Shown in pieces: positions 1-64,000 of a stretch of 64,000 nucleotides of DNA. The stretch comes from Candidatus Schekmanbacteria bacterium RIFCSPLOWO2_02_FULL_38_14. Lineage in GTDB: Bacteria; Schekmanbacteria; GWA2-38-11. Every line of letters begins with the position of its first letter. The stretch's first letter is position 1. The notes below the pieces were generated by a model, which was given only the letters and a program-made list of their open reading frames with translations, was not told where the DNA came from and searched no databases. The position numbers were made by a program, and so were the translations under genes. Location: assembly GCA_001790855.1 (NCBI GenBank), contig MGDH01000038.1, positions 31,133 to 95,132 on the forward strand. The letters are read 5' to 3'.

Positions 1-2137
1 TCAGTCCTTTTGTTTTTGCATCCCTTGCTGAAGCAATAAGTTTTCTGATGTCATCATAGGCCTTTATGTAGGTTACAGGATTTGACCTTACTGACCTTCC
101 GATTGGCGACTGGTCCATCAGTATGATGTCATCTACAAGCTCTGTCCCTTCAATAAAATCAAACCCTCCGGCATCCTGTTCCTGCGAGTGGAGAGGCAGC
201 GGAGTTTTTTTTGCTTTTTTGCTTAGTGTTTTGAATCCTGCATAGAGAACATCATCCAGAAGTGTTGATTTTCCTGAGCCTGAAACCCCGGTTATGCAGG
301 TGAGAACGCCAAGGGGAATACTGACGTTGAGATTTTTTAAATTATTTTTGCGCGCATTGCGAATCTGCAAGAACCCCTTTGGATTTCTCCTGATGGATTT
401 AAAGTCCGTCAGATTCCCATGCTTTAAGAATCTGGCGGTCAGCGACTCTTTTGAGTTCAGGAGGTTGTCAAGGTTTCCTTCAAATACAACTTCTCCTCCA
501 AGCTGCCCTGCTCCGGGTCCCAAATCAATGATTTTATCAGCTCCTTTGATTATGGTCCTGTCGTGCTCAACAACAACAACTGTATTGCCGCTCTCCTGCA
601 GGCTTTTTAAAATATTGAGCAGCCTTGTGCTGTCTCTTGCGTGGAGTCCAACAGTGGGTTCATCAAGGACATAGAGTGTATCTGTCAGGGATGAGCCAAG
701 GGCTGAGGCAAGGCTAATCCTCTGCATCTCTCCGCCGCTTAATGTCCTTGTCTGCCTGTCAAGAGTGAGGTATCCAAGCCCGACATCCTTTAAGTATTTA
801 AGGCGTGATTTTATTTCTTTTATTACAGTTTTTCCTGTTTCATATTCGTGGTTGCTTATTGTAAGATAGTTAAAAAATATTCCAAGGTCACTTATGCTCA
901 TCTGGCTTAGTTCAGAAATGTCTTTTCCTACGAATTTTATATTCAAGGCTTCTTTTCTAAGCCTTTTACCATTGCACGCTTCACACAAAGTATAGCTTCT
1001 GTACTTTGCAAGCATAACCCTGACATGGATTTTGTATTTCTTGCTTTCAAACCAGTCAAAAAAACCTTTTACTCCAACAAAATCGCCTGCGCCATTTATG
1101 ATTAAATCTTTTTCTTTTTCTGTTAAGTCCCTGAATGGCTTATCAAGGGGAATTCTGTGTCTTTTTGCAGCTTTCTCAAGGTCATGATACATTTTCTGAT
1201 ATGATGGAGTATTCCAGACTGCTATTGCGCCTTCTTTTATGGAAAGGTTTTTATCAGGAATGACTTTGTCAATATCTATCCCTGTTACCCTTCCAAAACC
1301 GTGGCAGACCTGACAGGCTCCGAGAGGGCTGTTAAAAGAAAAAAGAAGCGGCTCAGGTTTCATGAAGCTTTTGTTGCATACAGTACAATTAAATGATGAG
1401 TCAAAGTTTATTCTTTCATTTTCGTGTACAATTACAGAGGCTTTTCCCAGTCCAATTTTAAATGCGGTTTCAAGCGATTCATTCAGTCTCGTAAAGGAAT
1501 TTTCATTAACTTCAATCCTGTCTATGAGGATATCTGTTTTTCCCTTTTTTTCAGAAACGCTGTATTCATCCTCCTCAAGGTTAATGAATCTGCCTTCTTC
1601 ATATACACGGTAAAATCCCTGTTTTATCAGTTCATCTTTTATTGTTTCAAAAAGCCTTTCATCTTCTGTTCTTAACGTGGAAACAATCAGAATCCTTGTT
1701 CCGTGGCAGGTATCAAAAAGATATTTTGCAGCGCTTTCGGGGTTATCTTTTTTAACTTCAATGCTGCACTCAGGGCAGAAGGTCCTGCCTGTTTTTGCAT
1801 AGAGAAGCCTTAGATAATCATTCAGTTCAGTTGCAGTTCCAACAGTTGACCTTGCATTCTTCACGCTGTTTTTCTGCTCAAGCGCAATTGCAGGCTGGAT
1901 ATGGTTTATGTAATCAACGTCAGGCCTCTCCATCCTTTCAAGAAACAGCCTTGCATATGTTGACATTGACTCAACGTACCTCCTCTGTCCTTCTGCATAT
2001 AGGGTATCAAAAGCAAGGCTTGATTTTCCTGAGCCTGAAACCCCGGTTATGACTGTTAGCTTTCCTGTTGGTATGGTGCAATTTAGGCTTTTGAGATTGT
2101 TTGTCCTTGCACCGGTTATTTCTATTTGTTTATCCAT
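1..2137 (-). CDS. uvrA: UvrA, excinuclease ABC subunit A (3' end outside window)
   Basis: DNA damage-recognition ATPase of nucleotide excision repair; loads UvrB on lesions. The reading frame opens at an ATG (MDKQIEITGA) and runs off the left edge, so 712 of roughly 940 residues are visible. The first Walker A (GVSGSGKSS) lies near residue 31, a CxxC...CxxC zinc module near residues 250-280, an ABC signature (LSGGEMQR) near 465 followed by the Walker B/D-loop region, and the second Walker A (GVSGSGKST) near 617. Order and spacing match canonical UvrA; the second signature lies beyond the window. No frame break seen. The upstream neighbour is a co-oriented lipoprotein gene about 100 bases away. 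Confidence 0.97.
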   Translation of the reverse strand, partial: MDKQIEITGARTNNLKSLNCTIPTGKLTVITGVSGSGKSSLAFDTLYAEGQRRYVESMSTYARLFLERMERPDVDYINHIQPAIALEQKNSVKNARSTVGTATELNDYLRLLYAKTGRTFCPECSIEVKKDNPESAAKYLFDTCHGTRILIVSTLRTEDERLFETIKDELIKQGFYRVYEEGRFINLEEDEYSVSEKKGKTDILIDRIEVNENSFTRLNESLETAFKIGLGKASVIVHENERINFDSSFNCTVCNKSFMKPEPLLFSFNSPLGACQVCHGFGRVTGIDIDKVIPDKNLSIKEGAIAVWNTPSYQKMYHDLEKAAKRHRIPLDKPFRDLTEKEKDLIINGAGDFVGVKGFFDWFESKKYKIHVRVMLAKYRSYTLCEACNGKRLRKEALNIKFVGKDISELSQMSISDLGIFFNYLTISNHEYETGKTVIKEIKSRLKYLKDVGLGYLTLDRQTRTLSGGEMQRISLASALGSSLTDTLYVLDEPTVGLHARDSTRLLNILKSLQESGNTVVVVEHDRTIIKGADKIIDLGPGAGQLGGEVVFEGNLDNLLNSKESLTARFLKHGNLTDFKSIRRNPKGFLQIRNARKNNLKNLNVSIPLGVLTCITGVSGSGKSTLLDDVLYAGFKTLSKKAKKTPLPLHSQEQDAGGFDFIEGTELVDDIILMDQSPIGRSVRSNPVTYIKAYDDIRKLIASARDAKTKGL

Positions 2138-2141
2138 TTTT

Positions 2142-2200
2142 ATCAAATCTCAAATTCCAAACTCCAAACAAATTCAAGATGCAAATAAGCAAAACAGCCA
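2142..2200. repeat. Half copy of the TCAAA-rich palindrome family
   Basis: The spacer upstream of uvrA carries a tandem-like run of CAAATC, CAAATTC, CAAAC units. It resembles the left arm of the longer TCAAA palindromes at 3321, 31945, 35041, 38016 and 60814, but no matching right arm is seen here, so it looks like a decayed or half element. Confidence 0.4.
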
Positions 2201-2241
2201 TAAGTAATAAGCAGAAAAGTATTGAAGTATCATTCTTATAT

Positions 2242-2886
2242 TTACGGTATTGTTTCAACAATTTTCATGCAAAGTTCGTTGGCATTTCTGGCAAACTCAG
2301 CTTCATTCAGATAATAATTCCACAGGGATGTCACAGGGCCTGTTGCAAGGCTTAAAACAGTAGTAATCATATTAGAATATGTTATTCCGGGGAATGTCCC
2401 TCCGTAGGTTGTAATTTTATGTTCAGCAGCCCAGAGGGTTTTTCCTGTCCTGGTGTCTTTCATTTCAACAAAAAGCCCTACAGTTTTAGAGGCATAAAAA
2501 AACATCCATTTTTTTTTGTAATAAGTTACCTTTCCGTAAATTAATGCATCTGCCTCCAGCATCTTTCCAATTTCTTCTGGATGAGGGCTTCTAAGGGGAG
2601 AAGGGTTTTTTATGCGGTTTTTTTTTAACTCAGAATCCACCTTGAAAATTTCGACATCAATGAATTTCTTTGGACTGAACTGGGCATAAAAGATTTTTCT
2701 TAAAACATCAGAGGCTTCAGGATTATCTGAAAAATTTTCAAAAGGAAGGATTGCTACTATTTTCGGAGAGGCTTTTTTAAAGTAGGCTGATACATCGTAT
2801 GTGACATCAAAAAGATTGGTGAAAACAGAGCACGATGCAAGGGATACTGCCAAAAAAATTATTAAAAAAACTTTTTTCAGGTTCAT
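2242..2886 (-). CDS. Outer-membrane-type lipoprotein, GNA1162/DUF799-like
   Basis: Predicted secreted lipoprotein of about 214 residues. The signal peptide MNLKKVFLIIFLAVSLASC ends in a lipobox with the lipidated Cys at residue 19. The mature part begins with a sentence-like pattern PKIVAILPFENFSDNP, typical of the GNA1162/DUF799 and related CsgG/TolB-N-like lipoproteins thought to assemble near the outer membrane; the assignment is by pattern only. A longer frame could start at a TTG at 2925, but that TTG is the -35 hexamer of the promoter listed here, so the ATG at 2886 is preferred. No SD sequence precedes it. Confidence 0.75.
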   Translation of the reverse strand: MNLKKVFLIIFLAVSLASCSVFTNLFDVTYDVSAYFKKASPKIVAILPFENFSDNPEASDVLRKIFYAQFSPKKFIDVEIFKVDSELKKNRIKNPSPLRSPHPEEIGKMLEADALIYGKVTYYKKKWMFFYASKTVGLFVEMKDTRTGKTLWAAEHKITTYGGTFPGITYSNMITTVLSLATGPVTSLWNYYLNEAEFARNANELCMKIVETIP

Positions 2887-2896
2887 ATTTTTTAAA

Positions 2897-2925
2897 ACTA
2901 TAATTGGCAAAGAATATAATGTCAA
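2897..2925 (-). promoter_or_regulatory. Sigma70-type promoter, leaderless or near-leaderless mRNA
   Basis: On the minus strand TTGACA (2925-2920) is followed by a 17-base spacer and TATAGT (2902-2897). Only ten bases separate the -10 box from the ATG at 2886. Transcription normally starts about seven bases after the -10, so the mRNA leader should be zero to four bases. No Shine-Dalgarno sequence is present. Confidence 0.65.
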
Positions 2926-2992
2926 ATTTAGCTTGATTTAATAATAATGTTTTTCTAATATTTGAAAACTATTTATTCAGGAGGGTTGAAAG

Positions 2993-3313
2993 ATGAATTA
3001 TGACGGTATCCTCTTTTTGCTCAGGAACGACAAAAAGTTCTGTCCAAACTGCGAAGAACTTCGTTCTATCTGGCTTCAGAATAACCTTTCAAAAAAAATA
3101 GAGATAAAGCATATTGACTGGGAAGACAGGTCTGAGGTAATCAAAGCTCTTGGAGAAAAAGGGTGTCCTCAGTTTCAGATTCTGACAGATGATAAGATTC
3201 CTGGCATAGAGGTAAAAGAATACAACAGGAACCGTTATCTTACCAGTGTATACGATATCTCCCTGTGGTGGAATAAAAAGTACGGAGCTCCTGTAAGGGC
3301 GAGCAAGGAATAG
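2993..3313 (+). CDS. Thioredoxin/glutaredoxin-fold protein
   Basis: A 106-residue cytoplasmic protein with a CPNC redox motif at residues 17-20 after a short beta strand (GILFLLRND). A later KGCPQF segment sits where thioredoxin folds keep their cis-proline. These are the only recognisable marks; the family is not identified. A strong SD (AGGAGG) precedes the ATG. It stands between divergent lipoprotein and co-directional foldase genes, so a role in thiol chemistry for secreted proteins is possible but unproven. Confidence 0.65.
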   Translation: MNYDGILFLLRNDKKFCPNCEELRSIWLQNNLSKKIEIKHIDWEDRSEVIKALGEKGCPQFQILTDDKIPGIEVKEYNRNRYLTSVYDISLWWNKKYGAPVRASKE

Positions 3314-3320
3314 GCTGTCT

Positions 3321-3442
3321 AATGCCAAATGTCAAAACTCAAAGCTCAAATGGAATCCAAAGCCTGACTGACCAAAATTTTCAGCATTTGGTTTTTGACA
3401 TTTGGATTTTATTGCATTGAGATTTGGCATTTGAAATTTTTT
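3321..3442. repeat. TCAAA-family intergenic palindrome
   Basis: Left arm AATGCCAAATGTCAAAACTC and right arm rich in TTTGACATTTGG and TTTGGCATTTGAA can pair over most of the 120-base spacer. It lies between the thioredoxin-fold gene and the parvulin gene, leaving the latter its own SD. Same family as the repeats at 31945, 35041, 38016 and 60814. Confidence 0.7.
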
Positions 3443-3460
3443 AAACAAAAAGGAGAAATA

Positions 3461-4450
3461 ATGTATTCAAAAAAAATAGCCGGATGTTTTTTAATTCTAC
3501 TGTCGTTCATAATAATATTACCGCTTATTGCAGGCGCGGAAGAGAGGAAAAGTCCTGATAAGGTAATTCTGGCAGAAGTGGGCGATAAGAAAATAACCCT
3601 TCAGGACCTTAACAGTAAAATCTCTGAGCTGCCTCTTCAGTATAGAGGCTTTTTCTCTGACCCCGGGAAAAAGGAAACTTTTCTGAACTCACTTGTCCAG
3701 CAGATTGTTCTTGCTAAAAAAGCAAGGGAGCTAAAGATGGATCAGAAGCCGGAGATTTCTGAGAAGATAAATGATATTACCAATCAGATACTAAGCCAGG
3801 AACTGGTAAAAGAAGAAATTCTTAAAAAAAATAATATATCAGATGAAGAGATTAAGAAATATTATGGGAATAATGTTGATAAATACAGAGAGCCTGAAAG
3901 TGTAAAAGCAAGCCATATACTCATAAAGGTTGACGAGGATGCAGGCGAGGAGGCGAGAAGCAAATCTGAAGCAAAGGCAAAGGAGATTCTTGAGAAGGCA
4001 AAAAAGGGTGAGGATTTTGCTGCTCTTGCAAAGGAATTTTCTGAAGACACTGCAACAGGCAAAAGGGGTGGAGACCTTGGATTTTTCAACAAAGGAAGAA
4101 TGGTTAAAGAGTTTAATGATGTTGCCTTCAAATTAAAACCAGGCGAGATAAGCGATATTGTTAAAACAAGATTTGGATACCATATAATAAAAGTTGAAGG
4201 GAAAAAAAAAGAACACCAGAAGGCTTTAACAGAAGTAAAGTCTCAGATTAAAGAAACTTTATCAAGAGAAGCCCTGAGAAAGAAACTGGATGAATATACA
4301 AAAAAGCTTTATGAGGAATCAAAGGTTGTTATGCATCCGGAGCTTTTAAAGGCAGCGGAAAGTGAAGAAAAAGATATTGATGAGATAGAAGAAACGGATG
4401 AGGAAAGCGTTGATGAGGATGGTTCAGAGATGGAGTTTGAAGAGGATTAG
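3461..4450 (+). CDS. Periplasmic parvulin-type peptidyl-prolyl isomerase (SurA/PrsA-like)
   Basis: Envelope foldase and chaperone of about 329 residues. The start at 3461 (MYSKKIAGCF) follows AGGAGA and opens a classical signal peptide ending near IAGAEE. A SurA_N-like helical segment (VILAEVGDKKITLQDLN to about residue 130) precedes one PPIC domain, visible as ASHILIKVDED, GGDLGFF, FGYHIIKV. The C-terminus is an unusual acidic tail, about 25 residues mostly Glu/Asp (EEKDIDEIEETDEESVDE). The 22 extra N-terminal codons available upstream lie in the repeat and are rejected. Followed closely by queF. Confidence 0.9.
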   Translation: MYSKKIAGCFLILLSFIIILPLIAGAEERKSPDKVILAEVGDKKITLQDLNSKISELPLQYRGFFSDPGKKETFLNSLVQQIVLAKKARELKMDQKPEISEKINDITNQILSQELVKEEILKKNNISDEEIKKYYGNNVDKYREPESVKASHILIKVDEDAGEEARSKSEAKAKEILEKAKKGEDFAALAKEFSEDTATGKRGGDLGFFNKGRMVKEFNDVAFKLKPGEISDIVKTRFGYHIIKVEGKKKEHQKALTEVKSQIKETLSREALRKKLDEYTKKLYEESKVVMHPELLKAAESEEKDIDEIEETDEESVDEDGSEMEFEED

Positions 4451-4468
4451 AGGGAGAAGAGTCCTGGA

Positions 4469-4849
4469 ATGAAATACGGGCAAAAGGCAATAAAGAGCGC
4501 AAAGCTTGAAATCTGGGATAACCCCAACCCTGAGAAGAGCTATGAGATTGAAATAGACTTTCCTGAGTTTACCTGTTTGTGCCCAAGGTCAGGTTATCCG
4601 GATTTTGCAACAATTAAGGTTAAATATATTCCTGACAAATATGTGGTTGAGTTAAAATCACTGAAACTGTATTTTAACAAATTCAGAAACCATTACATTT
4701 CCCACGAAGCTGTTGTAAATAAAATCTATGACCATCTCAGAAGAGCAATTAAGCCGAGATACATTGAAGTTGCGGGAGATTTTAATCCACGGGGAAATGT
4801 CAGAACAGTAATCCGCATATCTTCACAGGCTGATCGGGAATGTCATTGA
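4469..4849 (+). CDS. queF: QueF, NADPH-dependent 7-cyano-7-deazaguanine reductase
   Basis: Final cytoplasmic step of preQ1 synthesis for queuosine tRNA modification. The short type-I form (126 residues) shows the catalytic pair in [16 protein letters not shown], with the thioimide-forming Cys in LCPRSG and the proton-relay Asp in YPDF, and the [15 protein letters not shown] substrate motif. It begins 18 bases after the foldase stop, so cotranscription is likely. The last few codons (SSQADRECH) run into a decayed intergenic repeat, suggesting the original C-terminus was replaced by repeat sequence. Confidence 0.93.
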
Positions 4850-4940
4850 TGTGATGAGCAAAACGGTTGCGAGGCTTAACCGAAGCAAACTCAGAGCAGA
4901 TTCCTCGCTTTGCCCGGAACAGACTCCGCAATCTAATAAA
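4840..4940. repeat. Decayed TCATTGCGAG-family element
   Basis: Downstream of queF the sequence AATGTCATTGATG...GTTGCGAGG...GAAGCAAACTC...CGGAACAGACTCCGCAATCT is recognisable as a degenerate copy of the element seen intact at 36831-37050 (which has CGGAACAGGCTCCGCAATCT). The remaining spacer to 5033 holds no gene. Confidence 0.5.
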
Positions 4941-5032
4941 AAATGTTGCAAATAAAGGGCTTGCCATATTAAGAAAATAAAATAAAGTTCAGAGTAAAGA
5001 ACTATTATATTACCTATAATGAAGGGTTTTAT

Positions 5033-5689
5033 ATGAAAATAAAATGGTATGGTCATTCTTCGTTTTTGATTACATCAAAAGATGGCACAAAAATCATAAT
5101 AGACCCTTATGAGCCCAAGGGTTATGATGGCGCCATAGGTTACGCTCCCATAAACGATATTGCTGATATTGCCCTTGCTTCACACGACCACGCTGACCAT
5201 GGGTATGTTCAGGGACTCAAAGGGACTCCGCAGGTAATCAATAAAGATGGAGAAACAAAGGCAAAGAATATAACCTTTAAAGGGGTACAGGCTTTTCATG
5301 ATACAGAAAAAGGAACTCAGAGAGGCGCTATATTAATTTTCAGATTTGAAGTTGACGGCATATCTGTTTGCCATCTTGGGGACCTTGGCGAGCCTCTTTC
5401 TGATAAACAGGTTGGAGAATTAAAACCAGTTGATATTCTTCTTATTCCTGTTGGCGGGTTCTTTACAATAGACTCAGAGGTTGTAACCCAGACTATTGAG
5501 AAATTAAAACCTGCAATTACAATACCGATGCACTATAAAACCAGCAAATGCGGATTCCCTCTTGCCTATGTTGACGAGTTTTTAAAGGACAAGAAAAAGG
5601 TCAGGAAGGCAGGAACTTCTGAAATTGAGCTCTCAAAAGCATCTCTTCCCTCAAGCCCTGAAATAGTCATTCTTGAGCATGCGCTTTAA
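5033..5689 (+). CDS. MBL-fold metal-dependent hydrolase (UPF0173/UlaG-like)
   Basis: A 218-residue single-domain metallo-beta-lactamase fold protein. The N-terminal MKIKWYGHSSFLI strand and the metal-binding HDHADH motif (residues about 52-57) are intact. Later motifs VCHLGDLG and IPMHYKT supply further ligands, and the family pattern PVGGFFTID is present. Members are cytoplasmic hydrolases or lactonases of mostly unknown substrate. Nothing in the neighbours (queF before, sulfite reductase-like gene after) tells the substrate. Confidence 0.85.
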   Translation: MKIKWYGHSSFLITSKDGTKIIIDPYEPKGYDGAIGYAPINDIADIALASHDHADHGYVQGLKGTPQVINKDGETKAKNITFKGVQAFHDTEKGTQRGAILIFRFEVDGISVCHLGDLGEPLSDKQVGELKPVDILLIPVGGFFTIDSEVVTQTIEKLKPAITIPMHYKTSKCGFPLAYVDEFLKDKKKVRKAGTSEIELSKASLPSSPEIVILEHAL

Positions 5690-5772
5690 AAAAACAAAAA
5701 AGAGAATCGTAGGGATGTTCCTTATGCAATAAGGCTTGAGGCATTGAGGAGAGAATTACAATAAAAAACCAT

Positions 5773-5801
5773 TTGACATAAATTATAATAAATCATAATA
5801 G
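5773..5801 (+). promoter_or_regulatory. Candidate sigma70 promoter for the siroheme/4Fe-4S gene
   Basis: TTGACA (5773-5778), 17-base spacer, TAATAG (5796-5801), about 35 bases ahead of the ATG at 5836. Pattern-based only. Confidence 0.45.
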
Positions 5802-5835
5802 ATTAATAATTAATTTTAAGAAACGGAGATTATTT

Positions 5836-6741
5836 ATGGAGTGGGATTCCAAAGCTGTTGAGGCTTTTATACAGATGCCTTTGTCAGGACTTGCAAAATC
5901 AATGGCAAAGGTCTTTGCTGAAAAAAAGGCAAGGAAGAACAAGAGCAGCAAGGTTACAATGAAAGAAATTGAGGAAACAAAAAAGGTTTATTATGAGTCA
6001 GTTCCAGAAGTTGTCCGCCGTAAAGAGTGGGAGAAAAGAATTAAGGAAGGCGAAGCTGACCTGATGGAAAAAGTGGAAAAAGAGTCGAGAGAAATTCTTG
6101 CAACTGATGTTGACCTTTTTGATGTGGACCTCTGCCATGCCCAGTATTTCCGCTGTGGCTCCCAGATAGTTGAGGTGAGGGAGCTTAAGAAGGAAATTGA
6201 GGAAAAACTGAGGAAGCTTAATGTAACTGAAATGGTAGCTGATATGCTTCACGATAACGAAAGGATTCTTCCCCACCACAGGGTAACCTTCTCAGTATCT
6301 GCCTGCAGCAATGGCTGTACAGGACCAGAGACAAAGGAATTCGGGATTCACGGAGTCGCAAAACCAGTGGTAACTGACGCCGAGTGCACTGAGTGCTATG
6401 CCTGTGTCCTGAGATGCCCTGATAATGCGGTCATTGTCATGAATGGAAAACCAAAGATTGATTATGGTAAGTGCAAGATATGCGAAGCCTGCGTAAGAGC
6501 CTGCCCGCAGGGAGTTTTGAAAACAGATAAAAAAGGTTACAGGATTATGGTTGGCGGAAGCTTCGGAAGGCATCACAAAGTCGCCCATGAGCTTTTCAAG
6601 ATTGCAGATAAGGAGACTCTTTTTAAGGTGATTGATGCGGGGATAAAGGTTATCAGAGAGCAGGCAATTGGCGAGGAAAGCATAACAAGCATAGTTGATA
6701 GAGTTGGAGTAGCTCCGATTTTTGAAAAGATGTATAAATAG
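5836..6741 (+). CDS. Sulfite reductase-like siroheme/4Fe-4S protein with two ferredoxin clusters
   Basis: A 301-residue protein in three parts. Residues 1-52 resemble the small PCP_red domain (MEWDSKAVEAF...P...VTMKEIEE), otherwise found on protochlorophyllide reductase and sulfite reductase relatives. Residues 85-180 look like a nitrite/sulfite reductase half-domain: C100-x6-C107, then C157-x3-C161 in SACSNGCTG, followed by FGIHGVAKP. Residues 181-230 hold two 4Fe-4S motifs (C184/187/190/194 and C213/216/219/223). Closest named idea is an AsrC-like subunit, but no asrA or asrB is adjacent, so electron donor and substrate are open. It is monocistronic and convergent with a kinase 15 bases away. 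Confidence 0.75.
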   Translation: MEWDSKAVEAFIQMPLSGLAKSMAKVFAEKKARKNKSSKVTMKEIEETKKVYYESVPEVVRRKEWEKRIKEGEADLMEKVEKESREILATDVDLFDVDLCHAQYFRCGSQIVEVRELKKEIEEKLRKLNVTEMVADMLHDNERILPHHRVTFSVSACSNGCTGPETKEFGIHGVAKPVVTDAECTECYACVLRCPDNAVIVMNGKPKIDYGKCKICEACVRACPQGVLKTDKKGYRIMVGGSFGRHHKVAHELFKIADKETLFKVIDAGIKVIREQAIGEESITSIVDRVGVAPIFEKMYK

Positions 6742-6758
6742 AAAAAGAGAACCGTTTT
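6741..6758. repeat. Orphan half of the RAYT-associated repeat
   Basis: GAAAAAGAGAACCGT followed by TTT is identical to the repeat flanking the transposase at 10355 except that its central CCCC is missing. It fills the whole gap between two convergent genes: the last base of one stop codon and part of the other stop lie inside it. Confidence 0.7.
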
Positions 6759-9700
6759 AATCAAGAACCTCCCGCACTTTTCTGAGGAGGGCGGTTGGCG
6801 AAATGGGTTTTGTGACAAAGCTCAAGCCGTCTTTCAAGATACCTTTTTCCCTGATAATATCTGCCGCATATCCGCTGATGAAAAGCACCTTCATTGACGG
6901 GCATATTTTTATTATCTCATCATATGCCTCTTTTCCGTTCTTCTTGGGCATTATAATATCAAAGAGCAGGAGCTGTATGCTGTCCCTGTGCTCAATAAAT
7001 TTATCCACCGCTTCCTGACCGTCCTGCGCAAGGATTACGGTATACCCGGACTCACTGAGCACCTCGCTCGTCAGCTTCTGAAGCATCTTGTCATCTTCAG
7101 CTACAAGCACTGTTTCAGTGCCATTGGGAATTAGCTTATTTTCCATGCTTTTTTCATCTGCGGTTTCTTTTTTTACAAGCGCAAGCGGGAGGTATATCCT
7201 GAATGTCGTTCCCTCTCCCGGCTCGCTGTAGACATTGATGTAGCCATCGTGCTGTTTTATTATGCCGTAAGCCATTGAAAGACCAAGCCCTGTCCCCTTG
7301 CCAACTTTTTTGGTAGTGAAAAACGGCTCGAATATCTTTTTCTTTGTCTCTTCATCCATTCCAATCCCTGTATCAGTTGCCGACATTATGGCGTATTTTC
7401 CCGGTTTTCCGTAGCTATGAGCTATTATGAATTCACTGTCAATCTCTGTCAGTGCAGTCTCAATGGTCAGCATGCCCCCTTTTGGCATTGCATCCCGCGC
7501 ATTGGTCGCAAGGTTCATTATCACCTGCTCAATCTGGGATGAATCAGCAAGGATGTTGACATCGCTTTCATTCAGTACAATCCTAATCTTTATATCCTCG
7601 CCTATAACCCTTACTAAAAACTTCTGCACCTTTCTGATGATTTCATTCAGGTCCACAGGCTTTATATCAGTAATCTGCTTGCGGCTGAAGGTAAGGAGGC
7701 TTTGGGTTAGCTGAGATGCCTGTTCTGCGGCTTCAAGCACGTGTTTGATATTCAGGCGATTGGGACTATCCTGCTCCATATTATTCATTGCTATAGAGGC
7801 ATAACCTATGATTGCCGTAAGCATATTGTTGAAGTCGTGAGCAATCCCGCCTGCAAGCGTGCCCACTGCCTCCATCTTCTGAGACTGGCGGAACTGGTTC
7901 TCAATCTGTCTTCGCTTGGTAACGTCAATATCTACACCTCTATATCCCAGAAGGGTTCCTTTGCTATCAAGAACAGGCACGCCGGCTGTTTCTATTATTA
8001 CTATGTTGCCCTGCTTATGAACACTCTGATTGGAAAATCCTTTAAAGGTTTGTTTGCGGGCAAAATACTCAAAAGCTGCTGTTTTAATCTTCTCTTTTAC
8101 ATCAGGAGCAAAGAAATTATAAAAGTATTTTTTCCCAATAATTTCTTCAGGCTTGTAGCCGAGAATTTTCTCAACAACCGGGCTTATATACGTATATAAA
8201 CCAACAGCGTTGACTTCCCAAATACATTCTTCTTTGCTTTCGGTTATCTGTCTGAACCGTTCTTCGCTTTTTCTCAGCGTTTTCTCTATCTGGCTGCGCA
8301 AGAGCGTAATTCCTACGCTTGCTCCAAGCCACTCAAAGAAATGGATTGTCTCAAGGGTGAAGCGGTTGCGCCGCCGGTCGTTTAATTGCAGAAGCCCGAT
8401 AATCTCTTTGTCTGAACGCAGGGGTATGAGCGCAACAGATTCGTAGCCCTCGTTGTTGCAGCGGTTTTGCATACGGGCAAGACAATTTATATCAGTAGTT
8501 GTTTTCAGGAGGTCTGTGGTGCTGTTTGTCCAGAAACTTCCCCCTTTGGTGAAGAATGGCAGCTTTGCATCGGTCCTGCCGTACAGGATGTTTCCGCACA
8601 TACATTCAAGGAACGGTTTCCCGTCTTTGTCGCATACAATATTCCCTAACTCATCTCTTGAGTAGAGGGAATTCTCGGCTTGCAGAAAACTCCCGGTAAA
8701 GCCATTTGCCTTGTAGTACGGAAAGTCGCTTCCCTCTCGCAGGCGGATTGCAACGGCTTCTATGCCTGTTGTATTTTTGACCAGAAAAAGAATGTCGTTG
8801 ATTGCGTCCGAAGTTGTCTCGTGACGGTTCAGAATGTCAAGCACATTGTGGGAGAGCCGCTCCCGTTTTTCAGCTTCCTTGCGCTCGGTGATGTCCTGCA
8901 CAACGGCAATGTGATAGTCGGGGGTATTACCCGATTCCCACATCGGGGACACAGCGAGGCTTACCCACGCAAGCGAGCCATCCTTGCAAATATACCTCTT
9001 TTCCATTGTGAACTCGCGAATCCTGCCAGTCTTGAACATTTCCATGTTTTCCATATCTGCCTGCAGGTCATCGGGATGAGTGATGGTCGGAAAATCAAGT
9101 TGTTTCATCTCATCGCTGGTATAGCCGACAATTTCACAATACTTTCGGTTGATACGGACAAATCGTCCTGTTGCGGTTTCTATCTCTGCCACGCCGACTG
9201 ATGCCTGTTCAAAAAGCACGCGGTACCGCTCTTCGCTCTTTCTCAATACCTTAGCCGCTTCATACATTTTTCTGTAAAAACTCATACTTTGTTGCCGCCA
9301 GATGAACCATGTTGCCATACCCACACTGATCAGCAGGGTGACAACGAGAATGACTGTGACCCATAGTTGCTCCTGCAATGGAGCGTACACTTCTTCAGAA
9401 TCCATCCGGGAAACCAGAAACCACGGAGAATCCGGAATGGCACCCACTGCTGCCAGCACCGGTGAGCCTCTATAGTCAATGCCTTCCACCACGCCTTTCT
9501 GACCTGAAACTGCCATTACTTCAGGCTGTTTCTTTCTGTTCAAGGAAGCACGAAGAGTGAGGGCGGTATTTTTTTGAAACCTCAATTCATTAAGAAAGAC
9601 GGCTTCGTTTCCTTCCCTGCGGATTATCAGGGTTTCTGCTGTTTTGCTGGGTGTTGGCCAGCGCTGGATAAAAGGGTAGAGATAGGAATAAGGATTAATC

Positions 9701-10287
9701 CGCAGGAAGAGGACACCTATCGGTACTCCGCCGGGGCGCGTATCGATAATCGGGACGAGAAGTCCGAGGCGTATATCACGGCTGATATTGTGCCGGTAAA
9801 AATCCATGAACCTCATTTGCCCTGAACGCAGGGTTTCAGCAACATGTTGTTTTACAGCAGATGAGAGGGGTTCTGTTGTGGCGGGAACCGATAACCGCAC
9901 ATCTCCATTGGCGTCGAGCAGACGGACCCGGTCATAGTTATAGTTTGCCCGTATTTGACTGATCCATATATGGAGCTCTTTTTGCAGATTCATATTCCCG
10001 GGATTTTTGAAATAGCGCTGTACTATTGCTGCGAAGGAGGCATTTTTGTAAAAGATTTCGCCATTATCAAAACGTTCTTTTCTCCACAGCTTAATCTCGC
10101 TTATTTTAAGCTCCGCAATGGCGGAAAGCTGGTTTTCCATCTCGATACGGCGGTGTTTTTCGTAATTCCGGCAATAGAGATAACCTGTTGTGATTATGCC
10201 TGCGGATAGGATGATAAAAACAAGAATAAGAAAATACGGAGTGCGTTTCTCTTTTATATCTTGAGTTTCCATTGATAAGGTCATCAA
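6757..10287 (-). CDS. Membrane hybrid histidine kinase (dCache-PAS-GAF-PAS-HisKA-HATPase-REC)
   Basis: Multi-input sensor kinase of 1176 residues. TM helix 17-38, extracytoplasmic dCache-like sensor 45-305 ([34 protein letters not shown]), TM 308-330, PAS about 351-470, GAF about 480-660, PAS about 668-790. The HisKA box is [17 protein letters not shown] with the phosphoacceptor His, then a HATPase with N ([11 protein letters not shown]) and G boxes ([18 protein letters not shown]), and a C-terminal receiver with phospho-Asp in [13 protein letters not shown] and Lys in FVTKPI. This layout passes phosphate to the fused REC rather than to a DNA-binding partner. No output regulator is adjacent. 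Confidence 0.93.
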
Positions 10288-10354
10288 GCTTTCTTATTAA
10301 AACCAAAATACACTAGACAGCTATCAGGTATTACTGCCATTGTCAAGAAGGAAT

Positions 10355-10378
10355 AAAAGGGGACGGTTCTCTTTTTCA
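10355..10378. repeat. Left inverted repeat of the RAYT element
   Basis: AAAAGGGGACGGTTCTCTTT plus TTCA. Its reverse complement matches 11085-11108 at 23 of 24 positions, and both ends bracket the transposase gene. Confidence 0.85.
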
Positions 10379-10415
10379 GTTGACACGGCAATGATATGAT
10401 GATAATAAGAAACTC

Positions 10416-11087
10416 ATGCCAAGGATTGCGAGGATTATCAAGGAAAGCGGAGTCTTTCATGTTATCTCCAGAGGAAACAACAAACAGAATATCTTCCATG
10501 ACGAGCAGGACTTTGAAAAGTTTTTAGAAATTTTAGACCTTCACAAGAAAGCAAAGCCTTTCTACCTTTATCATTATGCGCTCCTTAATAACCATTTTCA
10601 TCTGTTGTTAGAGCCAAAAGCCGGTCAGACAATATCAAAGATTTTGCAGGGAATTAAACTTAGCTATGTTTATCACTACCGGAAGAAATACAGCTATTAT
10701 GGCCACTTATTTCAGGATCGTTTTAAGAGTATCCTTATACAAAAAGAGGATTATCTTCTTTCCTGCGGCGCATATATAGAACTTAACCCTGTGAGAGCCG
10801 GAATAGCAAATAAGCCCGAGGGATATCCTTATAGCAGTTATTATTTTTACGCCCATGGTCAGAAGAATCCATTAATAGAGCCAAATCCTTTCTATCCGGG
10901 ACTTGCTAAAAGCAGTGAAGTGCGGCAGAAACGGTATAAAGAATTTATAGAAAGTCAGCTTAAGAAAAAAGAGAGCTATAGCGCAGGAAATTATATTGGC
11001 ACAAAGAGGTTTGAGAAGAAGATGAAAGATTTATATGGAATTGAAAAAAACTCACCCAAAAGAGGAAGACCGAAAAAAGATGTCTGA
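10416..11087 (+). CDS. REP-associated tyrosine transposase (RAYT, Y1_Tnp family)
   Basis: A 223-residue HUH-type single-strand transposase related to IS200/IS605 TnpA. The start MPRIARIIKESGVFHVISRGNN, the HUH motif in NNHFHLLLEP and the catalytic tyrosine region CGAYIELNPVRAG are all present, so it looks intact. It is flanked by 24-base inverted repeats (10355-10378 and 11085-11108) that are plausible REP substrates. The C-terminus is Lys/Arg-rich (KRGRPKKDV) and its stop lies within the right repeat. The next gene starts inside this frame at 11080, so insertion seems to have rebuilt that gene's 5' end. Confidence 0.93.
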   Translation: MPRIARIIKESGVFHVISRGNNKQNIFHDEQDFEKFLEILDLHKKAKPFYLYHYALLNNHFHLLLEPKAGQTISKILQGIKLSYVYHYRKKYSYYGHLFQDRFKSILIQKEDYLLSCGAYIELNPVRAGIANKPEGYPYSSYYFYAHGQKNPLIEPNPFYPGLAKSSEVRQKRYKEFIESQLKKKESYSAGNYIGTKRFEKKMKDLYGIEKNSPKRGRPKKDV

Positions 11088-12420
11088 AAAAGAAAACCGT
11101 CCCCTTTTTCATGAAGAATTAACTCCTGAAAATATTACCTACAGAAGCCGTCTGGTCTTCTGCGTAATTTCCATTATACCGCTGGTAACAATGACCTATC
11201 TGTCCTATAAGTATGTTTTCCCTTTTCTTGATTCAAGAGGAGATGACACGTTAAAAATATCAGCAATAAGCATTATTATACTGTCTGTATTCTTATCTGT
11301 TTTTGGCTACCTCTTTTCCCAGAGAGACGGGAACCGTACAATAAAGGCAATGGGGAGAACAAACAGGCAGCTTGCAACGCTCTTCAAGGTTGCAAATTCC
11401 TTAAGCAGCACAGTTCACATAGATATAATCCTTAAAGAAATTTTAGAATCAGGCACAAAACTTATTGAAGGGGAATCAGGAACAATTTTTCTCAGGGAGA
11501 ACGGGAATTTAATCTGCAGGGAAGTTGCTGGTTCTGCAAAAAACAGGAATAAAGGGAAAGAGTTGCCGGTTAATGGAAGCCCTTATGAAAATGTAATCCT
11601 GAAAAAAGATATCCTGATTTTTAACAAAACAAGTGATTCAGGAGAAATAAATTCTTTTCCTGCTGGAAAGTTTTCTGACAAGAACGATTGGTTTGATGAC
11701 TCAGTGAATTCGCTGATATGCTTACCTTTAATTTATAATGATGAAGCTATTGGCATTCTTGAGGTGTTTAACAAGAAGGGAAAAAAGGGGTTTGATGAAA
11801 CTGATAAAAAACTGCTTGAGAATCTTGCAGTACAGGCATCAATTTCAATCAAAAATGCTGAATTCTATGATAACCAGAATAATTTCTCAATCCATATGCT
11901 TGAGCTTCTGGTGAGCGCTATGGAAGATAATGTGGCGTGGGAAGGACACCTGCACAACGTGGCAAGGTATTGCAATTTTATAAGCAGGAAACTGAATCTT
12001 CCGGAGAGTGAAAGAAAGAACCTTCATTTTGCAGCCCTCCTTCACGATATAGGAATGCTCAAAATCGAACCTATATCAAGGACAGTTCCTGAAGAATTCC
12101 AAAAACATCCTGCGATAGGCAGTGAGATGATAAAACCAATAACAATATGGAAGAAAATCCACCCTATTATTCTGCACCACCACGAAAATTTTGATGGCTC
12201 AGGTTATCCGGAAAAACTTAAAGGGGAAGAAATTCCGATTGGCGCAAGAATTATACATGTAGTTGAAGCTTATGATACATTGACAAACGAGGAGACTTAC
12301 TCAGGAGTATTGAGCCGTGATGAAGCTATGAAAGAGCTTGAAAGATGTGCCGGAACAAAATATGACCCAAAAATTATAAATGTGTTTCTTGCGGTTTTGA
12401 AAGAGCAGGAAGCTCAATAG
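11080..12420 (+). CDS. Membrane GAF/HD-GYP protein, probable cyclic-di-GMP phosphodiesterase
   Basis: A protein of about 446 residues: two TM helices (VFCVISIIPLVTMTYLSY and ISIIILSVFLSVFGYLF), a GAF domain (LATLFKVANSLSSTVHID to about residue 260) and a C-terminal HD-GYP domain. The domain keeps HDIG, HHENFDGSGYP and the downstream DTLTNEETY loop, so metal binding and the GYP signature are intact; HD-GYP enzymes cleave cyclic-di-GMP. The ATG at 11080 and first dozen codons (SEKENRPLF) are encoded by the RAYT right repeat. Its 3' end overlaps the convergent kinase by 47 bases. Confidence 0.88.
   Translation: MSEKENRPLFHEELTPENITYRSRLVFCVISIIPLVTMTYLSYKYVFPFLDSRGDDTLKISAISIIILSVFLSVFGYLFSQRDGNRTIKAMGRTNRQLATLFKVANSLSSTVHIDIILKEILESGTKLIEGESGTIFLRENGNLICREVAGSAKNRNKGKELPVNGSPYENVILKKDILIFNKTSDSGEINSFPAGKFSDKNDWFDDSVNSLICLPLIYNDEAIGILEVFNKKGKKGFDETDKKLLENLAVQASISIKNAEFYDNQNNFSIHMLELLVSAMEDNVAWEGHLHNVARYCNFISRKLNLPESERKNLHFAALLHDIGMLKIEPISRTVPEEFQKHPAIGSEMIKPITIWKKIHPIILHHHENFDGSGYPEKLKGEEIPIGARIIHVVEAYDTLTNEETYSGVLSRDEAMKELERCAGTKYDPKIINVFLAVLKEQEAQ
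11085..11108. repeat. Right inverted repeat of the RAYT element, inside two genes
   Basis: TGAAAAAGAAAACCGTCCCC plus TTTT. It contains the transposase stop codon and codes for residues 3 to about 10 of the HD-GYP protein. Confidence 0.85.
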
Positions 12421-14968
12421 TAAATGTTGTTCCCTCACCAATCCTGCTTTTAACTGATATGTTCCCTCCGTGGTCTCTTACTATTCCGTGGCAAATACTT
12501 AAGCCAAGTCCTGTCCCTTTGCCGACATCTTTAGTGGTAAAAAAGGGGTCAAAAATCTTTTTAATATTTTCTTCTGAAATTCCAGTTCCTGTATCAGAGA
12601 CTTCTATTATTATTTTATCATCAACCTGCTCTGTTTTTATTTTCAAGCTCCTTTCCCCATCCTGTTTTTCCAAAAGGGAATGATGGGCATTCTGGGTAAG
12701 GTTTAATATGACTGACTGAAGCTGGTTTAAATCCCCAGCGATTTTAGATATGCCTCTTTTCAACTCTTTTATAACCTTTATACCGCCTGATTCCATTTCA
12801 TACTGGTTTAAAGCCAATGTGTTGTCTATGACTTCGTTTATGCTGACAGATGTTTTCGTTGTTTCATGTTTTCTTGAAAATTTTAAAAGGTTAGAGATGA
12901 TATTCTTGCATCTGTTTGACTGCTCATAAATTATTTTTAACCTTTCCGCAGTCTTTGCTCCATGGCTGCTGTCCTTTAGGAGAAGCTCTGAATACCCAAT
13001 AATTCCTGTGAGAGGGTTGTTGAGTTCGTGGGCAACTCCGGATATGAGTCTTCCTGTTGCAGAGAGCTTTTCTGCCTGGAAGAGCTGTTCCTGAAGCAGT
13101 CTCATTTCCCTCATGTCCCTGAAAACAGCCATTACTGCAAAGAAATTGCCGTTTTTATCTTTAAGCAAAGTTCTTCGCGAGCTTGCAGGTATCAGCTCTC
13201 CGTTTTTTGCAAACAGGTCTACTTCCCATATTGTATTATCAGATTGTTCTTCTTTGAATTTTGCAAAAGATTTCTTGATATTATTTTTGTTGGTTTTAGG
13301 ATAATATTTTGTTCCGTATTTTCCAATAAGTTCTTCGCCCTTATATCCCAGCAGTTTGCAGAAGTATTGATTGACCCGGAGGATTTTGCCATTCAAATCA
13401 GTCACAACCATTCCATCAGACATAGATGAAAAAACAATGCTTAAAAATTCTTCTGATTTCATTAAAGCGTCCTCTGCATGCTTGCGCTCTTCTTCCACTC
13501 CAATTGCTGAGGCGAGAATTCCAATGAGCTTTTTGTCTTCTTCGCTTGGAACGAAGTCCTGTTGAAAAACGACGCAGAGTGAACCAACATAGGCTCCACT
13601 AAATTTTACTGCCTTCCCAATGTAGCTCTGCAATTTGTAGCGAGTAACGTAGGGATCTGTTTTTGCGTATGGGCTCTCCAAGAGATTCCGTAAAACGAAA
13701 ACTTCATCACTGTGCTTATTGATTATGTCATAACAAATGTGTCCCTCAGGGTTATCTGCAGGATTATAGTCAGAAGGCACATTCCATTGTCCCCAAGAGC
13801 AGAGGGTTCCTTTATCAAGGCGGTTGTAGAGTGCAGCAGTTGCTCCAAATGATTCTCCACAAAGCGCAGTAAGATGATTGATGTTTTCAAGTGCATTCTT
13901 TCCAAAGTTTAAAAAGCACTCATTAACCTTTGCCAGTCGTTCTTCCATTCGTTTCCGGTCAGTAATATCCCGACACAGACTTAATATTTTTTTACCTTCT
14001 GGAGTTTCAATTACAGTAGCGTTAATTTCAATCGGTGTTATATTGCCATTTTTGTCCACATAATCAATCTCAAGATTTCTAACAAATCCCTTTAGACCAC
14101 ATTTCTTTACCTCTTCTGCATTTCGCTCCAGGTCATACTCTGCTGTCCATTCGATTACGCTTCGCCCTAATATTTCATCCAGAGAGTGATGCCCTGATAA
14201 TTTTACATATTCTGAATTTGCATCAACGACTCTGCCCTGTAAATCTACAATCAGATACCCCGTATTTGTAGTTTCAATCAGGGTTCTATACTTTTCTTCA
14301 CTTTTACCCAGTGTCTTTTCAAACTCGGCGCGCTCCTTTTCCCATTTGCGTATTGCCCATATTGAAAGTATCCACGATATAAAAACAACAATCCCGCCCA
14401 GCAGGCTTGTAGCAAAGAAAAACAGACGGGTCTTTTTCGCTTCTCTCAGAGAATCTTTCAACTCTGTTTTCAAATATTCAACTGCCTTATCTATGCCTTG
14501 AGAATAAATCCTCTTTTGCTCATTGTATTCTGTTCCGTTAAAGATTTCCAATGCCTCTGATGACCTTCCATTGCGAACCAAAGCAAATGCTTTCCTCTCC
14601 ATTTCAACAAGTTTCCTGTTTGCATTCTCTGTTTCCTTTATGCAGTCAGCAACCTCAGAGGCTTCCTGGAAGATAGCAATGGTCTTTTTAATCAGCTCGT
14701 CTAACTCCTTTTCTGCTTTATTATATCTTTTTTCATATTTAATGTCTCCGGTTGCTGCTGCCATTTTTGCAGACATGGTCAGCATCTCGTCATAAAAGAG
14801 AATTTTTTCAGTATTGCCTACAAAGATAAAATTTCTTTTCTGGATTTTCTCATCAGTTTTCTGGAAAGAAAAGAACTCCCATCCAATAACTGCGATAAGG
14901 AGAATGGTTACAGCTAATGCTGCTGTGAGGGAGATGAATACTAATCTTTGGAAACCTTTATTGTCCAT
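12374..14968 (-). CDS. Membrane sensor histidine kinase (4HB-like, PAS-GAF-PAS, HisKA-HATPase)
   Basis: A kinase of 864 residues from the ATG at 14968 (MDNKGFQRLVF), which opens a proper TM helix; longer frames overlap the divergent LOG gene. A helical extracytoplasmic domain (about 38-190) resembles four-helix-bundle ligand domains, then a second TM (FFFATSLLGGIVVFISWIL), PAS, GAF, PAS. The HisKA box is SGVAHELNNPLTGIIGY, and the HATPase has ILNLTQNAHHSL, SDTGTGIS and [10 protein letters not shown]. There is no receiver domain, so a separate response regulator is expected; none is in the window. Convergent with the HD-GYP gene, overlapping it by 47 bases. Confidence 0.9.
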   Translation of the reverse strand: MDNKGFQRLVFISLTAALAVTILLIAVIGWEFFSFQKTDEKIQKRNFIFVGNTEKILFYDEMLTMSAKMAAATGDIKYEKRYNKAEKELDELIKKTIAIFQEASEVADCIKETENANRKLVEMERKAFALVRNGRSSEALEIFNGTEYNEQKRIYSQGIDKAVEYLKTELKDSLREAKKTRLFFFATSLLGGIVVFISWILSIWAIRKWEKERAEFEKTLGKSEEKYRTLIETTNTGYLIVDLQGRVVDANSEYVKLSGHHSLDEILGRSVIEWTAEYDLERNAEEVKKCGLKGFVRNLEIDYVDKNGNITPIEINATVIETPEGKKILSLCRDITDRKRMEERLAKVNECFLNFGKNALENINHLTALCGESFGATAALYNRLDKGTLCSWGQWNVPSDYNPADNPEGHICYDIINKHSDEVFVLRNLLESPYAKTDPYVTRYKLQSYIGKAVKFSGAYVGSLCVVFQQDFVPSEEDKKLIGILASAIGVEEERKHAEDALMKSEEFLSIVFSSMSDGMVVTDLNGKILRVNQYFCKLLGYKGEELIGKYGTKYYPKTNKNNIKKSFAKFKEEQSDNTIWEVDLFAKNGELIPASSRRTLLKDKNGNFFAVMAVFRDMREMRLLQEQLFQAEKLSATGRLISGVAHELNNPLTGIIGYSELLLKDSSHGAKTAERLKIIYEQSNRCKNIISNLLKFSRKHETTKTSVSINEVIDNTLALNQYEMESGGIKVIKELKRGISKIAGDLNQLQSVILNLTQNAHHSLLEKQDGERSLKIKTEQVDDKIIIEVSDTGTGISEENIKKIFDPFFTTKDVGKGTGLGLSICHGIVRDHGGNISVKSRIGEGTTFTIELPALSKPQETHL

Positions 14969-15139
14969 AATGCTTAGCAGTAAATATTTTTTTGCAGAAG
15001 AAAATCCACATTGATTTATTAGATTAAAACAAAATATAGTTGAAGTCAATGAATTTGATATGGCACTATATAAGGCTGATAGATTGAAAAGAAAGACAGG
15101 GCTAATATATAATATTTTTTCATTAAGGAGATAATATTT

Positions 15140-15814
15140 ATGAATGAGTTCAAGACAAGTGATATCTGGATGATATTTAAAATAATGGGAGAGTTTGTTG
15201 AGGGTTTTGAGCACTTTAAGGATATAGGTCCTGCTGTATCGATATTTGGAAGCGCGAGGCTAAAAAAGAATAATAAATATTACAGGCTTGCCCAGAAGGT
15301 TTCTGAGGCTCTTTCAAAAGAAGGTTTTTCAGTCATTACAGGAGGAGGACCGGGAATAATGGAGGCTTCAAACTTGGGGGCAAGAAAGGGGAAAGGAAAA
15401 TCCATTGGATTAAATATAGTGCTCCCTCAGGAACAGGTTCCAAACAAGTATGCAAATGTGTCAATGACTTTTGATTATTTTTTTGCAAGAAAAGTAATGT
15501 TTGTTAAATATGCCTGCGGATATGTGATTTTCCCCGGAGGATTCGGGACAATGGATGAAGTCTTTGAAGCCCTGACTCTCATCCAGACCGGAAAAATATC
15601 AAACTTTCCTGTAATTCTTGTAGGGAAAAAATACTGGTCAGGCTTAATAAAATGGATTAAAACAGTGATGTTAAAAGGAGGGACTATTTCAGCTGAAGAT
15701 TTAAATCTTTTATACCTCACTAATGATCCTCAGGAAGTAATAAAACTTATATCCAATTTCTATAAAGAAAATGGGATTAAAGAAGAATACAAAAGATTCA
15801 GGGTTATGATGTGA
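15140..15814 (+). CDS. LOG family protein (Lonely guy, TIGR00730 type)
   Basis: A 224-residue Rossmann protein with the family motifs SVITGGGPGIMEASNLGA and FPGGFGTMDEVFE. LOG enzymes hydrolyse nucleoside 5'-monophosphates to base and ribose 5-phosphate; bacterial homologues were long mis-named lysine decarboxylases. Substrate in this organism is unknown. It is divergent from the kinase upstream and its 3' end overlaps the convergent C26 gene by 11 bases. Confidence 0.9.
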   Translation: MNEFKTSDIWMIFKIMGEFVEGFEHFKDIGPAVSIFGSARLKKNNKYYRLAQKVSEALSKEGFSVITGGGPGIMEASNLGARKGKGKSIGLNIVLPQEQVPNKYANVSMTFDYFFARKVMFVKYACGYVIFPGGFGTMDEVFEALTLIQTGKISNFPVILVGKKYWSGLIKWIKTVMLKGGTISAEDLNLLYLTNDPQEVIKLISNFYKENGIKEEYKRFRVMM

Positions 15815-16616
15815 GTTTTCTGAAAGCCTCAAAGATTACATCTCCGTCCTCGGACCTTTCAGGGTGGAATTGTGTTGCAATCATTGGGTAATCTTTTAAC
15901 TCTATCATTTCTATTGCTTTGTCTTCAGCCTCAGCGATTGAAATCAGGTTTTCCCCGAGCTTTCCTACTGCCTGATGATGGGATGTTCCGACTTTTAAAA
16001 ACTCAGCATTGCTCAGTTTTTTAAAGAGGGAATCATTTTTGATTTTAAGCAGATGGGCATTGGGTCTGTTGTCTCTTTTATGGCTTTTAAATCCGGATTT
16101 CAGGGTTCCTTGATGAGCAATGTTTATAATCTGTAATCCTCTGCAAATGGCAAGGACAGGAAGATTTTTTTCAACAGATTTTTTGTACAGGAATATTTCA
16201 AAATTATCTCTCCGCAAATCAGGCTTGTATGCAGATTTTTTATCTCCTCCGTATAAATCAGGAGTAATATCATTTCCTCCGCTCAGCACAACCCCTCCCA
16301 AAAACTCTTTATCAATGAGAGCTTCAGTTTCTTCGTTTGTTAAAAAAGCTGATATGATTATATTGAGTTTCAAGTTTGCAAGTGCAGTTGCTAAATCTTT
16401 CCATATTCCATAATAACCTTTTTTATAACTTGGTGTTACGAGGATAAAGGGATAATTGTTTTTAAAAGGAATATCTTTTAAACTCCAGAGAACTTTTTTT
16501 TCTTCTGTCTCTTTAAAGGCATACTCCATTTTTGCCCTGTTTGGAATTTTTATTAAGTGAGCCTGTTCTATCCTGTATCCATTTAAGTTTTCCATATCCT
16601 GTTCTCGACTATTCAA
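15804..16616 (-). CDS. Class I glutamine amidotransferase-like hydrolase (peptidase C26, PuuD-like)
   Basis: A 270-residue gamma-glutamyl-gamma-aminobutyrate hydrolase family protein. The nucleophile Cys sits in AICRGLQ, the catalytic His-Glu in TQFHPERS, and the oxyanion-side GGNDITP motif is present. The start at 16616 is a TTG preceded by a good SD (GGAAGGAC); an internal ATG at 16595 is possible. Family members hydrolyse gamma-glutamyl amides of polyamine breakdown products; no puu genes are nearby, so the substrate is uncertain. Confidence 0.85.
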   Translation of the reverse strand: MNSREQDMENLNGYRIEQAHLIKIPNRAKMEYAFKETEEKKVLWSLKDIPFKNNYPFILVTPSYKKGYYGIWKDLATALANLKLNIIISAFLTNEETEALIDKEFLGGVVLSGGNDITPDLYGGDKKSAYKPDLRRDNFEIFLYKKSVEKNLPVLAICRGLQIINIAHQGTLKSGFKSHKRDNRPNAHLLKIKNDSLFKKLSNAEFLKVGTSHHQAVGKLGENLISIAEAEDKAIEMIELKDYPMIATQFHPERSEDGDVIFEAFRKLTS

Positions 16617-16700
16617 AAAGTCCTTCCTGTCATTGCGAGACTTGATTTCTTCTCTACTCTGCCTATACTATGATTATGATATAGAGTTCATTACCACAAT

Positions 16701-16756
16701 AGGTGGGACATTCTTGTTCCGCAAGGACTGGGTTAGAAAACCCCGTCTATCGAGGT
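16701..16756. repeat. CTATCGAG-family element, copy A
   Basis: ACATTCTTGTTCCGCAAGG, then GGTTAGAAAACCCCGTCTAT and CGAGGT. The same element occurs reversed at 30615-30676 (ATTCTTGTTCTGCAAAGAC, GGTTAGAAAACCCTCTGCC). Here its right end CGAGGTG serves as the SD of the lipoprotein gene at 16762. Confidence 0.7.
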
Positions 16757-16761
16757 GATGA

Positions 16762-17133
16762 ATGTTCAATATAGACAATAGACTCATGAGACTAACAAAA
16801 TTAATAATTTTTATTACCTTAATCTTTTTTTTATTTTCCTTTTCATGTGACTATACTAATGAGAATTCAAACCAGAAGAGTCAAGAAAAAAGCAAGGAAG
16901 AAAAAATCAAAGAGAAGGATTATTTTAAGGGAAAACCCCCGGCTCCTTATAAGAAACCAAAGGATTTAGAAGATAAAATAAAAGACCTTTTTACCCCTGA
17001 TGAGGTTTTTCCAATAAGGGGTTTTGCGAGGAAGGTTAAAAACCTCCTTGAGGAGTTAATCCGGTGGAATTTTGATGTTGAATCTTTCAAAAAAGGGGAT
17101 GAATCTGAAAAAAAGAAAGAAAAAAAGCAGTAG
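16762..17133 (+). CDS. Small Lys/Glu-rich lipoprotein of unknown function
   Basis: A 123-residue predicted lipoprotein: a hydrophobic segment (LTKLIIFITLIFFLFSFSC) ends in a lipobox-like FSFSC, then a highly charged linker and a compact region (DLFTPDEVFPIRGFARKVK) before a Lys-rich tail. I do not recognise the family. The ATG at 16762 is six bases after GAGGTG; a second ATG at 16786 would give a tighter signal peptide. The SD derives from the upstream repeat element. Confidence 0.6.
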   Translation: MFNIDNRLMRLTKLIIFITLIFFLFSFSCDYTNENSNQKSQEKSKEEKIKEKDYFKGKPPAPYKKPKDLEDKIKDLFTPDEVFPIRGFARKVKNLLEELIRWNFDVESFKKGDESEKKKEKKQ

Positions 17134-17192
17134 TGTTAGCAAAGCAAGACTTTGCGGCTACATTTTACAATCTACAATCCAAAATCACTTTT

Positions 17193-18062
17193 CTACGCTT
17201 TATGGACGCAGGTTTCATCCTTGCATTCATCAACACACGCATTTGGCTTGACTCTGACGCTTTTTGCCGGAATTCCGACATTGATGTGGAAGTTTCTTAC
17301 ATCCCTTGTTGCAAGCCCTAATGCTCCAACCATTGCTTCCTGACCAACTTTAACACCTTCCAGAATTGTTGAGTGATATGTAAGCCTTGACCCATTGCCA
17401 ATTACAGTTTTTCCTATTGTTACATCTCCCTGGTCAAAGATGGAGTGAGAGTGGGAGTAGATGTTGACATAATCAGAGATTGAGGCATTGTCTTCGATGA
17501 TTAATTCCCCCCTGTCATCAAGAAGGACATTTCTGTGAATTACGACATTGTTGCCTACAGAGATATTGTACCCGTAAGAAAATTCAACATCATGGAATAT
17601 TTTTAAATTTTCTCCGCATTTTTTAAATATCTTTTTTGCAAGAATTCTTCTGAACGGGAATCCGAGGTAGCAGTTCCTGCCAACAGGAGAGCGGTCAAAC
17701 ATAGTCCAGAGCCAGATAAGAGGTTTTACCCTGTAGAACTTTTCTGCGTCTATTTCCTGATAATACTCAGGCTCAAGGGTTATGTTTCTTGGGTCAAATG
17801 ATGCTATCAGGCTTTTTCTTGCAAGAGATGCTTCAGGGTCTGCGGTTAGTCTTTCATAGCTTGAGCCCTTTCCTATATAAAGCTCCATCAAAGTATCCCT
17901 GCATATGATATTTCTGTCTTCTTTATTGCTGTCAAGCCTTGCTTCAAGATTTGAAAGGAAATTTTCAAATATCTTATTTGCTCTTCTGTCCTGACATATA
18001 ACCTCTTTTAAAGCTCTTTTTTTGAGTTCATTCTTTTCTAATGCCAATTTTTTTAGTTTCAT
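17193..18062 (-). CDS. Left-handed beta-helix (hexapeptide) acyltransferase
   Basis: A 289-residue protein whose C-terminal 150 residues show hexapeptide repeats (ISVGNNVVIHRNVLL, LIIEDNASISDYVNIY, VTIGKTVIGNGSRLTYHS, VKVGQEAMVGALGLAT) ending in the typical VGIPAKSVRVKP. Such proteins transfer acetyl or other acyl groups to sugars or small molecules. The first 120 residues are helical and charged, without a recognised domain, and contain a likely membrane-proximal stretch (RVKPLIWLWTMFDRSPVG). The C-terminus has three Cys (NACVDECKDETC). The neighbouring cysK suggests, weakly, a serine acetyltransferase-like role, but the signature is not specific. Confidence 0.8.
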   Translation of the reverse strand: MKLKKLALEKNELKKRALKEVICQDRRANKIFENFLSNLEARLDSNKEDRNIICRDTLMELYIGKGSSYERLTADPEASLARKSLIASFDPRNITLEPEYYQEIDAEKFYRVKPLIWLWTMFDRSPVGRNCYLGFPFRRILAKKIFKKCGENLKIFHDVEFSYGYNISVGNNVVIHRNVLLDDRGELIIEDNASISDYVNIYSHSHSIFDQGDVTIGKTVIGNGSRLTYHSTILEGVKVGQEAMVGALGLATRDVRNFHINVGIPAKSVRVKPNACVDECKDETCVHKA

Positions 18063-18140
18063 GGATGCACCTTTTTGAAAAGTCAGTTAATTGTTAGATA
18101 GGGTTTAAGGAGTATAGGATTTTAGAACCCTTCAAAAAAT

Positions 18141-19073
18141 CTATTCTTCTGTTCTGTAAAGAATTGTAGATAAATATCTTTCTCCAAAATCAGGAAGAAT
18201 TGCTACAATCATTTTGCCTTTGCTTTCTTTCCTTTGAGCATAGTTGATTGCAGCGCTTGCAATTGCCCCTGAAGATATTCCAACAAAGATTCCTTCCTCC
18301 TTTGCAAGGTGTCTTGATGTTTCAATGGCTTCTTCAAGGCTTGCTGAATATACATCATTAAAAATTTTTATATCAAGAACTGCCGGGATAAATCCTGCGC
18401 CTATGCCCTGAATTTTATGTGGTCCGGGTTTTCCCCCTGAAAGTACGGGAGAGTCTTTTGGTTCAACTGCTATTATCTTTATGTCAGGGTTCTTTTCGCG
18501 CAAAAACTTTCCTGCTCCTGTAATGGTTCCACCGGTTCCGACTCCTGCAACCAGTATGTCTATTTTCCCGTCGGTGTCTTTCCATATCTCAGGTCCTGTT
18601 GTTTTGTAATGAATTTCAGGGTTGGCAGGGTTATCAAATTGTCTTGGTATAAAAGCCTTTTTATATTTTTTTGCGACCTCTTCAGCTTCTGCAACGGCCC
18701 TTCTCATTCCCTCTGGCCCCGGAGTTAAAATTATTTCTGCGCCAAGGGCTTTAAGAAGCATTCTTCTTTCAATGGACATGGAGTCAGGCATTGTAAGAAT
18801 TAGTTTGTATCCTTTTGCAGCGCAAACAAAGGCTAATCCTATTCCGGTGTTTCCGCTGGTTCCTTCAACTATTACAGTATCTTTGTCAATAAAGCCTTCT
18901 TTTTCTCCAGCAGAAATCATTGCTGCGCCGATTCGGTCTTTTACGCTCAGGAATGGATTATACGATTCAAGCTTTACAATTACATCAGCATCAATTCCTT
19001 TGGTAATTTTTTGAAGCCTAACAAGAGGCGTGTTGCCAATTAGCTCTGCCATATTATTTTTTATATTTGCCAT
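18141..19073 (-). CDS. cysK: Cysteine synthase A (O-acetylserine sulfhydrylase)
   Basis: PLP enzyme making cysteine from O-acetylserine and sulfide; 310 residues, normal length. The Schiff-base Lys is K45 in [11 protein letters not shown], the substrate loop is [11 protein letters not shown], the phosphate-binding loop [11 protein letters not shown], and the C-terminal GISSGA is present. A promoter and SD (TAAGGAG) lie directly upstream. The hexapeptide acyltransferase gene follows 78 bases downstream on the same strand. Confidence 0.96.
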
Positions 19074-19103
19074 TACAATTACTCCTTAGGAAACTTTACT
19101 TTA

Positions 19104-19132
19104 AAACTAATTAATATATTTAATCATGTCAA
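19104..19132 (-). promoter_or_regulatory. Promoter of cysK
   Basis: TTGACA (19132-19127), 17-base spacer, TAGTTT (19109-19104), about 30 bases before the cysK ATG at 19073. The rest of the 217-base spacer up to 19290 is AT-rich with no gene. Confidence 0.6.
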
Positions 19133-19290
19133 GGGAATAAAAATTATTAAACAAATCAAAGAGATTATATATTATAAATTTACACAGGTATATTAGCTTA
19201 TTTCCCCTTTTATATAACTTATGGTTTTTGGATTCTTAGTTTAGGGATTTTGAAAAGAAGATTTAAGAGATAAGTTAAAAAGATTTTTTA

Positions 19291-20094
19291 TTATTCCCTG
19301 AAGACTGCAACAACAATTACTATAACCGCAAAGACAAAGCGGTAATATACAAAAATGTCATAGCTATTTTTTGAAATATATTTGAGAAGGTATTTTATGC
19401 TTAAAAATCCAAAAATGGCTGAAGCTAAGAGCCCTGAGATTATTGCAATGTCAATTCCGTTATTGAAAAGCTTGGGGACTTTTAGGAGGGATGCTCCAGC
19501 TATAATCGGGGTTGAAAGCAGGAATGAAAATCTTGCAGATGTTTCCCTGTCAAGTTTTCTTGCAAGTGCTGTTGTGATGGTAATTCCTGACCTTGAGACT
19601 CCGGGTATTATTGCGATTGCCTGTGAAAGACCAATCAGGAAGCTGTCAAGAAAAGAGATGTTCTTGATTTTTTTATTTCCTTTAGAGGTTCTGTCTACCC
19701 AAAATAAAATTCCTCCCATAAGAATCATCATTCCTGCAATGAGCAGAGGATTTCTGAAAGTTGTTTCAGCCATATCTTCAAGTAAATAACCAATAGCAGC
19801 TCCGGGTAAAGAGGCTATCATAATAAACCATACAAGCCTGCGGTCAATATCATCTCCAATTTTTCTCTCTGCTAAACTCATAAAAAATGCTTGAATAAGT
19901 CTTGTCCAGTCTTTCCAGAAGTAAAAAAGCACTGCAAAAAGAGTTCCCAGATGGAGGGCAACGTCAAAGGAGAGCCCGGGGTCTTTCCAGTTAAAAAGCC
20001 ATGGAGTGATAACAAGATGTGCTGAACTCGAGATTGGCAGAAACTCACCAAGTCCCTGAACAATACCTAAAACGATTGATTGAATGATAGTCAT
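19291..20094 (-). CDS. uppP: Undecaprenyl-diphosphate phosphatase UppP (BacA)
   Basis: Integral membrane phosphatase recycling the lipid carrier for peptidoglycan and surface polysaccharide; also confers bacitracin resistance. The 267-residue polytopic protein has the two active-site motifs: GLGEFLPISSSAHL near the N-terminus and PGVSRSGITITTAL in the second half. Length and TM distribution are normal. Confidence 0.96.
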   Translation of the reverse strand: MTIIQSIVLGIVQGLGEFLPISSSAHLVITPWLFNWKDPGLSFDVALHLGTLFAVLFYFWKDWTRLIQAFFMSLAERKIGDDIDRRLVWFIMIASLPGAAIGYLLEDMAETTFRNPLLIAGMMILMGGILFWVDRTSKGNKKIKNISFLDSFLIGLSQAIAIIPGVSRSGITITTALARKLDRETSARFSFLLSTPIIAGASLLKVPKLFNNGIDIAIISGLLASAIFGFLSIKYLLKYISKNSYDIFVYYRFVFAVIVIVVAVFRE

Positions 20095-20154
20095 AGTTAT
20101 CTATTTTTCATGTTTAAGTTGAGATAAAGGTTTAGTTTTCCTTATCGATTGTGC

Positions 20155-20190
20155 TGTCATTGCGAGGAACGATAGTTCCGAAGCAATCTC
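20155..20190. repeat. TCATTGCGAG repeat, downstream arm of the GIY-YIG unit
   Basis: TGTCATTGCGAGGAACGATA...GAAGCAATCTC. It is inverted relative to the copy at 20506-20543. The TGA stop of the GIY-YIG gene overlaps its inner end. Confidence 0.85.
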
Positions 20191-20476
20191 ATAATTTATC
20201 GTATAAATCGTCCCAGTTTGGGTTCATACTATTAATCAATTCGATTTTCTTACTCCTTGAACCTGCCTTAATCCGCTTTTCCCTTAAAATAGCATTTTCT
20301 ATATCATCATATATTTGATAGTAAACCAATTTATTAATATTATATATTTTTGTAAATCCTTGAAGAAGTCCGGTTCTATGCTCGTAAACTCTTCTTATTA
20401 AATTATTAGTAACTCCTGTATAAATAACTTTATTCCATTTATTGGTCATTATATAAACGAAATGTTGTTTTCCCAC
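20189..20476 (-). CDS. GIY-YIG single-domain nuclease
   Basis: A 95-residue stand-alone GIY-YIG nuclease (UPF0213/YhbQ-like). VYIMTNK and YTGVTNN correspond to the two halves of the GIY-YIG motif; the catalytic Arg is in LIRRVYEHR, Glu in LREKRIK, and Asn in INSMNPNWDDLY. It looks intact. It lies exactly between inverted copies of the TCATTGCGAG repeat, and its stop codon is formed by the downstream repeat (TGAGATTGC). This layout suggests the gene and the repeat travel together, though no mechanism is visible. Confidence 0.88.
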   Translation of the reverse strand: MGKQHFVYIMTNKWNKVIYTGVTNNLIRRVYEHRTGLLQGFTKIYNINKLVYYQIYDDIENAILREKRIKAGSRSKKIELINSMNPNWDDLYDKL

Positions 20477-20505
20477 TCATTTGCAGAATTTATTAAAAGA
20501 CTTTT

Positions 20506-20543
20506 GAGATTGCTTCGTCGGCTATGCCTTCTCGCAATGACAT
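20506..20543. repeat. TCATTGCGAG repeat, upstream arm of the GIY-YIG unit
   Basis: GAGATTGCTTCGTCGGCTAT...CTCGCAATGACA, 30 bases upstream of the GIY-YIG start codon, in inverse orientation to the copy at 20155. Confidence 0.85.
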
Positions 20544-20581
20544 TGCGACACAGCCTTTAATGACACCTTTAAATCTTTTTT

Positions 20582-21865
20582 TTATCCCCTAAAAAACAGA
20601 AACCATACAACTGCAAAAATCGGAATCAGGATTGGCAGAGAATATTTTATGATATAGCCAAAAAAACTCGGGCACTTTGCCCCAGCCTGCTCTGATATTG
20701 ATTTAACCATAAAATTGGGTCCATTCCCAATATAGGTAATTGCACCAAAGAAAACAGCGCTAATTGAAATTGCCTGAAGATACTTCCAGTGCTCTTCAAT
20801 AAAAATCTTCATGTGAACAGGGTTATCAAGCTGAAGGCTATGCAGTCCAAAGGATGCGCTCAAAAAGTTAAGATATGTTGGTGCATTATCAAGAACGCCT
20901 GATAAAATCCCGGTACTCCAATAGAATTGCCCGGGAGTTCTAATACCGAGCGTTCCTGCATTAAGTTCAAGCCAGTCAAGGCAGGGTACCATTGTTGCAA
21001 AGATGCCTGCAAAGAGTATTGCCACTTCATTAATAGGTGCGAAATGGAAATCATTCCTTTCGTGGACTTCTTTTTTTGTTGTAAAATATGAACCTGCGGC
21101 TGCTGCTATCATGATTATTTCTCTGAGAAATTTAGGTTCGTTTATAAAAACCGCCAAAAGGATGATGATAAGGAAGATAATGTTATGAAGCCCTGAAGCT
21201 CTTGCTTCTTCTCCTTTTGCTTCAACTTCTTCACGGAGTTTTTCTTTAACTTTTCTGTAATAATGAAGGTCAATAAAATAAAAGATTGCCAGAACAAGAC
21301 CAATGGTAAAAGCCCAGATATGCCATGCTTTTCCAATTAACCAGAAAAACGGGACACCTTTTAAATATCCAAGAAAAAGGGGTGGGTCTCCTATGGGAGT
21401 CAGGGCGCCACCAATGTTGCTTACAATGAATATAAAGAAAACGACGTGATAGCCGCTAATACGATATTTATTTGCTTTAAGATAGGGTCTTATAAGGAGC
21501 ATTGAGGCGCCTGTTGTTCCAAGAAGATTTGAGATAATTGCGCCAACAGCCAGCAGAATTACATTTGCGTGAGGTGTTGACCTTCCCATGATGGTTATAT
21601 GTATACCGCCTGCAACAACAAAAAGAGAGCCAATAAGAGTGATAAAACTAATATATTCAAATCCGGTATGCGCCATTCTGGAAGCATTTTTTAGAAAAAA
21701 GGTATAATAAATGATTGGAATAATTCCTAACCCAAGTGAAGGAATAGTGTAATTATTATCCCACCATTCCTTATTAATTAATGGAACTACTGCTATTGAA
21801 AGCAACAGCAGGGCAAAGGGGATAATCATTAATGGGTTAACAGGGAGTATTGTTATGTTTTCCAT
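20582..21865 (-). CDS. Putative Na+/H+ antiporter or anion permease (CitMHS_2/NhaD-like)
   Basis: A 427-residue transporter of the ion-transporter superfamily with about eleven TM helices. The family core ISNLLGTTGASMLLIRP and the re-entrant GGALTPIGDPPLFLGYLKG are clear. Homologues are annotated as sodium:proton antiporters or citrate-type permeases; the exact substrate cannot be read from sequence. Monocistronic, upstream of uppP across the GIY-YIG unit. Confidence 0.82.
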   Translation of the reverse strand: MENITILPVNPLMIIPFALLLLSIAVVPLINKEWWDNNYTIPSLGLGIIPIIYYTFFLKNASRMAHTGFEYISFITLIGSLFVVAGGIHITIMGRSTPHANVILLAVGAIISNLLGTTGASMLLIRPYLKANKYRISGYHVVFFIFIVSNIGGALTPIGDPPLFLGYLKGVPFFWLIGKAWHIWAFTIGLVLAIFYFIDLHYYRKVKEKLREEVEAKGEEARASGLHNIIFLIIILLAVFINEPKFLREIIMIAAAAGSYFTTKKEVHERNDFHFAPINEVAILFAGIFATMVPCLDWLELNAGTLGIRTPGQFYWSTGILSGVLDNAPTYLNFLSASFGLHSLQLDNPVHMKIFIEEHWKYLQAISISAVFFGAITYIGNGPNFMVKSISEQAGAKCPSFFGYIIKYSLPILIPIFAVVWFLFFRG

Positions 21866-21916
21866 TGGATTTACTGAACTTTAAAAGCCATAAGCTATAA
21901 GTGATATATGACAAAA

Positions 21917-21938
21917 TAGGGAGGCTAAATCCTCCCCT
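21917..21938. repeat. GGGAGGCTAAAT-CCTCCC hairpin
   Basis: A six-base-pair GC stem (GGGAGG/CCTCCC) in the divergent spacer before THEP1. It resembles the core of the 27567 hairpin but lacks a T-tract in either direction, so it is better read as a repeat relic than a terminator. The remaining 21866-22083 spacer has no gene. Confidence 0.4.
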
Positions 21939-22083
21939 GCCCTCATAGAGGTTGTGACTGCCTTCCCATACAATCTAATTTTATCCAAAAAATTCAGATA
22001 ACTTAATAAAAATCTTTTAATGAAGTCAAGGAATATGGTATTAGAAAGTATAAAGTGTAAATTTAAAAGTGCAAAATTGAAAG

Positions 22084-22614
22084 ATGAAAAATATTTTACT
22101 TGCTGGCCAGCCCGGCGTTGGCAAAACCACAACAATCAAAAAGATACTTGAGTATGTAAAAATTTTTGCAGGCGGTTTCTACACTCAAGAAATCAGGCTT
22201 GGAGGCGGAAGAATCGGGTTTGAGATTGTCACTCTTAAAGGAGAAAAAGCTCCGCTTGCCAACAGGAATGTGAGAAGCAAGCATGTGGTTGGAGATTATG
22301 GAGTTATACTTGAAAACATTGAGAAGGTTGCAGTGAAGAGCCTGATAGATGCTTTAAAAGAAAACAAACTCATAGTCATAGATGAAATTGGGAAGATGGA
22401 GCTTTTTTCAGAGGAATTTAAGAAAGCAGTTCTTTCATGCCTTGATTCTGAGAAAATAGTCTTAGCCACAGTAACAGAGGCAAAGATTCCATTTGTGAAT
22501 GAAATTTTAAAAAGAGATGATGTGGATATATTCCAGATTACCACTAAAAACAGAAACCAGATGTCAGGGGATTTGAGGGATATGGTATGGGAGATGGTGA
22601 AGGAGGGTTTGTGA
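22084..22614 (+). CDS. THEP1-type nucleoside triphosphatase
   Basis: A 176-residue P-loop NTPase of the THEP1/DUF265 family, common in thermophiles and archaea. Walker A is AGQPGVGKTTT (residues 7-17), followed by the family GGFYTQEIR, and Walker B is LIVIDEIGKMELF. Members hydrolyse a broad range of NTPs; the physiological role is unknown. Normal length, no partner genes. Confidence 0.9.
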   Translation: MKNILLAGQPGVGKTTTIKKILEYVKIFAGGFYTQEIRLGGGRIGFEIVTLKGEKAPLANRNVRSKHVVGDYGVILENIEKVAVKSLIDALKENKLIVIDEIGKMELFSEEFKKAVLSCLDSEKIVLATVTEAKIPFVNEILKRDDVDIFQITTKNRNQMSGDLRDMVWEMVKEGL

Positions 22615-22634
22615 TCCTTGGAAAAGTTGAAAGA

Positions 22635-22678
22635 AGTGAATAGTCGTAAGTGAATAGTGAACAGTGAAGAGTAAAACA
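22635..22678. repeat. Short degenerate GTGAATAGTGAAC repeat
   Basis: Tandem-like units GTGAATAGTC, GTGAATAGTGAACAGTGAAG in the THEP1-serA spacer. Low-complexity intergenic repeat with no gene. Confidence 0.4.
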
Positions 22679-22777
22679 ACGTTTCAATAATAAATGTTTT
22701 CTTGACTAATTCTTCCCATAGGTCTAAAGCGCTGGAAAAACCTATATGACTCTAAAAATAAGGGCAAGGAGGCAGTT

Positions 22778-23980
22778 ATGAAAATTCTTATAGCTGATAA
22801 ATTTCCTGAGAAACACCTTAGCGAAATTAAAAAGATGAAAACAGAACTCGAATATGCACCTAAATTAAAAGCCGAGGAACTTCCTGAAGCAGCCAAAGAA
22901 GCAGATATACTAATTGTCCGTTCAACAGAAGTATATGCTGACTGTATTGAAAAAAGCCATAAATTAAGTCTCATAATCCGTGCCGGAGCCGGGGTAAATA
23001 ACATAGATATGAAAGCTGCGAGTGAACGGGGAATTTATGTGGCTAATTGCCCCGGGAAAAACAGTATTGCAGTAGCAGAGTTAGCCATGGGGCTAATCCT
23101 TTCTCTTGATCGCCGCATTCCTGATAACGTCATTGATATGAGGGCTGGAAAATGGAATAAAGGGAAATACTCCAAAGCAGATGGTATCTTTGGCAAGACG
23201 CTGGGAGTAATCGGTGTTGGGCAGATTGGAAAAGAGGTAATCAGAAGGGCAATACCTTTTGGTCTCAAAATAATTGCCTGGTCAAGGTCTCTAACACCGG
23301 AAATAGCAGCAGAGCTTGGAGCAAATTTCAGTTCCACAATAAAAGAGCTCATTCCCAAATGTGATATCATATCAGTACATTTAGCTTTAAAACCTGAAAC
23401 CAAAGGGCTAATAAACAAAGAACTCATTGCAACCATGAAACCAGGGACAATATTTATCAATACTGCAAGGGCAGAGATTGTAGATGAAAACGCACTTGTT
23501 GAGGCTGTTAGGGCAGGCAGGATTTGTGTTGGTCTTGATGTCATGAAAGATGAGCCTGAGGCAAAAGAAGGGCAATTTACAGGAGCGATTGCAAAACTGC
23601 CTGACATTTATGCAACCCATCATATTGGCGCTTCAACAGAACAGGCGCAGGATGCTGTCGCATCAGAAACGGTTAGGATTCTTAAAGAGTATGTTAGCCA
23701 GGGAACTGTGCAGAACTGGGTCAACAGATGCAAAAAGACAAAGGCATTGTGGCAGCTTGTCGTCCGCCATTATGATAAGCCCGGAGTGCTTGCCAATGTT
23801 TTAAATGAATTAAAGTCTGACGGGATTAATGTTCAGGAAGTAGAGAATGTTATTTTTGATGGAGAGAAAACAGCCTGCTGCACAATACGGCTTGATTCAA
23901 AACCGTCTGATGGAGCAATTGCAAAAATTGGGAACAGGCAAAGCGAAGTCATAAATACAACACTTATTGAACTTAATTAA
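22778..23980 (+). CDS. serA: D-3-phosphoglycerate dehydrogenase family protein
   Basis: NAD-dependent 2-hydroxyacid dehydrogenase, 400 residues; oxidises 3-phosphoglycerate to phosphohydroxypyruvate in serine synthesis. The Rossmann motif is GVIGVGQIGKEV, the catalytic Arg is in INTARAEIVDE, Glu in DEPEAKEG and His in THHIGASTEQAQ. The C-terminal 80 residues (LWQLVVRHYDKPGVLANVLNELK) are a single ACT-type regulatory domain. The SD is GGCAAGGAGG. Other 2-hydroxyacid substrates cannot be excluded. Confidence 0.88.
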   Translation: MKILIADKFPEKHLSEIKKMKTELEYAPKLKAEELPEAAKEADILIVRSTEVYADCIEKSHKLSLIIRAGAGVNNIDMKAASERGIYVANCPGKNSIAVAELAMGLILSLDRRIPDNVIDMRAGKWNKGKYSKADGIFGKTLGVIGVGQIGKEVIRRAIPFGLKIIAWSRSLTPEIAAELGANFSSTIKELIPKCDIISVHLALKPETKGLINKELIATMKPGTIFINTARAEIVDENALVEAVRAGRICVGLDVMKDEPEAKEGQFTGAIAKLPDIYATHHIGASTEQAQDAVASETVRILKEYVSQGTVQNWVNRCKKTKALWQLVVRHYDKPGVLANVLNELKSDGINVQEVENVIFDGEKTACCTIRLDSKPSDGAIAKIGNRQSEVINTTLIELN

Positions 23981-23998
23981 AGTTGACATTTGTCCCCT

Positions 23999-25969
23999 TC
24001 AATTCAGAATCTTCAATGCACTGTCAAGCTGGGCGTGGCTGCCAAGAATGACAAGAATGTCGCCTGATGAAACATTAAAATCAGCATGGGGATTTGTTAT
24101 TGCCCTGCCGTTTCTGATAACTGCAATAACTGAGGCTTCGGTTTTTTTCCTGAGGTCAAGCTCGCCTAAGGTTTTTCCGTTTGCAGGTGAATCATCTGTT
24201 ACAAGAAAGCTGTAAGTAATGGTTGCAACAAGGATTTTTGAGAGGTCTGCCAGTCTTTCTCCTGCCTCTGCTGGTTTTCTGAGCATTGCGTATCCTTTGT
24301 TTCTTATAATATTGACCTGATTCAGAATGAGATTTGTGGGAACATAGTGTTCTTTTAATACCCTTGAAAAAATCTCAATGGAGGTTTCAAATTCTTCGGG
24401 AATTACTTCGTTTGCTCCAAGTTTATAAAGCTCTTCAACCTCGCTTATGTAGCGGGTTCTGACAATAACAACTATTCCGGGGTTTAATTCCTTAGCAACC
24501 TTTACAACAGCCCTTGTTGCCAGAGGGTCAGAGATTGCTATGACAATGGTGTGTGCCTCAGAGATATTAAGATTTTTTAAAACTTCATATTGAGCTGCGT
24601 CTCCGTAAAGAACCTGGTGATTCTCCTTTTTTGCAGCATCAACCTTTTCTGAGTTGATTTCAAGAATAAGGTAAGGAATTCCTGTTTCCTTGAGCACACG
24701 GGCTAAGTTTTCTCCATTAAGCCCGTACCCAACTATTATTACATGTTTTTTAATTTTATTTATTCTTAGCTCTGCTTCTGAAGTTGATTTTTCAGAATAA
24801 CGAATCTTTTTTGTTATAAAAATGGAAATGGCAGATGCCTGTTTGATAAGAATGGGAGTTAAAAGCATTGTAAAAAATGCGGCAGAGAGAAGAATTTGAT
24901 ATGCTTCAAAAGTAAGAAGCCCTAATTCCCTGCCTTCATTGAGTAAGATAAAGGAGAATTCTCCTATCTGAAAAAGCCCTAAGGCAACCATCAAAGCAAT
25001 CCTCAGGGGAGACCCGAGAAGCAGGATTATAAATGTGAGAACTGAAACCTTTAAAATAAAAACAACAAAGGAAAGACCCACAATGGAAAGGAAATTTTTC
25101 AAAAAGAAATCCAGATTGAAAAGCATACCAACTGAAATAAAAAATATGCTGTTAAACACATTTTTAAAAGGGAGAATTTCAGCAATTATCTGATGGGAGT
25201 ATTCTGATTCTGAGATTACAAGCCCTGCCACAAAAGCTCCGAGGGCCAGAGACAAGCCAAAGCTTGATGTGAGCCATGCTGTTCCAAGGCATAACAGGAA
25301 AATAGTGAGTGTAAATACCTCTCTGTTATTTAATCTGACAACCTGCTTCAGGATTTTTGGTGCTAGAATATATGAAATAAGAAAGATTGCAGTTGCAGAG
25401 AGCAGTGCTGTAATAAGAGTTTTAATCACAAGGAAAAGAGAGGATGAAGAACTCTTTGAGAGTAACTGGATAGAAAGTAACATTGGTATAACGGCTAAAT
25501 CCTGAAACAAAAGAATTCCCGTACTGAGATTTCCCTGTGGTGAATCAGTAATCCCATAGTCAGAGTAAAGCTTAAGGATGATTGCTGTGCTGCTTAAGGT
25601 TATAAGAAATCCAATGAGCAATGAATTGGGCAGTGGATGGTTTTGGAAAAATAATGGAATGGAAACAAGCCCTGTGGTTAAAAAAACCTGAAGCCCGCCA
25701 CCCAAAAGCCAGGACTTTTTTGATTTCATCATTCTTGTGATTGAGGATTCAATTCCTATTGAAAATAATAACAGAACTACACCTATTTGTGCTAACAGTT
25801 CAACTGTTTGAACTTCATGGATAAGCTTTCCGCCATATGGTCCAATAATGACACCACTGATTAGAAAACCTATAACAGGAGGAAGTTTAAGGTAATGGAA
25901 GATTATGCTGACTGGAACAGAGACAGCGAGAAGGATTATTAAGTCAATCAGCAAAGGAATTTGTTCCAT
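23999..25969 (-). CDS. CPA2-family cation/proton antiporter with RCK domains (KefB/C-like)
   Basis: A 656-residue fusion: about 12 TM helices (residues 1-380) of the Na_H_Exchanger family, an RCK_N NAD-binding domain (HVIIVGYGLNGENLARVL, residues about 405-530), and an RCK_C domain (LADLSKILVATITYSF to the end). This is the layout of KefB/KefC-type K+ efflux systems, gated by nucleotide binding. No ancillary KefF/KefG is adjacent. Convergent with serA, 18 bases apart. Confidence 0.9.
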   Translation of the reverse strand: MEQIPLLIDLIILLAVSVPVSIIFHYLKLPPVIGFLISGVIIGPYGGKLIHEVQTVELLAQIGVVLLLFSIGIESSITRMMKSKKSWLLGGGLQVFLTTGLVSIPLFFQNHPLPNSLLIGFLITLSSTAIILKLYSDYGITDSPQGNLSTGILLFQDLAVIPMLLSIQLLSKSSSSSLFLVIKTLITALLSATAIFLISYILAPKILKQVVRLNNREVFTLTIFLLCLGTAWLTSSFGLSLALGAFVAGLVISESEYSHQIIAEILPFKNVFNSIFFISVGMLFNLDFFLKNFLSIVGLSFVVFILKVSVLTFIILLLGSPLRIALMVALGLFQIGEFSFILLNEGRELGLLTFEAYQILLSAAFFTMLLTPILIKQASAISIFITKKIRYSEKSTSEAELRINKIKKHVIIVGYGLNGENLARVLKETGIPYLILEINSEKVDAAKKENHQVLYGDAAQYEVLKNLNISEAHTIVIAISDPLATRAVVKVAKELNPGIVVIVRTRYISEVEELYKLGANEVIPEEFETSIEIFSRVLKEHYVPTNLILNQVNIIRNKGYAMLRKPAEAGERLADLSKILVATITYSFLVTDDSPANGKTLGELDLRKKTEASVIAVIRNGRAITNPHADFNVSSGDILVILGSHAQLDSALKILN

Positions 25970-26030
25970 AAGTATTAACTATATTCTTCCAAACAGAAAG
26001 ATTCCAAGATAACATCGGGCTACACATTAT

Positions 26031-26128
26031 GTCATTGCCTGCCTACCGCAGGCAGGCTTTAGGGCTACCTGTCTGCCGACAGGCAGGAAGCCCTTCGCAA
26101 TGACGAGCGAGGGACCTGCTCGCAATGA
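26031..26128. repeat. Composite TCATTGC element with nested GCCTGCC palindromes
   Basis: TGTCATTGC is interrupted by GCCTGCCTACCGCAGGCAGG, then CTTTAGGGCTACCTGTCTGC...GAAGCCCTTCGCAATGACGA and GCGAGGGACCTGCTCGCAAT. The 26037-26057 palindrome recurs at 52561 and 62296, and GCGAGGGACCTGCTCG recurs inverted at 62315. The 289-base spacer holds no gene. Confidence 0.75.
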
Positions 26129-26258
26129 CAACCAGAAGATAGCAGTTCTCCATTGGAAAGTTCAAGGAGTTTTTGCAATGAAGGATTTATCTTGAAATTT
26201 AAAGCTAAATAGCCTAATTAAATAGATAATAAAAATCTGCAAGAAAGGAGATAATATA

Positions 26259-27230
26259 ATGGTGAATATGAAATTCAGAATGTATCTTTTATTAGCCGTT
26301 CTATTTGCAATAGTCTACGCTATTATTACAGTAGGAGGTACTTTTTTAGGGATTGGAAACTTTTATTTCTACTTAACAATATCCATTGGGATGATGCTTG
26401 TTCAATATATGATAGGTCCAAAGATTGTTGAATGGTCAATGGGAGTAAAGTACATCAATAAAGGAGAATATCCAAAATTGGACAGGATGATTGATGAGCT
26501 TGCAGTGAGTGCAAAAATTCCAAAACCCAGAATCGGCATCTGTGAAACACCAATGCCGAATGCCTTTGCTTTTGGCAGGGGAGTAAATGACGGAAGGGTT
26601 TGTGTAACAAGAGGGATTCTTAATATCCTTGAACAAAATGAGCTGAAAGCAGTTTTAGCCCATGAAATGAGCCATCTTAAAAACAGGGATGTGCTTTTTA
26701 TAACAATTCTTTCAGTTATTCCAATGATTCTTTACCGCATTGCGTGGAACTTCATGTTTTTTGGCGGAGGAAGAGACAGGGAAGGCAGCGGCGGTAATGC
26801 TGCGCTTGTCGGAATGGCTGCTTTTCTTTTTTATTTCATTACAAACCTTCTGGTTCTCTATGCGTCAAGGATAAGGGAATATTTTGCTGACAGGGGGTCA
26901 ATGCAATTGGGAAGTCAACCTGCTGACCTTGCATCAGCGCTTTATAAGCTTGTCTATGGTTCAGCTAAAATGCCAAAAGAGGCATTGAAACAGGTTGAAG
27001 GGATGAAGGCATTTTTTATCAATGACCCTTCAAGGGCATTGCGTGAAATCCGCGAGTTGCAGCAGCTGGATTTGGACAGAAGCGGTACAATTGATGCCGG
27101 TGAATTAGAGGCTTTACGCATAAAAACCATTAAATTAAGCTTTAGTGACAGGCTTATGGAAACTCTGAGCACTCACCCTAATATGCTCAAGAGGATTAAT
27201 GAGCTTTCAAAAGCTAACAGAAGATTCTGA
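26259..27230 (+). CDS. htpX: HtpX-like M48 metalloprotease with an embedded EF-hand
   Basis: Membrane-bound zinc protease for envelope quality control, 323 residues. Two N-terminal TM helices, the HEMSH zinc motif at 135-139, more TM around 145-165 and 185-202, and the third ligand Glu207 in SRIREYFADRG. Residues 271-282 (DLDRSGTIDAGE) fit a canonical EF-hand calcium loop: Asp1, Asp3, Ser5, Gly6, Ile8, Asp9, Glu12. It lies between the protease core and the C-terminal STHPNMLKRI motif. Calcium control is an inference. The SD AAGGAG is well placed. Confidence 0.9.
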   Translation: MVNMKFRMYLLLAVLFAIVYAIITVGGTFLGIGNFYFYLTISIGMMLVQYMIGPKIVEWSMGVKYINKGEYPKLDRMIDELAVSAKIPKPRIGICETPMPNAFAFGRGVNDGRVCVTRGILNILEQNELKAVLAHEMSHLKNRDVLFITILSVIPMILYRIAWNFMFFGGGRDREGSGGNAALVGMAAFLFYFITNLLVLYASRIREYFADRGSMQLGSQPADLASALYKLVYGSAKMPKEALKQVEGMKAFFINDPSRALREIRELQQLDLDRSGTIDAGELEALRIKTIKLSFSDRLMETLSTHPNMLKRINELSKANRRF

Positions 27231-27303
27231 AATCGCGAACCGTGATTCGTGGCTTGTCAAACGTTGTTCGGTAAATTACGAAAGACGAGGCACGGACTCA
27301 GTG

Positions 27304-27480
27304 TCACAATCCACTGCTAAACTCTCTCTTCACTTCATCAAGCTTTTCTGGATTCAAGAATAAATCAAGAGCGGTTAATGCAAGGGCTTTTGCTCCAATA
27401 ATTAAACCATCATCTCCGCTTGAAGAAATTGCAGCCTGCGCGCTCTGTCCGTAGAACTTAAACCTCATCTGAACATTTGC
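27304..27480 (-). pseudogene. Remnant of an M20-type amidohydrolase/peptidase
   Basis: The minus-strand frame ending at 27304 reads FKFYGQSAQAA followed by GDDGLIIGAKALALTALDLF and NPEKLDEVKREF. The first part resembles the start of the M20 dimerisation domain, the second the extreme C-terminus of M20D amidohydrolases; they are normally about 180 residues apart. The metal ligands are absent. I read it as an internally deleted relic. Upstream in-frame sequence is unrelated. Confidence 0.5.
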
Positions 27481-27561
27481 AAGAAATTTTAAGTATAATT
27501 GATTTTGAGCGGTTCGACAAAAGTGAAGGTTAATCATTTGACAGCAACAACTTACAGTCAC

Positions 27562-27596
27562 AAAAAGGGTAGGGGAGGCTAAAGCCTCCCCTACCC
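27562..27596 (-). terminator. Intrinsic terminator of the 28359-27622 lipoprotein gene
   Basis: A perfect 13-base-pair stem (GGGTAGGGGAGGC with GCCTCCCCTACCC) around a four-base loop, followed on the minus strand by TTTTT. It sits 26 bases past the stop codon. The stem belongs to a GGGGAGGC repeat type also seen weakly at 21917. Confidence 0.85.
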
Positions 27597-27621
27597 AAAA
27601 CATCTAACCGACTTGTACAAC

Positions 27622-28359
27622 TTACTGAACCTGCGGTGCTTCACCCCCGACTAATTTCTCAGCCTCTGACTTGGCGTTGTTGCACGGAGTGTCAAGAGAA
27701 ACTTTGATTTCTTCAAGCTGTTTAATTGCATCATCAAGTTTTTCTTTCTTTTCTAAGATATTTTCATCCCCGGAAAGTCCGGAAGCCTGCTGAATCGTGG
27801 CATCTGCCTTTGTCAGATTATCTTTTGCGTCTGTGAGATTTTTGTCAAAATCTGATTTAATCTGTTTTTTTAACTCATTAATCTTAGTCTTTGCTTCTTT
27901 TTTCTTGCCCTTATCCTTTATCTTGGGCAACACACTCTTTAATGCTTCGTCAATACATGATGAGGATGCAGACTCAATAAGCTGGCTTACTGTGCCTTTG
28001 GTTTCAGCAGCCTTTTGTGAAAGCGGTTCAATCTCACTCTTTATTTTTTCAAGTTTTTCAGAAGCAGCATCCTTTGCAGCTGTGAATTTATCTTTTGCAG
28101 CAACAAAAGAGGTTTTTGCTTTTTCATAATTCTTTCCTGTCATTTCAATTTCAGCCGCCTGCTTTTCAGTCACTGCAGCCTGGTATTCTTCAGGCGCGAG
28201 CTTTTCAGCGTTAGCAGCAACCGCATCCTTTTCTGCTGCCTCAGTATCTGCCTTCTCTTTTGTCGGAGGCCTTTGGCATCCAACAACTGCAAGTGAAACT
28301 GCAACAAACAAAACACAGAAAATCAGTATTGGACTCCTCTTGAACTTGTTCATATGCAC
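27622..28359 (-). CDS. Coiled-coil lipoprotein of unknown function
   Basis: A 245-residue predicted lipoprotein: signal ILIFCVLFVAVSLAVVGC with lipidated Cys near residue 28, then an Ala/Lys/Glu-rich, almost entirely helical body. The repeating KNYEKAKTSFVAAKDKFTAA units resemble DUF4398-like helical-hairpin lipoproteins. Three further Cys (SSSC, TPCNN) lie in the mature part. No enzymatic motif. The SD AAAGGAG precedes the start, and a strong terminator follows. Confidence 0.7.
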   Translation of the reverse strand: MHMNKFKRSPILIFCVLFVAVSLAVVGCQRPPTKEKADTEAAEKDAVAANAEKLAPEEYQAAVTEKQAAEIEMTGKNYEKAKTSFVAAKDKFTAAKDAASEKLEKIKSEIEPLSQKAAETKGTVSQLIESASSSCIDEALKSVLPKIKDKGKKKEAKTKINELKKQIKSDFDKNLTDAKDNLTKADATIQQASGLSGDENILEKKEKLDDAIKQLEEIKVSLDTPCNNAKSEAEKLVGGEAPQVQ

Positions 28360-28473
28360 TCCTTTAAAAATGTTTGGTTAAATTAAAAGTTAATAAATAT
28401 TAATAAAAATGTTTTTAAAAATATTTAATCAAAATCCTCTTTTCAACACCACCTCCTGTACCATATAAGTTAT

Positions 28474-28581
28474 TTAGAAATGGATTCGCTCTTTTTTCTC
28501 TCTCTTTTCCTTCTTCTTCTCCTTTAAACTTTTTACCGGCTTTCTCTTTTGCTCCTTTTTGACTTTATCCATTCCTTTCAT
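28474..28581 (-). CDS. 35-residue Lys/Glu-rich basic peptide
   Basis: A short frame, ATG at 28581 to TAA at 28474, preceded by a good SD (TTGGAGGC, six bases before ATG). The product MKGMDKVKKEQKRKPVKSLK continues with alternating Lys, Glu and Arg and ends ERIHF. It has 18 Lys/Arg and no hydrophobic core. Small proteins of this look occur in several environmental lineages with no known role. The remainder of the 28360-28880 spacer is AT-rich and holds nothing else apart from a hairpin at 28819. Confidence 0.55.
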   Translation of the reverse strand: MKGMDKVKKEQKRKPVKSLKEKKKEKREKKERIHF

Positions 28582-28818
28582 TTTTTAGCCTCCAAAAAAT
28601 TATTGGTTTTTAATTAATTGGTAAGTTCCTTATTCATTTTTTTAATTCAGACTGGAGAGTTAGTATCAAATTTTTTAAAAAAAATCAATATAATTTTTTA
28701 TTAAAAATATTTTTTATTATTTCAAGCAAAATAGTGGTTATTTAATTTATGCAATGTTTACTTTAATAAGGATTATTGGGTCGGATAGTTTTTATAGGAT
28801 TGAAAAGCCTGCAAATCA

Positions 28819-28849
28819 AAGAGGGAGACTTGTTTTATGCCTCCCTCTT
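28819..28849 (-). terminator. Likely terminator of the peptidoglycan-binding gene
   Basis: A nine-base-pair stem AAGAGGGAG/CTCCCTCTT around a 13-base loop, about 32 bases after the stop at 28881. The following T-run is broken (TGATTTG), so efficiency is uncertain. Confidence 0.5.
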
Positions 28850-28880
28850 CTTTAATTCTTACTGATGATTTTTACTTTAT

Positions 28881-29336
28881 TTATTCAGACTTTTCTGATT
28901 TGCCTTCTTCTTTTTCCTCTGGTGCAGGTGCTGCGGCTGTTTCTTTTTTTGGCTCAGAGGCTGCTCCTATACCAAGGGCTTCTCTTGTTTTTGAGCCTGG
29001 AATTCCATCAGCCTTTAAGCCTTTTTTCTCCTGAAATTTCTTGATTGCCTCAGTTGTGGCATCATCTAAATTGCCGTTTGCTTCACCGCTGTAGCTTCCA
29101 TCAGCCTTTAAGGCTTCCTGAACGGCTTTTATTGTTGATGCCTTGTACTTTGGCATTTCAGGTGCTGCTTTTTCTTCTGCTGCAGGAGTGGCTTCTGGCG
29201 TTGCAGGCTGTGCTGCTTCAACAGGGGCTGCTTCCATTTTGGCAGCTTCTCCGGTCCCTTCCTCTGAAAAGACTGGTAAAGCTAAAAAACAGATAAATCC
29301 AACTAATAATAAAGAAAGAAAAGTTTTCTTAATCAA
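28881..29336 (-). CDS. Secreted protein with a PG_binding_1 domain
   Basis: About 151 residues: signal peptide (MIKKTFLSLLLVGFICFLAL ending VFSEEG), an Ala/Pro/Glu-rich linker, a peptidoglycan-binding fold (STIKAVQEALKADGSYSGEA, TTEAIKKFQEKKGLKADGIP) and an Ala/Glu/Lys tail. The start is a TTG at 29336, eight bases after the SD AGGAGG. A GTG at 29345 is in frame but lies inside the SD and cannot be used. Likely a periplasmic cell-wall-associated protein. Confidence 0.8.
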   Translation of the reverse strand: MIKKTFLSLLLVGFICFLALPVFSEEGTGEAAKMEAAPVEAAQPATPEATPAAEEKAAPEMPKYKASTIKAVQEALKADGSYSGEANGNLDDATTEAIKKFQEKKGLKADGIPGSKTREALGIGAASEPKKETAAAPAPEEKEEGKSEKSE

Positions 29337-29529
29337 TATAATCACCTCCTTTTATTTGTAAAATAAAATTTGAAATTAATTAGATTTTTTACATAGTTGT
29401 TTCAATTATTGCAAGCATTTTCTATACTATTTGAACTTTTGCTTGACAATAAAAAATCTATATTACTTATTAATAGTCCAGCTTAAACTAATTTGTAAAC
29501 TTTTCTAACAGAATAATAAGGAGTTTTAA

Positions 29530-29949
29530 ATGGCAACAGAGAGATCTCTTGTAATGGTTAAGCCTGATGGAGTCGCAAAAGGAGCAGCTGGAGATATTAT
29601 TTCAAGGTTTGAGAAAGCCGGCTTAAGGCTTATTGGTCTCAAGATGATTCATATGGAAAAAAGAAAAGCTGAAGGCTTTTATATTGTCCACAGGGAAAGA
29701 CCTTTCTATAATGACCTCACAAACTTTATGTCCTCAGGTCCAACTGTTGTAATAGCGCTTGAAGGAGAAGGTGCAATTGCAAAAATACGTGATATGATGG
29801 GACCAACAGATTCAAAGAAAGCGCTTAAAGGAACTATCAGGGGTGAGTGGGGAACTGATGTTGAAAAAAATGCTGTTCATGGTTCTGACTCAAAGGAATC
29901 TGCAAGCTTTGAAATACCTTATTTTTTTAACAGACTTGAACTTTTTTGA
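29530..29949 (+). CDS. ndk: Nucleoside diphosphate kinase
   Basis: Transfers the gamma-phosphate between NTPs and NDPs; 139 residues, full length. MATERSLVMVKPDGVAKG at the start, the phosphohistidine in NAVHGSDS, and the conserved GPTDSKKA loop are present. The SD is AAGGAG. The following 29950-30197 spacer shows no gene or repeat that I can recognise. Confidence 0.97.
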   Translation: MATERSLVMVKPDGVAKGAAGDIISRFEKAGLRLIGLKMIHMEKRKAEGFYIVHRERPFYNDLTNFMSSGPTVVIALEGEGAIAKIRDMMGPTDSKKALKGTIRGEWGTDVEKNAVHGSDSKESASFEIPYFFNRLELF

Positions 29950-30197
29950 TTGTCAAATATGGAAAGAACAGTTAACCTATTGACTATCATTTTGTACTGA
30001 TTCGTTAAGATTTCAAATTATAATTTCTAATATTTCCAAGTCAGTACTGCGGGTCAGGGAAAAACACTCCTCTATCTTTTGCAAGATTAAAAACTGAACA
30101 GAGTCTATTTATTTTTGTAAAGAACCAAAAAGTATTATTTTAAAATATTTATCAGCTTACTTTGCCTTAACATTTTAAATTGCAAGGAGAATTTTTT

Positions 30198-30542
30198 ATG
30201 GAAGAAAAAAGGATAAAGGATAGAAGATTAGGTTCTGACAGGAGGCTTTTTATTTCCGTTGTAGATAACAGGTACTATGAAAAACGGAGAATTTTAAAAG
30301 TGAAAATAATAATGAGTACAAAACAGGCATATGTTGGGGAGTTTCATCTTTCTGAAGCAAAAAGAGGATTATCAGATGCAATGAATTATGAAAAGTCCTT
30401 TATAAACCTCACAGATGTAAGAATAGATGATTTTTCAGAAGTTATTCCCTCTATTTCATTAAACAAGGAACGGATTGTTTCTGTTGAAGAAATTTCATCA
30501 AGAAAAGCTCTTAGCTTGGAAGAAGGCAAAGCTGTAGCATAA
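30198..30542 (+). CDS. Conserved hypothetical, DUF6812-like
   Basis: A 114-residue cytoplasmic protein. It begins with a basic RRLGSDRRL segment recalling the RR-DRR patterns of PilZ-linked proteins, then a small beta-rich domain (AYVGEFHLSEAKRGLSDAMN, FINLTDVRI) like DUF6812; this is recognition from memory. The ATG at 30198 has AAGGAG eight bases upstream; a TTG at 30180 would place the SD inside the gene and is rejected. Function unknown. Confidence 0.55.
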   Translation: MEEKRIKDRRLGSDRRLFISVVDNRYYEKRRILKVKIIMSTKQAYVGEFHLSEAKRGLSDAMNYEKSFINLTDVRIDDFSEVIPSISLNKERIVSVEEISSRKALSLEEGKAVA

Positions 30543-30614
30543 ACATAATTGCAAACTTTTGCCTTTACATCTTCAGCTTTATCTGCTACAAAAATCACTG
30601 TTTTAAAGTTTCAA

Positions 30615-30676
30615 TCTCGATAGGCAGAGGGTTTTCTAACCTTGTCTTTGCAGAACAAGAATGCCCTGCCTATCGA
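30615..30676. repeat. CTATCGAG-family element, copy B
   Basis: Bounded by perfect 11-base inverted ends, TCGATAGGCAG (30617-30627) and CTGCCTATCGA (30666-30676), with GGTTTTCTAACC and GAACAAGAATGCCC inside. Reverse orientation to copy A at 16701. Confidence 0.75.
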
Positions 30677-30731
30677 TAATCGTTTTTCAAAATCTGGATA
30701 ATCAAGCATAATATATACTTAGGAGGCTGGT

Positions 30732-31919
30732 ATGCAAAAAGTTGTTATTGTAAGCGCTGTAAGGACGCCATTTGGAAATTTTGGCGGGGTTCTCAGGGAT
30801 TTCACATCTGCTGAGCTTGGCGGAATGGTACTTACAGAGGTAATGAAAAGAATAAATCTTGACCCAAAGCTTGTTGAGGAGGTTTGTTTTGGAATAAACC
30901 TGCCTGGTTCAGACCGCTCTATTGCGCGTCAGGCAGCCTTAAAGGCAGGAATTTCTGATGATATTCCAGCTATCTCTCTTGACAGGGCATGCTGTTCAAG
31001 CATGACTGCCATGGGTATTGAATCCCAGAACATACAGCTTGGACAGGTTAATATTGCAGCTGCAGGAGGAGCTGAGAATATGAGCCAGGTCCCCTATTTT
31101 ATCCACGCAGCAAGGTGGGGACAGCGCATTGGAGATATAGTTTTATCAGACCAGCTTGTAATTAAATGCCCTTATTCAGGCGTTCCAAGAGCCATTCAGG
31201 CAGGAAAAGAGGCTCTTGAATTTGGCATTACAAGAGAGGACCAGGACAAATGGGCTTTGAGAAGCCAGCAGTTTTGCGGAAAGGCGCAGGCAGAGGGAAA
31301 GTTCGAGGACGAGATAATGACAATTAAAATCCCTCAGAAAAAAGGGGAGCCTTTAATAGTTGACAAAGATGAGGCACCAAGACCTGACATAACCCTTGAA
31401 AAATTAGCAAAGCTTCCAACAGTTAACCAGAGCCCTACAGTTACAGCAGGAAATGCTCCGGGGCTGAATACAGGAGCCTCTGCAGTTATTCTGATGTCTG
31501 AGGAAAAGGCAAAGGAGATGAAGCTTCCTGTCATTGCAACTCTTATCTCCCATGCCCGCTATGCAGGGCATCCTCAGAGGATAGCTTCAATTCCAGCACA
31601 TACAGCAAAGATAGCTTTAAAGAGGGCTAACCTGACAATTGATGATATAAAGCTTATAGAGATTAATGAAGCCTTTGCAGCAATGCCTCTTGTTTCAAGC
31701 AAAATCCTTGGAGACTCTGACCCTGAAAGGGTTGAGAAAATCAGAGAAAAGCTGAATGTCAACGGGGGTGCTGTTGCAATCGGGCATCCAACAGGCGCAA
31801 CAGGTGCAAGGCTTGTTATGACCCTTGCCTATGAACTAAAAAGGCGCGGCGGTGGATATGGCTTGGCTTCAATATGCGGAGGAATCGGAGAAGGAGAAGC
31901 ATGTGTGATTAAGGTATAG
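30732..31919 (+). CDS. Thiolase (acetyl-CoA acetyltransferase family)
   Basis: A 395-residue thiolase catalysing CoA-dependent cleavage or condensation of acyl-CoA. The nucleophile is the first Cys in DRACCSSMTA (usual context xxxCGSG), His is in NEAFAAMPL, GHPTGATGA is conserved and the second Cys is in SICGGIGEG. The ACCSS context differs from biosynthetic thiolases (VCGSGL), suggesting a divergent clade. First gene of an acyl-CoA operon with mutase, CoA-transferase and epimerase; SD is AGGAGG. Confidence 0.92.
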   Translation: MQKVVIVSAVRTPFGNFGGVLRDFTSAELGGMVLTEVMKRINLDPKLVEEVCFGINLPGSDRSIARQAALKAGISDDIPAISLDRACCSSMTAMGIESQNIQLGQVNIAAAGGAENMSQVPYFIHAARWGQRIGDIVLSDQLVIKCPYSGVPRAIQAGKEALEFGITREDQDKWALRSQQFCGKAQAEGKFEDEIMTIKIPQKKGEPLIVDKDEAPRPDITLEKLAKLPTVNQSPTVTAGNAPGLNTGASAVILMSEEKAKEMKLPVIATLISHARYAGHPQRIASIPAHTAKIALKRANLTIDDIKLIEINEAFAAMPLVSSKILGDSDPERVEKIREKLNVNGGAVAIGHPTGATGARLVMTLAYELKRRGGGYGLASICGGIGEGEACVIKV

Positions 31920-31944
31920 GGAGGAAAATATAAGGGAAAAGGTA

Positions 31945-32056
31945 AAGTTCAAATGTCAAAGCTCAAAGTCCAAAGTAAATTCCAAATTCAAATGAAAGAA
32001 ATGAAAAAAAATCTTTTGGCATTTTGTCATTAGACATTCATTTGACATTTGAACTT
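31945..32056. repeat. TCAAA-family palindrome with perfect ends
   Basis: AAGTTCAAATGTCAAA at 31945-31960 is exactly inverted at 32041-32056. It sits in the thiolase-mutase spacer and stops 16 bases before the mutase SD. Confidence 0.85.
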
Positions 32057-32078
32057 AATATTTTAAGGAGCTGTTAAG

Positions 32079-33764
32079 GTGTTTGACAGGGAAAAATTAA
32101 GAGAGATTGAAAAGAAAAAGAAGGAATGGGAAGAGAGAATATTAAAAGAATATCTAAAGAAAAATCCTGAGAGAAAAGAAAAGTTTGTTACAAATTCAGA
32201 GCAGGAGATAAGAAGGCTTTATACCCCGCTTGACCTTGAGGAAATAGGGTTTGATTATCTCAAAGACTCAGGTTTTCCCGGTGATTATCCATATACCCGC
32301 GGTATTGACCCAAATATGTACAGAAGCCAGTTCTGGACAATGAGCCAGTATGCCGGCTATGGGTCAGCAGAGGATACAAACAAGTGGTACAAGTATCTTT
32401 TAAAGCAGGGACAAAAGGGGAACAGCGTTGCCTTTGACCTTCCTACACAGCTTGGCTATGATTCAGACCACCCAATGTCTTTTGGAGAGGTTGGCAAGGT
32501 TGGTGTTGCGGTTGATACCCTTGCGGATATGGAAATTCTTTTTGACGGAATCTCAATTGGCGAGATACGCCAGTCAATGACAATTAATGCGTCAGCCTCA
32601 ATCATTCTTGCTATGTACATAGCAATTGCAGAAAAACAGGGAATAGATAAAAAGGACATAGAGGTTTTTCTGCAGAATGATATTCTGAAGGAATACATAG
32701 GAAGAGGGGCGTATGTTTTCCCTGTAAAGCCCTCATTAAGGCTCGTCACTGATATCATAGAATACTGCGCAAAAAATATGCCCAAATCAAGCCCACAGCG
32801 TGTTTGCGGCTACCATATGAGGGAGTCAGGAGCAACTGCAACCCAGGAAGTTGGCTTTACCCTCTCAAATGCAATTACATATATAAAATCTGCTCTTGAA
32901 AGAGGATTGAGTGTTGATGATTTTGCCCCAGGACTTTTAATATTCCTTTCAGGAGACAATGAGTTTTTTGAAGAGGTTGCAAAATTCAGGGCAACAAGGA
33001 AAATGTGGGCACAGCTCATGAAGGAGAAGTTTGGTGCAAAAAATCCAAAGTCAATGCAGATAAGATTCTTTGGATATAGCTCGGGAAGCACTCTGACAGC
33101 ACAGCAACCGCTTAACAATATAATAAGGGTAAGCCTTGAGGCACTTGCAATGATTTTGGGCGGGGGACAGTTTATATTCCTTTCCTCATATGATGAGGCA
33201 AAGGCTCTTCCTTCAGAAGAATCTATAAGAATTGCTTTAAGAACACAGCAGATAATTGCCAACGAGACAGGGGTTGCGGATACTGTTGACCCGCTTTCAG
33301 GCTCTTATTATGTTGAGTACCTGACCAGCCAGATTGAAAAAGGGGCGCAGGAATATATTGACAGGATAGAGAAAATGGGCGGCTCGGTTGTGGCTATTGA
33401 AAGGGGATATATTCAGGAAGAGATTGCAAAAGAGGCATATAAGAAACAGAGAGAAATCGAGCAAAAAAAGAAAATAATAGTTGGAGTTAATGAGTATAAA
33501 ATTGATGAAAAAGAAAAACGGGAGGTTATGAAAATCAACCCGGAAGTGGAGAAAAAGCAGATAGAGAGGTTGAATAAGGCAAAGAGAGAGAGAGACAATA
33601 AGAAAGTTGAGGAAGCCCTGAAGAAGGTGAGAGAAGCAGCAAAGGGGAATCAGAATATAGTCCCTGTAATGATTGAAGCAGTTAAAACTTATGCCTCAAT
33701 TGGTGAAATATGCGGAGTCTTGCGTGAGGTGTTTGGGAAATATGAAGGAAGAAGCGTTTTTTAG
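32079..33764 (+). CDS. Methylmalonyl-CoA mutase family large subunit, no B12 domain
   Basis: A 561-residue TIM-barrel subunit of an acyl-CoA carbon-skeleton mutase. GTG start with AAGGAG upstream. SQYAGYGSAEDTN keeps the Tyr typical of methylmalonyl-CoA mutase, LQNDILKEYIGRGAYVFP keeps the Gln and the Arg that in MCM binds the substrate carboxylate, and CGYHMRES keeps the His. By alignment in my head, the CoA-contacting RPWTIRQ of MCM reads QFWTMSQ here, losing two Arg. The cobalamin-binding domain is absent (the protein ends at VFGKYEGRSVF) and no small subunit lies in the window. Substrate is uncertain. Confidence 0.85.
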   Translation: MFDREKLREIEKKKKEWEERILKEYLKKNPERKEKFVTNSEQEIRRLYTPLDLEEIGFDYLKDSGFPGDYPYTRGIDPNMYRSQFWTMSQYAGYGSAEDTNKWYKYLLKQGQKGNSVAFDLPTQLGYDSDHPMSFGEVGKVGVAVDTLADMEILFDGISIGEIRQSMTINASASIILAMYIAIAEKQGIDKKDIEVFLQNDILKEYIGRGAYVFPVKPSLRLVTDIIEYCAKNMPKSSPQRVCGYHMRESGATATQEVGFTLSNAITYIKSALERGLSVDDFAPGLLIFLSGDNEFFEEVAKFRATRKMWAQLMKEKFGAKNPKSMQIRFFGYSSGSTLTAQQPLNNIIRVSLEALAMILGGGQFIFLSSYDEAKALPSEESIRIALRTQQIIANETGVADTVDPLSGSYYVEYLTSQIEKGAQEYIDRIEKMGGSVVAIERGYIQEEIAKEAYKKQREIEQKKKIIVGVNEYKIDEKEKREVMKINPEVEKKQIERLNKAKRERDNKKVEEALKKVREAAKGNQNIVPVMIEAVKTYASIGEICGVLREVFGKYEGRSVF

Positions 33765-33830
33765 ATAAAAATAAAGATAAAAAATAATTCATTTTTTATA
33801 TTTAAATTTTCCAAAGGAGGAGATATTCCT

Positions 33831-35036
33831 ATGAAGCCACTTGAAGGTATACGCGTTCTCGGTTTTGAGAACCAGGTTGCAGGTCCCTACTGCACAATGA
33901 TGCTTGCAGAACAGGGGGCTGAAGTAATCAAGATTGAGTCTCCCGGAACAGGAGATTCTGCAAGAGAGATGGGTCCGATTGTAAAAAATGCAAAGGGTGA
34001 AAAGCAGAGCGGCTATTTTTTAAGATTTAACAGGAACAAGAAGGGAATTACTCTTGATATAAGAAAAGATAAAGGGAAAGAGATTTTTAAGGAACTTGTC
34101 AAGGTTTCAGATGTAGTTGTTGAAAATTTCAGGCCCGGTCTTATGGATAAATCAGGGCTTGGATATGATGTGCTGAAAAAGATTAACCCTAAGCTGATTT
34201 ATGCAGGCATCAGCGGATTCGGACAGATGAAGGGTTTTGAAGGACCTTTTAAGGACAGAACTGCTTTTGATATGGTAGTTCAGTCAATGGGAGGTTTGAT
34301 GAATAATGTTGGAGAGGAAAATGGTTCTCCGCAGTGGCTTGGCATTGCCCTTGGTAATATTTATTCAGGTGTAATGGCTTCCTATGGGATTACTCTTGCC
34401 TTAATCACCCGCGGTAAAACCGGCAAGGGTCAATACATAGATGTATCAATGTATGACAATATCATTTCTTTGAATGAAAGGGCTCTTACATTTTATTCTC
34501 TCACAGGAGGAATACTCGCAAGAGGAAGAGACAAACTGGTATATCCAATCGGACCTTTCAGAGTAAAAGACGGATACATTGCAATGATAATTCCAATTGA
34601 GTCCATCTGGCAAAAACTCTGCAAGGTGCTTGGCAGAGAAGACCTTGGGACAGATGAAAGATATAATTCAGGACCAAAAAGGGCTGCAAATATTGATTAC
34701 TTGCAGCCAATAATTGAAAGCTGGCTTAAGGACAAAACCAAGACAGAAGCAGAAAACCTTCTCATAAAAAAAGGTGTCCCGGCAGGACAGGTTCAGAATG
34801 CCAAGGATATTTTTGAATGCCCTCACGCAAAGGCAAGGAATATGTTTGTTGAAATGGACGACCCGATTCTTGGCACGATAAAAATGGTAAATATGCCTCT
34901 CAAAATGTCAGATGTTTCCCAGACAAAACCAAACCCTGCTCCGCTTCTTGGACAGCATAATGAAGAAATACTCGGAAGCCTTCTCAAGTACAGCAAGGCG
35001 GATATTGAGAAGATGAAGAGTGAAGGAGTTATCTGA
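33831..35036 (+). CDS. CaiB/BaiF (class III) CoA-transferase
   Basis: A 401-residue family III CoA-transferase that moves CoA between carboxylic acids through a glutamyl/aspartyl-CoA anhydride. MKPLEGIRVLGFENQVAGPYC, NRNKKGITLDIRKDKGKEI, VVVENFRPGLMDKSGLGYD and the catalytic Asp region KDRTAFDMVVQSMGGLM are typical. SD AAGGAGG. Placed 66 bases after the mutase, so it probably activates or recycles the acid handled by the pathway. Confidence 0.93.
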   Translation: MKPLEGIRVLGFENQVAGPYCTMMLAEQGAEVIKIESPGTGDSAREMGPIVKNAKGEKQSGYFLRFNRNKKGITLDIRKDKGKEIFKELVKVSDVVVENFRPGLMDKSGLGYDVLKKINPKLIYAGISGFGQMKGFEGPFKDRTAFDMVVQSMGGLMNNVGEENGSPQWLGIALGNIYSGVMASYGITLALITRGKTGKGQYIDVSMYDNIISLNERALTFYSLTGGILARGRDKLVYPIGPFRVKDGYIAMIIPIESIWQKLCKVLGREDLGTDERYNSGPKRAANIDYLQPIIESWLKDKTKTEAENLLIKKGVPAGQVQNAKDIFECPHAKARNMFVEMDDPILGTIKMVNMPLKMSDVSQTKPNPAPLLGQHNEEILGSLLKYSKADIEKMKSEGVI

Positions 35037-35039
35037 AAA

Positions 35040-35154
35040 TAAATGTCAAATAACAAAGTTCAAAGCTCAAACAAAATTCAAATAACAAAAATTTGATTTG
35101 GCATTTAGTCATTTGGTATTCATTTGACATTTGAGCTTTGATATTTGGATTTTT
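35040..35154. repeat. TCAAA-family palindrome
   Basis: AAATGTCAAATAACAAAGTT on the left pairs with TTTGACATTTGAGCTTTGAT on the right. It fills the spacer before the VOC gene. Confidence 0.75.
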
Positions 35155-35192
35155 ATGAAAACAAAAAAGTTTTAAATAAAGGAGGAATTTTT

Positions 35193-35657
35193 ATGATTAA
35201 GGTAAAAGATGTTCACAGAATAGGAATCCTTGTTAAGGACCTTGATAAAGCTGTTAAACTCTTTACAACAATTTTCGGAGCGAAAGTTGGTATTACCTAC
35301 AGAAAGGATGAAACAGAAAATTATCAGCTAACTTACGATGAGATTCCACCGGTTGGATTGAAATCAGCTTATCTCACTATTGGCAAGAATTTTCAGATTG
35401 AACTGATGGCTCCTTCAACCCCTGACGGAGTAATGGCAAAAGAGTTAGAAAGAAAGGGTGAGGGAATATATTCAATTTCCTTTCAAGTTGATAACGTTGT
35501 AGAAGCAATAAAAGACCTTGAAGCCAACGGTGTGAGAGTGGTTGGAAAACAACTTGACTGGAAAACAAAAACTAATCAGGGAGAGGTTCATACCCCCTAT
35601 GCTTTAACCCATCCAAAAGATTCCTGTGGATTTATGATTGAGATTGGAATGAGATAA
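35193..35657 (+). CDS. VOC-family protein, probable methylmalonyl-CoA epimerase
   Basis: A 154-residue glyoxalase/VOC fold protein. VHRIGILVKDLDKAVKLF carries the first metal-ligand His, and FQIELMAP and CGFMIEIGMR carry Glu ligands at expected strand ends. Its place after a mutase large subunit suggests acyl-CoA epimerase. The ATG at 35193 follows AAAGGAGG; longer frames start in the repeat. The stop is seven bases before nth. Confidence 0.8.
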   Translation: MIKVKDVHRIGILVKDLDKAVKLFTTIFGAKVGITYRKDETENYQLTYDEIPPVGLKSAYLTIGKNFQIELMAPSTPDGVMAKELERKGEGIYSISFQVDNVVEAIKDLEANGVRVVGKQLDWKTKTNQGEVHTPYALTHPKDSCGFMIEIGMR

Positions 35658-35663
35658 ATTGAA

Positions 35664-36311
35664 ATGAAATTCCCTCTAAAAAGAGCTCTTGAGATTATCA
35701 AAATCCTTCAAAAAGAATATCCGGGGTCAAAAATCGCTCTTGATTATGCAAATCCATTAGAGCTTCTGGTCTCAACTATTCTCTCAGCACAGTGCACGGA
35801 CAGACAGGTCAATATTGTTACAAAAACTCTTTTTAAAAAATATAATACAGCAACAGACTATGCTAACGCTAATATAAAGGAGTTTGAGCAGGATATAAAA
35901 TCAACCGGGTTCTACCGCAACAAGGCTAAAAATATTATTGAATCCTGCAAAATCATAGAAAAAAAATATAATGGCAAGGTTCCTGATACAATGGGGGAGA
36001 TTCTAACTTTTCCGGGAGTTGCCCGAAAGACTGCAAACATTGTCCTCTCAAATGCCTATGGGGTTGTTGTCGGGATTGCTGTTGACACCCACGTGAGGAG
36101 GCTTTCACAGCGTCTTGGATTCAGCAGGAATGATAACCCTGACAAGATTGAACAGGACCTGATGGAATTATTTCCAAAGAAGGAATGGTTTAAACTTAAT
36201 TATCTCTTGATTGAACACGGAAGGAAAATCTGTCAGGCAAAAAAACCTCTCTGCCCTGAATGCCCTGTAAAAAAAACCTGCCCCTCTGCAAAGAAGTTTT
36301 ACAAAGAGTAA
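35664..36311 (+). CDS. nth: Endonuclease III
   Basis: Bifunctional DNA glycosylase/AP lyase for oxidised pyrimidines; 215 residues. The helix-hairpin-helix LTFPGVARKTANIVL carries the catalytic Lys, VDTHVRRLSQRLG carries the catalytic Asp, and the C-terminal 4Fe-4S cluster has C-x6-C-x2-C-x5-C (CQAKKPLCPECPVKKTC). Starts six bases after the VOC stop, probably cotranscribed with the acyl-CoA genes. Convergent with lspA, one base apart. Confidence 0.96.
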   Translation: MKFPLKRALEIIKILQKEYPGSKIALDYANPLELLVSTILSAQCTDRQVNIVTKTLFKKYNTATDYANANIKEFEQDIKSTGFYRNKAKNIIESCKIIEKKYNGKVPDTMGEILTFPGVARKTANIVLSNAYGVVVGIAVDTHVRRLSQRLGFSRNDNPDKIEQDLMELFPKKEWFKLNYLLIEHGRKICQAKKPLCPECPVKKTCPSAKKFYKE

Positions 36312-36312
36312 A

Positions 36313-36798
36313 TTAACTCTTTTCTTTTTTCTCTTCCCTGTACAGCCCTAAAATTAGCAATCCTGTGCCAATTGAGATAGAGGTATCTGCAATATTGAAG
36401 GCAGGCCAGTGGATGTCATACCAGTGGACATCTATGAAATCCCTTACAACACCTAAAGCGAAACGGTCTATCAGGTTCCCAACTGCACCACTTAGTATAA
36501 GGGTAATGGCTAACTGGTTTAATATGCTGTTTTTAGCATATGCTATGAAGAAGTATATCAGACCTGCAATCGCAAGGATTGAGATGACAATAAAGAATGG
36601 AGTCCTGAAGGATTCACTCCTGTCAGACAAGATTCCAAAAGCTGCGCCCTTGTTGAGAATATAGGTTATATGAAAGAAATTTTCTGATATGGTTATTGAC
36701 TGATGGAGAACCATTTTGGTCTGGATAAGGTACTTTGTAAGCTGATCAAGGATTAATGATATTAAAAAAACTATTAATATTATTGCTCTATTTTTCAT
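36313..36798 (-). CDS. lspA: Lipoprotein signal peptidase
   Basis: Inner-membrane aspartyl protease (signal peptidase II) that trims prolipoproteins; 161 residues, four TM helices. The catalytic Asp motifs are AVGNLIDRFALG and FNIADTSISIG. It serves the many lipobox proteins in this window. Convergent with nth; upstream lies a 220-base repeat element and then pyrD. Confidence 0.96.
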   Translation of the reverse strand: MKNRAIILIVFLISLILDQLTKYLIQTKMVLHQSITISENFFHITYILNKGAAFGILSDRSESFRTPFFIVISILAIAGLIYFFIAYAKNSILNQLAITLILSGAVGNLIDRFALGVVRDFIDVHWYDIHWPAFNIADTSISIGTGLLILGLYREEKKEKS

Positions 36799-36830
36799 AC
36801 TTGATTGATTAATACTTGCCAGAAAAATAA

Positions 36831-37050
36831 TGTAGAAACAGGTCTTTAGAGGTTGACCGAGAATGTCATTGCGAGGAGCAAGATTCCTTCGCCTGTCATT
36901 GCGAGCGATAGCGAAGCAATCTCATTGGCTCGGAACAGGCTCCGCAATCTCAGAATCAATTTGTAAATAAAGGGATTGCCACGCTCCCTTTGGTCGCTCG
37001 CAATGACAGACACGGAATTCTCGGTCAGCCTGTAAAGGTCTGTTTCTACA
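36831..37050. repeat. 220-base TIR element containing TCATTGCGAG cores
   Basis: Ends TGTAGAAACAGGTCTTTAGA and, inverted, AGGTCTGTTTCTACA; inside these GACCGAGAAT and ATTCTCGGTC also pair, then several TCATTGCGAG and CTCGCAATGA units. About 46 terminal bases are inverted, interrupted by one 11-base insertion near the right end. No coding capacity. It abuts the pyrD stop by 31 bases. MITE-like in shape. Confidence 0.85.
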
Positions 37051-37080
37051 AATTTAAGCTTAGAGTATTTTAAAATGTTT

Positions 37081-38007
37081 TTAACTAAGTTTCATTCCTC
37101 CAATAATTTCCTTTATACTTCCTATCTTATTTTTAATCAGAAAGTTCTCAACACCATCAACAATTTCTTCAGAAACATTCGGGTTAACAAAATTTGCTGT
37201 TCCAATGCTTACTGCTGTTGCCCCTGCCAGGAAGAATTCAATTGCATCTTTATAATTTCCTATCCCTCCCATTCCAATCAACGGGATTTTGACCTTCTTG
37301 TAAACTGAAAACACCATATAAACTGCAACAGGTTTTATTGCAGGACCTGACAATCCCCCTGATATATTCCCTAATTTTGGCTTTCTGGTTTTTATATCAA
37401 TTGCCATTCCGTTTAAGGTATTTATGAGTGAAAGGGCATCAGCGCCTGCGTCCTCAGCAGCTATGGCAATCTCTGTTATGTCTGAGACATTAGGAGAAAG
37501 CTTGACTATTAACGGGAGCGAGACAGAGGCTTTTAGTCTTTTTATAAGGCTATAAGTCAGCTTTGGGTCTTTGCCAAAAGCTATGCCTCCTTTTTTTATG
37601 TTTGGACAGGAGATGTTTACCTCAAACCCGTGAACTCCTTCTTCGTTATCAATTTTTTGAGCAACTTCTATGTATTCTTTTTCCGAGTACCCAAAAATAT
37701 TCACCAGAACTTTTGTTTTATATTTCCTAAGCAGAGGAAGCTTTTCTTTTATGAATGCATCTGCGCCAATATTTTGAAGCCCTATTGAATTTAACATTCC
37801 TGCAGGGGTTTCGCATATTCTTGGCGGAAGATTCCCGTTGCATGGTTTTGATGATAGCCCTTTGACAGCAATTCCTCCAATCTTGTTCAAGTCAATGAAT
37901 TTTAGGTATTCTTCTCCGTACCCAAAAGTTCCTGAAGCAGTAATAACGGGGTTTTTAAATTTTATCCCCGCAATCTTAACGCTTAAATCGGGTTTAATCT
38001 TTTTCAT
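37081..38007 (-). CDS. pyrD: Dihydroorotate dehydrogenase B, catalytic subunit
   Basis: FMN enzyme oxidising dihydroorotate to orotate in pyrimidine synthesis; 308 residues, class 1B. VNISCPNIKKGG carries the catalytic Cys; LIVKLSPNVSD, NTLNGMAID and IPLIGMGGIGNYKDAIEF (FMN phosphate site) are present. It pairs with PyrK just upstream, the class 1B arrangement that uses NAD+. Last gene of pyrRBCKD. Confidence 0.96.
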   Translation of the reverse strand: MKKIKPDLSVKIAGIKFKNPVITASGTFGYGEEYLKFIDLNKIGGIAVKGLSSKPCNGNLPPRICETPAGMLNSIGLQNIGADAFIKEKLPLLRKYKTKVLVNIFGYSEKEYIEVAQKIDNEEGVHGFEVNISCPNIKKGGIAFGKDPKLTYSLIKRLKASVSLPLIVKLSPNVSDITEIAIAAEDAGADALSLINTLNGMAIDIKTRKPKLGNISGGLSGPAIKPVAVYMVFSVYKKVKIPLIGMGGIGNYKDAIEFFLAGATAVSIGTANFVNPNVSEEIVDGVENFLIKNKIGSIKEIIGGMKLS

Positions 38008-38015
38008 AATAAATT

Positions 38016-38156
38016 AATGACAAAGCTCAAAGTTCAAATGAATATCAAAGCTTTAAATCCAAAACTTTTGAATTGAATATTTAAAGATTGATATTAATTT
38101 TAACATTTTGTCATTTCAAATTTGTTTGTTATTTGGATTTTGTAATTTGTCATTTA
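38016..38156. repeat. TCAAA-family palindrome between pyrK and pyrD
   Basis: ATGACAAAGCTCAAAGTTCA on one side faces GTCATTTCAAATTTG...ATTTGTCATTT on the other. It separates genes that are normally adjacent or overlapping, so it was probably inserted into the operon. Confidence 0.7.
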
Positions 38157-38959
38157 CCTATCTGCTCCCAATCTATCTCTCCAGCATCAAACACCGGTCC
38201 ATCCTTGCAGACCATTTTGTATCTGCTTCCATTATCATTGTTCTCAATCTTTACAGCGCATCCAAGGCATACGCCAAATCCGCAAGCCATATTTGCTTCA
38301 AATGAAATCTGGCATGGGATTTCATATTCCTCAGCTACGGATGACACGACTTTTAACATATTGTTTGGTCCGCTTGCAAAAATTGAAGTTTTGCTTTTCT
38401 CCTTTGTAAGTGTTCTAAGCAGTTTTTCAAGCTGATTGTTTATCATTCCTTTTTCGCCAAGCGAGCCGTCTTCAGTTGCTATCAGTATTTTTGCCCCAAG
38501 ATTTTTAATTAGGTTTAAACATAAGATTTCACTTTTGTTTTTTGCTCCATAAAGAAAATGGATGTTTTTCTTTTTAATCCCTTTTTTTATGAGAGACCTT
38601 AATAAAAAAACCAATGGAGCTATTCCGATTCCTCCTGCTATTAAAACTGCAGATTCAAGACCATTGCCGGCATTGAATCCGTTTCCAAGAGGACCGAGGA
38701 TGTCAATATTATCTCCTTTTTTAAAACCGGTCATAATCTCGGTTCCCCTGCCTACTACTTTGTAAAGAAGCTCTAGGGAAGAAGAGTTTTTTATATCGTG
38801 AATACTCAAGGGTCTTCTCAGGAATGCATCGAAGTCGTTCCCAGTCCTGACCATCACAAACTGCCCGGGTTTTGCCTCTTGCGCAATTCCGGGGCAGGTT
38901 AGTTTCATTTCCCATGAGGTTGGGGATATTTTTTTGTTAGAAGTTATCTTAGCGTACAT
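38150..38959 (-). CDS. pyrK: Dihydroorotate dehydrogenase electron transfer subunit
   Basis: FAD and 2Fe-2S protein passing electrons from PyrD to NAD+; 269 residues. RRPLSIHD is the FAD motif, GGIGIAPLVFLLRSL the NAD ribose/phosphate motif, and the 2Fe-2S cluster uses CGFGVCLGCAVKI and YKMVCKDGP. The last codons run into the downstream repeat. The upstream 38960-39140 spacer holds two hairpins (CAGGTCAGGAGACCTG and GTATTGGGT...ACCCAATAC) but no gene. Confidence 0.95.
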   Translation of the reverse strand: MYAKITSNKKISPTSWEMKLTCPGIAQEAKPGQFVMVRTGNDFDAFLRRPLSIHDIKNSSSLELLYKVVGRGTEIMTGFKKGDNIDILGPLGNGFNAGNGLESAVLIAGGIGIAPLVFLLRSLIKKGIKKKNIHFLYGAKNKSEILCLNLIKNLGAKILIATEDGSLGEKGMINNQLEKLLRTLTKEKSKTSIFASGPNNMLKVVSSVAEEYEIPCQISFEANMACGFGVCLGCAVKIENNDNGSRYKMVCKDGPVFDAGEIDWEQIGK

Positions 38960-39140
38960 ACTAATATTTCACCTGAAAATGGCAGGTCAGGAGACCTGTC
39001 TCTACCCTGGGTAGTATTGGGTTTCCTGACCCAATACCTATTTTAATATTTCTTTTTATCATTGAAAGGTATAGGTTCCGGAAAGCAAACGGGAGGAGAA
39101 AGAAAACTTGCGTTAAATTCAAATTCACTTTGCAAAATAT

Positions 39141-40451
39141 CTAATCAGGTTCAGTAACAATCTTTCCCCCAACTATTGTCATAACCGGCTTTCCCCTGAA
39201 GTTCCATCCAATGAACGGAGAGTTTTTACTAATGGATTTAAACTCACGGGCGTCAACCTTATATTCTTTTTCAAGGTCAAGTATTGTAATGTCTGCATCC
39301 TTTCCAACAGAAAGAGTTCCTTTGTCAAGACTCAGGATTTTAGCAGGATTTACAGTAAAGCAGATTATTAACGTTTTTAAATCAAGTAATTTTTTATTGA
39401 CTAAACTTAAAGCCAGTGAAACCTCTGTTTCAAGCCCTATGATTCCAAATGGTGCATTCTTGAACTCCACGTCCTTTTCAGCTAAAAGATGAGGGGCGTG
39501 GTCAGAGACTATGGCGTCAATTGTCCCATCCTGCAACCCTTTAATAAGCGCATCAATATCCTTCTGGGTTCTAAGGGGCGGTTTCATCTTGTAATTTGTA
39601 TCAAATGACCTTATCGCGTCGTCAGTCAGTATTAGGTGGTGTATGGCTACATCTGCTGTCACTTTAAAACCAAGGCTCTTTGCCTGTCTGACAAGGGCAA
39701 CTGAACCTGCTGTGCTTATATGAGTTAAATGCAGATGCATACCTGTCATACGGGAAAGCATTATATCTCTTGCAACAATGATATCTTCCGCAATATCCGG
39801 AATCCCTTTCATTCCAAGTTCTGTTGCAACAAACCCCTCATTCATAACCCCGTTTTCTGAAAGTCTTTCATCCTCGCAGTGAGACATTATTGGCAAGGAA
39901 AACATTTTTGCATATTCCATTGCCCTTCGCAGAAGTTCACTGTTATGCACTGATTTTCCGTCGTCTGAGAGGGCAACGCACCCTGCCTCAGCTAACTCCC
40001 CGATTTCTGAAAGCTGTTCACCTTCCTGTTTTTTTGTGATGCTTCCAACAGGAAAGACATTGACAAAACCTTCTTTTTTCGCCTTTGAAATTATATAATC
40101 AGTAACAGCTTTATTATCGTTAACCGGGTCGGTGTTTGGCATGCATGCAATTGATGTAAACCCGCCGTGGGCTGCTGCAAGAGTTCCCGTTCTGATAGTC
40201 TCCTCATCTTCTCTGCCAGGCTCCCTCAGGTGGGTATGTATGTCAATAAAGCCGGGACAGACGAGTTTGCCTGAGGCATCAATTTTCTTTGTATCACTCA
40301 GCTTGCCAGAAGCTATTTTCTTAGCTTCATCTTTCAGGGTAATATTCTTGCTTAACTTGGAAATTTTTCCGTCAATTACAAGAACATCAATATAGTCATC
40401 AATTTTATTGTATGGGTCAATTACCCTTCCATTTTTAATTAGTAGATTCAC
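39141..40451 (-). CDS. pyrC: Dihydroorotase
   Basis: Zinc amidohydrolase closing carbamoyl aspartate to dihydroorotate; 436 residues, type I (PyrC class Ib). [13 protein letters not shown] supplies metal His residues and substrate Arg; MSHCEDE, HLTHIST and VSDHAPH supply further ligands and the catalytic Asp. The start overlaps pyrB by 17 bases, consistent with translational coupling. Confidence 0.96.
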
Positions 40452-41376
40452 TTTCTTCCCTTCCTCCCAAAAGGAGATAAAGTATTGCCATTCTCACTGC
40501 AATTCCGTTTGTTACCTGTTCAAGGATGACCGAATATGGTCCGTCTGCCACTTCTGAATCAAGTTCAATCCCGCGGTTTATTGGACCGGGGTGCATAATT
40601 ATGAGGTCACTTTTTGCATCCTTCAATTTATCCTTGTTCAATCCAAAAATCCTTGAATATTCCCTGATAGACGGGAATAGGTTTTGTGTCATCCGCTCAA
40701 GCTGGATTCTCAGCATTATTATTACATCACATTCAGGTATCACATCTTCCAGCCTGTAAGAGACTTTCACTCCCATTTTCTCAATATCTGCAGGTATTAA
40801 AGTTGCAGGTCCGACAACCGTAACAGAAGCCCCAAGCTTTAAAAGCGCATAGATATCTGACCTTGCGACCCTGCTATGGGTAATATCACCAACAATTGCG
40901 ACTTTAAGCCCTGCTATCTTTTTTTTCTTTTCCCTGATTGTAAAAAGGTCAAGGAGAGCCTGCGAGGGATGTTCATGGGCACCGTCACCGGCATTTACAA
41001 TAGCAGGTCTCAGGCTTTTTGCCAGTATTTCGGGTGCACCTGAATGAGGGTGCCTGATTATAATAATATCAGGATTCATTGCCTCAATATTCTTTCCGGT
41101 ATCCTTCAGTGTTTCGCCTTTTGTAACGCTGCTTATAGCAGTTGCTATGCTGATAATATCTGCGCTTAGCCTTTTTGCTGCAAGCTCAAAGGATGTCCTT
41201 GTCCTGGTGCTTGCCTCGTAAAAAAGGTTTACAATTGTCCTGCCCCTTAGGGTTGGAACTTTTTTGATGTCCCTTGTTGAAACCTCCTTTAAAGATTCAG
41301 CAGTATCAAGTATCAGGTTTATTTCTTCAGCTGTCAGATCTCTTATACCTATTAAATCTTTGCGGCGAAGTCTCAT
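40435..41376 (-). CDS. pyrB: Aspartate carbamoyltransferase catalytic subunit
   Basis: Condenses carbamoyl phosphate with aspartate; 313 residues. The carbamoyl phosphate loop is [30 protein letters not shown] binds carbamoyl phosphate, and the aspartate loop is [10 protein letters not shown]. No PyrI regulatory subunit is seen; control is more likely by PyrR. The start immediately follows the pyrR stop. Confidence 0.96.
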
Positions 41377-41925
41377 CTATTTCCTTTCTTCTCCTAAAAC
41401 AACCCTGTCTATTCCATCCGTTTCCAAAAGCTGAACCTGAATCTTTTCCTCTCTTGTTGTTGGCAGCTCTCTTCCGACAAAATTAGCCTGAATTGGCAAT
41501 TCCCTGTTGCCACGGTCTATTAAAACAGCTAACCTGACAAACCTTGGTCTTCCCAAATCAATTATTGCATCAAGGGCTGCTCTTATTGTCCTTCCGGTGA
41601 ATAACACATCATCAATAAGTACGATGGTTTTGTCTGTAATTGAAAAGGGGATTTCAGTTTTTTGAAGTCTTGGGTGATCTTCACTGATTCCTATATCATC
41701 CCTGTAAAGGGTAATGTCAATTACGCCAATAGGGACTTTTATTTTTTCTATGTCTTCAATCTTCAGGGCAATCCTTTTTGCCAGATGTATTCCCCTTGTC
41801 CTGATTCCAATAAGGGCAAGGTTCAAAGCGCCCTTATTCTTTTCAAGAATTTCGTGGGTTATCCTTGTTATTGCTCTTTCAACGCTCTGGCTGTTTAAAA
41901 GCTCTCTTTTTTCAATAAAAGCCAT
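41377..41925 (-). CDS. pyrR: PyrR bifunctional regulator / uracil phosphoribosyltransferase
   Basis: UMP-sensing RNA-binding attenuation protein of pyr operons, with weak UPRT activity; 182 residues from MAFIEKRELL. The PRPP loop is IVLIDDVLFTGRTIRAAL. A further in-frame ATG at 41943 adds six codons; neither has a strong SD, and the shorter form fits the family better. I could not find a convincing PyrR-binding loop plus terminator in the short leader, so the control mode here is unproven. Confidence 0.93.
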   Translation of the reverse strand: MAFIEKRELLNSQSVERAITRITHEILEKNKGALNLALIGIRTRGIHLAKRIALKIEDIEKIKVPIGVIDITLYRDDIGISEDHPRLQKTEIPFSITDKTIVLIDDVLFTGRTIRAALDAIIDLGRPRFVRLAVLIDRGNRELPIQANFVGRELPTTREEKIQVQLLETDGIDRVVLGEERK

Positions 41926-41955
41926 GTTATATATTAGCCCCATTTTTTGGGTCTA

Positions 41956-41983
41956 ATTATCATATAGAGCTTTAAAAATGCAA
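41956..41983 (-). promoter_or_regulatory. Candidate promoter of the pyr operon
   Basis: TTGCAT (41983-41978), 16-base spacer, GATAAT (41961-41956), about 30 bases before pyrR. A small CCC...GGG hairpin (GACCC/GGGGC) lies between it and the ATG. Pattern-based. Confidence 0.4.
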
Positions 41984-42143
41984 GAATTTTTCTTTTCTGT
42001 GCCTTTTTTCTCTAATAAGTGCAACTGATTTTTCTGCTGTCAGAAACCTTCCTGAAATCACCTTGACAACATCTGGAACTAGTGTAATTATTGGAGCCCT
42101 GACAGGTGGAATTTGAACTATTGCGGAGGTTTTGAGCAAAGAA

Positions 42144-43916
42144 ATGATAAAAAAATCTATTTGGTTAGCACCAATACTGGTTTTATTCTTATCACTTGTT
42201 TCCTGCCAGATTTTTAATGAAATGAGAATAAAGGCAGAGAGTAACCTTTTCAGAGAAACCACTTTATCCATTGAACAAGGGGAGATAGAGAGGGCAAAAA
42301 CTCTCCTTGAAGAATTTAGCAGAAAATATCCACAAAGCCCGAAGCTTGCCGCGCTCAATTTTCTGATATCCAAGAAACTCTATCAGAACAAAAAGAATGA
42401 TGAAGCGCTTTTTTATATAAGCCGGGTGTCAGGGAAAGAGATTGATATTTCCATCAAGGGAGATTTTTTTGAAACTTATGGAAAAATATATACTGCAAAA
42501 GGAAATGCCTACAAAGGCATCATCAATTTCTTAAATGCCCTGCAATATACTCCTTCCGAGAAGAAGAAAAAAGAGATAAATGGTTTTATAACTGATGCAA
42601 TTGATAAAAAGGCAACAGTAGGAGAGCTTGAAAAAATAATAGGCAGTTTTGGGAGCAGGTTTCCTTCTGATGAAGCAATTCTAAGGCTTTCAAAGCTAAA
42701 GTTATACTCAGGTGATGAGCTTGAGAGCATCGGGCTTCTTGAAAAATTTATAAATTCTTTCCCTTCACATCCTAAATTGCCGGAAACAAAGAAACTCTTA
42801 CAGGATGTAAAAAAAGGACTTGGATATAACAAGAATCTAATTGGATGTATTCTTCCTCTTTCAGGCAAGTATGCAAAATTTGGAGAATGGGTTAAAAATG
42901 GAATTCTCACAGCAATTAATCAAAAGGGAGGAGAGGTTTTTGGAAGGCAGATTGACCTTATCTTTAAAGATTCTGAGGGAAGCCCTCAGAAAGCAGCAGA
43001 TGCGCTTAGAGAGTTAGCAGAAAGGTATAAACCCATAGCAATAATCGGTCCTGTGAGGTCTTTTTCTGTTAAAGCCTGCGCAAAGGCTGTAAATAAATTT
43101 AAAATCCCATTGATTTCTCCAACTGCTGATGACGAGGATATAGCAAACTTAAGCCCTTATATTTTCAGAAATGCCCTTACTCCCAAAATGCAGGGTGAAG
43201 CAATGGCTTTATACAGCATTAATAAACTGGGCATGAAAAATTTTGCAATTATCTATCCTGAAAATTTCTATGGCAGGAACCTTAACAAGTATTTCACAGA
43301 GAAGGTAAATGAACTTGGCGGGAATATTATAGCTGAAGAAAGTTACAACCCAGATGAAAACGACTTTCAGATGCAGGCTTTAAGAATCAAGGAAAAACAG
43401 GATGCTATTGCTCCAATTGACGGAATATACCTGCCGGGATTTTTTGATAGGGTTGCGCTGATAATACCTCATCTTTATTTTCAGGGAGTTCAGGGTATAA
43501 GGTTTCTTGGAAGTAATGGATGGGATTCAAATACAGGCGGCATTGACGGGACATCAAAAAAAATAATAGATATGGTTGAGGAAAGAGCATCTCTTGAGGG
43601 CGCTGTTTTTACTGATGGCTTCTATTCTGACAGCAAGAATCCTCAAGTGCAGGAGTTTGTTAAAGCTTACAAAGAGGCTTTTGATTCTAATCCTAATTTC
43701 TATGCTGCACAGAGCTATGACGCTACTTGTATTTTGATAAATCTGCTAAAATCAGGGACAATAACAAGAGAAGCAGTAAGGGAGGGTCTTGCCTCTTTAA
43801 GAAATTTTAATGGAGTTTCAGGTGTAACTACAATACTTCCAACAGGAGATTCAGAGAAGAAATTGTTTTTCATCAGAATAACAAATGGAGATTTTGAAGA
43901 AATAAACAGTGAATAA
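42144..43916 (+). CDS. LpoA-like lipoprotein: TPR segment plus Peripla_BP_6 domain
   Basis: A lipoprotein of about 590 residues. Signal IWLAPILVLFLSLVSC with lipidated Cys, an N-terminal TPR-like helical region (LSIEQGEIERAKTLLEEFSR to about residue 230), then a periplasmic ligand-binding fold of the Leu/Ile/Val type (LIGCILPLSGKYAKFGEWVK, AIIGPVRSFSVKACA, PLISPTADDED, YAAQSYDAT). This order matches the penicillin-binding-protein activator LpoA, so control of peptidoglycan synthesis is plausible; an amino-acid-receptor role is the alternative. The ATG at 42144 is preferred over a TTG at 42132 that is too close to the SD GGAGG. Confidence 0.8.
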   Translation: MIKKSIWLAPILVLFLSLVSCQIFNEMRIKAESNLFRETTLSIEQGEIERAKTLLEEFSRKYPQSPKLAALNFLISKKLYQNKKNDEALFYISRVSGKEIDISIKGDFFETYGKIYTAKGNAYKGIINFLNALQYTPSEKKKKEINGFITDAIDKKATVGELEKIIGSFGSRFPSDEAILRLSKLKLYSGDELESIGLLEKFINSFPSHPKLPETKKLLQDVKKGLGYNKNLIGCILPLSGKYAKFGEWVKNGILTAINQKGGEVFGRQIDLIFKDSEGSPQKAADALRELAERYKPIAIIGPVRSFSVKACAKAVNKFKIPLISPTADDEDIANLSPYIFRNALTPKMQGEAMALYSINKLGMKNFAIIYPENFYGRNLNKYFTEKVNELGGNIIAEESYNPDENDFQMQALRIKEKQDAIAPIDGIYLPGFFDRVALIIPHLYFQGVQGIRFLGSNGWDSNTGGIDGTSKKIIDMVEERASLEGAVFTDGFYSDSKNPQVQEFVKAYKEAFDSNPNFYAAQSYDATCILINLLKSGTITREAVREGLASLRNFNGVSGVTTILPTGDSEKKLFFIRITNGDFEEINSE

Positions 43917-44040
43917 GGGTTCAAGGAGTCAAGGGTTCAAGGGGTCAAGGATTATAGTGTAATTCAAAATTGAAAATCATGATTTTGACATTTAATTTTA
44001 TTCACCTTGAACCCTCGAATCCTTGACCCCTTGAACCCTT
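43915..44040. repeat. TTGAACCC-family palindrome
   Basis: AAGGGTTCAAGG at the left end is exactly inverted at the right end (CCTTGAACCCTT with one variation in flanks). Internal units AGGGGTCAAGGATT and AATCCTTGACCCCTT pair as well. The left end overlaps the stop codon of the LpoA-like gene. Half copies occur at 53939-53970 and 63632-63656. Confidence 0.75.
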
Positions 44041-44067
44041 AACAGAACTAATGAAAGGAGAATTTTA

Positions 44068-45393
44068 ATGGCTGATATTTTGCCGTTCAAAGGGGTTATT
44101 TACAATAAGGAAAAAATTAAAGAGATAGAAAAAGTTGTAACTCCTCCATATGATGTAATATCAAAGGATGAGCAGGAACAGTTCTACAACCTTAACCCTT
44201 ATAATGTGATAAGGATTACCCTTGGAAAAAATCTTGCCGGGGATAATGAGAAAGAAAACAAATATACAAGGGCAGCAGATTATCTTCAGCAATGGCTTGC
44301 AAATGGAATACTTGTAAAAGAAAGCAATGATGCAATATATGTATATGAACAAAAATATACTGTTAAAAACGGCGGATCAAAGACAAGAATGGGATTTATC
44401 GCACTGACCCCTCTTCAGGATTTTAGCAGTAAAAAGATACTGCCCCACGAGAATACGCTCTCAAAGCCAAAAGAGGACAGGCTTCAGCTTATGCGCGCCT
44501 GCAATGGGAACCTGTGCCAGGTTTTTGCCCTCTATTTTGATGAAAAGAAAAAGACTGACGAAGTCCTTGAAGAGGCTTCCAAGCTCAAGCCTCTTTTTGA
44601 TTTTACTGATGGAAGCGGAATTTCCCATAGATTCTGGTCATTTAAAGATAAAGAAAAAATCGGACTGATACAAAAAGCTATGGATGGAAAAAAGCTTTTA
44701 ATTGCTGACGGGCATCACCGCTATGAAACGGCTCTGAATTACAGGAATGAAAAGAGGCAGAAATCAAAGAACTTAACTGGAGAAGAACCCTTTAACTACA
44801 TAGCCATGATGTTTGTAAATGCTGAAAGCGAGGGGTTAACGATCTTCCCGACCCACAGAGTGGTTAATAACCTCAATGATTTTAACGCAGATAAAATATT
44901 AAAAAAATTAGGAGAATATTTTGCTGTAAAAGGTTTTGACTACAGAGAGAGTGAAAAAGAAAATTTGTTTAAAAAACTTTCTGAAGCAGGAGAAAAAAAC
45001 CCGTCCTTTGGAATGTTCATTAAGGGTTCAGATAAGTTTTATCTTCTTACCCTTGATAATAAAAAGCTTATAGATGGGCTGTTTCCTGAAAATACTCACT
45101 CTGAATGGAAAGAGCTTGATGTGGTAATTCTCCATACCGTTGTAATTGAGAATATCCTTGGAATCAGCAGGGAGAATCAGGCAGGAGAGAAAAATATAAT
45201 CTATGTAAAGCTTGAAAAGGAAGCGATTAAGAAAGTAAAAGAGGGAGAAGCCCAGATAGCGTTTCTCCTTAACCCTACAAGGGTATCACAGGTTAAAAAT
45301 GCGGCTCTAAAGGGTCTGAGGATGCCGCAGAAATCAACCTTTTTCTACCCAAAACTTCTCACAGGGCTTGTGATGAATCTGTTTGAGGATTAG
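44068..45393 (+). CDS. DUF1015 family protein
   Basis: A 441-residue cytoplasmic protein of the widely conserved DUF1015 family. It begins ADILPFKGVIYNKEKIKEIE with VVTPPYDVIS, and has the signature LLIADGHHRYETALNYR. Family members are often annotated as SpoOJ/ParA/ParB/RepB-like without firm biochemistry. Length is normal; SD is GAAAGGAG. No informative neighbours. Confidence 0.9.
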   Translation: MADILPFKGVIYNKEKIKEIEKVVTPPYDVISKDEQEQFYNLNPYNVIRITLGKNLAGDNEKENKYTRAADYLQQWLANGILVKESNDAIYVYEQKYTVKNGGSKTRMGFIALTPLQDFSSKKILPHENTLSKPKEDRLQLMRACNGNLCQVFALYFDEKKKTDEVLEEASKLKPLFDFTDGSGISHRFWSFKDKEKIGLIQKAMDGKKLLIADGHHRYETALNYRNEKRQKSKNLTGEEPFNYIAMMFVNAESEGLTIFPTHRVVNNLNDFNADKILKKLGEYFAVKGFDYRESEKENLFKKLSEAGEKNPSFGMFIKGSDKFYLLTLDNKKLIDGLFPENTHSEWKELDVVILHTVVIENILGISRENQAGEKNIIYVKLEKEAIKKVKEGEAQIAFLLNPTRVSQVKNAALKGLRMPQKSTFFYPKLLTGLVMNLFED

Positions 45394-45495
45394 GACATGC
45401 GTTTTCTAATTCTTCCCTCTTGGCTTTTCCCTTATTGTGTTTTTAATCAAATTTCCCCTCAACCTCACCTTCTTCCCTTTCAGACTGTGTCAGAA

Positions 45496-45574
45496 TGTAG
45501 CCGCAACCTTTAGGTTGCGAATAAAATTCTTTTAATATCAATGAGTTTAGCGCAAGCTGAAGCCTGCGGCTACA
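45496..45574. repeat. TGTAGCCGCA inverted-repeat pair
   Basis: TGTAGCCGCAACCTTTAGGT (45496 onwards, 24 bases) and its imperfect inverse ending GCCTGCGGCTACA (45551-45574) flank 31 bases in the DUF1015-osmC spacer. No gene in the spacer. Confidence 0.75.
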
Positions 45575-45581
45575 AAGTTCT

Positions 45582-45971
45582 TTATTTCGACAAATTAATT
45601 TCTATCTTTGGCTGATGATGGATTGTGTTATGAATCAGACAATGTTCGGCAACTTTGAGAAGCGCGGCTTTTCTCTTTCCAACATCTTCAGGTAATTTAA
45701 TATCAACCTTTATTTCTCCAATCCTGTCTGGGTTTTTAGCCTTTTCCCATTTTACATTAATTGCCATCCCTTCTGTTTTGATTCCAGCATTCTTGCAGTA
45801 TGCAAGGACATAGACTCCTATGCAGGAACCAAGCGAGGCAATGAAAAGCTCCGGAGGGGTTGGTCCCTCGTCTTTGCCGTCATTGTCAAGGGGCTGGTCT
45901 ATGACAATATTATGACTTCTGCACGGGGCAACAAACTTCTTTCCGCCTTTATAGGATATAGTCATTTCCAT
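45582..45971 (-). CDS. OsmC-family peroxide-reducing protein
   Basis: A 129-residue OsmC/Ohr fold protein. The two peroxidatic Cys are in SLGSCIGVYVLAYC and KVAEHCLIHNTI, and GPTPPELFIASLG is typical. It reduces organic peroxides or persulfides in the cytoplasm. The downstream end lies just after the TGTAGCCGCA repeat. A ferritin-like gene upstream fits an oxidative-stress context. Confidence 0.9.
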   Translation of the reverse strand: MEMTISYKGGKKFVAPCRSHNIVIDQPLDNDGKDEGPTPPELFIASLGSCIGVYVLAYCKNAGIKTEGMAINVKWEKAKNPDRIGEIKVDIKLPEDVGKRKAALLKVAEHCLIHNTIHHQPKIEINLSK

Positions 45972-46021
45972 GATATTATCCTCTTTCTTATGGTGAAATT
46001 TTATATATGGATTTTTATCTC

Positions 46022-46483
46022 CTATGATTTATCAAATATCACTGAATAGCTCTTCTGCAAAGAAGTCAAATGTTCCTTTTCAAACTCAACAAGTTGTTTA
46101 AAGAATTTTTTATCCTCATTACTGCTTACCATCCTGCCCAATTCAGTATAATAATTCACAGCCGCTTCTTCCATTTTAATCCCTATTTCCAGAGCCTCTT
46201 TGTCTGAAATCCTAGACTGGGCAATTTTTTTTAGGGATGGCAGATCTGTACCGGGCATTGCCACTGGTGTCAGTTCTTCAATATCCCAGTCCTCATCCAT
46301 TTTCTCGAGTAATTTCTTTAAAGCAAGCTGATGGTCAACCTCTTCCTGCGTTAATCTTAAAAAAATCTTTTTTGCCTTTAAATCCTTTGCCCTCTGGCTT
46401 GCTCCAAGATAAAATTCATATCCCCATTTTTCTGCCTGTATTGCCCTTATCAATTCCTGTATTGCAAGTTCATTTTTTCCCAT
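46022..46483 (-). CDS. Ferritin-like / rubrerythrin-type diiron protein
   Basis: About 153 residues, four-helix bundle without a rubredoxin domain. The two halves carry the diiron pattern: LIRAIQAEKWGYEFY with LTQEEVDHQLALKK, and GIKMEEAAVNYYTELG with LVEFEKEHLTSLQ. Likely peroxide reduction or iron binding. The ATG at 46483 follows AAAGGA; the TTG five codons upstream would remove that SD. Confidence 0.82.
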   Translation of the reverse strand: MGKNELAIQELIRAIQAEKWGYEFYLGASQRAKDLKAKKIFLRLTQEEVDHQLALKKLLEKMDEDWDIEELTPVAMPGTDLPSLKKIAQSRISDKEALEIGIKMEEAAVNYYTELGRMVSSNEDKKFFKQLVEFEKEHLTSLQKSYSVIFDKS

Positions 46484-46623
46484 TTCAATTCCTTTCAAAT
46501 TTATCTAAGGTATATTTAATGGATATATTCTTTAAATGCAAATAGATTTTTAATGGTTTAAAGTTGGCAGGGAGTTATTATAATGGATGTAACCAGCCTG
46601 TTGAAAAACTTGCAACATTGTTA

Positions 46624-46741
46624 TCATTGCGAAGGGCTTTAGCCCTGAAGCAACCTCACTCGGGATAAACTCCGCAATCTCAGTCTTATGCAAATCAATG
46701 AATTGGAGATTGCCGCGTCGCTGTTGCTCCTCGCAATGACA
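46624..46741. repeat. TCATTGCGAAGGGC element, copy 1
   Basis: Nearly identical to 62335-62452 (TCATTGCGAAGGGCTTTAGC, ACTCGGGATAAACTCCGCAA, GAGATTGCCGCGTCGCTGTT). It is enclosed by a second, weaker inverted pair CTGTTGAAAAA (left, about 46600) and TTTTCCAACAG (right, about 46754). The whole 46499-46807 spacer holds no gene. Confidence 0.8.
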
Positions 46742-46807
46742 CCGAATAGGCACTTTTCCAACAGCATGGGGAAATTGTATTTTGTTCAGATGAAAAATAT
46801 TTGGAGT

Positions 46808-47515
46808 TCAGATAGGGAGGTAATTCATTACATTCACAACCATTCCATCCTTTATTACAACCTTTTTATTTGCGTATTGTATATTATTCGGGTTGTGAGT
46901 TACCATAACAATGGTTTGCCCTTCTCTGTTTATATCTGCAAAAAGGTCCATAATCTCTTTCCCTGTTTTTGTGTCGAGGTTTCCTGTAGGTTCATCAGCA
47001 AGAACTATTGGGGGTTTGTTTACTATCGCCCTTGCAATTGCAACCCTTTCCTGTTCTCCTCCTGAAAGCTGGTCAGGGAGTCTGCTCATCTTTTTTCCAA
47101 GCCCGACTTTTTCAACCACTACAACGGCACGCTCTTTTTTTTCTTTTTTCTTAAGCTCAGTAACTGCCAACGGAAGCATTACATTTTCAAGAACTGTAAG
47201 ATAAGGAACCAGATTAAAGGATTGAAACACAAAACCCAAATATTCACTTCTATAAGTTGCAATCTGTTCATTGGTGAGGCTGTAGATGTCTATTTCATCA
47301 ACTATAATTTTGCCTTCTGATGGACGGTTTAATCCTCCAAGAACTGAAAGAAGAGTGCTTTTTCCTGCTCCCGATTCTCCCATTATACACAAAAAATCAC
47401 CATCACCTATATCAAAGTTTACATCCTGCAGGGCATGAACAGTTTCTACACCGCTGTGGTAACTTTTATAGAGTTTTTTTATTTCAACCAAACACATATT
47501 TTTAGTTTTATCCAT
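46808..47515 (-). CDS. ABC transporter ATPase, MacB/LolD type
   Basis: A 235-residue ATP-binding subunit. Walker [13 protein letters not shown]-loop [10 protein letters not shown], signature [15 protein letters not shown], Walker [13 protein letters not shown]. MacB/LolD-type ATPases power FtsX-like permeases that move lipoproteins or envelope solutes by mechanotransmission. Its permease partner lies directly upstream. Last gene of the metal-handling run. Confidence 0.93.
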
Positions 47516-47545
47516 ATTTCCTATTGCAAAGATGTACCCTTGTTT

Positions 47546-48799
47546 TTACAATGCCCTCAGCGCCTCAGACGGGTCCATGTTTGCTGCCCTTCTGGCAGGA
47601 TAAAGACTTGCCAGCATTCCGATAAAAACAGAAAGCAAAACTGAACCTAAAGCGATTAAGTAGTTAAAACTGACACCTGCTTCTATTCCTGGAAACATTC
47701 TTGATGAAATAAGGGTTGAAACTCCAACACCAATAACATAACCAAGGATACCAGCGAGTGAGCTTACTATGAATGCCTCAAGCAGAATTACTTTCATTAT
47801 ATGGCTCTGGCGGTAACCTATTGCCCTAAAGATGCCGATTTCCCGCGTTCTTTCATTTACTGAACCCATCATTGTAACAAACACCACCAAAGAACCTATG
47901 AAAACCACAACAATTGATATTCCTAAGGAAAAGGTCTTGAACTGATTCAGTGTCTCTATTCTTCCCTGTACAACCTGCTTAAGCGCTGTAACTTTTGCAT
48001 TGGGGAGTTTTTCTGATATCTGCGAAACCATATCTTCAATTGGACAATCCTTGCAGTAAGCGCTTATTTCAATCATTGAAAGCTTTCCTTCTTTATTCAG
48101 TATTTTCTGGGAAAGAGGCAGGTTTAAAAAAATCAGATGGTCATCCTGAGAACCGGTTTCCTCAAGAATGACCGTAACCCTCAGAAGGGTGTTGTTAGCA
48201 GTAATTTCATCTCCAACTTTTAATCCAAGCTTTTTTGCAGCTTCGTATCCTGCTGCAACATCATTTTTTCTTTTAAAATCTATGATGTGAATTTCAGATT
48301 TTTCAGGTGAGGTTGCTGGCTTTGTTTCAGTATTTTCCATTCCTTCCATATTATGATGTTCACCCTGTGGTGAGTAACCAGCTTTTTTCCACCATTTTTT
48401 CAGTCTCAGTTCTTTTTCAAAATCAACTCCAACAAGCATTACTTTCAAACCATTAATTTCTCCGCTTCCTATTACCTTTGGGGCAAGGATGCTGAGGTTT
48501 TTACGGTTTTTTATTCCATTAATCTTTTCTATGTCCTCTATGTTGAGTTCTTTTGTTTCAAAAGTCATCCCACCAAGAGATACCCCGCCATAAGACAGGG
48601 AAAGTCCGTCGGATTTTGGAGTTACAATAATGTTTGCTCCGTATTCATCAAGTTTTTTTCCTAAATCCTCGCTCATTTTGGACGTTATGGACACAAGGGT
48701 GACGATAGTTGTTATTCCTATTAAAAGACCAATAGTGAGGAAAATCATTTTCCCCTTTCTTCGCTTCAGATTATTTATTGCTATGTCAGAGAGTTTCAT
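47546..48799 (-). CDS. MacB/FtsX-type ABC permease
   Basis: A 417-residue permease with one N-terminal TM (KGKMIFLTIGLLIGITTIVTL), a periplasmic MacB_PCD domain (about 45-270) and three C-terminal TM helices of the FtsX fold (FSLGISIVVVFIGSLVVFV onward; NERTREIGIFRAIGYR). The periplasmic loop contains an unusual His/Met-containing stretch (GEHHNMEGMENTETKP) and a CKDC pair, suggestive of metal. It overlaps the HMA gene upstream by one base and matches the FtsX-type permeases of P19-like iron uptake loci. Confidence 0.9.
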   Translation of the reverse strand: MKLSDIAINNLKRRKGKMIFLTIGLLIGITTIVTLVSITSKMSEDLGKKLDEYGANIIVTPKSDGLSLSYGGVSLGGMTFETKELNIEDIEKINGIKNRKNLSILAPKVIGSGEINGLKVMLVGVDFEKELRLKKWWKKAGYSPQGEHHNMEGMENTETKPATSPEKSEIHIIDFKRKNDVAAGYEAAKKLGLKVGDEITANNTLLRVTVILEETGSQDDHLIFLNLPLSQKILNKEGKLSMIEISAYCKDCPIEDMVSQISEKLPNAKVTALKQVVQGRIETLNQFKTFSLGISIVVVFIGSLVVFVTMMGSVNERTREIGIFRAIGYRQSHIMKVILLEAFIVSSLAGILGYVIGVGVSTLISSRMFPGIEAGVSFNYLIALGSVLLSVFIGMLASLYPARRAANMDPSEALRAL

Positions 48800-49197
48800 T
48801 AATTCTTTTTCCCTTTTTTCACAACGAGAATAGTTCCCTTATATCCTCCGGTTCCAATTTTTGATATGCTCTTCTCAAAAGTCTCCGGAGAGACCTTTTT
48901 TGAGTCAAAGGTAATAATTGTTCTTTCAGTTGACAATTCTACATCAGCTTTTATGACACCCGGTATTTTTTCCAGCGCAGACTTTATCCTCGGAGGACAG
49001 GCAGGGCAGAAAAGCCCGTCCACTCTTAGAGTGGCGTGGCTGAAACCATCAAGATTAGCCTTGAAAAATCTATCCCTGAAAGCAAATGCTGAAACTCCTA
49101 ATAAAAGGAGTAAAACCAGAAGAATCTTAGCTCCCCTTTTTCTTTTTCTTCTGTGAAACCCGAGTACTCTTTCTCTTTTATCCGGATATATGCTCAT
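48799..49197 (-). CDS. Membrane-anchored HMA (heavy-metal-associated) protein
   Basis: A 132-residue protein: basic N-terminus, one TM (AKILLVLLLLLGVSAFAF), then an extracytoplasmic HMA domain with the metal motif DGLFCPACPPRI. CPAC replaces the common CxxC of copper chaperones (MTCGSC). Its end overlaps the ABC permease start, so it likely delivers or senses metal for that transporter. Confidence 0.85.
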   Translation of the reverse strand: MSIYPDKRERVLGFHRRKRKRGAKILLVLLLLLGVSAFAFRDRFFKANLDGFSHATLRVDGLFCPACPPRIKSALEKIPGVIKADVELSTERTIITFDSKKVSPETFEKSISKIGTGGYKGTILVVKKGKKN

Positions 49198-49334
49198 GAT
49201 TTTAAAGCTCCATTTGTACAGTTTCCTCTTCTGTAAGTATAGGTAGAACGAAAATCCTAAATACTAATATCTAAATCCTAAACAATATCAAAATTCCAAT
49301 GTCCTAAACTATTTCGAATTTAGAATTTAATACT

Positions 49335-49787
49335 TCACTGGCTAAAATAAAACTCGCCCTCAAGGATATCGCTCTTATTTATTATTACCTTATTACCCTC
49401 TATCTTGCGGTTAAGAGGTGCAGGATTGCATCCTCCTTTTACCTCGTTAACCTTGCTGGAAGGGAATTTCTGTCCGCATCTTCTGCACACCATCTGGTCT
49501 CCTTCCTGATAGTATCCCTGTTTGTGCTTAAAGCAGACATCGCAGGCATCAAAGGCAGCCCTTATAACACCGTCAGAACTTTTTAAAATAAAATATTTTA
49601 TCTTAACTCCATTGCTTTCATAGGCATAAAACTTAGCCTTTCCGTCTTTAAAATCTGAAACCGGGTAGCTGATTACATCAGATTTACCGACAGTCTCTTT
49701 GCTCTCTTTTTTTTGAGCACTGATTGCTGATAATGGTATTAGGATAAGAAATAAAATACCCATAACAACTGATACAGACTTTTTCAA
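49335..49787 (-). CDS. DUF2318 secreted Fe-S/metal-binding protein
   Basis: A 150-residue secreted protein with signal peptide (VSVVMGILFLILIPLSAISA). The DUF2318 core YFILKSSDGVIRAAFDACDVC, VCRRCGQKF and VKGGCNPAPL provides at least five Cys for a cluster or metal. In P19-type iron uptake loci (e.g. Campylobacter) DUF2318 and FtsX/MacB ABC genes are adjacent, as here. The spacer 49198-49334 holds a CCTAAATACTAA-type low-complexity repeat only. Confidence 0.88.
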   Translation of the reverse strand: MKKSVSVVMGILFLILIPLSAISAQKKESKETVGKSDVISYPVSDFKDGKAKFYAYESNGVKIKYFILKSSDGVIRAAFDACDVCFKHKQGYYQEGDQMVCRRCGQKFPSSKVNEVKGGCNPAPLNRKIEGNKVIINKSDILEGEFYFSQ

Positions 49788-49823
49788 TTTCTAATCTCCT
49801 TTTAAGTTTGATTATTCTTTCAA

Positions 49824-50000
49824 TGTAGAAACAGAGCGTTCATTACGACAAAGCCTTTGGGTCTGACTGAGAACTCCATTCCTGTCATTGCGAGCGACTT
49901 AAAAGAGCGTGGCAACCTCTTTATTTACATGACTTTTTTGAGATTGCTTCGTCGCTATCGCTCCTCGCAATGACATTCTCGGCTACTCGTTTCAATCCTT
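49824..50000. repeat. TGTAGAAACAG element, decayed copy
   Basis: Left end TGTAGAAACAGAGCG and inner TCATTGCGAGCGAC...GAGATTGCTTCGTCGCTATC...CTCGCAATGACATTCTCGG match the 36831 element; the right TIR has decayed (CTACTCGTTTCA). It fills the DUF2318-HMA spacer. Confidence 0.7.
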
Positions 50001-50036
50001 ATTGTTACGTTTTAAATAGTTGTGATTCCTGAAGCT

Positions 50037-50990
50037 TTATCCCCGTTTTGAACAACACCCGCCTCCACTGCCACATCCTCCTGAGGCTGTATTGCTGCTA
50101 TCAACAGCTTTTAAGATTTCATCGCTGTAAATCCTGACTTCAGCTTGATCATAAAGCCCGGAAATCCACTGCTGGTAGAGAAAGCCTTTCTTTGATTCAG
50201 GTGTTCTTGGAGGAAAGACCTTTGCTTCAAGATACTTGTTGACTTTTAGGCCCTTTCTTATTTCTTCTTTAAAACCATTTATATCAAGTCCCTGAGCCCG
50301 AAGGTTTTCTTTCAGGGTTTTGTCGTCAAGCTTATAGTTGGTTTTAATTTTGTCTATCTCAGCATTTATCTCCGGGTCAGTCACAGAAAAATTTTCTTTA
50401 CCTATTTCATTCTGTATGATGGCTTCATCTATCATTGAATCTGCAACCTCTGCAATTATCTGCTCTCTTTGCCTCATTGTAGGATAATAGTCTTTGCCCA
50501 CTTTTTTGAAATTCTTAAGCTGTTTTCCAAGAACTGTTTCAAAATCTTTATTGGATATTTCCTTTCCATTTATGCTCATTGCAAATAGCTTTGCCTTTTC
50601 AATCCGTTCTTTTTCTTCTTTCAGAAGCTCATTGCTGTTTTTAATATTTGCAAGAGTTCCCTTGTATTTCCCAAGCTTGTTAATGGCATTAACAAGTAAT
50701 GAGGCAGAGGTTATTTCAGGGTCAAAAAGAACAGTGGCTTTCTGTTTTGCAAGGCTTACCTTTGTTGAATTCACTCCTTTAACTTTCATTAGAGCATTCT
50801 CAATCTTTTCAACACAGCTTCCGCAGGTCATTCCTGAGATTTTTAGCTCTGCCTGGCTGTTGTTGCCTATATTTTTGTAAAAATTACTTCTCTCCTCTTC
50901 TTTCTTGTCATTAATCAATCCTGAGGCATAAAGTCCGAAAAAAACAATAACCCCGGTTAAAAATAATGTTATATATATTTTTTTCTTCAT
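50037..50990 (-). CDS. Periplasmic HMA-SurA_N fusion with Cys/Gly C-terminal tail
   Basis: A 317-residue secreted protein from the ATG at 50990 (SD AGGAAGGG): signal/TM about 5-24, an HMA domain with GMTCGSCV (C56, C59), then a SurA_N-like chaperone segment (AMSINGKEISNKDFETVLGK to about residue 270), and a tail GGCGSGGGCCSKRG at residues 304-317. I know of no named family with this order. The ATGA overlap with the upstream radical SAM gene implies coupled translation. Likely a metal-binding periplasmic folding factor; the tail could be a metal ligand or a modification substrate. Both are inference. Confidence 0.8.
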   Translation of the reverse strand: MKKKIYITLFLTGVIVFFGLYASGLINDKKEEERSNFYKNIGNNSQAELKISGMTCGSCVEKIENALMKVKGVNSTKVSLAKQKATVLFDPEITSASLLVNAINKLGKYKGTLANIKNSNELLKEEKERIEKAKLFAMSINGKEISNKDFETVLGKQLKNFKKVGKDYYPTMRQREQIIAEVADSMIDEAIIQNEIGKENFSVTDPEINAEIDKIKTNYKLDDKTLKENLRAQGLDINGFKEEIRKGLKVNKYLEAKVFPPRTPESKKGFLYQQWISGLYDQAEVRIYSDEILKAVDSSNTASGGCGSGGGCCSKRG

Positions 50991-52045
50991 AAAATTAACC
51001 CTTCCTGATTTTTTAAAATACACCAATCCAACCCGTCCTCTAAGTGTTCCCTATTTTTCCTCATTTTTGCAAATAATTCTGACCCTAAAATATCCTTTAA
51101 GCTTTTATCCCTTATATTTCCTCCCGGCAGCCTTACCATTGGGCATGGTTCAACGCCACCTTGAGAATTTATATGCAGCAATCCCCTGCCGGCGCCAAGG
51201 CATCCTCCAGCCATCTCTTCCCAGTGAGACTGGTTAACCAAGGCGAAATCTTCCCTCTCATTATACTTATCAACTACCTCTTTGAGAAATAGTTTTTCAG
51301 CCCTGTCACAGGAAAAGGTATCAGGTACATTATTATCCTTATGGTTATAATCTAAATATATTCCAACTTTGCACCCTGCCTCTATCATTCCATCAATGAA
51401 CTCTTCCTGGGTTACAGCAGAAATGTTCCTCTTTGTTACGGTCGTAGAAAAACCAAACTGGATATTCCTTTTCCTGGCTGATTCCATTGCCAATATAATC
51501 TTCTCATATGTTCCCTTACCTCTCCATGTATCAGTTTCCCTTTTAAACCCTTCAATACTGAAAAGAGGAAATATTGTTCTGCATTTTTCTAAGCGATCTG
51601 CCACTGCCTGCGTAAAAAGAGTTCCGTTAGTAAATATCCAGCTAACCACATCCCTGTGGCAGGTTAAAACATCAAGGAGCCCTTCTCTAAAAAAAGGTTC
51701 TCCGCCGCTAATCAAAAAGAGAAATATCCCTAAATCTTTTGCCTCATTAATCACTCTATCTATCTCTTCCAAAGAGAGTTCACCATCTTTCAGATATCCC
51801 TTTGCATAACAGCCTATGCAGTCGAGGTTGCATCTCATTGATGGGCTAATTATAAGAACCTTTGGAACAACAATTCCCTCGTCCCTCATCTTCTGGCTTA
51901 TCTCTTTAGCCCTGGTATAATTTTCAAACAAGCTAAGGATATCTAAGCTTCCATCACCTAAATTCTTGGAAAGAATATCTATAAATTTAGGTAAAAAATT
52001 ACTAATCTCTTTAACTTCATCAAAATTAATTGGGATTGAGGTCAT
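50987..52045 (-). CDS. Radical SAM enzyme with reduced SPASM/twitch domain
   Basis: A 352-residue radical SAM protein. The cluster motif is C72-x3-C76-x2-C79 in MRCNLDCIGCYAKG, with FLISGGEPFFREG as the SAM-binding motif. The C-terminal third has Cys in MAGGCLGAGRG, GGVEPCPM and LDWCIL, fewer than a full SPASM. Such enzymes modify peptides or make cofactors. It overlaps the HMA-SurA gene by four bases (ATGA), so the partner's Cys/Gly tail is a candidate substrate. Assigning a reaction is not possible. Confidence 0.88.
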   Translation of the reverse strand: MTSIPINFDEVKEISNFLPKFIDILSKNLGDGSLDILSLFENYTRAKEISQKMRDEGIVVPKVLIISPSMRCNLDCIGCYAKGYLKDGELSLEEIDRVINEAKDLGIFLFLISGGEPFFREGLLDVLTCHRDVVSWIFTNGTLFTQAVADRLEKCRTIFPLFSIEGFKRETDTWRGKGTYEKIILAMESARKRNIQFGFSTTVTKRNISAVTQEEFIDGMIEAGCKVGIYLDYNHKDNNVPDTFSCDRAEKLFLKEVVDKYNEREDFALVNQSHWEEMAGGCLGAGRGLLHINSQGGVEPCPMVRLPGGNIRDKSLKDILGSELFAKMRKNREHLEDGLDWCILKNQEGLIL

Positions 52046-52129
52046 TTAAAAATCTCCCTATATCTTACAAGCATGAAGGTTTACAAACTTGAAATAATCT
52101 TAGAGCAGAACTACTTTTTTTTTCAGCAA

Positions 52130-52533
52130 CTATTTTGCAAACGTCTTAATGTAATTTACCAGATCCCATCTTTCATTTTCAGTTAATTTCTTTTCCCATT
52201 GAGGCATTGGCTGGTTTCCTTTTGAAATTTTATAAAAAATCTCTCCGTCAGTCATCATGCTCATCATGTTATTGTTATTGAAGTTTGATGGTTTTACTGT
52301 TAGTTCATCTGCCATTGAACCTTTACCGTCTCCGGTTTCCACATGGCAGTCAATGCATTTTTTTTATAAAGTTCTTTGCCACGACTTATGGAATTTTCAT
52401 CTGTACTTAGAGAATTATTTACCCTTTTGTTTTCTTCTGGAACTTTCCAGTTCGTCATTCCGTGACCCCAAATATAAAAAGAAAATATAAATAGGACTGC
52501 TATTATTACTAAAAGTTTTGATAGGAATTTCAC
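52130..52533 (-). pseudogene. Class I cytochrome c, frameshifted at an A8 run
   Basis: Two frames together make one monoheme cytochrome. The 5' part (from 52533) gives the signal/anchor FLSKLLVIIAVLFIFSFYIW and ends SRGKELYKK. At a run of eight A (plus-strand T run 52358-52365) the frame must shift by one base to read CIDCH (heme motif) then VETGDGKGSMADEL and QPMPQWEKK with the axial Met. Without the shift the product lacks heme. This may be a sequencing error, a real mutation or slippage. A cytochrome c in a metal locus could be a redox partner. Confidence 0.75.
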
Positions 52534-52560
52534 AATACACTCCTTTTAGGACAGGCGAGA

Positions 52561-52580
52561 CCTGCCTACCGCAGGCAGGC
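52561..52580. repeat. GCCTGCCTACCGCAGGCAGG palindrome
   Basis: Third copy of the perfect CCTGCC...GGCAGG palindrome also at 26037 and 62296, in the spacer upstream of the cytochrome c gene. Confidence 0.8.
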
Positions 52581-52630
52581 GCCTGACCTGCTTTCTTTCT
52601 ATTTTATCCCAACTTGTCAAAACGAATGTT

Positions 52631-53191
52631 TCATTTCCTTTCTGCAGTTTCTATTTCCTTGAATGTAAGAATTTTTCCACCATGCTCTTCAATAAATTCC
52701 AGGGCTTTCACTTTCCCTTTAAAAGCAATGACACTTGGTAAACATCTATCATAACATAATACAAATTGGGTTTTTGTCTGGTCAATCATGACCTTTTGTG
52801 AAGAACAGGGAGTAATATCACTCCCAACCACATAAAAGGCTTTTTCAGATTCTACAATCTCTCCTGTGTTAAAATCAGCAACTTTTATTGATAGATCCTT
52901 CTTTGAACTCTGAGCCTCATATTTTAATGCACACTTAATACAGCAAGCCTTTTCATCTTTTCCTTCTTCAAAAGTTACAAGGGTTTTTGTAATTTCATGA
53001 ACATCCCTTCCACATAAAGCGCATTTTTCGGGTTTCTGGTTAGGCAAAAATCCCATTCCAGAGAGCAATAAAACCTGCGATATTAAAAAAATCTGTAAAA
53101 ATGCTTTCTTGAAAATGATTACTCCTTTTAAGCAACTAGATTTTTCCCTCTCCCTTGATGGGAGAGGGTTTGGGTGAGGGTGAAATATCAT
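52631..53191 (-). CDS. NosL-like Cys-rich periplasmic protein
   Basis: Homologous in pattern to NosL/copper-binding lipoproteins: KCALCGRDV, ACCIKCALKYE, FNTGEIVESEKAFYVVGSD and the C-terminal AFKGKVKALEFIEEHGGKIL. The first 26 codons (MIFHPHPNPLPSRERE) come from a GGGAGAGGG-type repeat that is not protein-like. A good SD (AAAAGGAG) lies further in, five bases before ATT (codon for IFKKAFL), so the true start may be the rare ATT near 53116. The signal segment is FLQIFLISQVLLLSGMGF. A role in copper handling fits the neighbours. Confidence 0.72.
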   Translation of the reverse strand: MIFHPHPNPLPSREREKSSCLKGVIIFKKAFLQIFLISQVLLLSGMGFLPNQKPEKCALCGRDVHEITKTLVTFEEGKDEKACCIKCALKYEAQSSKKDLSIKVADFNTGEIVESEKAFYVVGSDITPCSSQKVMIDQTKTQFVLCYDRCLPSVIAFKGKVKALEFIEEHGGKILTFKEIETAERK

Positions 53192-53245
53192 CTTTGATCC
53201 CCCCTCCCTTTAATTCCCTCCCGCAAGGGGAGGGAATTTTGATGG
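53140..53245. repeat. GGGAGAGGG/CCCTCTCCC repeats at the NosL-like 5' end
   Basis: CCCTCTCCCTTGATGGGAGA followed by GGGTTTGGGTGAGGG, and AATTCCCTCCCGCAAGGGGA. Two hairpins of a repeat type common in many bacteria; the first lies within the open frame of the downstream gene. Confidence 0.7.
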
Positions 53246-53258
53246 TTGTTTTACGGTT

Positions 53259-53861
53259 TTAATGTCCCCCCATCATTCCTCCATGGCTGCCCATTCCATC
53301 ACGTCCCATTGTATTGTTATCACGACTCATACTTCCCCTATCAATTTCCTGCTCTGTCTTTAAAGCATCACCTTTACTAATTTTTGACAACCTATCAAGC
53401 TGTTCATCAGTTAAAAGCTTCTTAGCTCGTTCTACTGATTTTATGTAATCCCATCTAATTTCTTTCCTTAAATTTTCCATTTCGTCAACCTTTTTCTTAA
53501 TTTCTTCCATGTCCGCACCTTTTTGCATTTGTAGCATTGCAAGCTCTCTTTCAAGCTTATCTGTGCTTAAAGCCTTCTTTGCCCTCTCATTCTCATATTC
53601 CTTCCCAATCTCATCAAGAGCCTTTATCTGGAATTCACTTAAATTCAGTTCTTCTCTTAAATCTAAATAAAACCCTCCTTCAACATTTCCACCCGGCTGC
53701 TGATATTGCGGAGATACCTCTTTTGGAGTCTCTCCACCATGCTTATGTCCCTTTCCCCCAAACCATCCCATCATATCCCCACACATCATGGCTTTAACCG
53801 GCACAGAAAAGATTACAATGCTTGAGATAAGAAATAATAGAAATACTATTTTCCTACGCAT
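53259..53861 (-). CDS. Spy/CpxP/ZraP-like periplasmic metal-responsive protein
   Basis: A 200-residue secreted protein: signal VFLLFLISSIVIFSVPVKA, a Met/Cys/His N-terminal segment (MMCGDMMGWFGGKGHKHGG), a helical core with LTXXQ-like repeats (LNLSEFQIKALDEIGKEYEN, LLTDEQLDRLSKI) typical of Spy/heavy-metal-resistance proteins, and a Met/His/Gly tail (MGRDGMGSHGGMMGGH). Probably a periplasmic chaperone or metal buffer. Upstream spacer 53862-53975 holds G-rich tracts and a TTGAACCC half-repeat. Confidence 0.8.
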   Translation of the reverse strand: MRRKIVFLLFLISSIVIFSVPVKAMMCGDMMGWFGGKGHKHGGETPKEVSPQYQQPGGNVEGGFYLDLREELNLSEFQIKALDEIGKEYENERAKKALSTDKLERELAMLQMQKGADMEEIKKKVDEMENLRKEIRWDYIKSVERAKKLLTDEQLDRLSKISKGDALKTEQEIDRGSMSRDNNTMGRDGMGSHGGMMGGH

Positions 53862-53879
53862 AACTTTGCCTCCTTGTGA

Positions 53880-53970
53880 TTTTATAATTCCACCCTTTAG
53901 AAAAGGGGGGGGGCAAGGGGGGGGATTTGATTTTTACTTGAATCCTTGACCCTTTGACCCCTTCAATCCT
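53880..53970. repeat. Poly-G tracts plus TTGAACCC-type half repeat
   Basis: Nine G, CAA, then eight G at about 53905-53924, striking in AT-rich DNA, followed by CTTGAATCCTTGACCC and GACCCCTTCAATCCTT units. The G tracts are typical of CCCCCCTTG repeats and prone to length error. Confidence 0.6.
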
Positions 53971-53975
53971 TTATA

Positions 53976-54503
53976 TTACTGTCCCATATGCCCGCTATTT
54001 CCCATACCACTCCCTGAACCCATATTACTGCCGCTTCCCATACCATATCCTGAGCTATTTCCGTTTCCTCCCTGGCCCGAACCCATCATACCACCACTAT
54101 GATGGCCATCTGTTCCGCCTGTAGTTGTCATATGGGAATCACTTCCTCCCATTTCAGAGCCACTCATCATATTCTGATCACTATTACCTTGATGGCTTCC
54201 TGTCCCTGTCGCGCTGTCTCCGTGCATATTACTACCGCTTCCCATATTGGAATTTGTGCCCATATGAGAATTGGTGTTAGTAGAATCACTCTCTTGGGAA
54301 GTTCCAACATTTTTTCCCTTCATTGTCTGGGAACCCATTCCGCCTCCAGAACCATTTGTAATACCTTTGTTCATTTTCCCTTTACTGCCCTGTCCACTCT
54401 TCATCCCTGATTTGCTCCCCTTGTGCCCGGCAAAGCTAAAACTTGAAAAGGCAACAAAAACAACAATACTGAAAAAAACAATTACTATCTTTTTAAACTT
54501 CAT
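53976..54503 (-). CDS. Secreted Met/Gly/Ser/His-rich protein, probable copper buffer
   Basis: A 175-residue low-complexity protein. Signal IVIVFFSIVVFVAFSSFSFA, then almost only Gly, Ser, Met, Asn, His and Thr, with many SNMGSGSN, GGMMGSGQ and HMG units. No Cys. Regularly spaced Met and His resemble Met-motif Cu(I)/Ag(I) binders such as CopC/PcoE-type proteins. No fold can be assigned; its place behind CusA supports metal sequestration. Confidence 0.7.
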   Translation of the reverse strand: MKFKKIVIVFFSIVVFVAFSSFSFAGHKGSKSGMKSGQGSKGKMNKGITNGSGGGMGSQTMKGKNVGTSQESDSTNTNSHMGTNSNMGSGSNMHGDSATGTGSHQGNSDQNMMSGSEMGGSDSHMTTTGGTDGHHSGGMMGSGQGGNGNSSGYGMGSGSNMGSGSGMGNSGHMGQ

Positions 54504-54557
54504 TAAATTTTCCTCTAAAAAATATTTTTCTATTAAAATTCTCTGTCTATCAGAGTA

Positions 54558-54800
54558 TTATTCTACATTCCTCTTTTTTCTTACTCCCTTCTTTTTCAAA
54601 ACATCTGGTTGTAATTCTTTCTCTACCATCCTTTCTGCCTCAAACCAGTCAGCCAGTTCGTTACACGGAGTGCGTCCTCTTTTTTCATAAAGTTCGTAAG
54701 CTCGTTTCTGAATTTTTTCCATCAATTGTTCCTGGCTTAAAGATTTTTGAGAAACTTTTGTTGATGAAGTTTGCTTTCCGGGAGTATTTTTTCTTATCAT
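54558..54800 (-). CDS. DUF2934 protein
   Basis: An 80-residue protein with the DUF2934 signature IQKRAYELYEKRGRTPCNEL followed by ADWFEAERMVEKEL. These short proteins have no known function. It is cytoplasmic, with basic termini, and may be a passenger in the metal operon. SD is AGGAGG. Confidence 0.85.
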   Translation of the reverse strand: MIRKNTPGKQTSSTKVSQKSLSQEQLMEKIQKRAYELYEKRGRTPCNELADWFEAERMVEKELQPDVLKKKGVRKKRNVE

Positions 54801-54856
54801 TATTTTTCACCTCCTTTCCTTTGTTTCTGATTCTGACAAAACAGAGTTTCAGATGC

Positions 54857-55363
54857 TTACTTTATTTCGTGCCAGAACTTTGCAGTATGCTTTTTATCAT
54901 CATTTGTTTTAAATAAAATAATGACCCCATACTTTCCTTTCTCCTTCATTTCCATATCACATCCATAGTGTTTCATCTCATTGCTCCATTCAACCCATTT
55001 CTCCTGAGATTTTTCAGATGGGTCAATGACTTTAATTTTTATCTTTGCATCTTCTATCTTTTTACCGCCATTTTCTTCAGAAATTTCCATAGATAAATGG
55101 TGTGATGCATTTGGATCCATTTTCATCTTGCTTGCATCAACCTTCATATCCTGCATCATCTTATTATGCGCTGCCATGGTCTCTATTCCGTAAGAGACCA
55201 TATATTCATCTGCCTTTACTACATTTGCATTCATCATATGAATGTGAGCAGAAGGATGTTTTGCCGGATGTTCTTCTTCAGCCATAGCATGATGACGACA
55301 AGAACCAATAAGCCCCATAGACAATAACATTGTTGCCAATACTAAAAATTTCTTTTTATCCAT
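54857..55363 (-). CDS. Periplasmic His/Met-rich FixH/YtkA-like lipoprotein
   Basis: A 168-residue predicted lipoprotein (LATMLLSMGLIGSC with Cys near residue 22) followed by a His/Met-rich stretch (HHAMAEEEHPAKHPSAHIHM). The rest is beta-rich (LSMEISEENGGKKIEDAKIK, KGKYGVIILFKTNDDKKH), resembling FixH/YtkA-type Ig-like domains. The mature N-terminus and KMKMDPNASHH suggest metal binding. Family not certain. Confidence 0.6.
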   Translation of the reverse strand: MDKKKFLVLATMLLSMGLIGSCRHHAMAEEEHPAKHPSAHIHMMNANVVKADEYMVSYGIETMAAHNKMMQDMKVDASKMKMDPNASHHLSMEISEENGGKKIEDAKIKIKVIDPSEKSQEKWVEWSNEMKHYGCDMEMKEKGKYGVIILFKTNDDKKHTAKFWHEIK

Positions 55364-55392
55364 TTTTTCCTCCATAAGTTTAAGTTAAAACT

Positions 55393-55959
55393 TTAATGTG
55401 TATCCTCCTTGCCATTTTTATGAACATGTTTTTGCTCCGGTTTGGATTCTTTTTCTTTAGTCTCTTTCTTTACATCTTTGTGTTCAGTCCCATTATGCTT
55501 ATGCTCTGTTTCTTTTTCTTGTACTACTCCTTTTACTCCAACACCAAATTCATAAACCAGTTTGCCACCATAATACCCTCCTGCAAATATAACCCCCACT
55601 CCAATCAGCCACACAGCCGTGGAAAGAATAAAAAATCTGGTAATGATATTTGCTCTAATTAAAATTCTCCATAGTAAAAGAACTGCAAAAATTCCGAGAG
55701 CCGTAAATCCTAATATTTCGTGGATTTCCATAATCTCATGGGTAGCTTCACTGTGGGGGATAGACCTTGCTGCTAACCATCCTGTTAACGCAGTAGCTAT
55801 TATAGCAAAAAATCCAAATAAAAGATTCCACCACGCAGCATTTTTCAGGGATTCACTTTTTGTAAACCTTGCCAACAAATCACATAAAAATCCGACTGAC
55901 AATAAAGCAATAGTAAAGTGGACCATCATGGGATGAATAGGTATTGAATCAAAACTCAT
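55393..55959 (-). CDS. DUF2231 membrane protein with His/Lys tail
   Basis: A 188-residue inner-membrane protein with four TM helices. IPIHPMMVHFTIALLSVGFL and IHEILGFTALGIFAVLLLW are typical of DUF2231; conserved His residues may bind heme. The last 45 residues are a charged His/Lys/Glu tail (KHNGTEHKDVKKE, KPEQKHVHKNGKEDTH), a possible metal-binding extension. It lies 16 bases after the cusA stop on the same strand. Confidence 0.82.
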   Translation of the reverse strand: MSFDSIPIHPMMVHFTIALLSVGFLCDLLARFTKSESLKNAAWWNLLFGFFAIIATALTGWLAARSIPHSEATHEIMEIHEILGFTALGIFAVLLLWRILIRANIITRFFILSTAVWLIGVGVIFAGGYYGGKLVYEFGVGVKGVVQEKETEHKHNGTEHKDVKKETKEKESKPEQKHVHKNGKEDTH

Positions 55960-55974
55960 CTGACACCTCCTCTT

Positions 55975-58900
55975 TTAAGGCTGCACATTCAGATTTGCTT
56001 CCTTTCTCACATAAAAGTACCAGCGCCAAACTTCATAGATGGCAGGATAGACCACCAGTTCCATAATGAACGAAGTAAAAATACCGCCAATCATTGGCGC
56101 AGCAATCCGCTTCATTACATCTGCGCCGGTGCCCGTTGACCACATGATTGGAACCAAGCCCATAAACATCACGGCCACAGTCATGAATTTAGGCCTCAAA
56201 CGCTTCACTGCACCTTCAACAATTGCCTCCCGCAAATGCTCTTTGGTCTTCATCATGCCTTTCTCACGCATAGCATAATATGCAATATCAAGATAAAGAA
56301 GCATGAATACACCGGTTTCTGCATCTACTCCCAAAAGTGCTATCAGCCCGACCCATACTGCAATGCTGGTGTTATAACCGAGGAGATAGAGAAACCAGAT
56401 TGCTCCGACTGCTGAAAACGGAACAGCAAGGAAAATAATCAATGTCTTTGCCGCAGAGCGGGTGTTAAAGTAAAGAAGTAGGATGATGATAAAGAGAGTG
56501 ATCGGAACCACTATCATCAACCTTTCCTCAACCCTCTGCATATATTCATACTGCCCGCTCCAGATAAGCGTATAGCCTGGAGGAAGTTTAACCTTTTCCC
56601 TTACTGCTTTTTTTGCATCAGCCACATAACCGCCAACATCACGCCCTGTAACATCCACATACACATAGCCGCTAAGCCTCCCGTTTTCATCCCTTATCAT
56701 GCCAGGACCTGACAGAAGCTTAATATCAGCAATCTGAGCCATTGGGATCTGCGCACCACCGGTGGTTGGAACCAGGACACGGCTGAGATTGTCAACTGTG
56801 CTTCTGTAGTCACGCAGATAGCGAACATTGACAGAATAACGTTCCCGCCCCTCAATCGTAGTGGTAATATTCTCGCCCCCGACAGCCGACATAACGACGC
56901 TCTCTGCCTGACCAATTGTGAGTCCATAGCGGGCAAGCTCCTCCCGCTTGAAATTGAAGTCAAGGAAGTAGCCCCCTGCTGTGCGCTCTGCAAAAACACT
57001 TGTTGTTCCCTGAACGTCTTTGATAACCATTTCAATATGCTGGCCTATCTCCTGGATTTTATTTAAATCCGAGCCAAGAACCTTAATCCCAACAGGAGTC
57101 CTTATCCCTGTTGTCAGCATATCCACTCTTGCTTTAATAGGCATTGTCCATGCATTGATAACGCCTGGAATCTGCAAGGCTTCGTTTAATCCCCCTGGCC
57201 CATAAATAAGTTCCTGTGTGTTCTTGTGGTCAGGCCAAGCACGGCGAAACATATTTTTTAACCACTCCGGTGCCCAGTCTGAATACCAGCGGGGCATTTT
57301 TGGCCACTGGTCATGAGGCTTAAGAACAACCACTGTCTCCATCATTGAAAACGGGGCTGGATCAGTTGCAGTTTCAGCCCTTCCTGCCTTGCCGAATACC
57401 CTTTCAACTTCCGGGAATGATTTAAGGATTTTATCCTGTACTTGCAGAATCTTCTGGGTCTCTGTTACAGAAATTCCAGGCATAGTGGTTGGCATATAAA
57501 GGAGTACACCCTCATCAAGGGGAGGCATAAACTCTGAACCAAGGCGGGAAAAAATCGGAATGGTAAGTAATATAATAACCACTGCACCGGCAATTGTTGC
57601 CCACTGATGGCGCAGTACAAATTCTACGATTGGATGATATATCCTCATCAGCGGGCGGCTGATAGGATGATTCTCTTCACTGTGAATTTTCCCGACAAGA
57701 ACCGCATTAACAACCCTGCACAGCAGGCGCGGACGGAAGTCAAAATTCTTCATGTGGGTAAAGAGAAGCCGTAGAGCCGGGTCAAGAGTAATTGCAAGCA
57801 CTGCTGCAATTATCATTGAAAAATTCTTTGTAAATGCAAGGGGTTTAAATAGCCGTCCTTCCATCGCCTCGAGTGTAAAAATAGGTATGAATGATACAGC
57901 GATTACAAGAAGTGCAAAGAAGCTCGGACCCCCCACTTCCTTGACCGCACTTATAACAACATCCTTAAAATTTCCAGGTCTTCCTTCCACATCCCAGTGT
58001 TCAAGTTTTTTGTGGGTCTGCTCAACCACAACAATGGCAGCATCAACCATTGCACCGACGGCTATGGCAATGCCCCCAAGGGACATTATGTTGGCCGTAA
58101 TCTTCATCCCGTACATGGGAATAAAGGAAATTATAATTGTAATAGGGATTGTGAGGATAGGAATAATAGCGCTTGGAATATGCCAGAGGAAGATTAAAAT
58201 CACAAGGCTTACAATCGTAAGTTCTTCAATAAGCGTACCCTTAAGTGTCTCAATTGACCTCTCAATCAGTTCTGCCCTATCATAAGTAGTTATAATTTTT
58301 ACACCCTCAGGCAAACTTGGCTCAATCTCGGCAATCCTTGCTTTAACCCGCTCAATCACCTTCAATGCGTTTTCACCAAACCTCATAATCACAATGGCTC
58401 CAACTGTTTCACCTTTTCCATCAAGCTCAGCAATACCCCGGCGGATATCAGGGCCTAAAGTAACCCTGCCGAGATTTTTTACCAGTATGGGCGTTCCTCC
58501 TCCCTCGTTTGTACCGACAACAATATTCTCAATATCAGAAACTGAGCGTATGTAGCCACGTCCCCTGACCATATATTCACGACCTGAAAATTCAACAAGC
58601 CTTCCTCCAACATCATTGTTTCCCTCCCTGATTGCATCGATAACCTTTTCTATTGGAATCTTATACGCCAGGAGCGTGTTGGGATCGAGGTTGACCTGAT
58701 ATTGACGGACAAATCCGCCAATCGGTGCAACCTCAGCCACACCGGGTATGGACTGAAGCTCATATCTAAGATGCCAATCCTGGAGTGAACGGAGTTCTGC
58801 CAGGTTATGTTTTCCAGTTGTATCTACAAGGGCATACTGGAAAACCCAGCCAACTGCCGTTGCATCCTTTGCAAGCTCTACCTGAACACCCTGAGGGAGT

Positions 58901-59256
58901 TTTGGTATGACACTGCTAAGATATTCAAGGGTTCGTGAGCGCGCCCAGTAGATATCTGTTCCATCTTCAAAAATAATATAGACATACGAATAGCCGAAGT
59001 CAGAGAAACCGCGAATATCTTTCACTTTTGGTGCACCAAGCATTGCTCTGATAATCGGGTAGGTAACCTGGTCTTCCATTATGTCAGGGCTTCTGTCCCA
59101 CCTCGAGTAGATTATCACCTGTGTGTCTGAAAGGTCGGGGATTGCATCAAGGGTAATATTCTTCATCGAATAGATTCCGGCAAAAACTGCCATACCTACG
59201 ACGATGAAGACAATGAATTTATTATTTGCGCAAAATTCGATAATTTTATTAATCAT
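55975..59256 (-). CDS. cusA: CusA-type Cu(I)/Ag(I) RND efflux pump
   Basis: Proton-driven inner-membrane RND subunit of 1093 residues (HME family). The proton-relay Asp is D405 in VGAMVDAAIVVVEQ. All three positions of the E. coli CusA Met triad are Met here: M588 (LLYMPTT), M638/639 (FSMMETV), M713 (VDMLTTG), which favours Cu(I)/Ag(I) over divalent metals. The ETATD and DEGVLLYMP motifs are intact. Forms a tripartite pump with the two genes upstream. Confidence 0.95.
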   Translation of the reverse strand: MINKIIEFCANNKFIVFIVVGMAVFAGIYSMKNITLDAIPDLSDTQVIIYSRWDRSPDIMEDQVTYPIIRAMLGAPKVKDIRGFSDFGYSYVYIIFEDGTDIYWARSRTLEYLSSVIPKLPQGVQVELAKDATAVGWVFQYALVDTTGKHNLAELRSLQDWHLRYELQSIPGVAEVAPIGGFVRQYQVNLDPNTLLAYKIPIEKVIDAIREGNNDVGGRLVEFSGREYMVRGRGYIRSVSDIENIVVGTNEGGGTPILVKNLGRVTLGPDIRRGIAELDGKGETVGAIVIMRFGENALKVIERVKARIAEIEPSLPEGVKIITTYDRAELIERSIETLKGTLIEELTIVSLVILIFLWHIPSAIIPILTIPITIIISFIPMYGMKITANIMSLGGIAIAVGAMVDAAIVVVEQTHKKLEHWDVEGRPGNFKDVVISAVKEVGGPSFFALLVIAVSFIPIFTLEAMEGRLFKPLAFTKNFSMIIAAVLAITLDPALRLLFTHMKNFDFRPRLLCRVVNAVLVGKIHSEENHPISRPLMRIYHPIVEFVLRHQWATIAGAVVIILLTIPIFSRLGSEFMPPLDEGVLLYMPTTMPGISVTETQKILQVQDKILKSFPEVERVFGKAGRAETATDPAPFSMMETVVVLKPHDQWPKMPRWYSDWAPEWLKNMFRRAWPDHKNTQELIYGPGGLNEALQIPGVINAWTMPIKARVDMLTTGIRTPVGIKVLGSDLNKIQEIGQHIEMVIKDVQGTTSVFAERTAGGYFLDFNFKREELARYGLTIGQAESVVMSAVGGENITTTIEGRERYSVNVRYLRDYRSTVDNLSRVLVPTTGGAQIPMAQIADIKLLSGPGMIRDENGRLSGYVYVDVTGRDVGGYVADAKKAVREKVKLPPGYTLIWSGQYEYMQRVEERLMIVVPITLFIIILLLYFNTRSAAKTLIIFLAVPFSAVGAIWFLYLLGYNTSIAVWVGLIALLGVDAETGVFMLLYLDIAYYAMREKGMMKTKEHLREAIVEGAVKRLRPKFMTVAVMFMGLVPIMWSTGTGADVMKRIAAPMIGGIFTSFIMELVVYPAIYEVWRWYFYVRKEANLNVQP

Positions 59257-59295
59257 TATCTGAATACCTTAAGAGAGACCTGAGACCTGTCTTCC

Positions 59296-60792
59296 TCACA
59301 TTCCCGGCATTGGCGGCATCTTGGTTTGTTCTTGTTTCTGCTTGCCCACTGGAGCACTTGGAATCTTCTGCTCTTCACCAGTTGCTACTTCGCCTGCTTG
59401 CTCTCCTCCGCCATGCCCCATACCTTCCATTCCACCCATTGCAGACTTTAAACGACTTTCTGAGTCGATCAAGAAATTACCGGAAGTTACAATTTTCTCA
59501 CCATCTTTAAGTCCCTCAAGGATAATAAATCGTTTATCCACCTTTGCACCTAAGCTCACCTTGCGTGGCTCAAAAAGACCTTCTTCGCGCGCAACAAAGA
59601 CAATCTGCTCATTTCCTGAATCAAGCACTGCTTCTTCAGGCACGGAAATTTGCTTGCCATAGTTAATCTGGAACCCAACATTTGCATACATATCAGGCTT
59701 TAATTTAAAATCGGGGTTAGAAAATTCCAGGCGTACCTTCAATGTACGGGTAATGTTGTCAAGTTGTGGATAGATATAAGTAACTTTGCCACTAAATATC
59801 TCTCCAGGATAATAAGAGAGCATAATCGTGGCAGTCTGGCCGAGTTTAATCATTGGTATCTCATATTCATATATATCCGCAAGAACCCAGACTCTAGATA
59901 GGTCAGCAATTGTATAAAGTTCACTCTCCGGCATAACTCTCTGGCGCTCAAAGGCGTTACGGGTAAGAACAAAACCGCTGCTTGGCGCATAGAGGGTCAT
60001 TGTTTTGACCGGCTCACCGCGCTTTTCAATCTCTCTTATTTCATCTTCCCGGATATCCCAAAACTCAAGCCTCTTTTTTGTCGACTGTAGGAGTGAATTT
60101 GAACTATTAGCAATCTCAGGAAAGGGACTTTTGCTTAAATACTCTTTTGACTTAAGCGCAAGTAAATATTCCTGCTGTGTTGAAACAAGCTCTGGGCTAT
60201 ATATGCTGATAAGGGGCTGACCTTTCTTGACAAGTTTTCCTGTAAAATCAACATAAACCTTTTCAATCCACCCTTCAATTTTCGGGTTGATTTTTACAAT
60301 TTTTGTCTCATCGTATGTAATCCTGCCAACAGTCCTTATGGTCCGTGTCAATGGCTCAACTGATACAACACCATAGGTTACTCCTATTATTTGCTGTTTT
60401 GTAGAAGTAATCATTGTAGAGCCTTTGGGAGGTGCTTCACCTGTGCCTTCCTCTTCAGCATACACCGGAACAAGCTGCATTCCGCAATCAGGAGCAATTC
60501 CCGGCTTATCTGACTTGTAAACTGGATGCATAGGATCAACCCAGTAGAGGATTTTTTTCTCTTTGCTTTCTTTTTTCCCTTCATCCTCCATTTTCATATC
60601 GCTCATATCCATATCATCTTTTTTAATATCCGTTTTCTTTTGCTCTGCATGATTGCTCTGTTGTTCTGATTTTGCAGAAGCCATCTCTTTGGTTTTATCC
60701 TTGAACATATACCCTGCAAATCCTGCTAAAACTATTAGGAGAATTACCAAAAGCAGTTTTCCTATACCCCATTTTCTGTTTTCATTTTCCAT
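59296..60792 (-). CDS. cusB: CusB-type RND periplasmic adaptor with heavy-metal-binding domain
   Basis: A 498-residue membrane fusion protein: N-terminal anchor LLLVILLIVLAGFAGYMF, a Met/Asp segment (DDMDMSDMKMEDEG), a heavy-metal-binding domain (YWVDPMHPVYKSDKPGIAPD, CGMQLVPVY), lipoyl/hairpin/beta-barrel modules (EGWIEKVYVDFTGKLVKKGQ, YYPGEIFSGKVTYIYPQ) and a Met-rich C-terminus ending MPPMPGM. It accepts metal from chaperones and docks CusA to TolC. SD present; 39 bases to cusA. Confidence 0.94.
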   Translation of the reverse strand: MENENRKWGIGKLLLVILLIVLAGFAGYMFKDKTKEMASAKSEQQSNHAEQKKTDIKKDDMDMSDMKMEDEGKKESKEKKILYWVDPMHPVYKSDKPGIAPDCGMQLVPVYAEEEGTGEAPPKGSTMITSTKQQIIGVTYGVVSVEPLTRTIRTVGRITYDETKIVKINPKIEGWIEKVYVDFTGKLVKKGQPLISIYSPELVSTQQEYLLALKSKEYLSKSPFPEIANSSNSLLQSTKKRLEFWDIREDEIREIEKRGEPVKTMTLYAPSSGFVLTRNAFERQRVMPESELYTIADLSRVWVLADIYEYEIPMIKLGQTATIMLSYYPGEIFSGKVTYIYPQLDNITRTLKVRLEFSNPDFKLKPDMYANVGFQINYGKQISVPEEAVLDSGNEQIVFVAREEGLFEPRKVSLGAKVDKRFIILEGLKDGEKIVTSGNFLIDSESRLKSAMGGMEGMGHGGGEQAGEVATGEEQKIPSAPVGKQKQEQTKMPPMPGM

Positions 60793-60813
60793 CTCTTTAT
60801 CACCCCAAGTATC

Positions 60814-60951
60814 TAAAGTTCAAATTACAAAATCCAAATATCAAACAAAGCTCAAATAATTAAATTTAAAAAATCTAATTTTTCTAATAAATTCTAATTT
60901 TATACTTTGACATTTATTTGAACTTTGAGCTTTGTCATTTGTCATTAATTT
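60814..60951. repeat. TCAAA-family palindrome between tolC and cusB
   Basis: AAAGTTCAAATTACAAAATC with AACAAAGCTCAAAT on one side and ATTTGAACTTTGAGCTTTGT with CATTTGTCATT on the other. Inserted in what would be a continuous operon. Confidence 0.75.
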
Positions 60952-60956
60952 ATTCA

Positions 60957-62246
60957 TTAAAATAACTTCATCCCCACCATTGTCTCAAGCTTTGCAAGTT
61001 TTTTCTCATAATCAGAAAGAACCTTATAGTACTCAATCTCATAATTAAAAAGCGTTATCTGGTTATCAAGCAAGGTCAGAAAATCTATTTTATTGACTTC
61101 ATACCCTGCCATTGCTGATTCCAAAGACTGTGCTGCCTGTGGGATTATCCCGGTTTTGTAGAGTTCAAGAAGCCTTTCACCCTTTTTTACCTCAGCAATA
61201 ATATCTTTAAGATTGAAATAAATTTCATTCTTCATAGAATTGTATTGTTCTTCTGCCATTCTTTTATTTGCAAGCGTCTCTTCAACCTTCTTGTCAAGCT
61301 TACTGCTTCTCCATATGGGAAGATTGATTGTCACAGTGGCTGAAATCATATCAGGCCAGTCTTCGCTCATTCCTTCAGCTCTTAATCTATCCCTTTGTCC
61401 ATAGCTCAAGTTGAATTCAAAATCAGGATAGTAATCTTTTTTTGCAAGAGAATAGCTTTTCTCAAACTGCTGGACCGAATCCTTTATGCCAAGGAGAATT
61501 GGCATGTTGCTTTCAGCCATTTTCATAAGCTCTTCAATTGAGAATTTAAGTTTTGTCTTTTCAAATTCATCAGGTTTCCCAACCGGGCTTTGGGGATTGC
61601 GGGAAAGAATGGAATTCAGCATTGCCTCAGCGCTTTCCCTCTCCTGCTCAAGCCCAATCTGTTCATTTATTATCTTTGAAAGCTCAACCTGAGCCTTAAG
61701 GATATCCTGCTGTATTCCCTGCCCCACTGAGTATTTTGTTTCAGCAATTTTAACAAACTCAGTGATAAGGTTTTTGTTTTTTTCTGTTATCCCAATTGTT
61801 TTATAAATATAAAAAAGCTCATAGTAAACATCCTTTACTTTCTCGCTTATTTCATTAACCTTGTGATGATATTCCTTTTCTGCAGCATCTGCCTCTTTCT
61901 GTGCTATTTCGCTTCTGAGCTTCAATTTCCCGGGAAACGGGAACATCTGTGAAATTCCAATCTCTTTCTGTGTCATTGATTCAGAATCAAAACCAAATTC
62001 ATCAACCGGCACATTTGTAATTCCAAGCATAAGTTTCGGGTCATCAAGAGTTCCTTCCTGAGATGGCTTCTGGCTTAATGCTTCAAAACGGTTCTTCAGG
62101 GCTTTGATTCCCGGGTTGTTTTTAAGCGCTTCATCAATAAGCTCACTAAGCTTTAGCGATGGAAGTTCTTTTTCTTCTGCAAGGCTTGTTGAGAGCGAAA
62201 AAACTGAAATTAAGAAAAATAAAAAGAAAATTTTTATCTTTTTCAT
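60957..62246 (-). CDS. TolC/CusC-type outer-membrane efflux protein
   Basis: About 429 residues from ATG at 62246 (MKKIKIFFLFFLISVFSLS signal), after GGAGTGAGGAT. Two OEP halves of long helices: LIDEALKNNPGIKALKNRFE, ILKAQVELSKIINEQIGLEQ, LSYGQRDRLRAEGMSEDWPD and YEVNKIDFLTLLDNQITLFN. It is the outer-membrane channel of the metal pump. First gene of the minus-strand island. Confidence 0.92.
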   Translation of the reverse strand: MKKIKIFFLFFLISVFSLSTSLAEEKELPSLKLSELIDEALKNNPGIKALKNRFEALSQKPSQEGTLDDPKLMLGITNVPVDEFGFDSESMTQKEIGISQMFPFPGKLKLRSEIAQKEADAAEKEYHHKVNEISEKVKDVYYELFYIYKTIGITEKNKNLITEFVKIAETKYSVGQGIQQDILKAQVELSKIINEQIGLEQERESAEAMLNSILSRNPQSPVGKPDEFEKTKLKFSIEELMKMAESNMPILLGIKDSVQQFEKSYSLAKKDYYPDFEFNLSYGQRDRLRAEGMSEDWPDMISATVTINLPIWRSSKLDKKVEETLANKRMAEEQYNSMKNEIYFNLKDIIAEVKKGERLLELYKTGIIPQAAQSLESAMAGYEVNKIDFLTLLDNQITLFNYEIEYYKVLSDYEKKLAKLETMVGMKLF

Positions 62247-62290
62247 ATCCTCACTCCAATATGTTTGAGTTTGAAATAAACACTTCGCTG

Positions 62291-62452
62291 TCATTGCCTG
62301 CCTACCGCAGGCAGGCGAGCAGGTCCCTCGCTTGTCATTGCGAAGGGCTTTAGCCCTGAAGCAATCTCACTCGGGATAAACTCCGCAATCTCAGTTTTAT
62401 ATAAATAAATTGGTTAGAGATTGCCACGTCGCTGTTGCTCCTCGCAATGACA
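62291..62452. repeat. TCATTGC composite, copy 2 with GCCTGCC insertion
   Basis: TCATTGCCTGCCTACCGCAG and GCGAGCAGGTCCCTCGC precede a core (62335-62452) almost identical to 46624-46741. The GCCTGCC palindrome splits a TCATTGC unit, so it may have inserted into it. Confidence 0.8.
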
Positions 62453-62819
62453 ATAGGCATCCCTATTTAATCATTACAAAATTTTAAAGACACGCTATCT
62501 CAGCAAAAGTTCCATCTTTCTTATATGCAAACCCTGTGCCAAAAAGGATTTTAATGAGTAATTAACAATATAACATATTGATAAATTAAGATTTTATTCT
62601 TTTTGAGGATAAAGGTTTGGCTGTTAAGATTCTATAATTTATTTATAAAATTGTAGGATATCAGACAGTGGATTGGAGAATTTGAGACAGAAGTTAAAAG
62701 TAATATTCTGGAATTTCATTGACAGTGTAGTAAAGATTTCTTACTTTGTACGAATTATTGGATGCAGTTAAGTAAGAAATAGTGGATTAAATAATGTTGA
62801 GGAATATTTAGGGGGAAGA
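62453..62819. other. 367-base spacer without a gene
   Basis: No convincing gene. A candidate plus-strand promoter is TTGACA (62719-62724), 17 bases, TACTTT (62742-62747). A perfect 10-base inverted repeat, ATTTCTTACT (62736-62745) and AGTAAGAAAT (62771-62780), overlaps the -10 and could be an operator or a leader hairpin for the gene at 62820. A 24-codon minus-strand fragment near 62488-62560 reads like a protein tail but has no start. Confidence 0.45.
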
Positions 62820-63452
62820 ATGGCACTAAAAGAAGAATTTGAAGCTACAGGCAACTGGTTTTTCAGGTGGCGAAGCTATCTGCCTTTAATTATTCTTCCT
62901 GTTCTTTTAATTGCTTTACGAGAATCCGAGTATTTTGAAAGAACAGTAAGCCATTTTGCAGAAGAACTTTGGGAAATACCCTGTTTGATGTTATCTTTCG
63001 TTGGCTTGATTATCCGTTCTTTTGTAGTGGCTTATACTCCGAGGGGAACATCAAGGAGGAATACAAGAGGTCAGAAAGCAGAAATACTTAATACAACAGG
63101 AATGTATTCAATAGTAAGGCATCCCCTTTACCTTGGGAATTTCTTTATCTTTTCAGGAGTAGTTTTATTTACTCAGGTATGGTGGTTTATTATATTTGCT
63201 GTTTTATCTTTCTGGCTATATTACGAAAGGATTATGTTTGCAGAGGAAGAGTTTTTAAGAAAAAAATTCGGTGAAAATTTTGAAAAATGGTCTAAAAAAC
63301 CCCCGGCTTTTATCCCAAATTTTAAAAACTGGAATCAGCCTGATCTATCTTTTTCTTTCAAAAATATTCTAAAAAGAGAATATACAGCCTTCTTTCTTAT
63401 AATTTTATGCTTTGGGTTGCTGGATTTCACAGGGAATATATTTGCAGAATGA
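62820..63452 (+). CDS. Isoprenylcysteine carboxyl methyltransferase-like membrane protein, truncated by in-frame TGA
   Basis: A 210-residue polytopic protein with the ICMT/PEMT signature TTGMYSIVRHPLYLGNFFIF and the C-terminal EEEFLRKKFGENFEKWSKK. SD is AGGGGGAAG. After TGA at 63450-63452 the same frame continues for 37 codons (KFKIDSFWLISSVIGLVVYV then a KKKTN tail) to TGA at 63564-63566. That extension is a clear TM plus basic tail, so the stop looks like a nonsense change or readthrough site. The methyl acceptor is unknown. Confidence 0.82.
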   Translation: MALKEEFEATGNWFFRWRSYLPLIILPVLLIALRESEYFERTVSHFAEELWEIPCLMLSFVGLIIRSFVVAYTPRGTSRRNTRGQKAEILNTTGMYSIVRHPLYLGNFFIFSGVVLFTQVWWFIIFAVLSFWLYYERIMFAEEEFLRKKFGENFEKWSKKPPAFIPNFKNWNQPDLSFSFKNILKREYTAFFLIILCFGLLDFTGNIFAE

Positions 63453-63667
63453 AAATTCAAGATAGACTCATTCTGGCTCATTTCATCTGTCATTGGGTTG
63501 GTTGTTTATGTAATCCTTCGTACCTTGAAAAAGAAAACGAATATATTAAAGGTTGAAGGAAGATGAAATAAATCACCCCTTCCTTCCATAAAAATCTTTC
63601 TTGCATAAATTATTTTTGCATTTTACCATCAACCACTTGAACCCTTCAATCCTTTAGAAAGATTTTT

Positions 63668-64000
63668 ATGAGCTTAATTACTGTTTTGTTCATTGCCATT
63701 GGGCTTTCAATGGATGCCTTTGCTGTTTCTGTAACAAGCGGGTTTGCAATAAAAAATTTAAAAGCAAACAACGCTTTTAAAATTGCATTCTTTTTTGGTG
63801 CCTTTCAGGCAATGATGCCTGTTGTGGGATGGCTTGCAGGTGCAGGCGTGAGGGATTCTATTTCAAGCTTTGACCACTGGATAGCATTCGGTCTTCTAAG
63901 CATAATTGGCTGCAAGATGATTTTTGAATCAACAAAGATGAAAGAGGATAAAGGAACAAACAATCCATTGAATCTTTATACACTTCTAATCCTTTCTGTT
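63668..64000 (+). CDS. mntP: MntP-type manganese efflux pump (5' end only)
   Basis: The first 111 residues of a six-TM exporter (MntP/DUF204). LITVLFIAIGLSMDAFAVSV carries the membrane Asp needed for Mn export, and FGAFQAMMPVVGWLAG and IAFGLLSIIGCKMI are typical. The frame runs off the right edge. The upstream region 63567-63667 includes a TTGAACCC half-repeat; I do not see a clear yybP-ykoY riboswitch. Confidence 0.92.
   Translation, partial: MSLITVLFIAIGLSMDAFAVSVTSGFAIKNLKANNAFKIAFFFGAFQAMMPVVGWLAGAGVRDSISSFDHWIAFGLLSIIGCKMIFESTKMKEDKGTNNPLNLYTLLILSV

Follow-up and report, generated by a model that had tools for sequence, protein, structure and literature searches.

An HMA–SurA protein with a conserved Cys/Gly tail, a candidate envelope metallochaperone of Candidatus Schekmanbacteria

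A 2.68-Mb genome of Candidatus Schekmanbacteria contains, within the 64,000-nucleotide stretch of DNA analysed here (the window), a gene for a 317-aa protein (50037..50990, minus strand) that joins an HMA domain to a SurA core stripped of its parvulin domain and ends in a Cys/Gly tail. The explanation we favour, to which we give an even chance of being right, is that this protein serves as a metallochaperone in the envelope, as part of a copper/heavy-metal island, and that the adjoining radical-SAM gene is only loosely linked to it; the gene would be this lineage's own member of a large family with no named function, and not a dedicated partner that modifies the tail. If this is true, a bacterial envelope metallochaperone has been made from a folding chaperone, and the three-part plan of eukaryotic CCS has been reached with a different docking domain. 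The protein is also an addition to the poorly understood FtrD–FtsX–LolD metal clusters.

The upstream neighbour encodes a short radical-SAM/twitch protein of 352 aa (50987..52045, minus strand). The coordinates bear out an earlier note's observation that the two genes overlap by ATGA (50987..50990, minus strand), the ATG of the HMA–SurA gene occupying 50990-50988 and the TGA stop of the SAM gene 50989-50987. A longer ORF beginning with TTG and reaching to 51026 is unnecessary for the HMA–SurA gene, and the ATG at 50990 was taken as the start. Promoter and terminator scans gave signals no better than shuffle level. Four Schekmanbacteria genomes were compared, and all statements of co-occurrence below rest on them: G000, which carries the window; G001, of a sister genus; G002, of the next family; and G003. 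The closest relative among the genomes compared is the MAG Candidatus Schekmanbacteria GWA2_38_11 (L062), whose locus proteins are identical to those of G001.

Pfam and sequence both agree with the order of parts first read from this gene, namely signal, HMA domain with CxxC, SurA_N domain and Cys/Gly tail. A hydrophobic N-terminus (about residues 6-25) is followed by the HMA domain (residues 49-108; 50667..50846, minus strand), which carries the motif GMTCGSC and scores 64 bits against PF00403, whose cut-off is 24.8; the CGSC codons at 50814-50825 (minus strand) specify a putative metal site. The SurA N-terminal chaperone domain (residues 137-253; 50232..50582, minus strand) scores 58 bits against PF13624 (SurA_N_3; cut-off 27.2), and both domains lie above their Pfam cut-offs in all three tailed proteins (G000, G001 and G002). 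In the predicted model both domains are folded, with block pLDDT mostly 75-93. Compared with the PDB, the model matched HMA structures (best Z 14-16; about 0.8-1.2 Å over the HMA domain), the VIA-align rows covering mostly the HMA portion, while Foldseek returned the SurA core 8pzv_F (TM 0.59 by target length, 177 columns) as well as many HMA domains. Alignment with full-length SurA/PpiC proteins revealed a clean gap across the entire parvulin domain, and no parvulin/rotamase Pfam match was obtained in the tailed proteins of G000, G001 and G002. The final helix and strand of the SurA fold, LYQQWISGLYDQAEVRIY (residues 265-287; 50130..50198, minus strand), are kept in the alignment with ordinary SurA/PpiC proteins and, in alignment and model, are fused directly to the N domain. 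The protein thus resembles SurA, PpiD and PrsA in its N-terminal domain and in the C-terminal helix and strand of the SurA core, but differs from them in lacking parvulin and in having an added HMA domain and Cys tail.

The tail itself, GGCGSGGGCCSKRG (residues 304-317; 50040..50081, minus strand), is predicted to be disordered, with a pLDDT of about 25 in the model. The homologous tails read RCGGSCCS in G001 and GCGGSCCSKS in G002. These two proteins share 59 and 39% identity with that of the window, yet all three keep the Cys core C-GG-CCS unchanged. No other ORF end carries a similar tail among 714 distinct ORFs from 860 kb of DNA, five matches being copies of the same three proteins. Since the core is invariant in diverged proteins and no other such ORF end was found, the tail is, to judge by these alignments, very probably under selection. 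Such predicted disorder fits a flexible tail whose role is metal binding or thiol chemistry. One extra DNA-pattern match to the tail in G001 was dismissed, being out of frame and not at a gene end.

The earlier note knew of no described system with this domain order, and the searches agree: in some 780 further genomes, none was found beyond Schekmanbacteria. A full-length search of 386 genomes across families and 396 of one large phylum returned the three Schekmanbacteria alone, and no further HMA–SurA protein was found around G150, G216 or G131, a weak scope of two to three genomes each. A search of named genomes for the SurA–tail part of the protein, made with weak patterns, found only the sister Schekmanbacteria MAG, and the region was absent from the viral contigs searched. 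SurA matches in G188 and G353 (L087 and L088) were set aside as ordinary PPIase-type proteins without HMA domain or tail. A literature search by title and abstract found nothing relevant on Schekmanbacteria together with radical SAM, nor on HMA–SurA fusions.

The ATGA overlap is not conserved in L003 or L062. In G001, 243 noncoding bp separate the SAM and HMA–SurA genes, and in G002 the tailed gene directly follows a cytochrome c gene while the SAM homologue (51% identical) lies on a separate contig; the overlap is therefore a private detail of G000. Translation of the enzyme together with the tail had been read as a sign that the one acts on the other, and this argument falls away, the overlap occurring in one genome and the tail being kept in G002, where the genes are unlinked. 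Within the phylum the SAM gene nevertheless seems to belong to the same locus. In G003 neither the tailed gene nor FtrD was found, and the SAM homologue (L096 6305-7134), which lies beside cytochrome c in a region sharing seven genes in synteny with the G002 HMA–SurA cluster, is broken: its frame changes near codon 104, it starts about 50 residues late and its third auxiliary Cys is missing. Taken singly, such a defect could come from misassembly, but all of them together suggest that the gene has decayed. The short SAM gene is thus intact wherever the tailed protein occurs (three genomes) and decayed in the single genome that lacks it, a pattern that hints at a real link, although four genomes are weak evidence. 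Among these four, no tail was found in a genome lacking the SAM gene, the case that the earlier note had named as telling against the pairing.

The short SAM protein matches Pfam Radical_SAM with 64 bits and SPASM/twitch with 31 bits. Its CxxxCxxC cluster motif (C72/C76/C79; 51809..51832, minus strand) and the auxiliary-cluster cysteines C282, C301 and C342 of its twitch region (51020..51202, minus strand) are kept in 30 of 30 homologues; we read the three auxiliary cysteines as a probable twitch-like, single-cluster arrangement. The short form (343-352 aa) was found in Schekmanbacteria alone, and a long form of about 450-500 aa, with identity no higher than 39%, occurs in many other genomes. 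The closest solved folds to the model are SuiB, SkfB and anSME, followed by viperin and MoaA. With the first three the enzyme has in common the fold of the SAM core and three conserved cysteines in a twitch-like region, but it has no RRE, is about 18-23% identical to them by structural alignment and reaches no family cut-off among the matches listed. RiPP maturases carry an RRE at the N-terminal position. In the SAM model the roughly 60 residues before the core form two helices of modest confidence with no RRE, and the short SAM protein has no RRE/PqqD match in Pfam. None of the 25 NCBIfam matches listed reaches its cut-off, all falling far below; the best scores among them belong to AhbD, a pseudo-SAM family and NirJ.

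These features bear on the idea that, ahead of export, the enzyme acts on the Cys/Gly tail in the cytosol, giving a thioether, a formylglycine-like or a similar modification, or assists in making a metal site there. The nearest folds are modifiers of peptides or proteins, and SkfB, a twitch sactisynthase, makes thioethers with a single auxiliary cluster (PMC6231123), a precedent that renders thioether chemistry compatible with the arrangement seen here. In addition, G000 has the two genes side by side and G001 has them at a distance of 243 bp; every tailed genome of the three carries an intact short SAM gene, and tail-less G003 a decayed one; and the G002 copy neighbours a secreted protein of 102 aa whose end is rich in Cys. 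Against this, the model has no RRE and none of the matches listed meets a peptide-maturase cut-off; MoaA and viperin also match the fold; G002 keeps the tail without SAM adjacency; and long SAM homologues are without tailed neighbours. The supposed substrate, moreover, consists of a signal/anchor and two globular domains, not a leader and core peptide, and metal binding needs no more than a tail of free cysteines. Modification of the tail is possible but not favoured, and we consider this explanation decidedly improbable; the narrower proposal that a SAM-installed cross-link or other change of the tail gives an exported SurA-type folding factor a metal site of its own is more doubtful still. 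The suggestion from which the analysis began, peptide modification or a metal site, stands in so far as the conserved cysteines of the tail make up a site such as would be expected to bind metal, while joint translation as a sign that the SAM enzyme acts on it found no support. The proposed neighbourhood check was similarly divided: no tailed genome is without an intact SAM gene, but the tail is kept without SAM adjacency in G002, and 17 neighbourhoods of long SAM homologues contained no HMA protein, no SurA relative and no gene with a Gly/Ser-rich Cys tail.

Two secreted proteins that carry a KPGSVGW motif and have no Pfam match (L094 6610-6918 and 8183-8647) stand on either side of the SAM gene in G002. 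One of the two, of 102 aa, has the Cys-rich end SCSCTSKQGSGSNETSGPCKAN and no homologue in the other three Schekmanbacteria genomes at E ≤ 0.01.

The SAM gene might instead serve cytochrome c, a haem-like compound or another small molecule, in which case it would adjoin the HMA–SurA gene by accident. It stands beside a cytochrome gene in three of the four genomes (G000, G001 and G003) and beside HMA–SurA in two, and the haem enzymes AhbD and NirJ are among its best NCBIfam scores listed. Those scores, however, are 76-92 bits against cut-offs of at least 500 and amount to superfamily kinship alone, the cytochrome of G002 has no SAM neighbour, and that of the window (52130..52533, minus strand) is frameshifted by one base in an A-run just before its CxxCH haem site. 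The frameshift is either an assembly error or a recent loss; in the sister genome the gene is intact (L062 3942-4346; Pfam Cytochrome_CBB3). We judge a cytochrome or small-molecule role of the SAM gene unlikely.

Returning to the metallochaperone, its setting is rich in metal-related genes. Downstream lie, all on the minus strand, an FtrD-like (DUF2318) protein (49335..49787; PF10080, 115 bits), a single-HMA membrane-anchored protein with the motif GLFCPAC (48799..49197; PF00403, 44 bits), an FtsX/MacB-type permease (47546..48799; PF02687, 90 bits) and a LolD/MacB-type ABC ATPase (46808..47515; PF00005, 117 bits). The order FtrD–HMA–FtsX is common to G000, G001 and G002; LolD follows it in both G000 and G002, and the contig of G001 stops near the permease, before LolD would be reached. 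An FtrD–HMA–FtsX–LolD cluster and a cytochrome c stay with the tailed protein. FtrD–FtsX–LolD sets also occur in other phyla (L138, L139, L143 and L144), and no HMA–SurA or short SAM gene was seen at the FtrD-bearing loci L137-L144 of other genomes. Upstream, again on the minus strand, are a NosL-like protein of a copper chaperone family (52631..53191; PF05573, 32 bits), a YtkA-like secreted protein with a weak, below-cut-off match to PF13115 (54857..55375; 21.5 bits), a CusA/CzcA heavy-metal RND efflux pump (55975..59256; TIGR00914, 1077 bits, above cut-off) and a CusB-type adaptor with a heavy-metal-binding domain (59296..60792; PF16576 and PF19335; PRK09783, 193 bits, below cut-off), together with genes for an LTXXQ protein, a DUF2231 protein and a TolC-type protein. 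A YtkA-like homologue, 50% identical, adjoins the cytochrome and HMA–SurA genes in G002 (L093 13072-13551). Because CusA exceeds its family cut-off and the upstream genes are of copper type, the metal of the island is suggested to be copper or some other soft metal. HMA domains are able to bind Hg, Zn and Cd as well.

A secreted, low-complexity protein rich in Met, Gly, His and Ser (53976-54503, minus strand) is also present and is conserved in the sister genome (L062 2093-2608). It is perhaps an extracytoplasmic binder of copper or silver.

The conserved FtrD/DUF2318, FtsX and LolD genes also bring in an iron or redox role, in which CGSC and the tail would form a thiol relay with FtrD and FtsX–LolD that maintains iron in the reduced state or the transporter in an active one. 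Such a role is possible because the nearest characterised relative, Campylobacter fetABCD (DUF2318, ABC permease, ATPase), acts in iron uptake; fetA-D are required for iron-limited growth, and FetE/F are thioredoxin-like (PMC10783030). The window shares with fetMP-fetABCDEF the DUF2318 protein, the ABC permease and the ABC ATPase, but among the window genes scanned there is no FTR1/FetM, no P19/FetP and no thioredoxin, the place of the thioredoxins being taken by two HMA proteins and copper-type neighbours. We think an iron or redox accessory role rather unlikely.

For the favoured metallochaperone, what we infer of location, metal, docking and transfer is as follows. The N-terminus would anchor or export the protein, and the HMA domain, through GMTCGSC, would capture an ion of a soft metal, Cu(I) being the likeliest. 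The parvulin-less SurA core, consisting of N-domain and C-terminal helix, may dock a partner or client protein, and the disordered tail with its three conserved cysteines could accept the metal or work as a dithiol and then pass the metal on. The presumed constant partners are FtrD (DUF2318), the second HMA protein and the FtsX–LolD transporter.

In its proposed working plan the protein would resemble eukaryotic CCS, which has an N-terminal HMA domain with MxCxxC, a middle docking domain and a flexible C-terminal CXC tail (PMC6383938). An HMA domain, a middle docking domain and a flexible Cys tail are the shared elements, docking in the HMA–SurA protein being a putative function. The middle domain, however, is SOD-like in CCS and SurA-like here, SurA_N being assigned by Pfam and no SOD-like domain II being present in the HMA–SurA protein; the tail cysteines, though conserved in a segment of low pLDDT, are spaced C-GG-CC and not CXC; and the HMA–SurA protein has in addition an N-terminal signal/anchor. 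Since the middle domains come from different families, the likeness is one of working plan and not of whole-protein homology.

A dispersed repeat, GTCATTGCGAGCGA, was also observed in the window, with five matches at two or fewer mismatches against 0.16 expected. Copies lie at 49884-49897 and 36895-37007, among others; two of them are inverted relative to each other at a distance of about 100 bp, and one lies between the HMA–SurA and FtrD genes.
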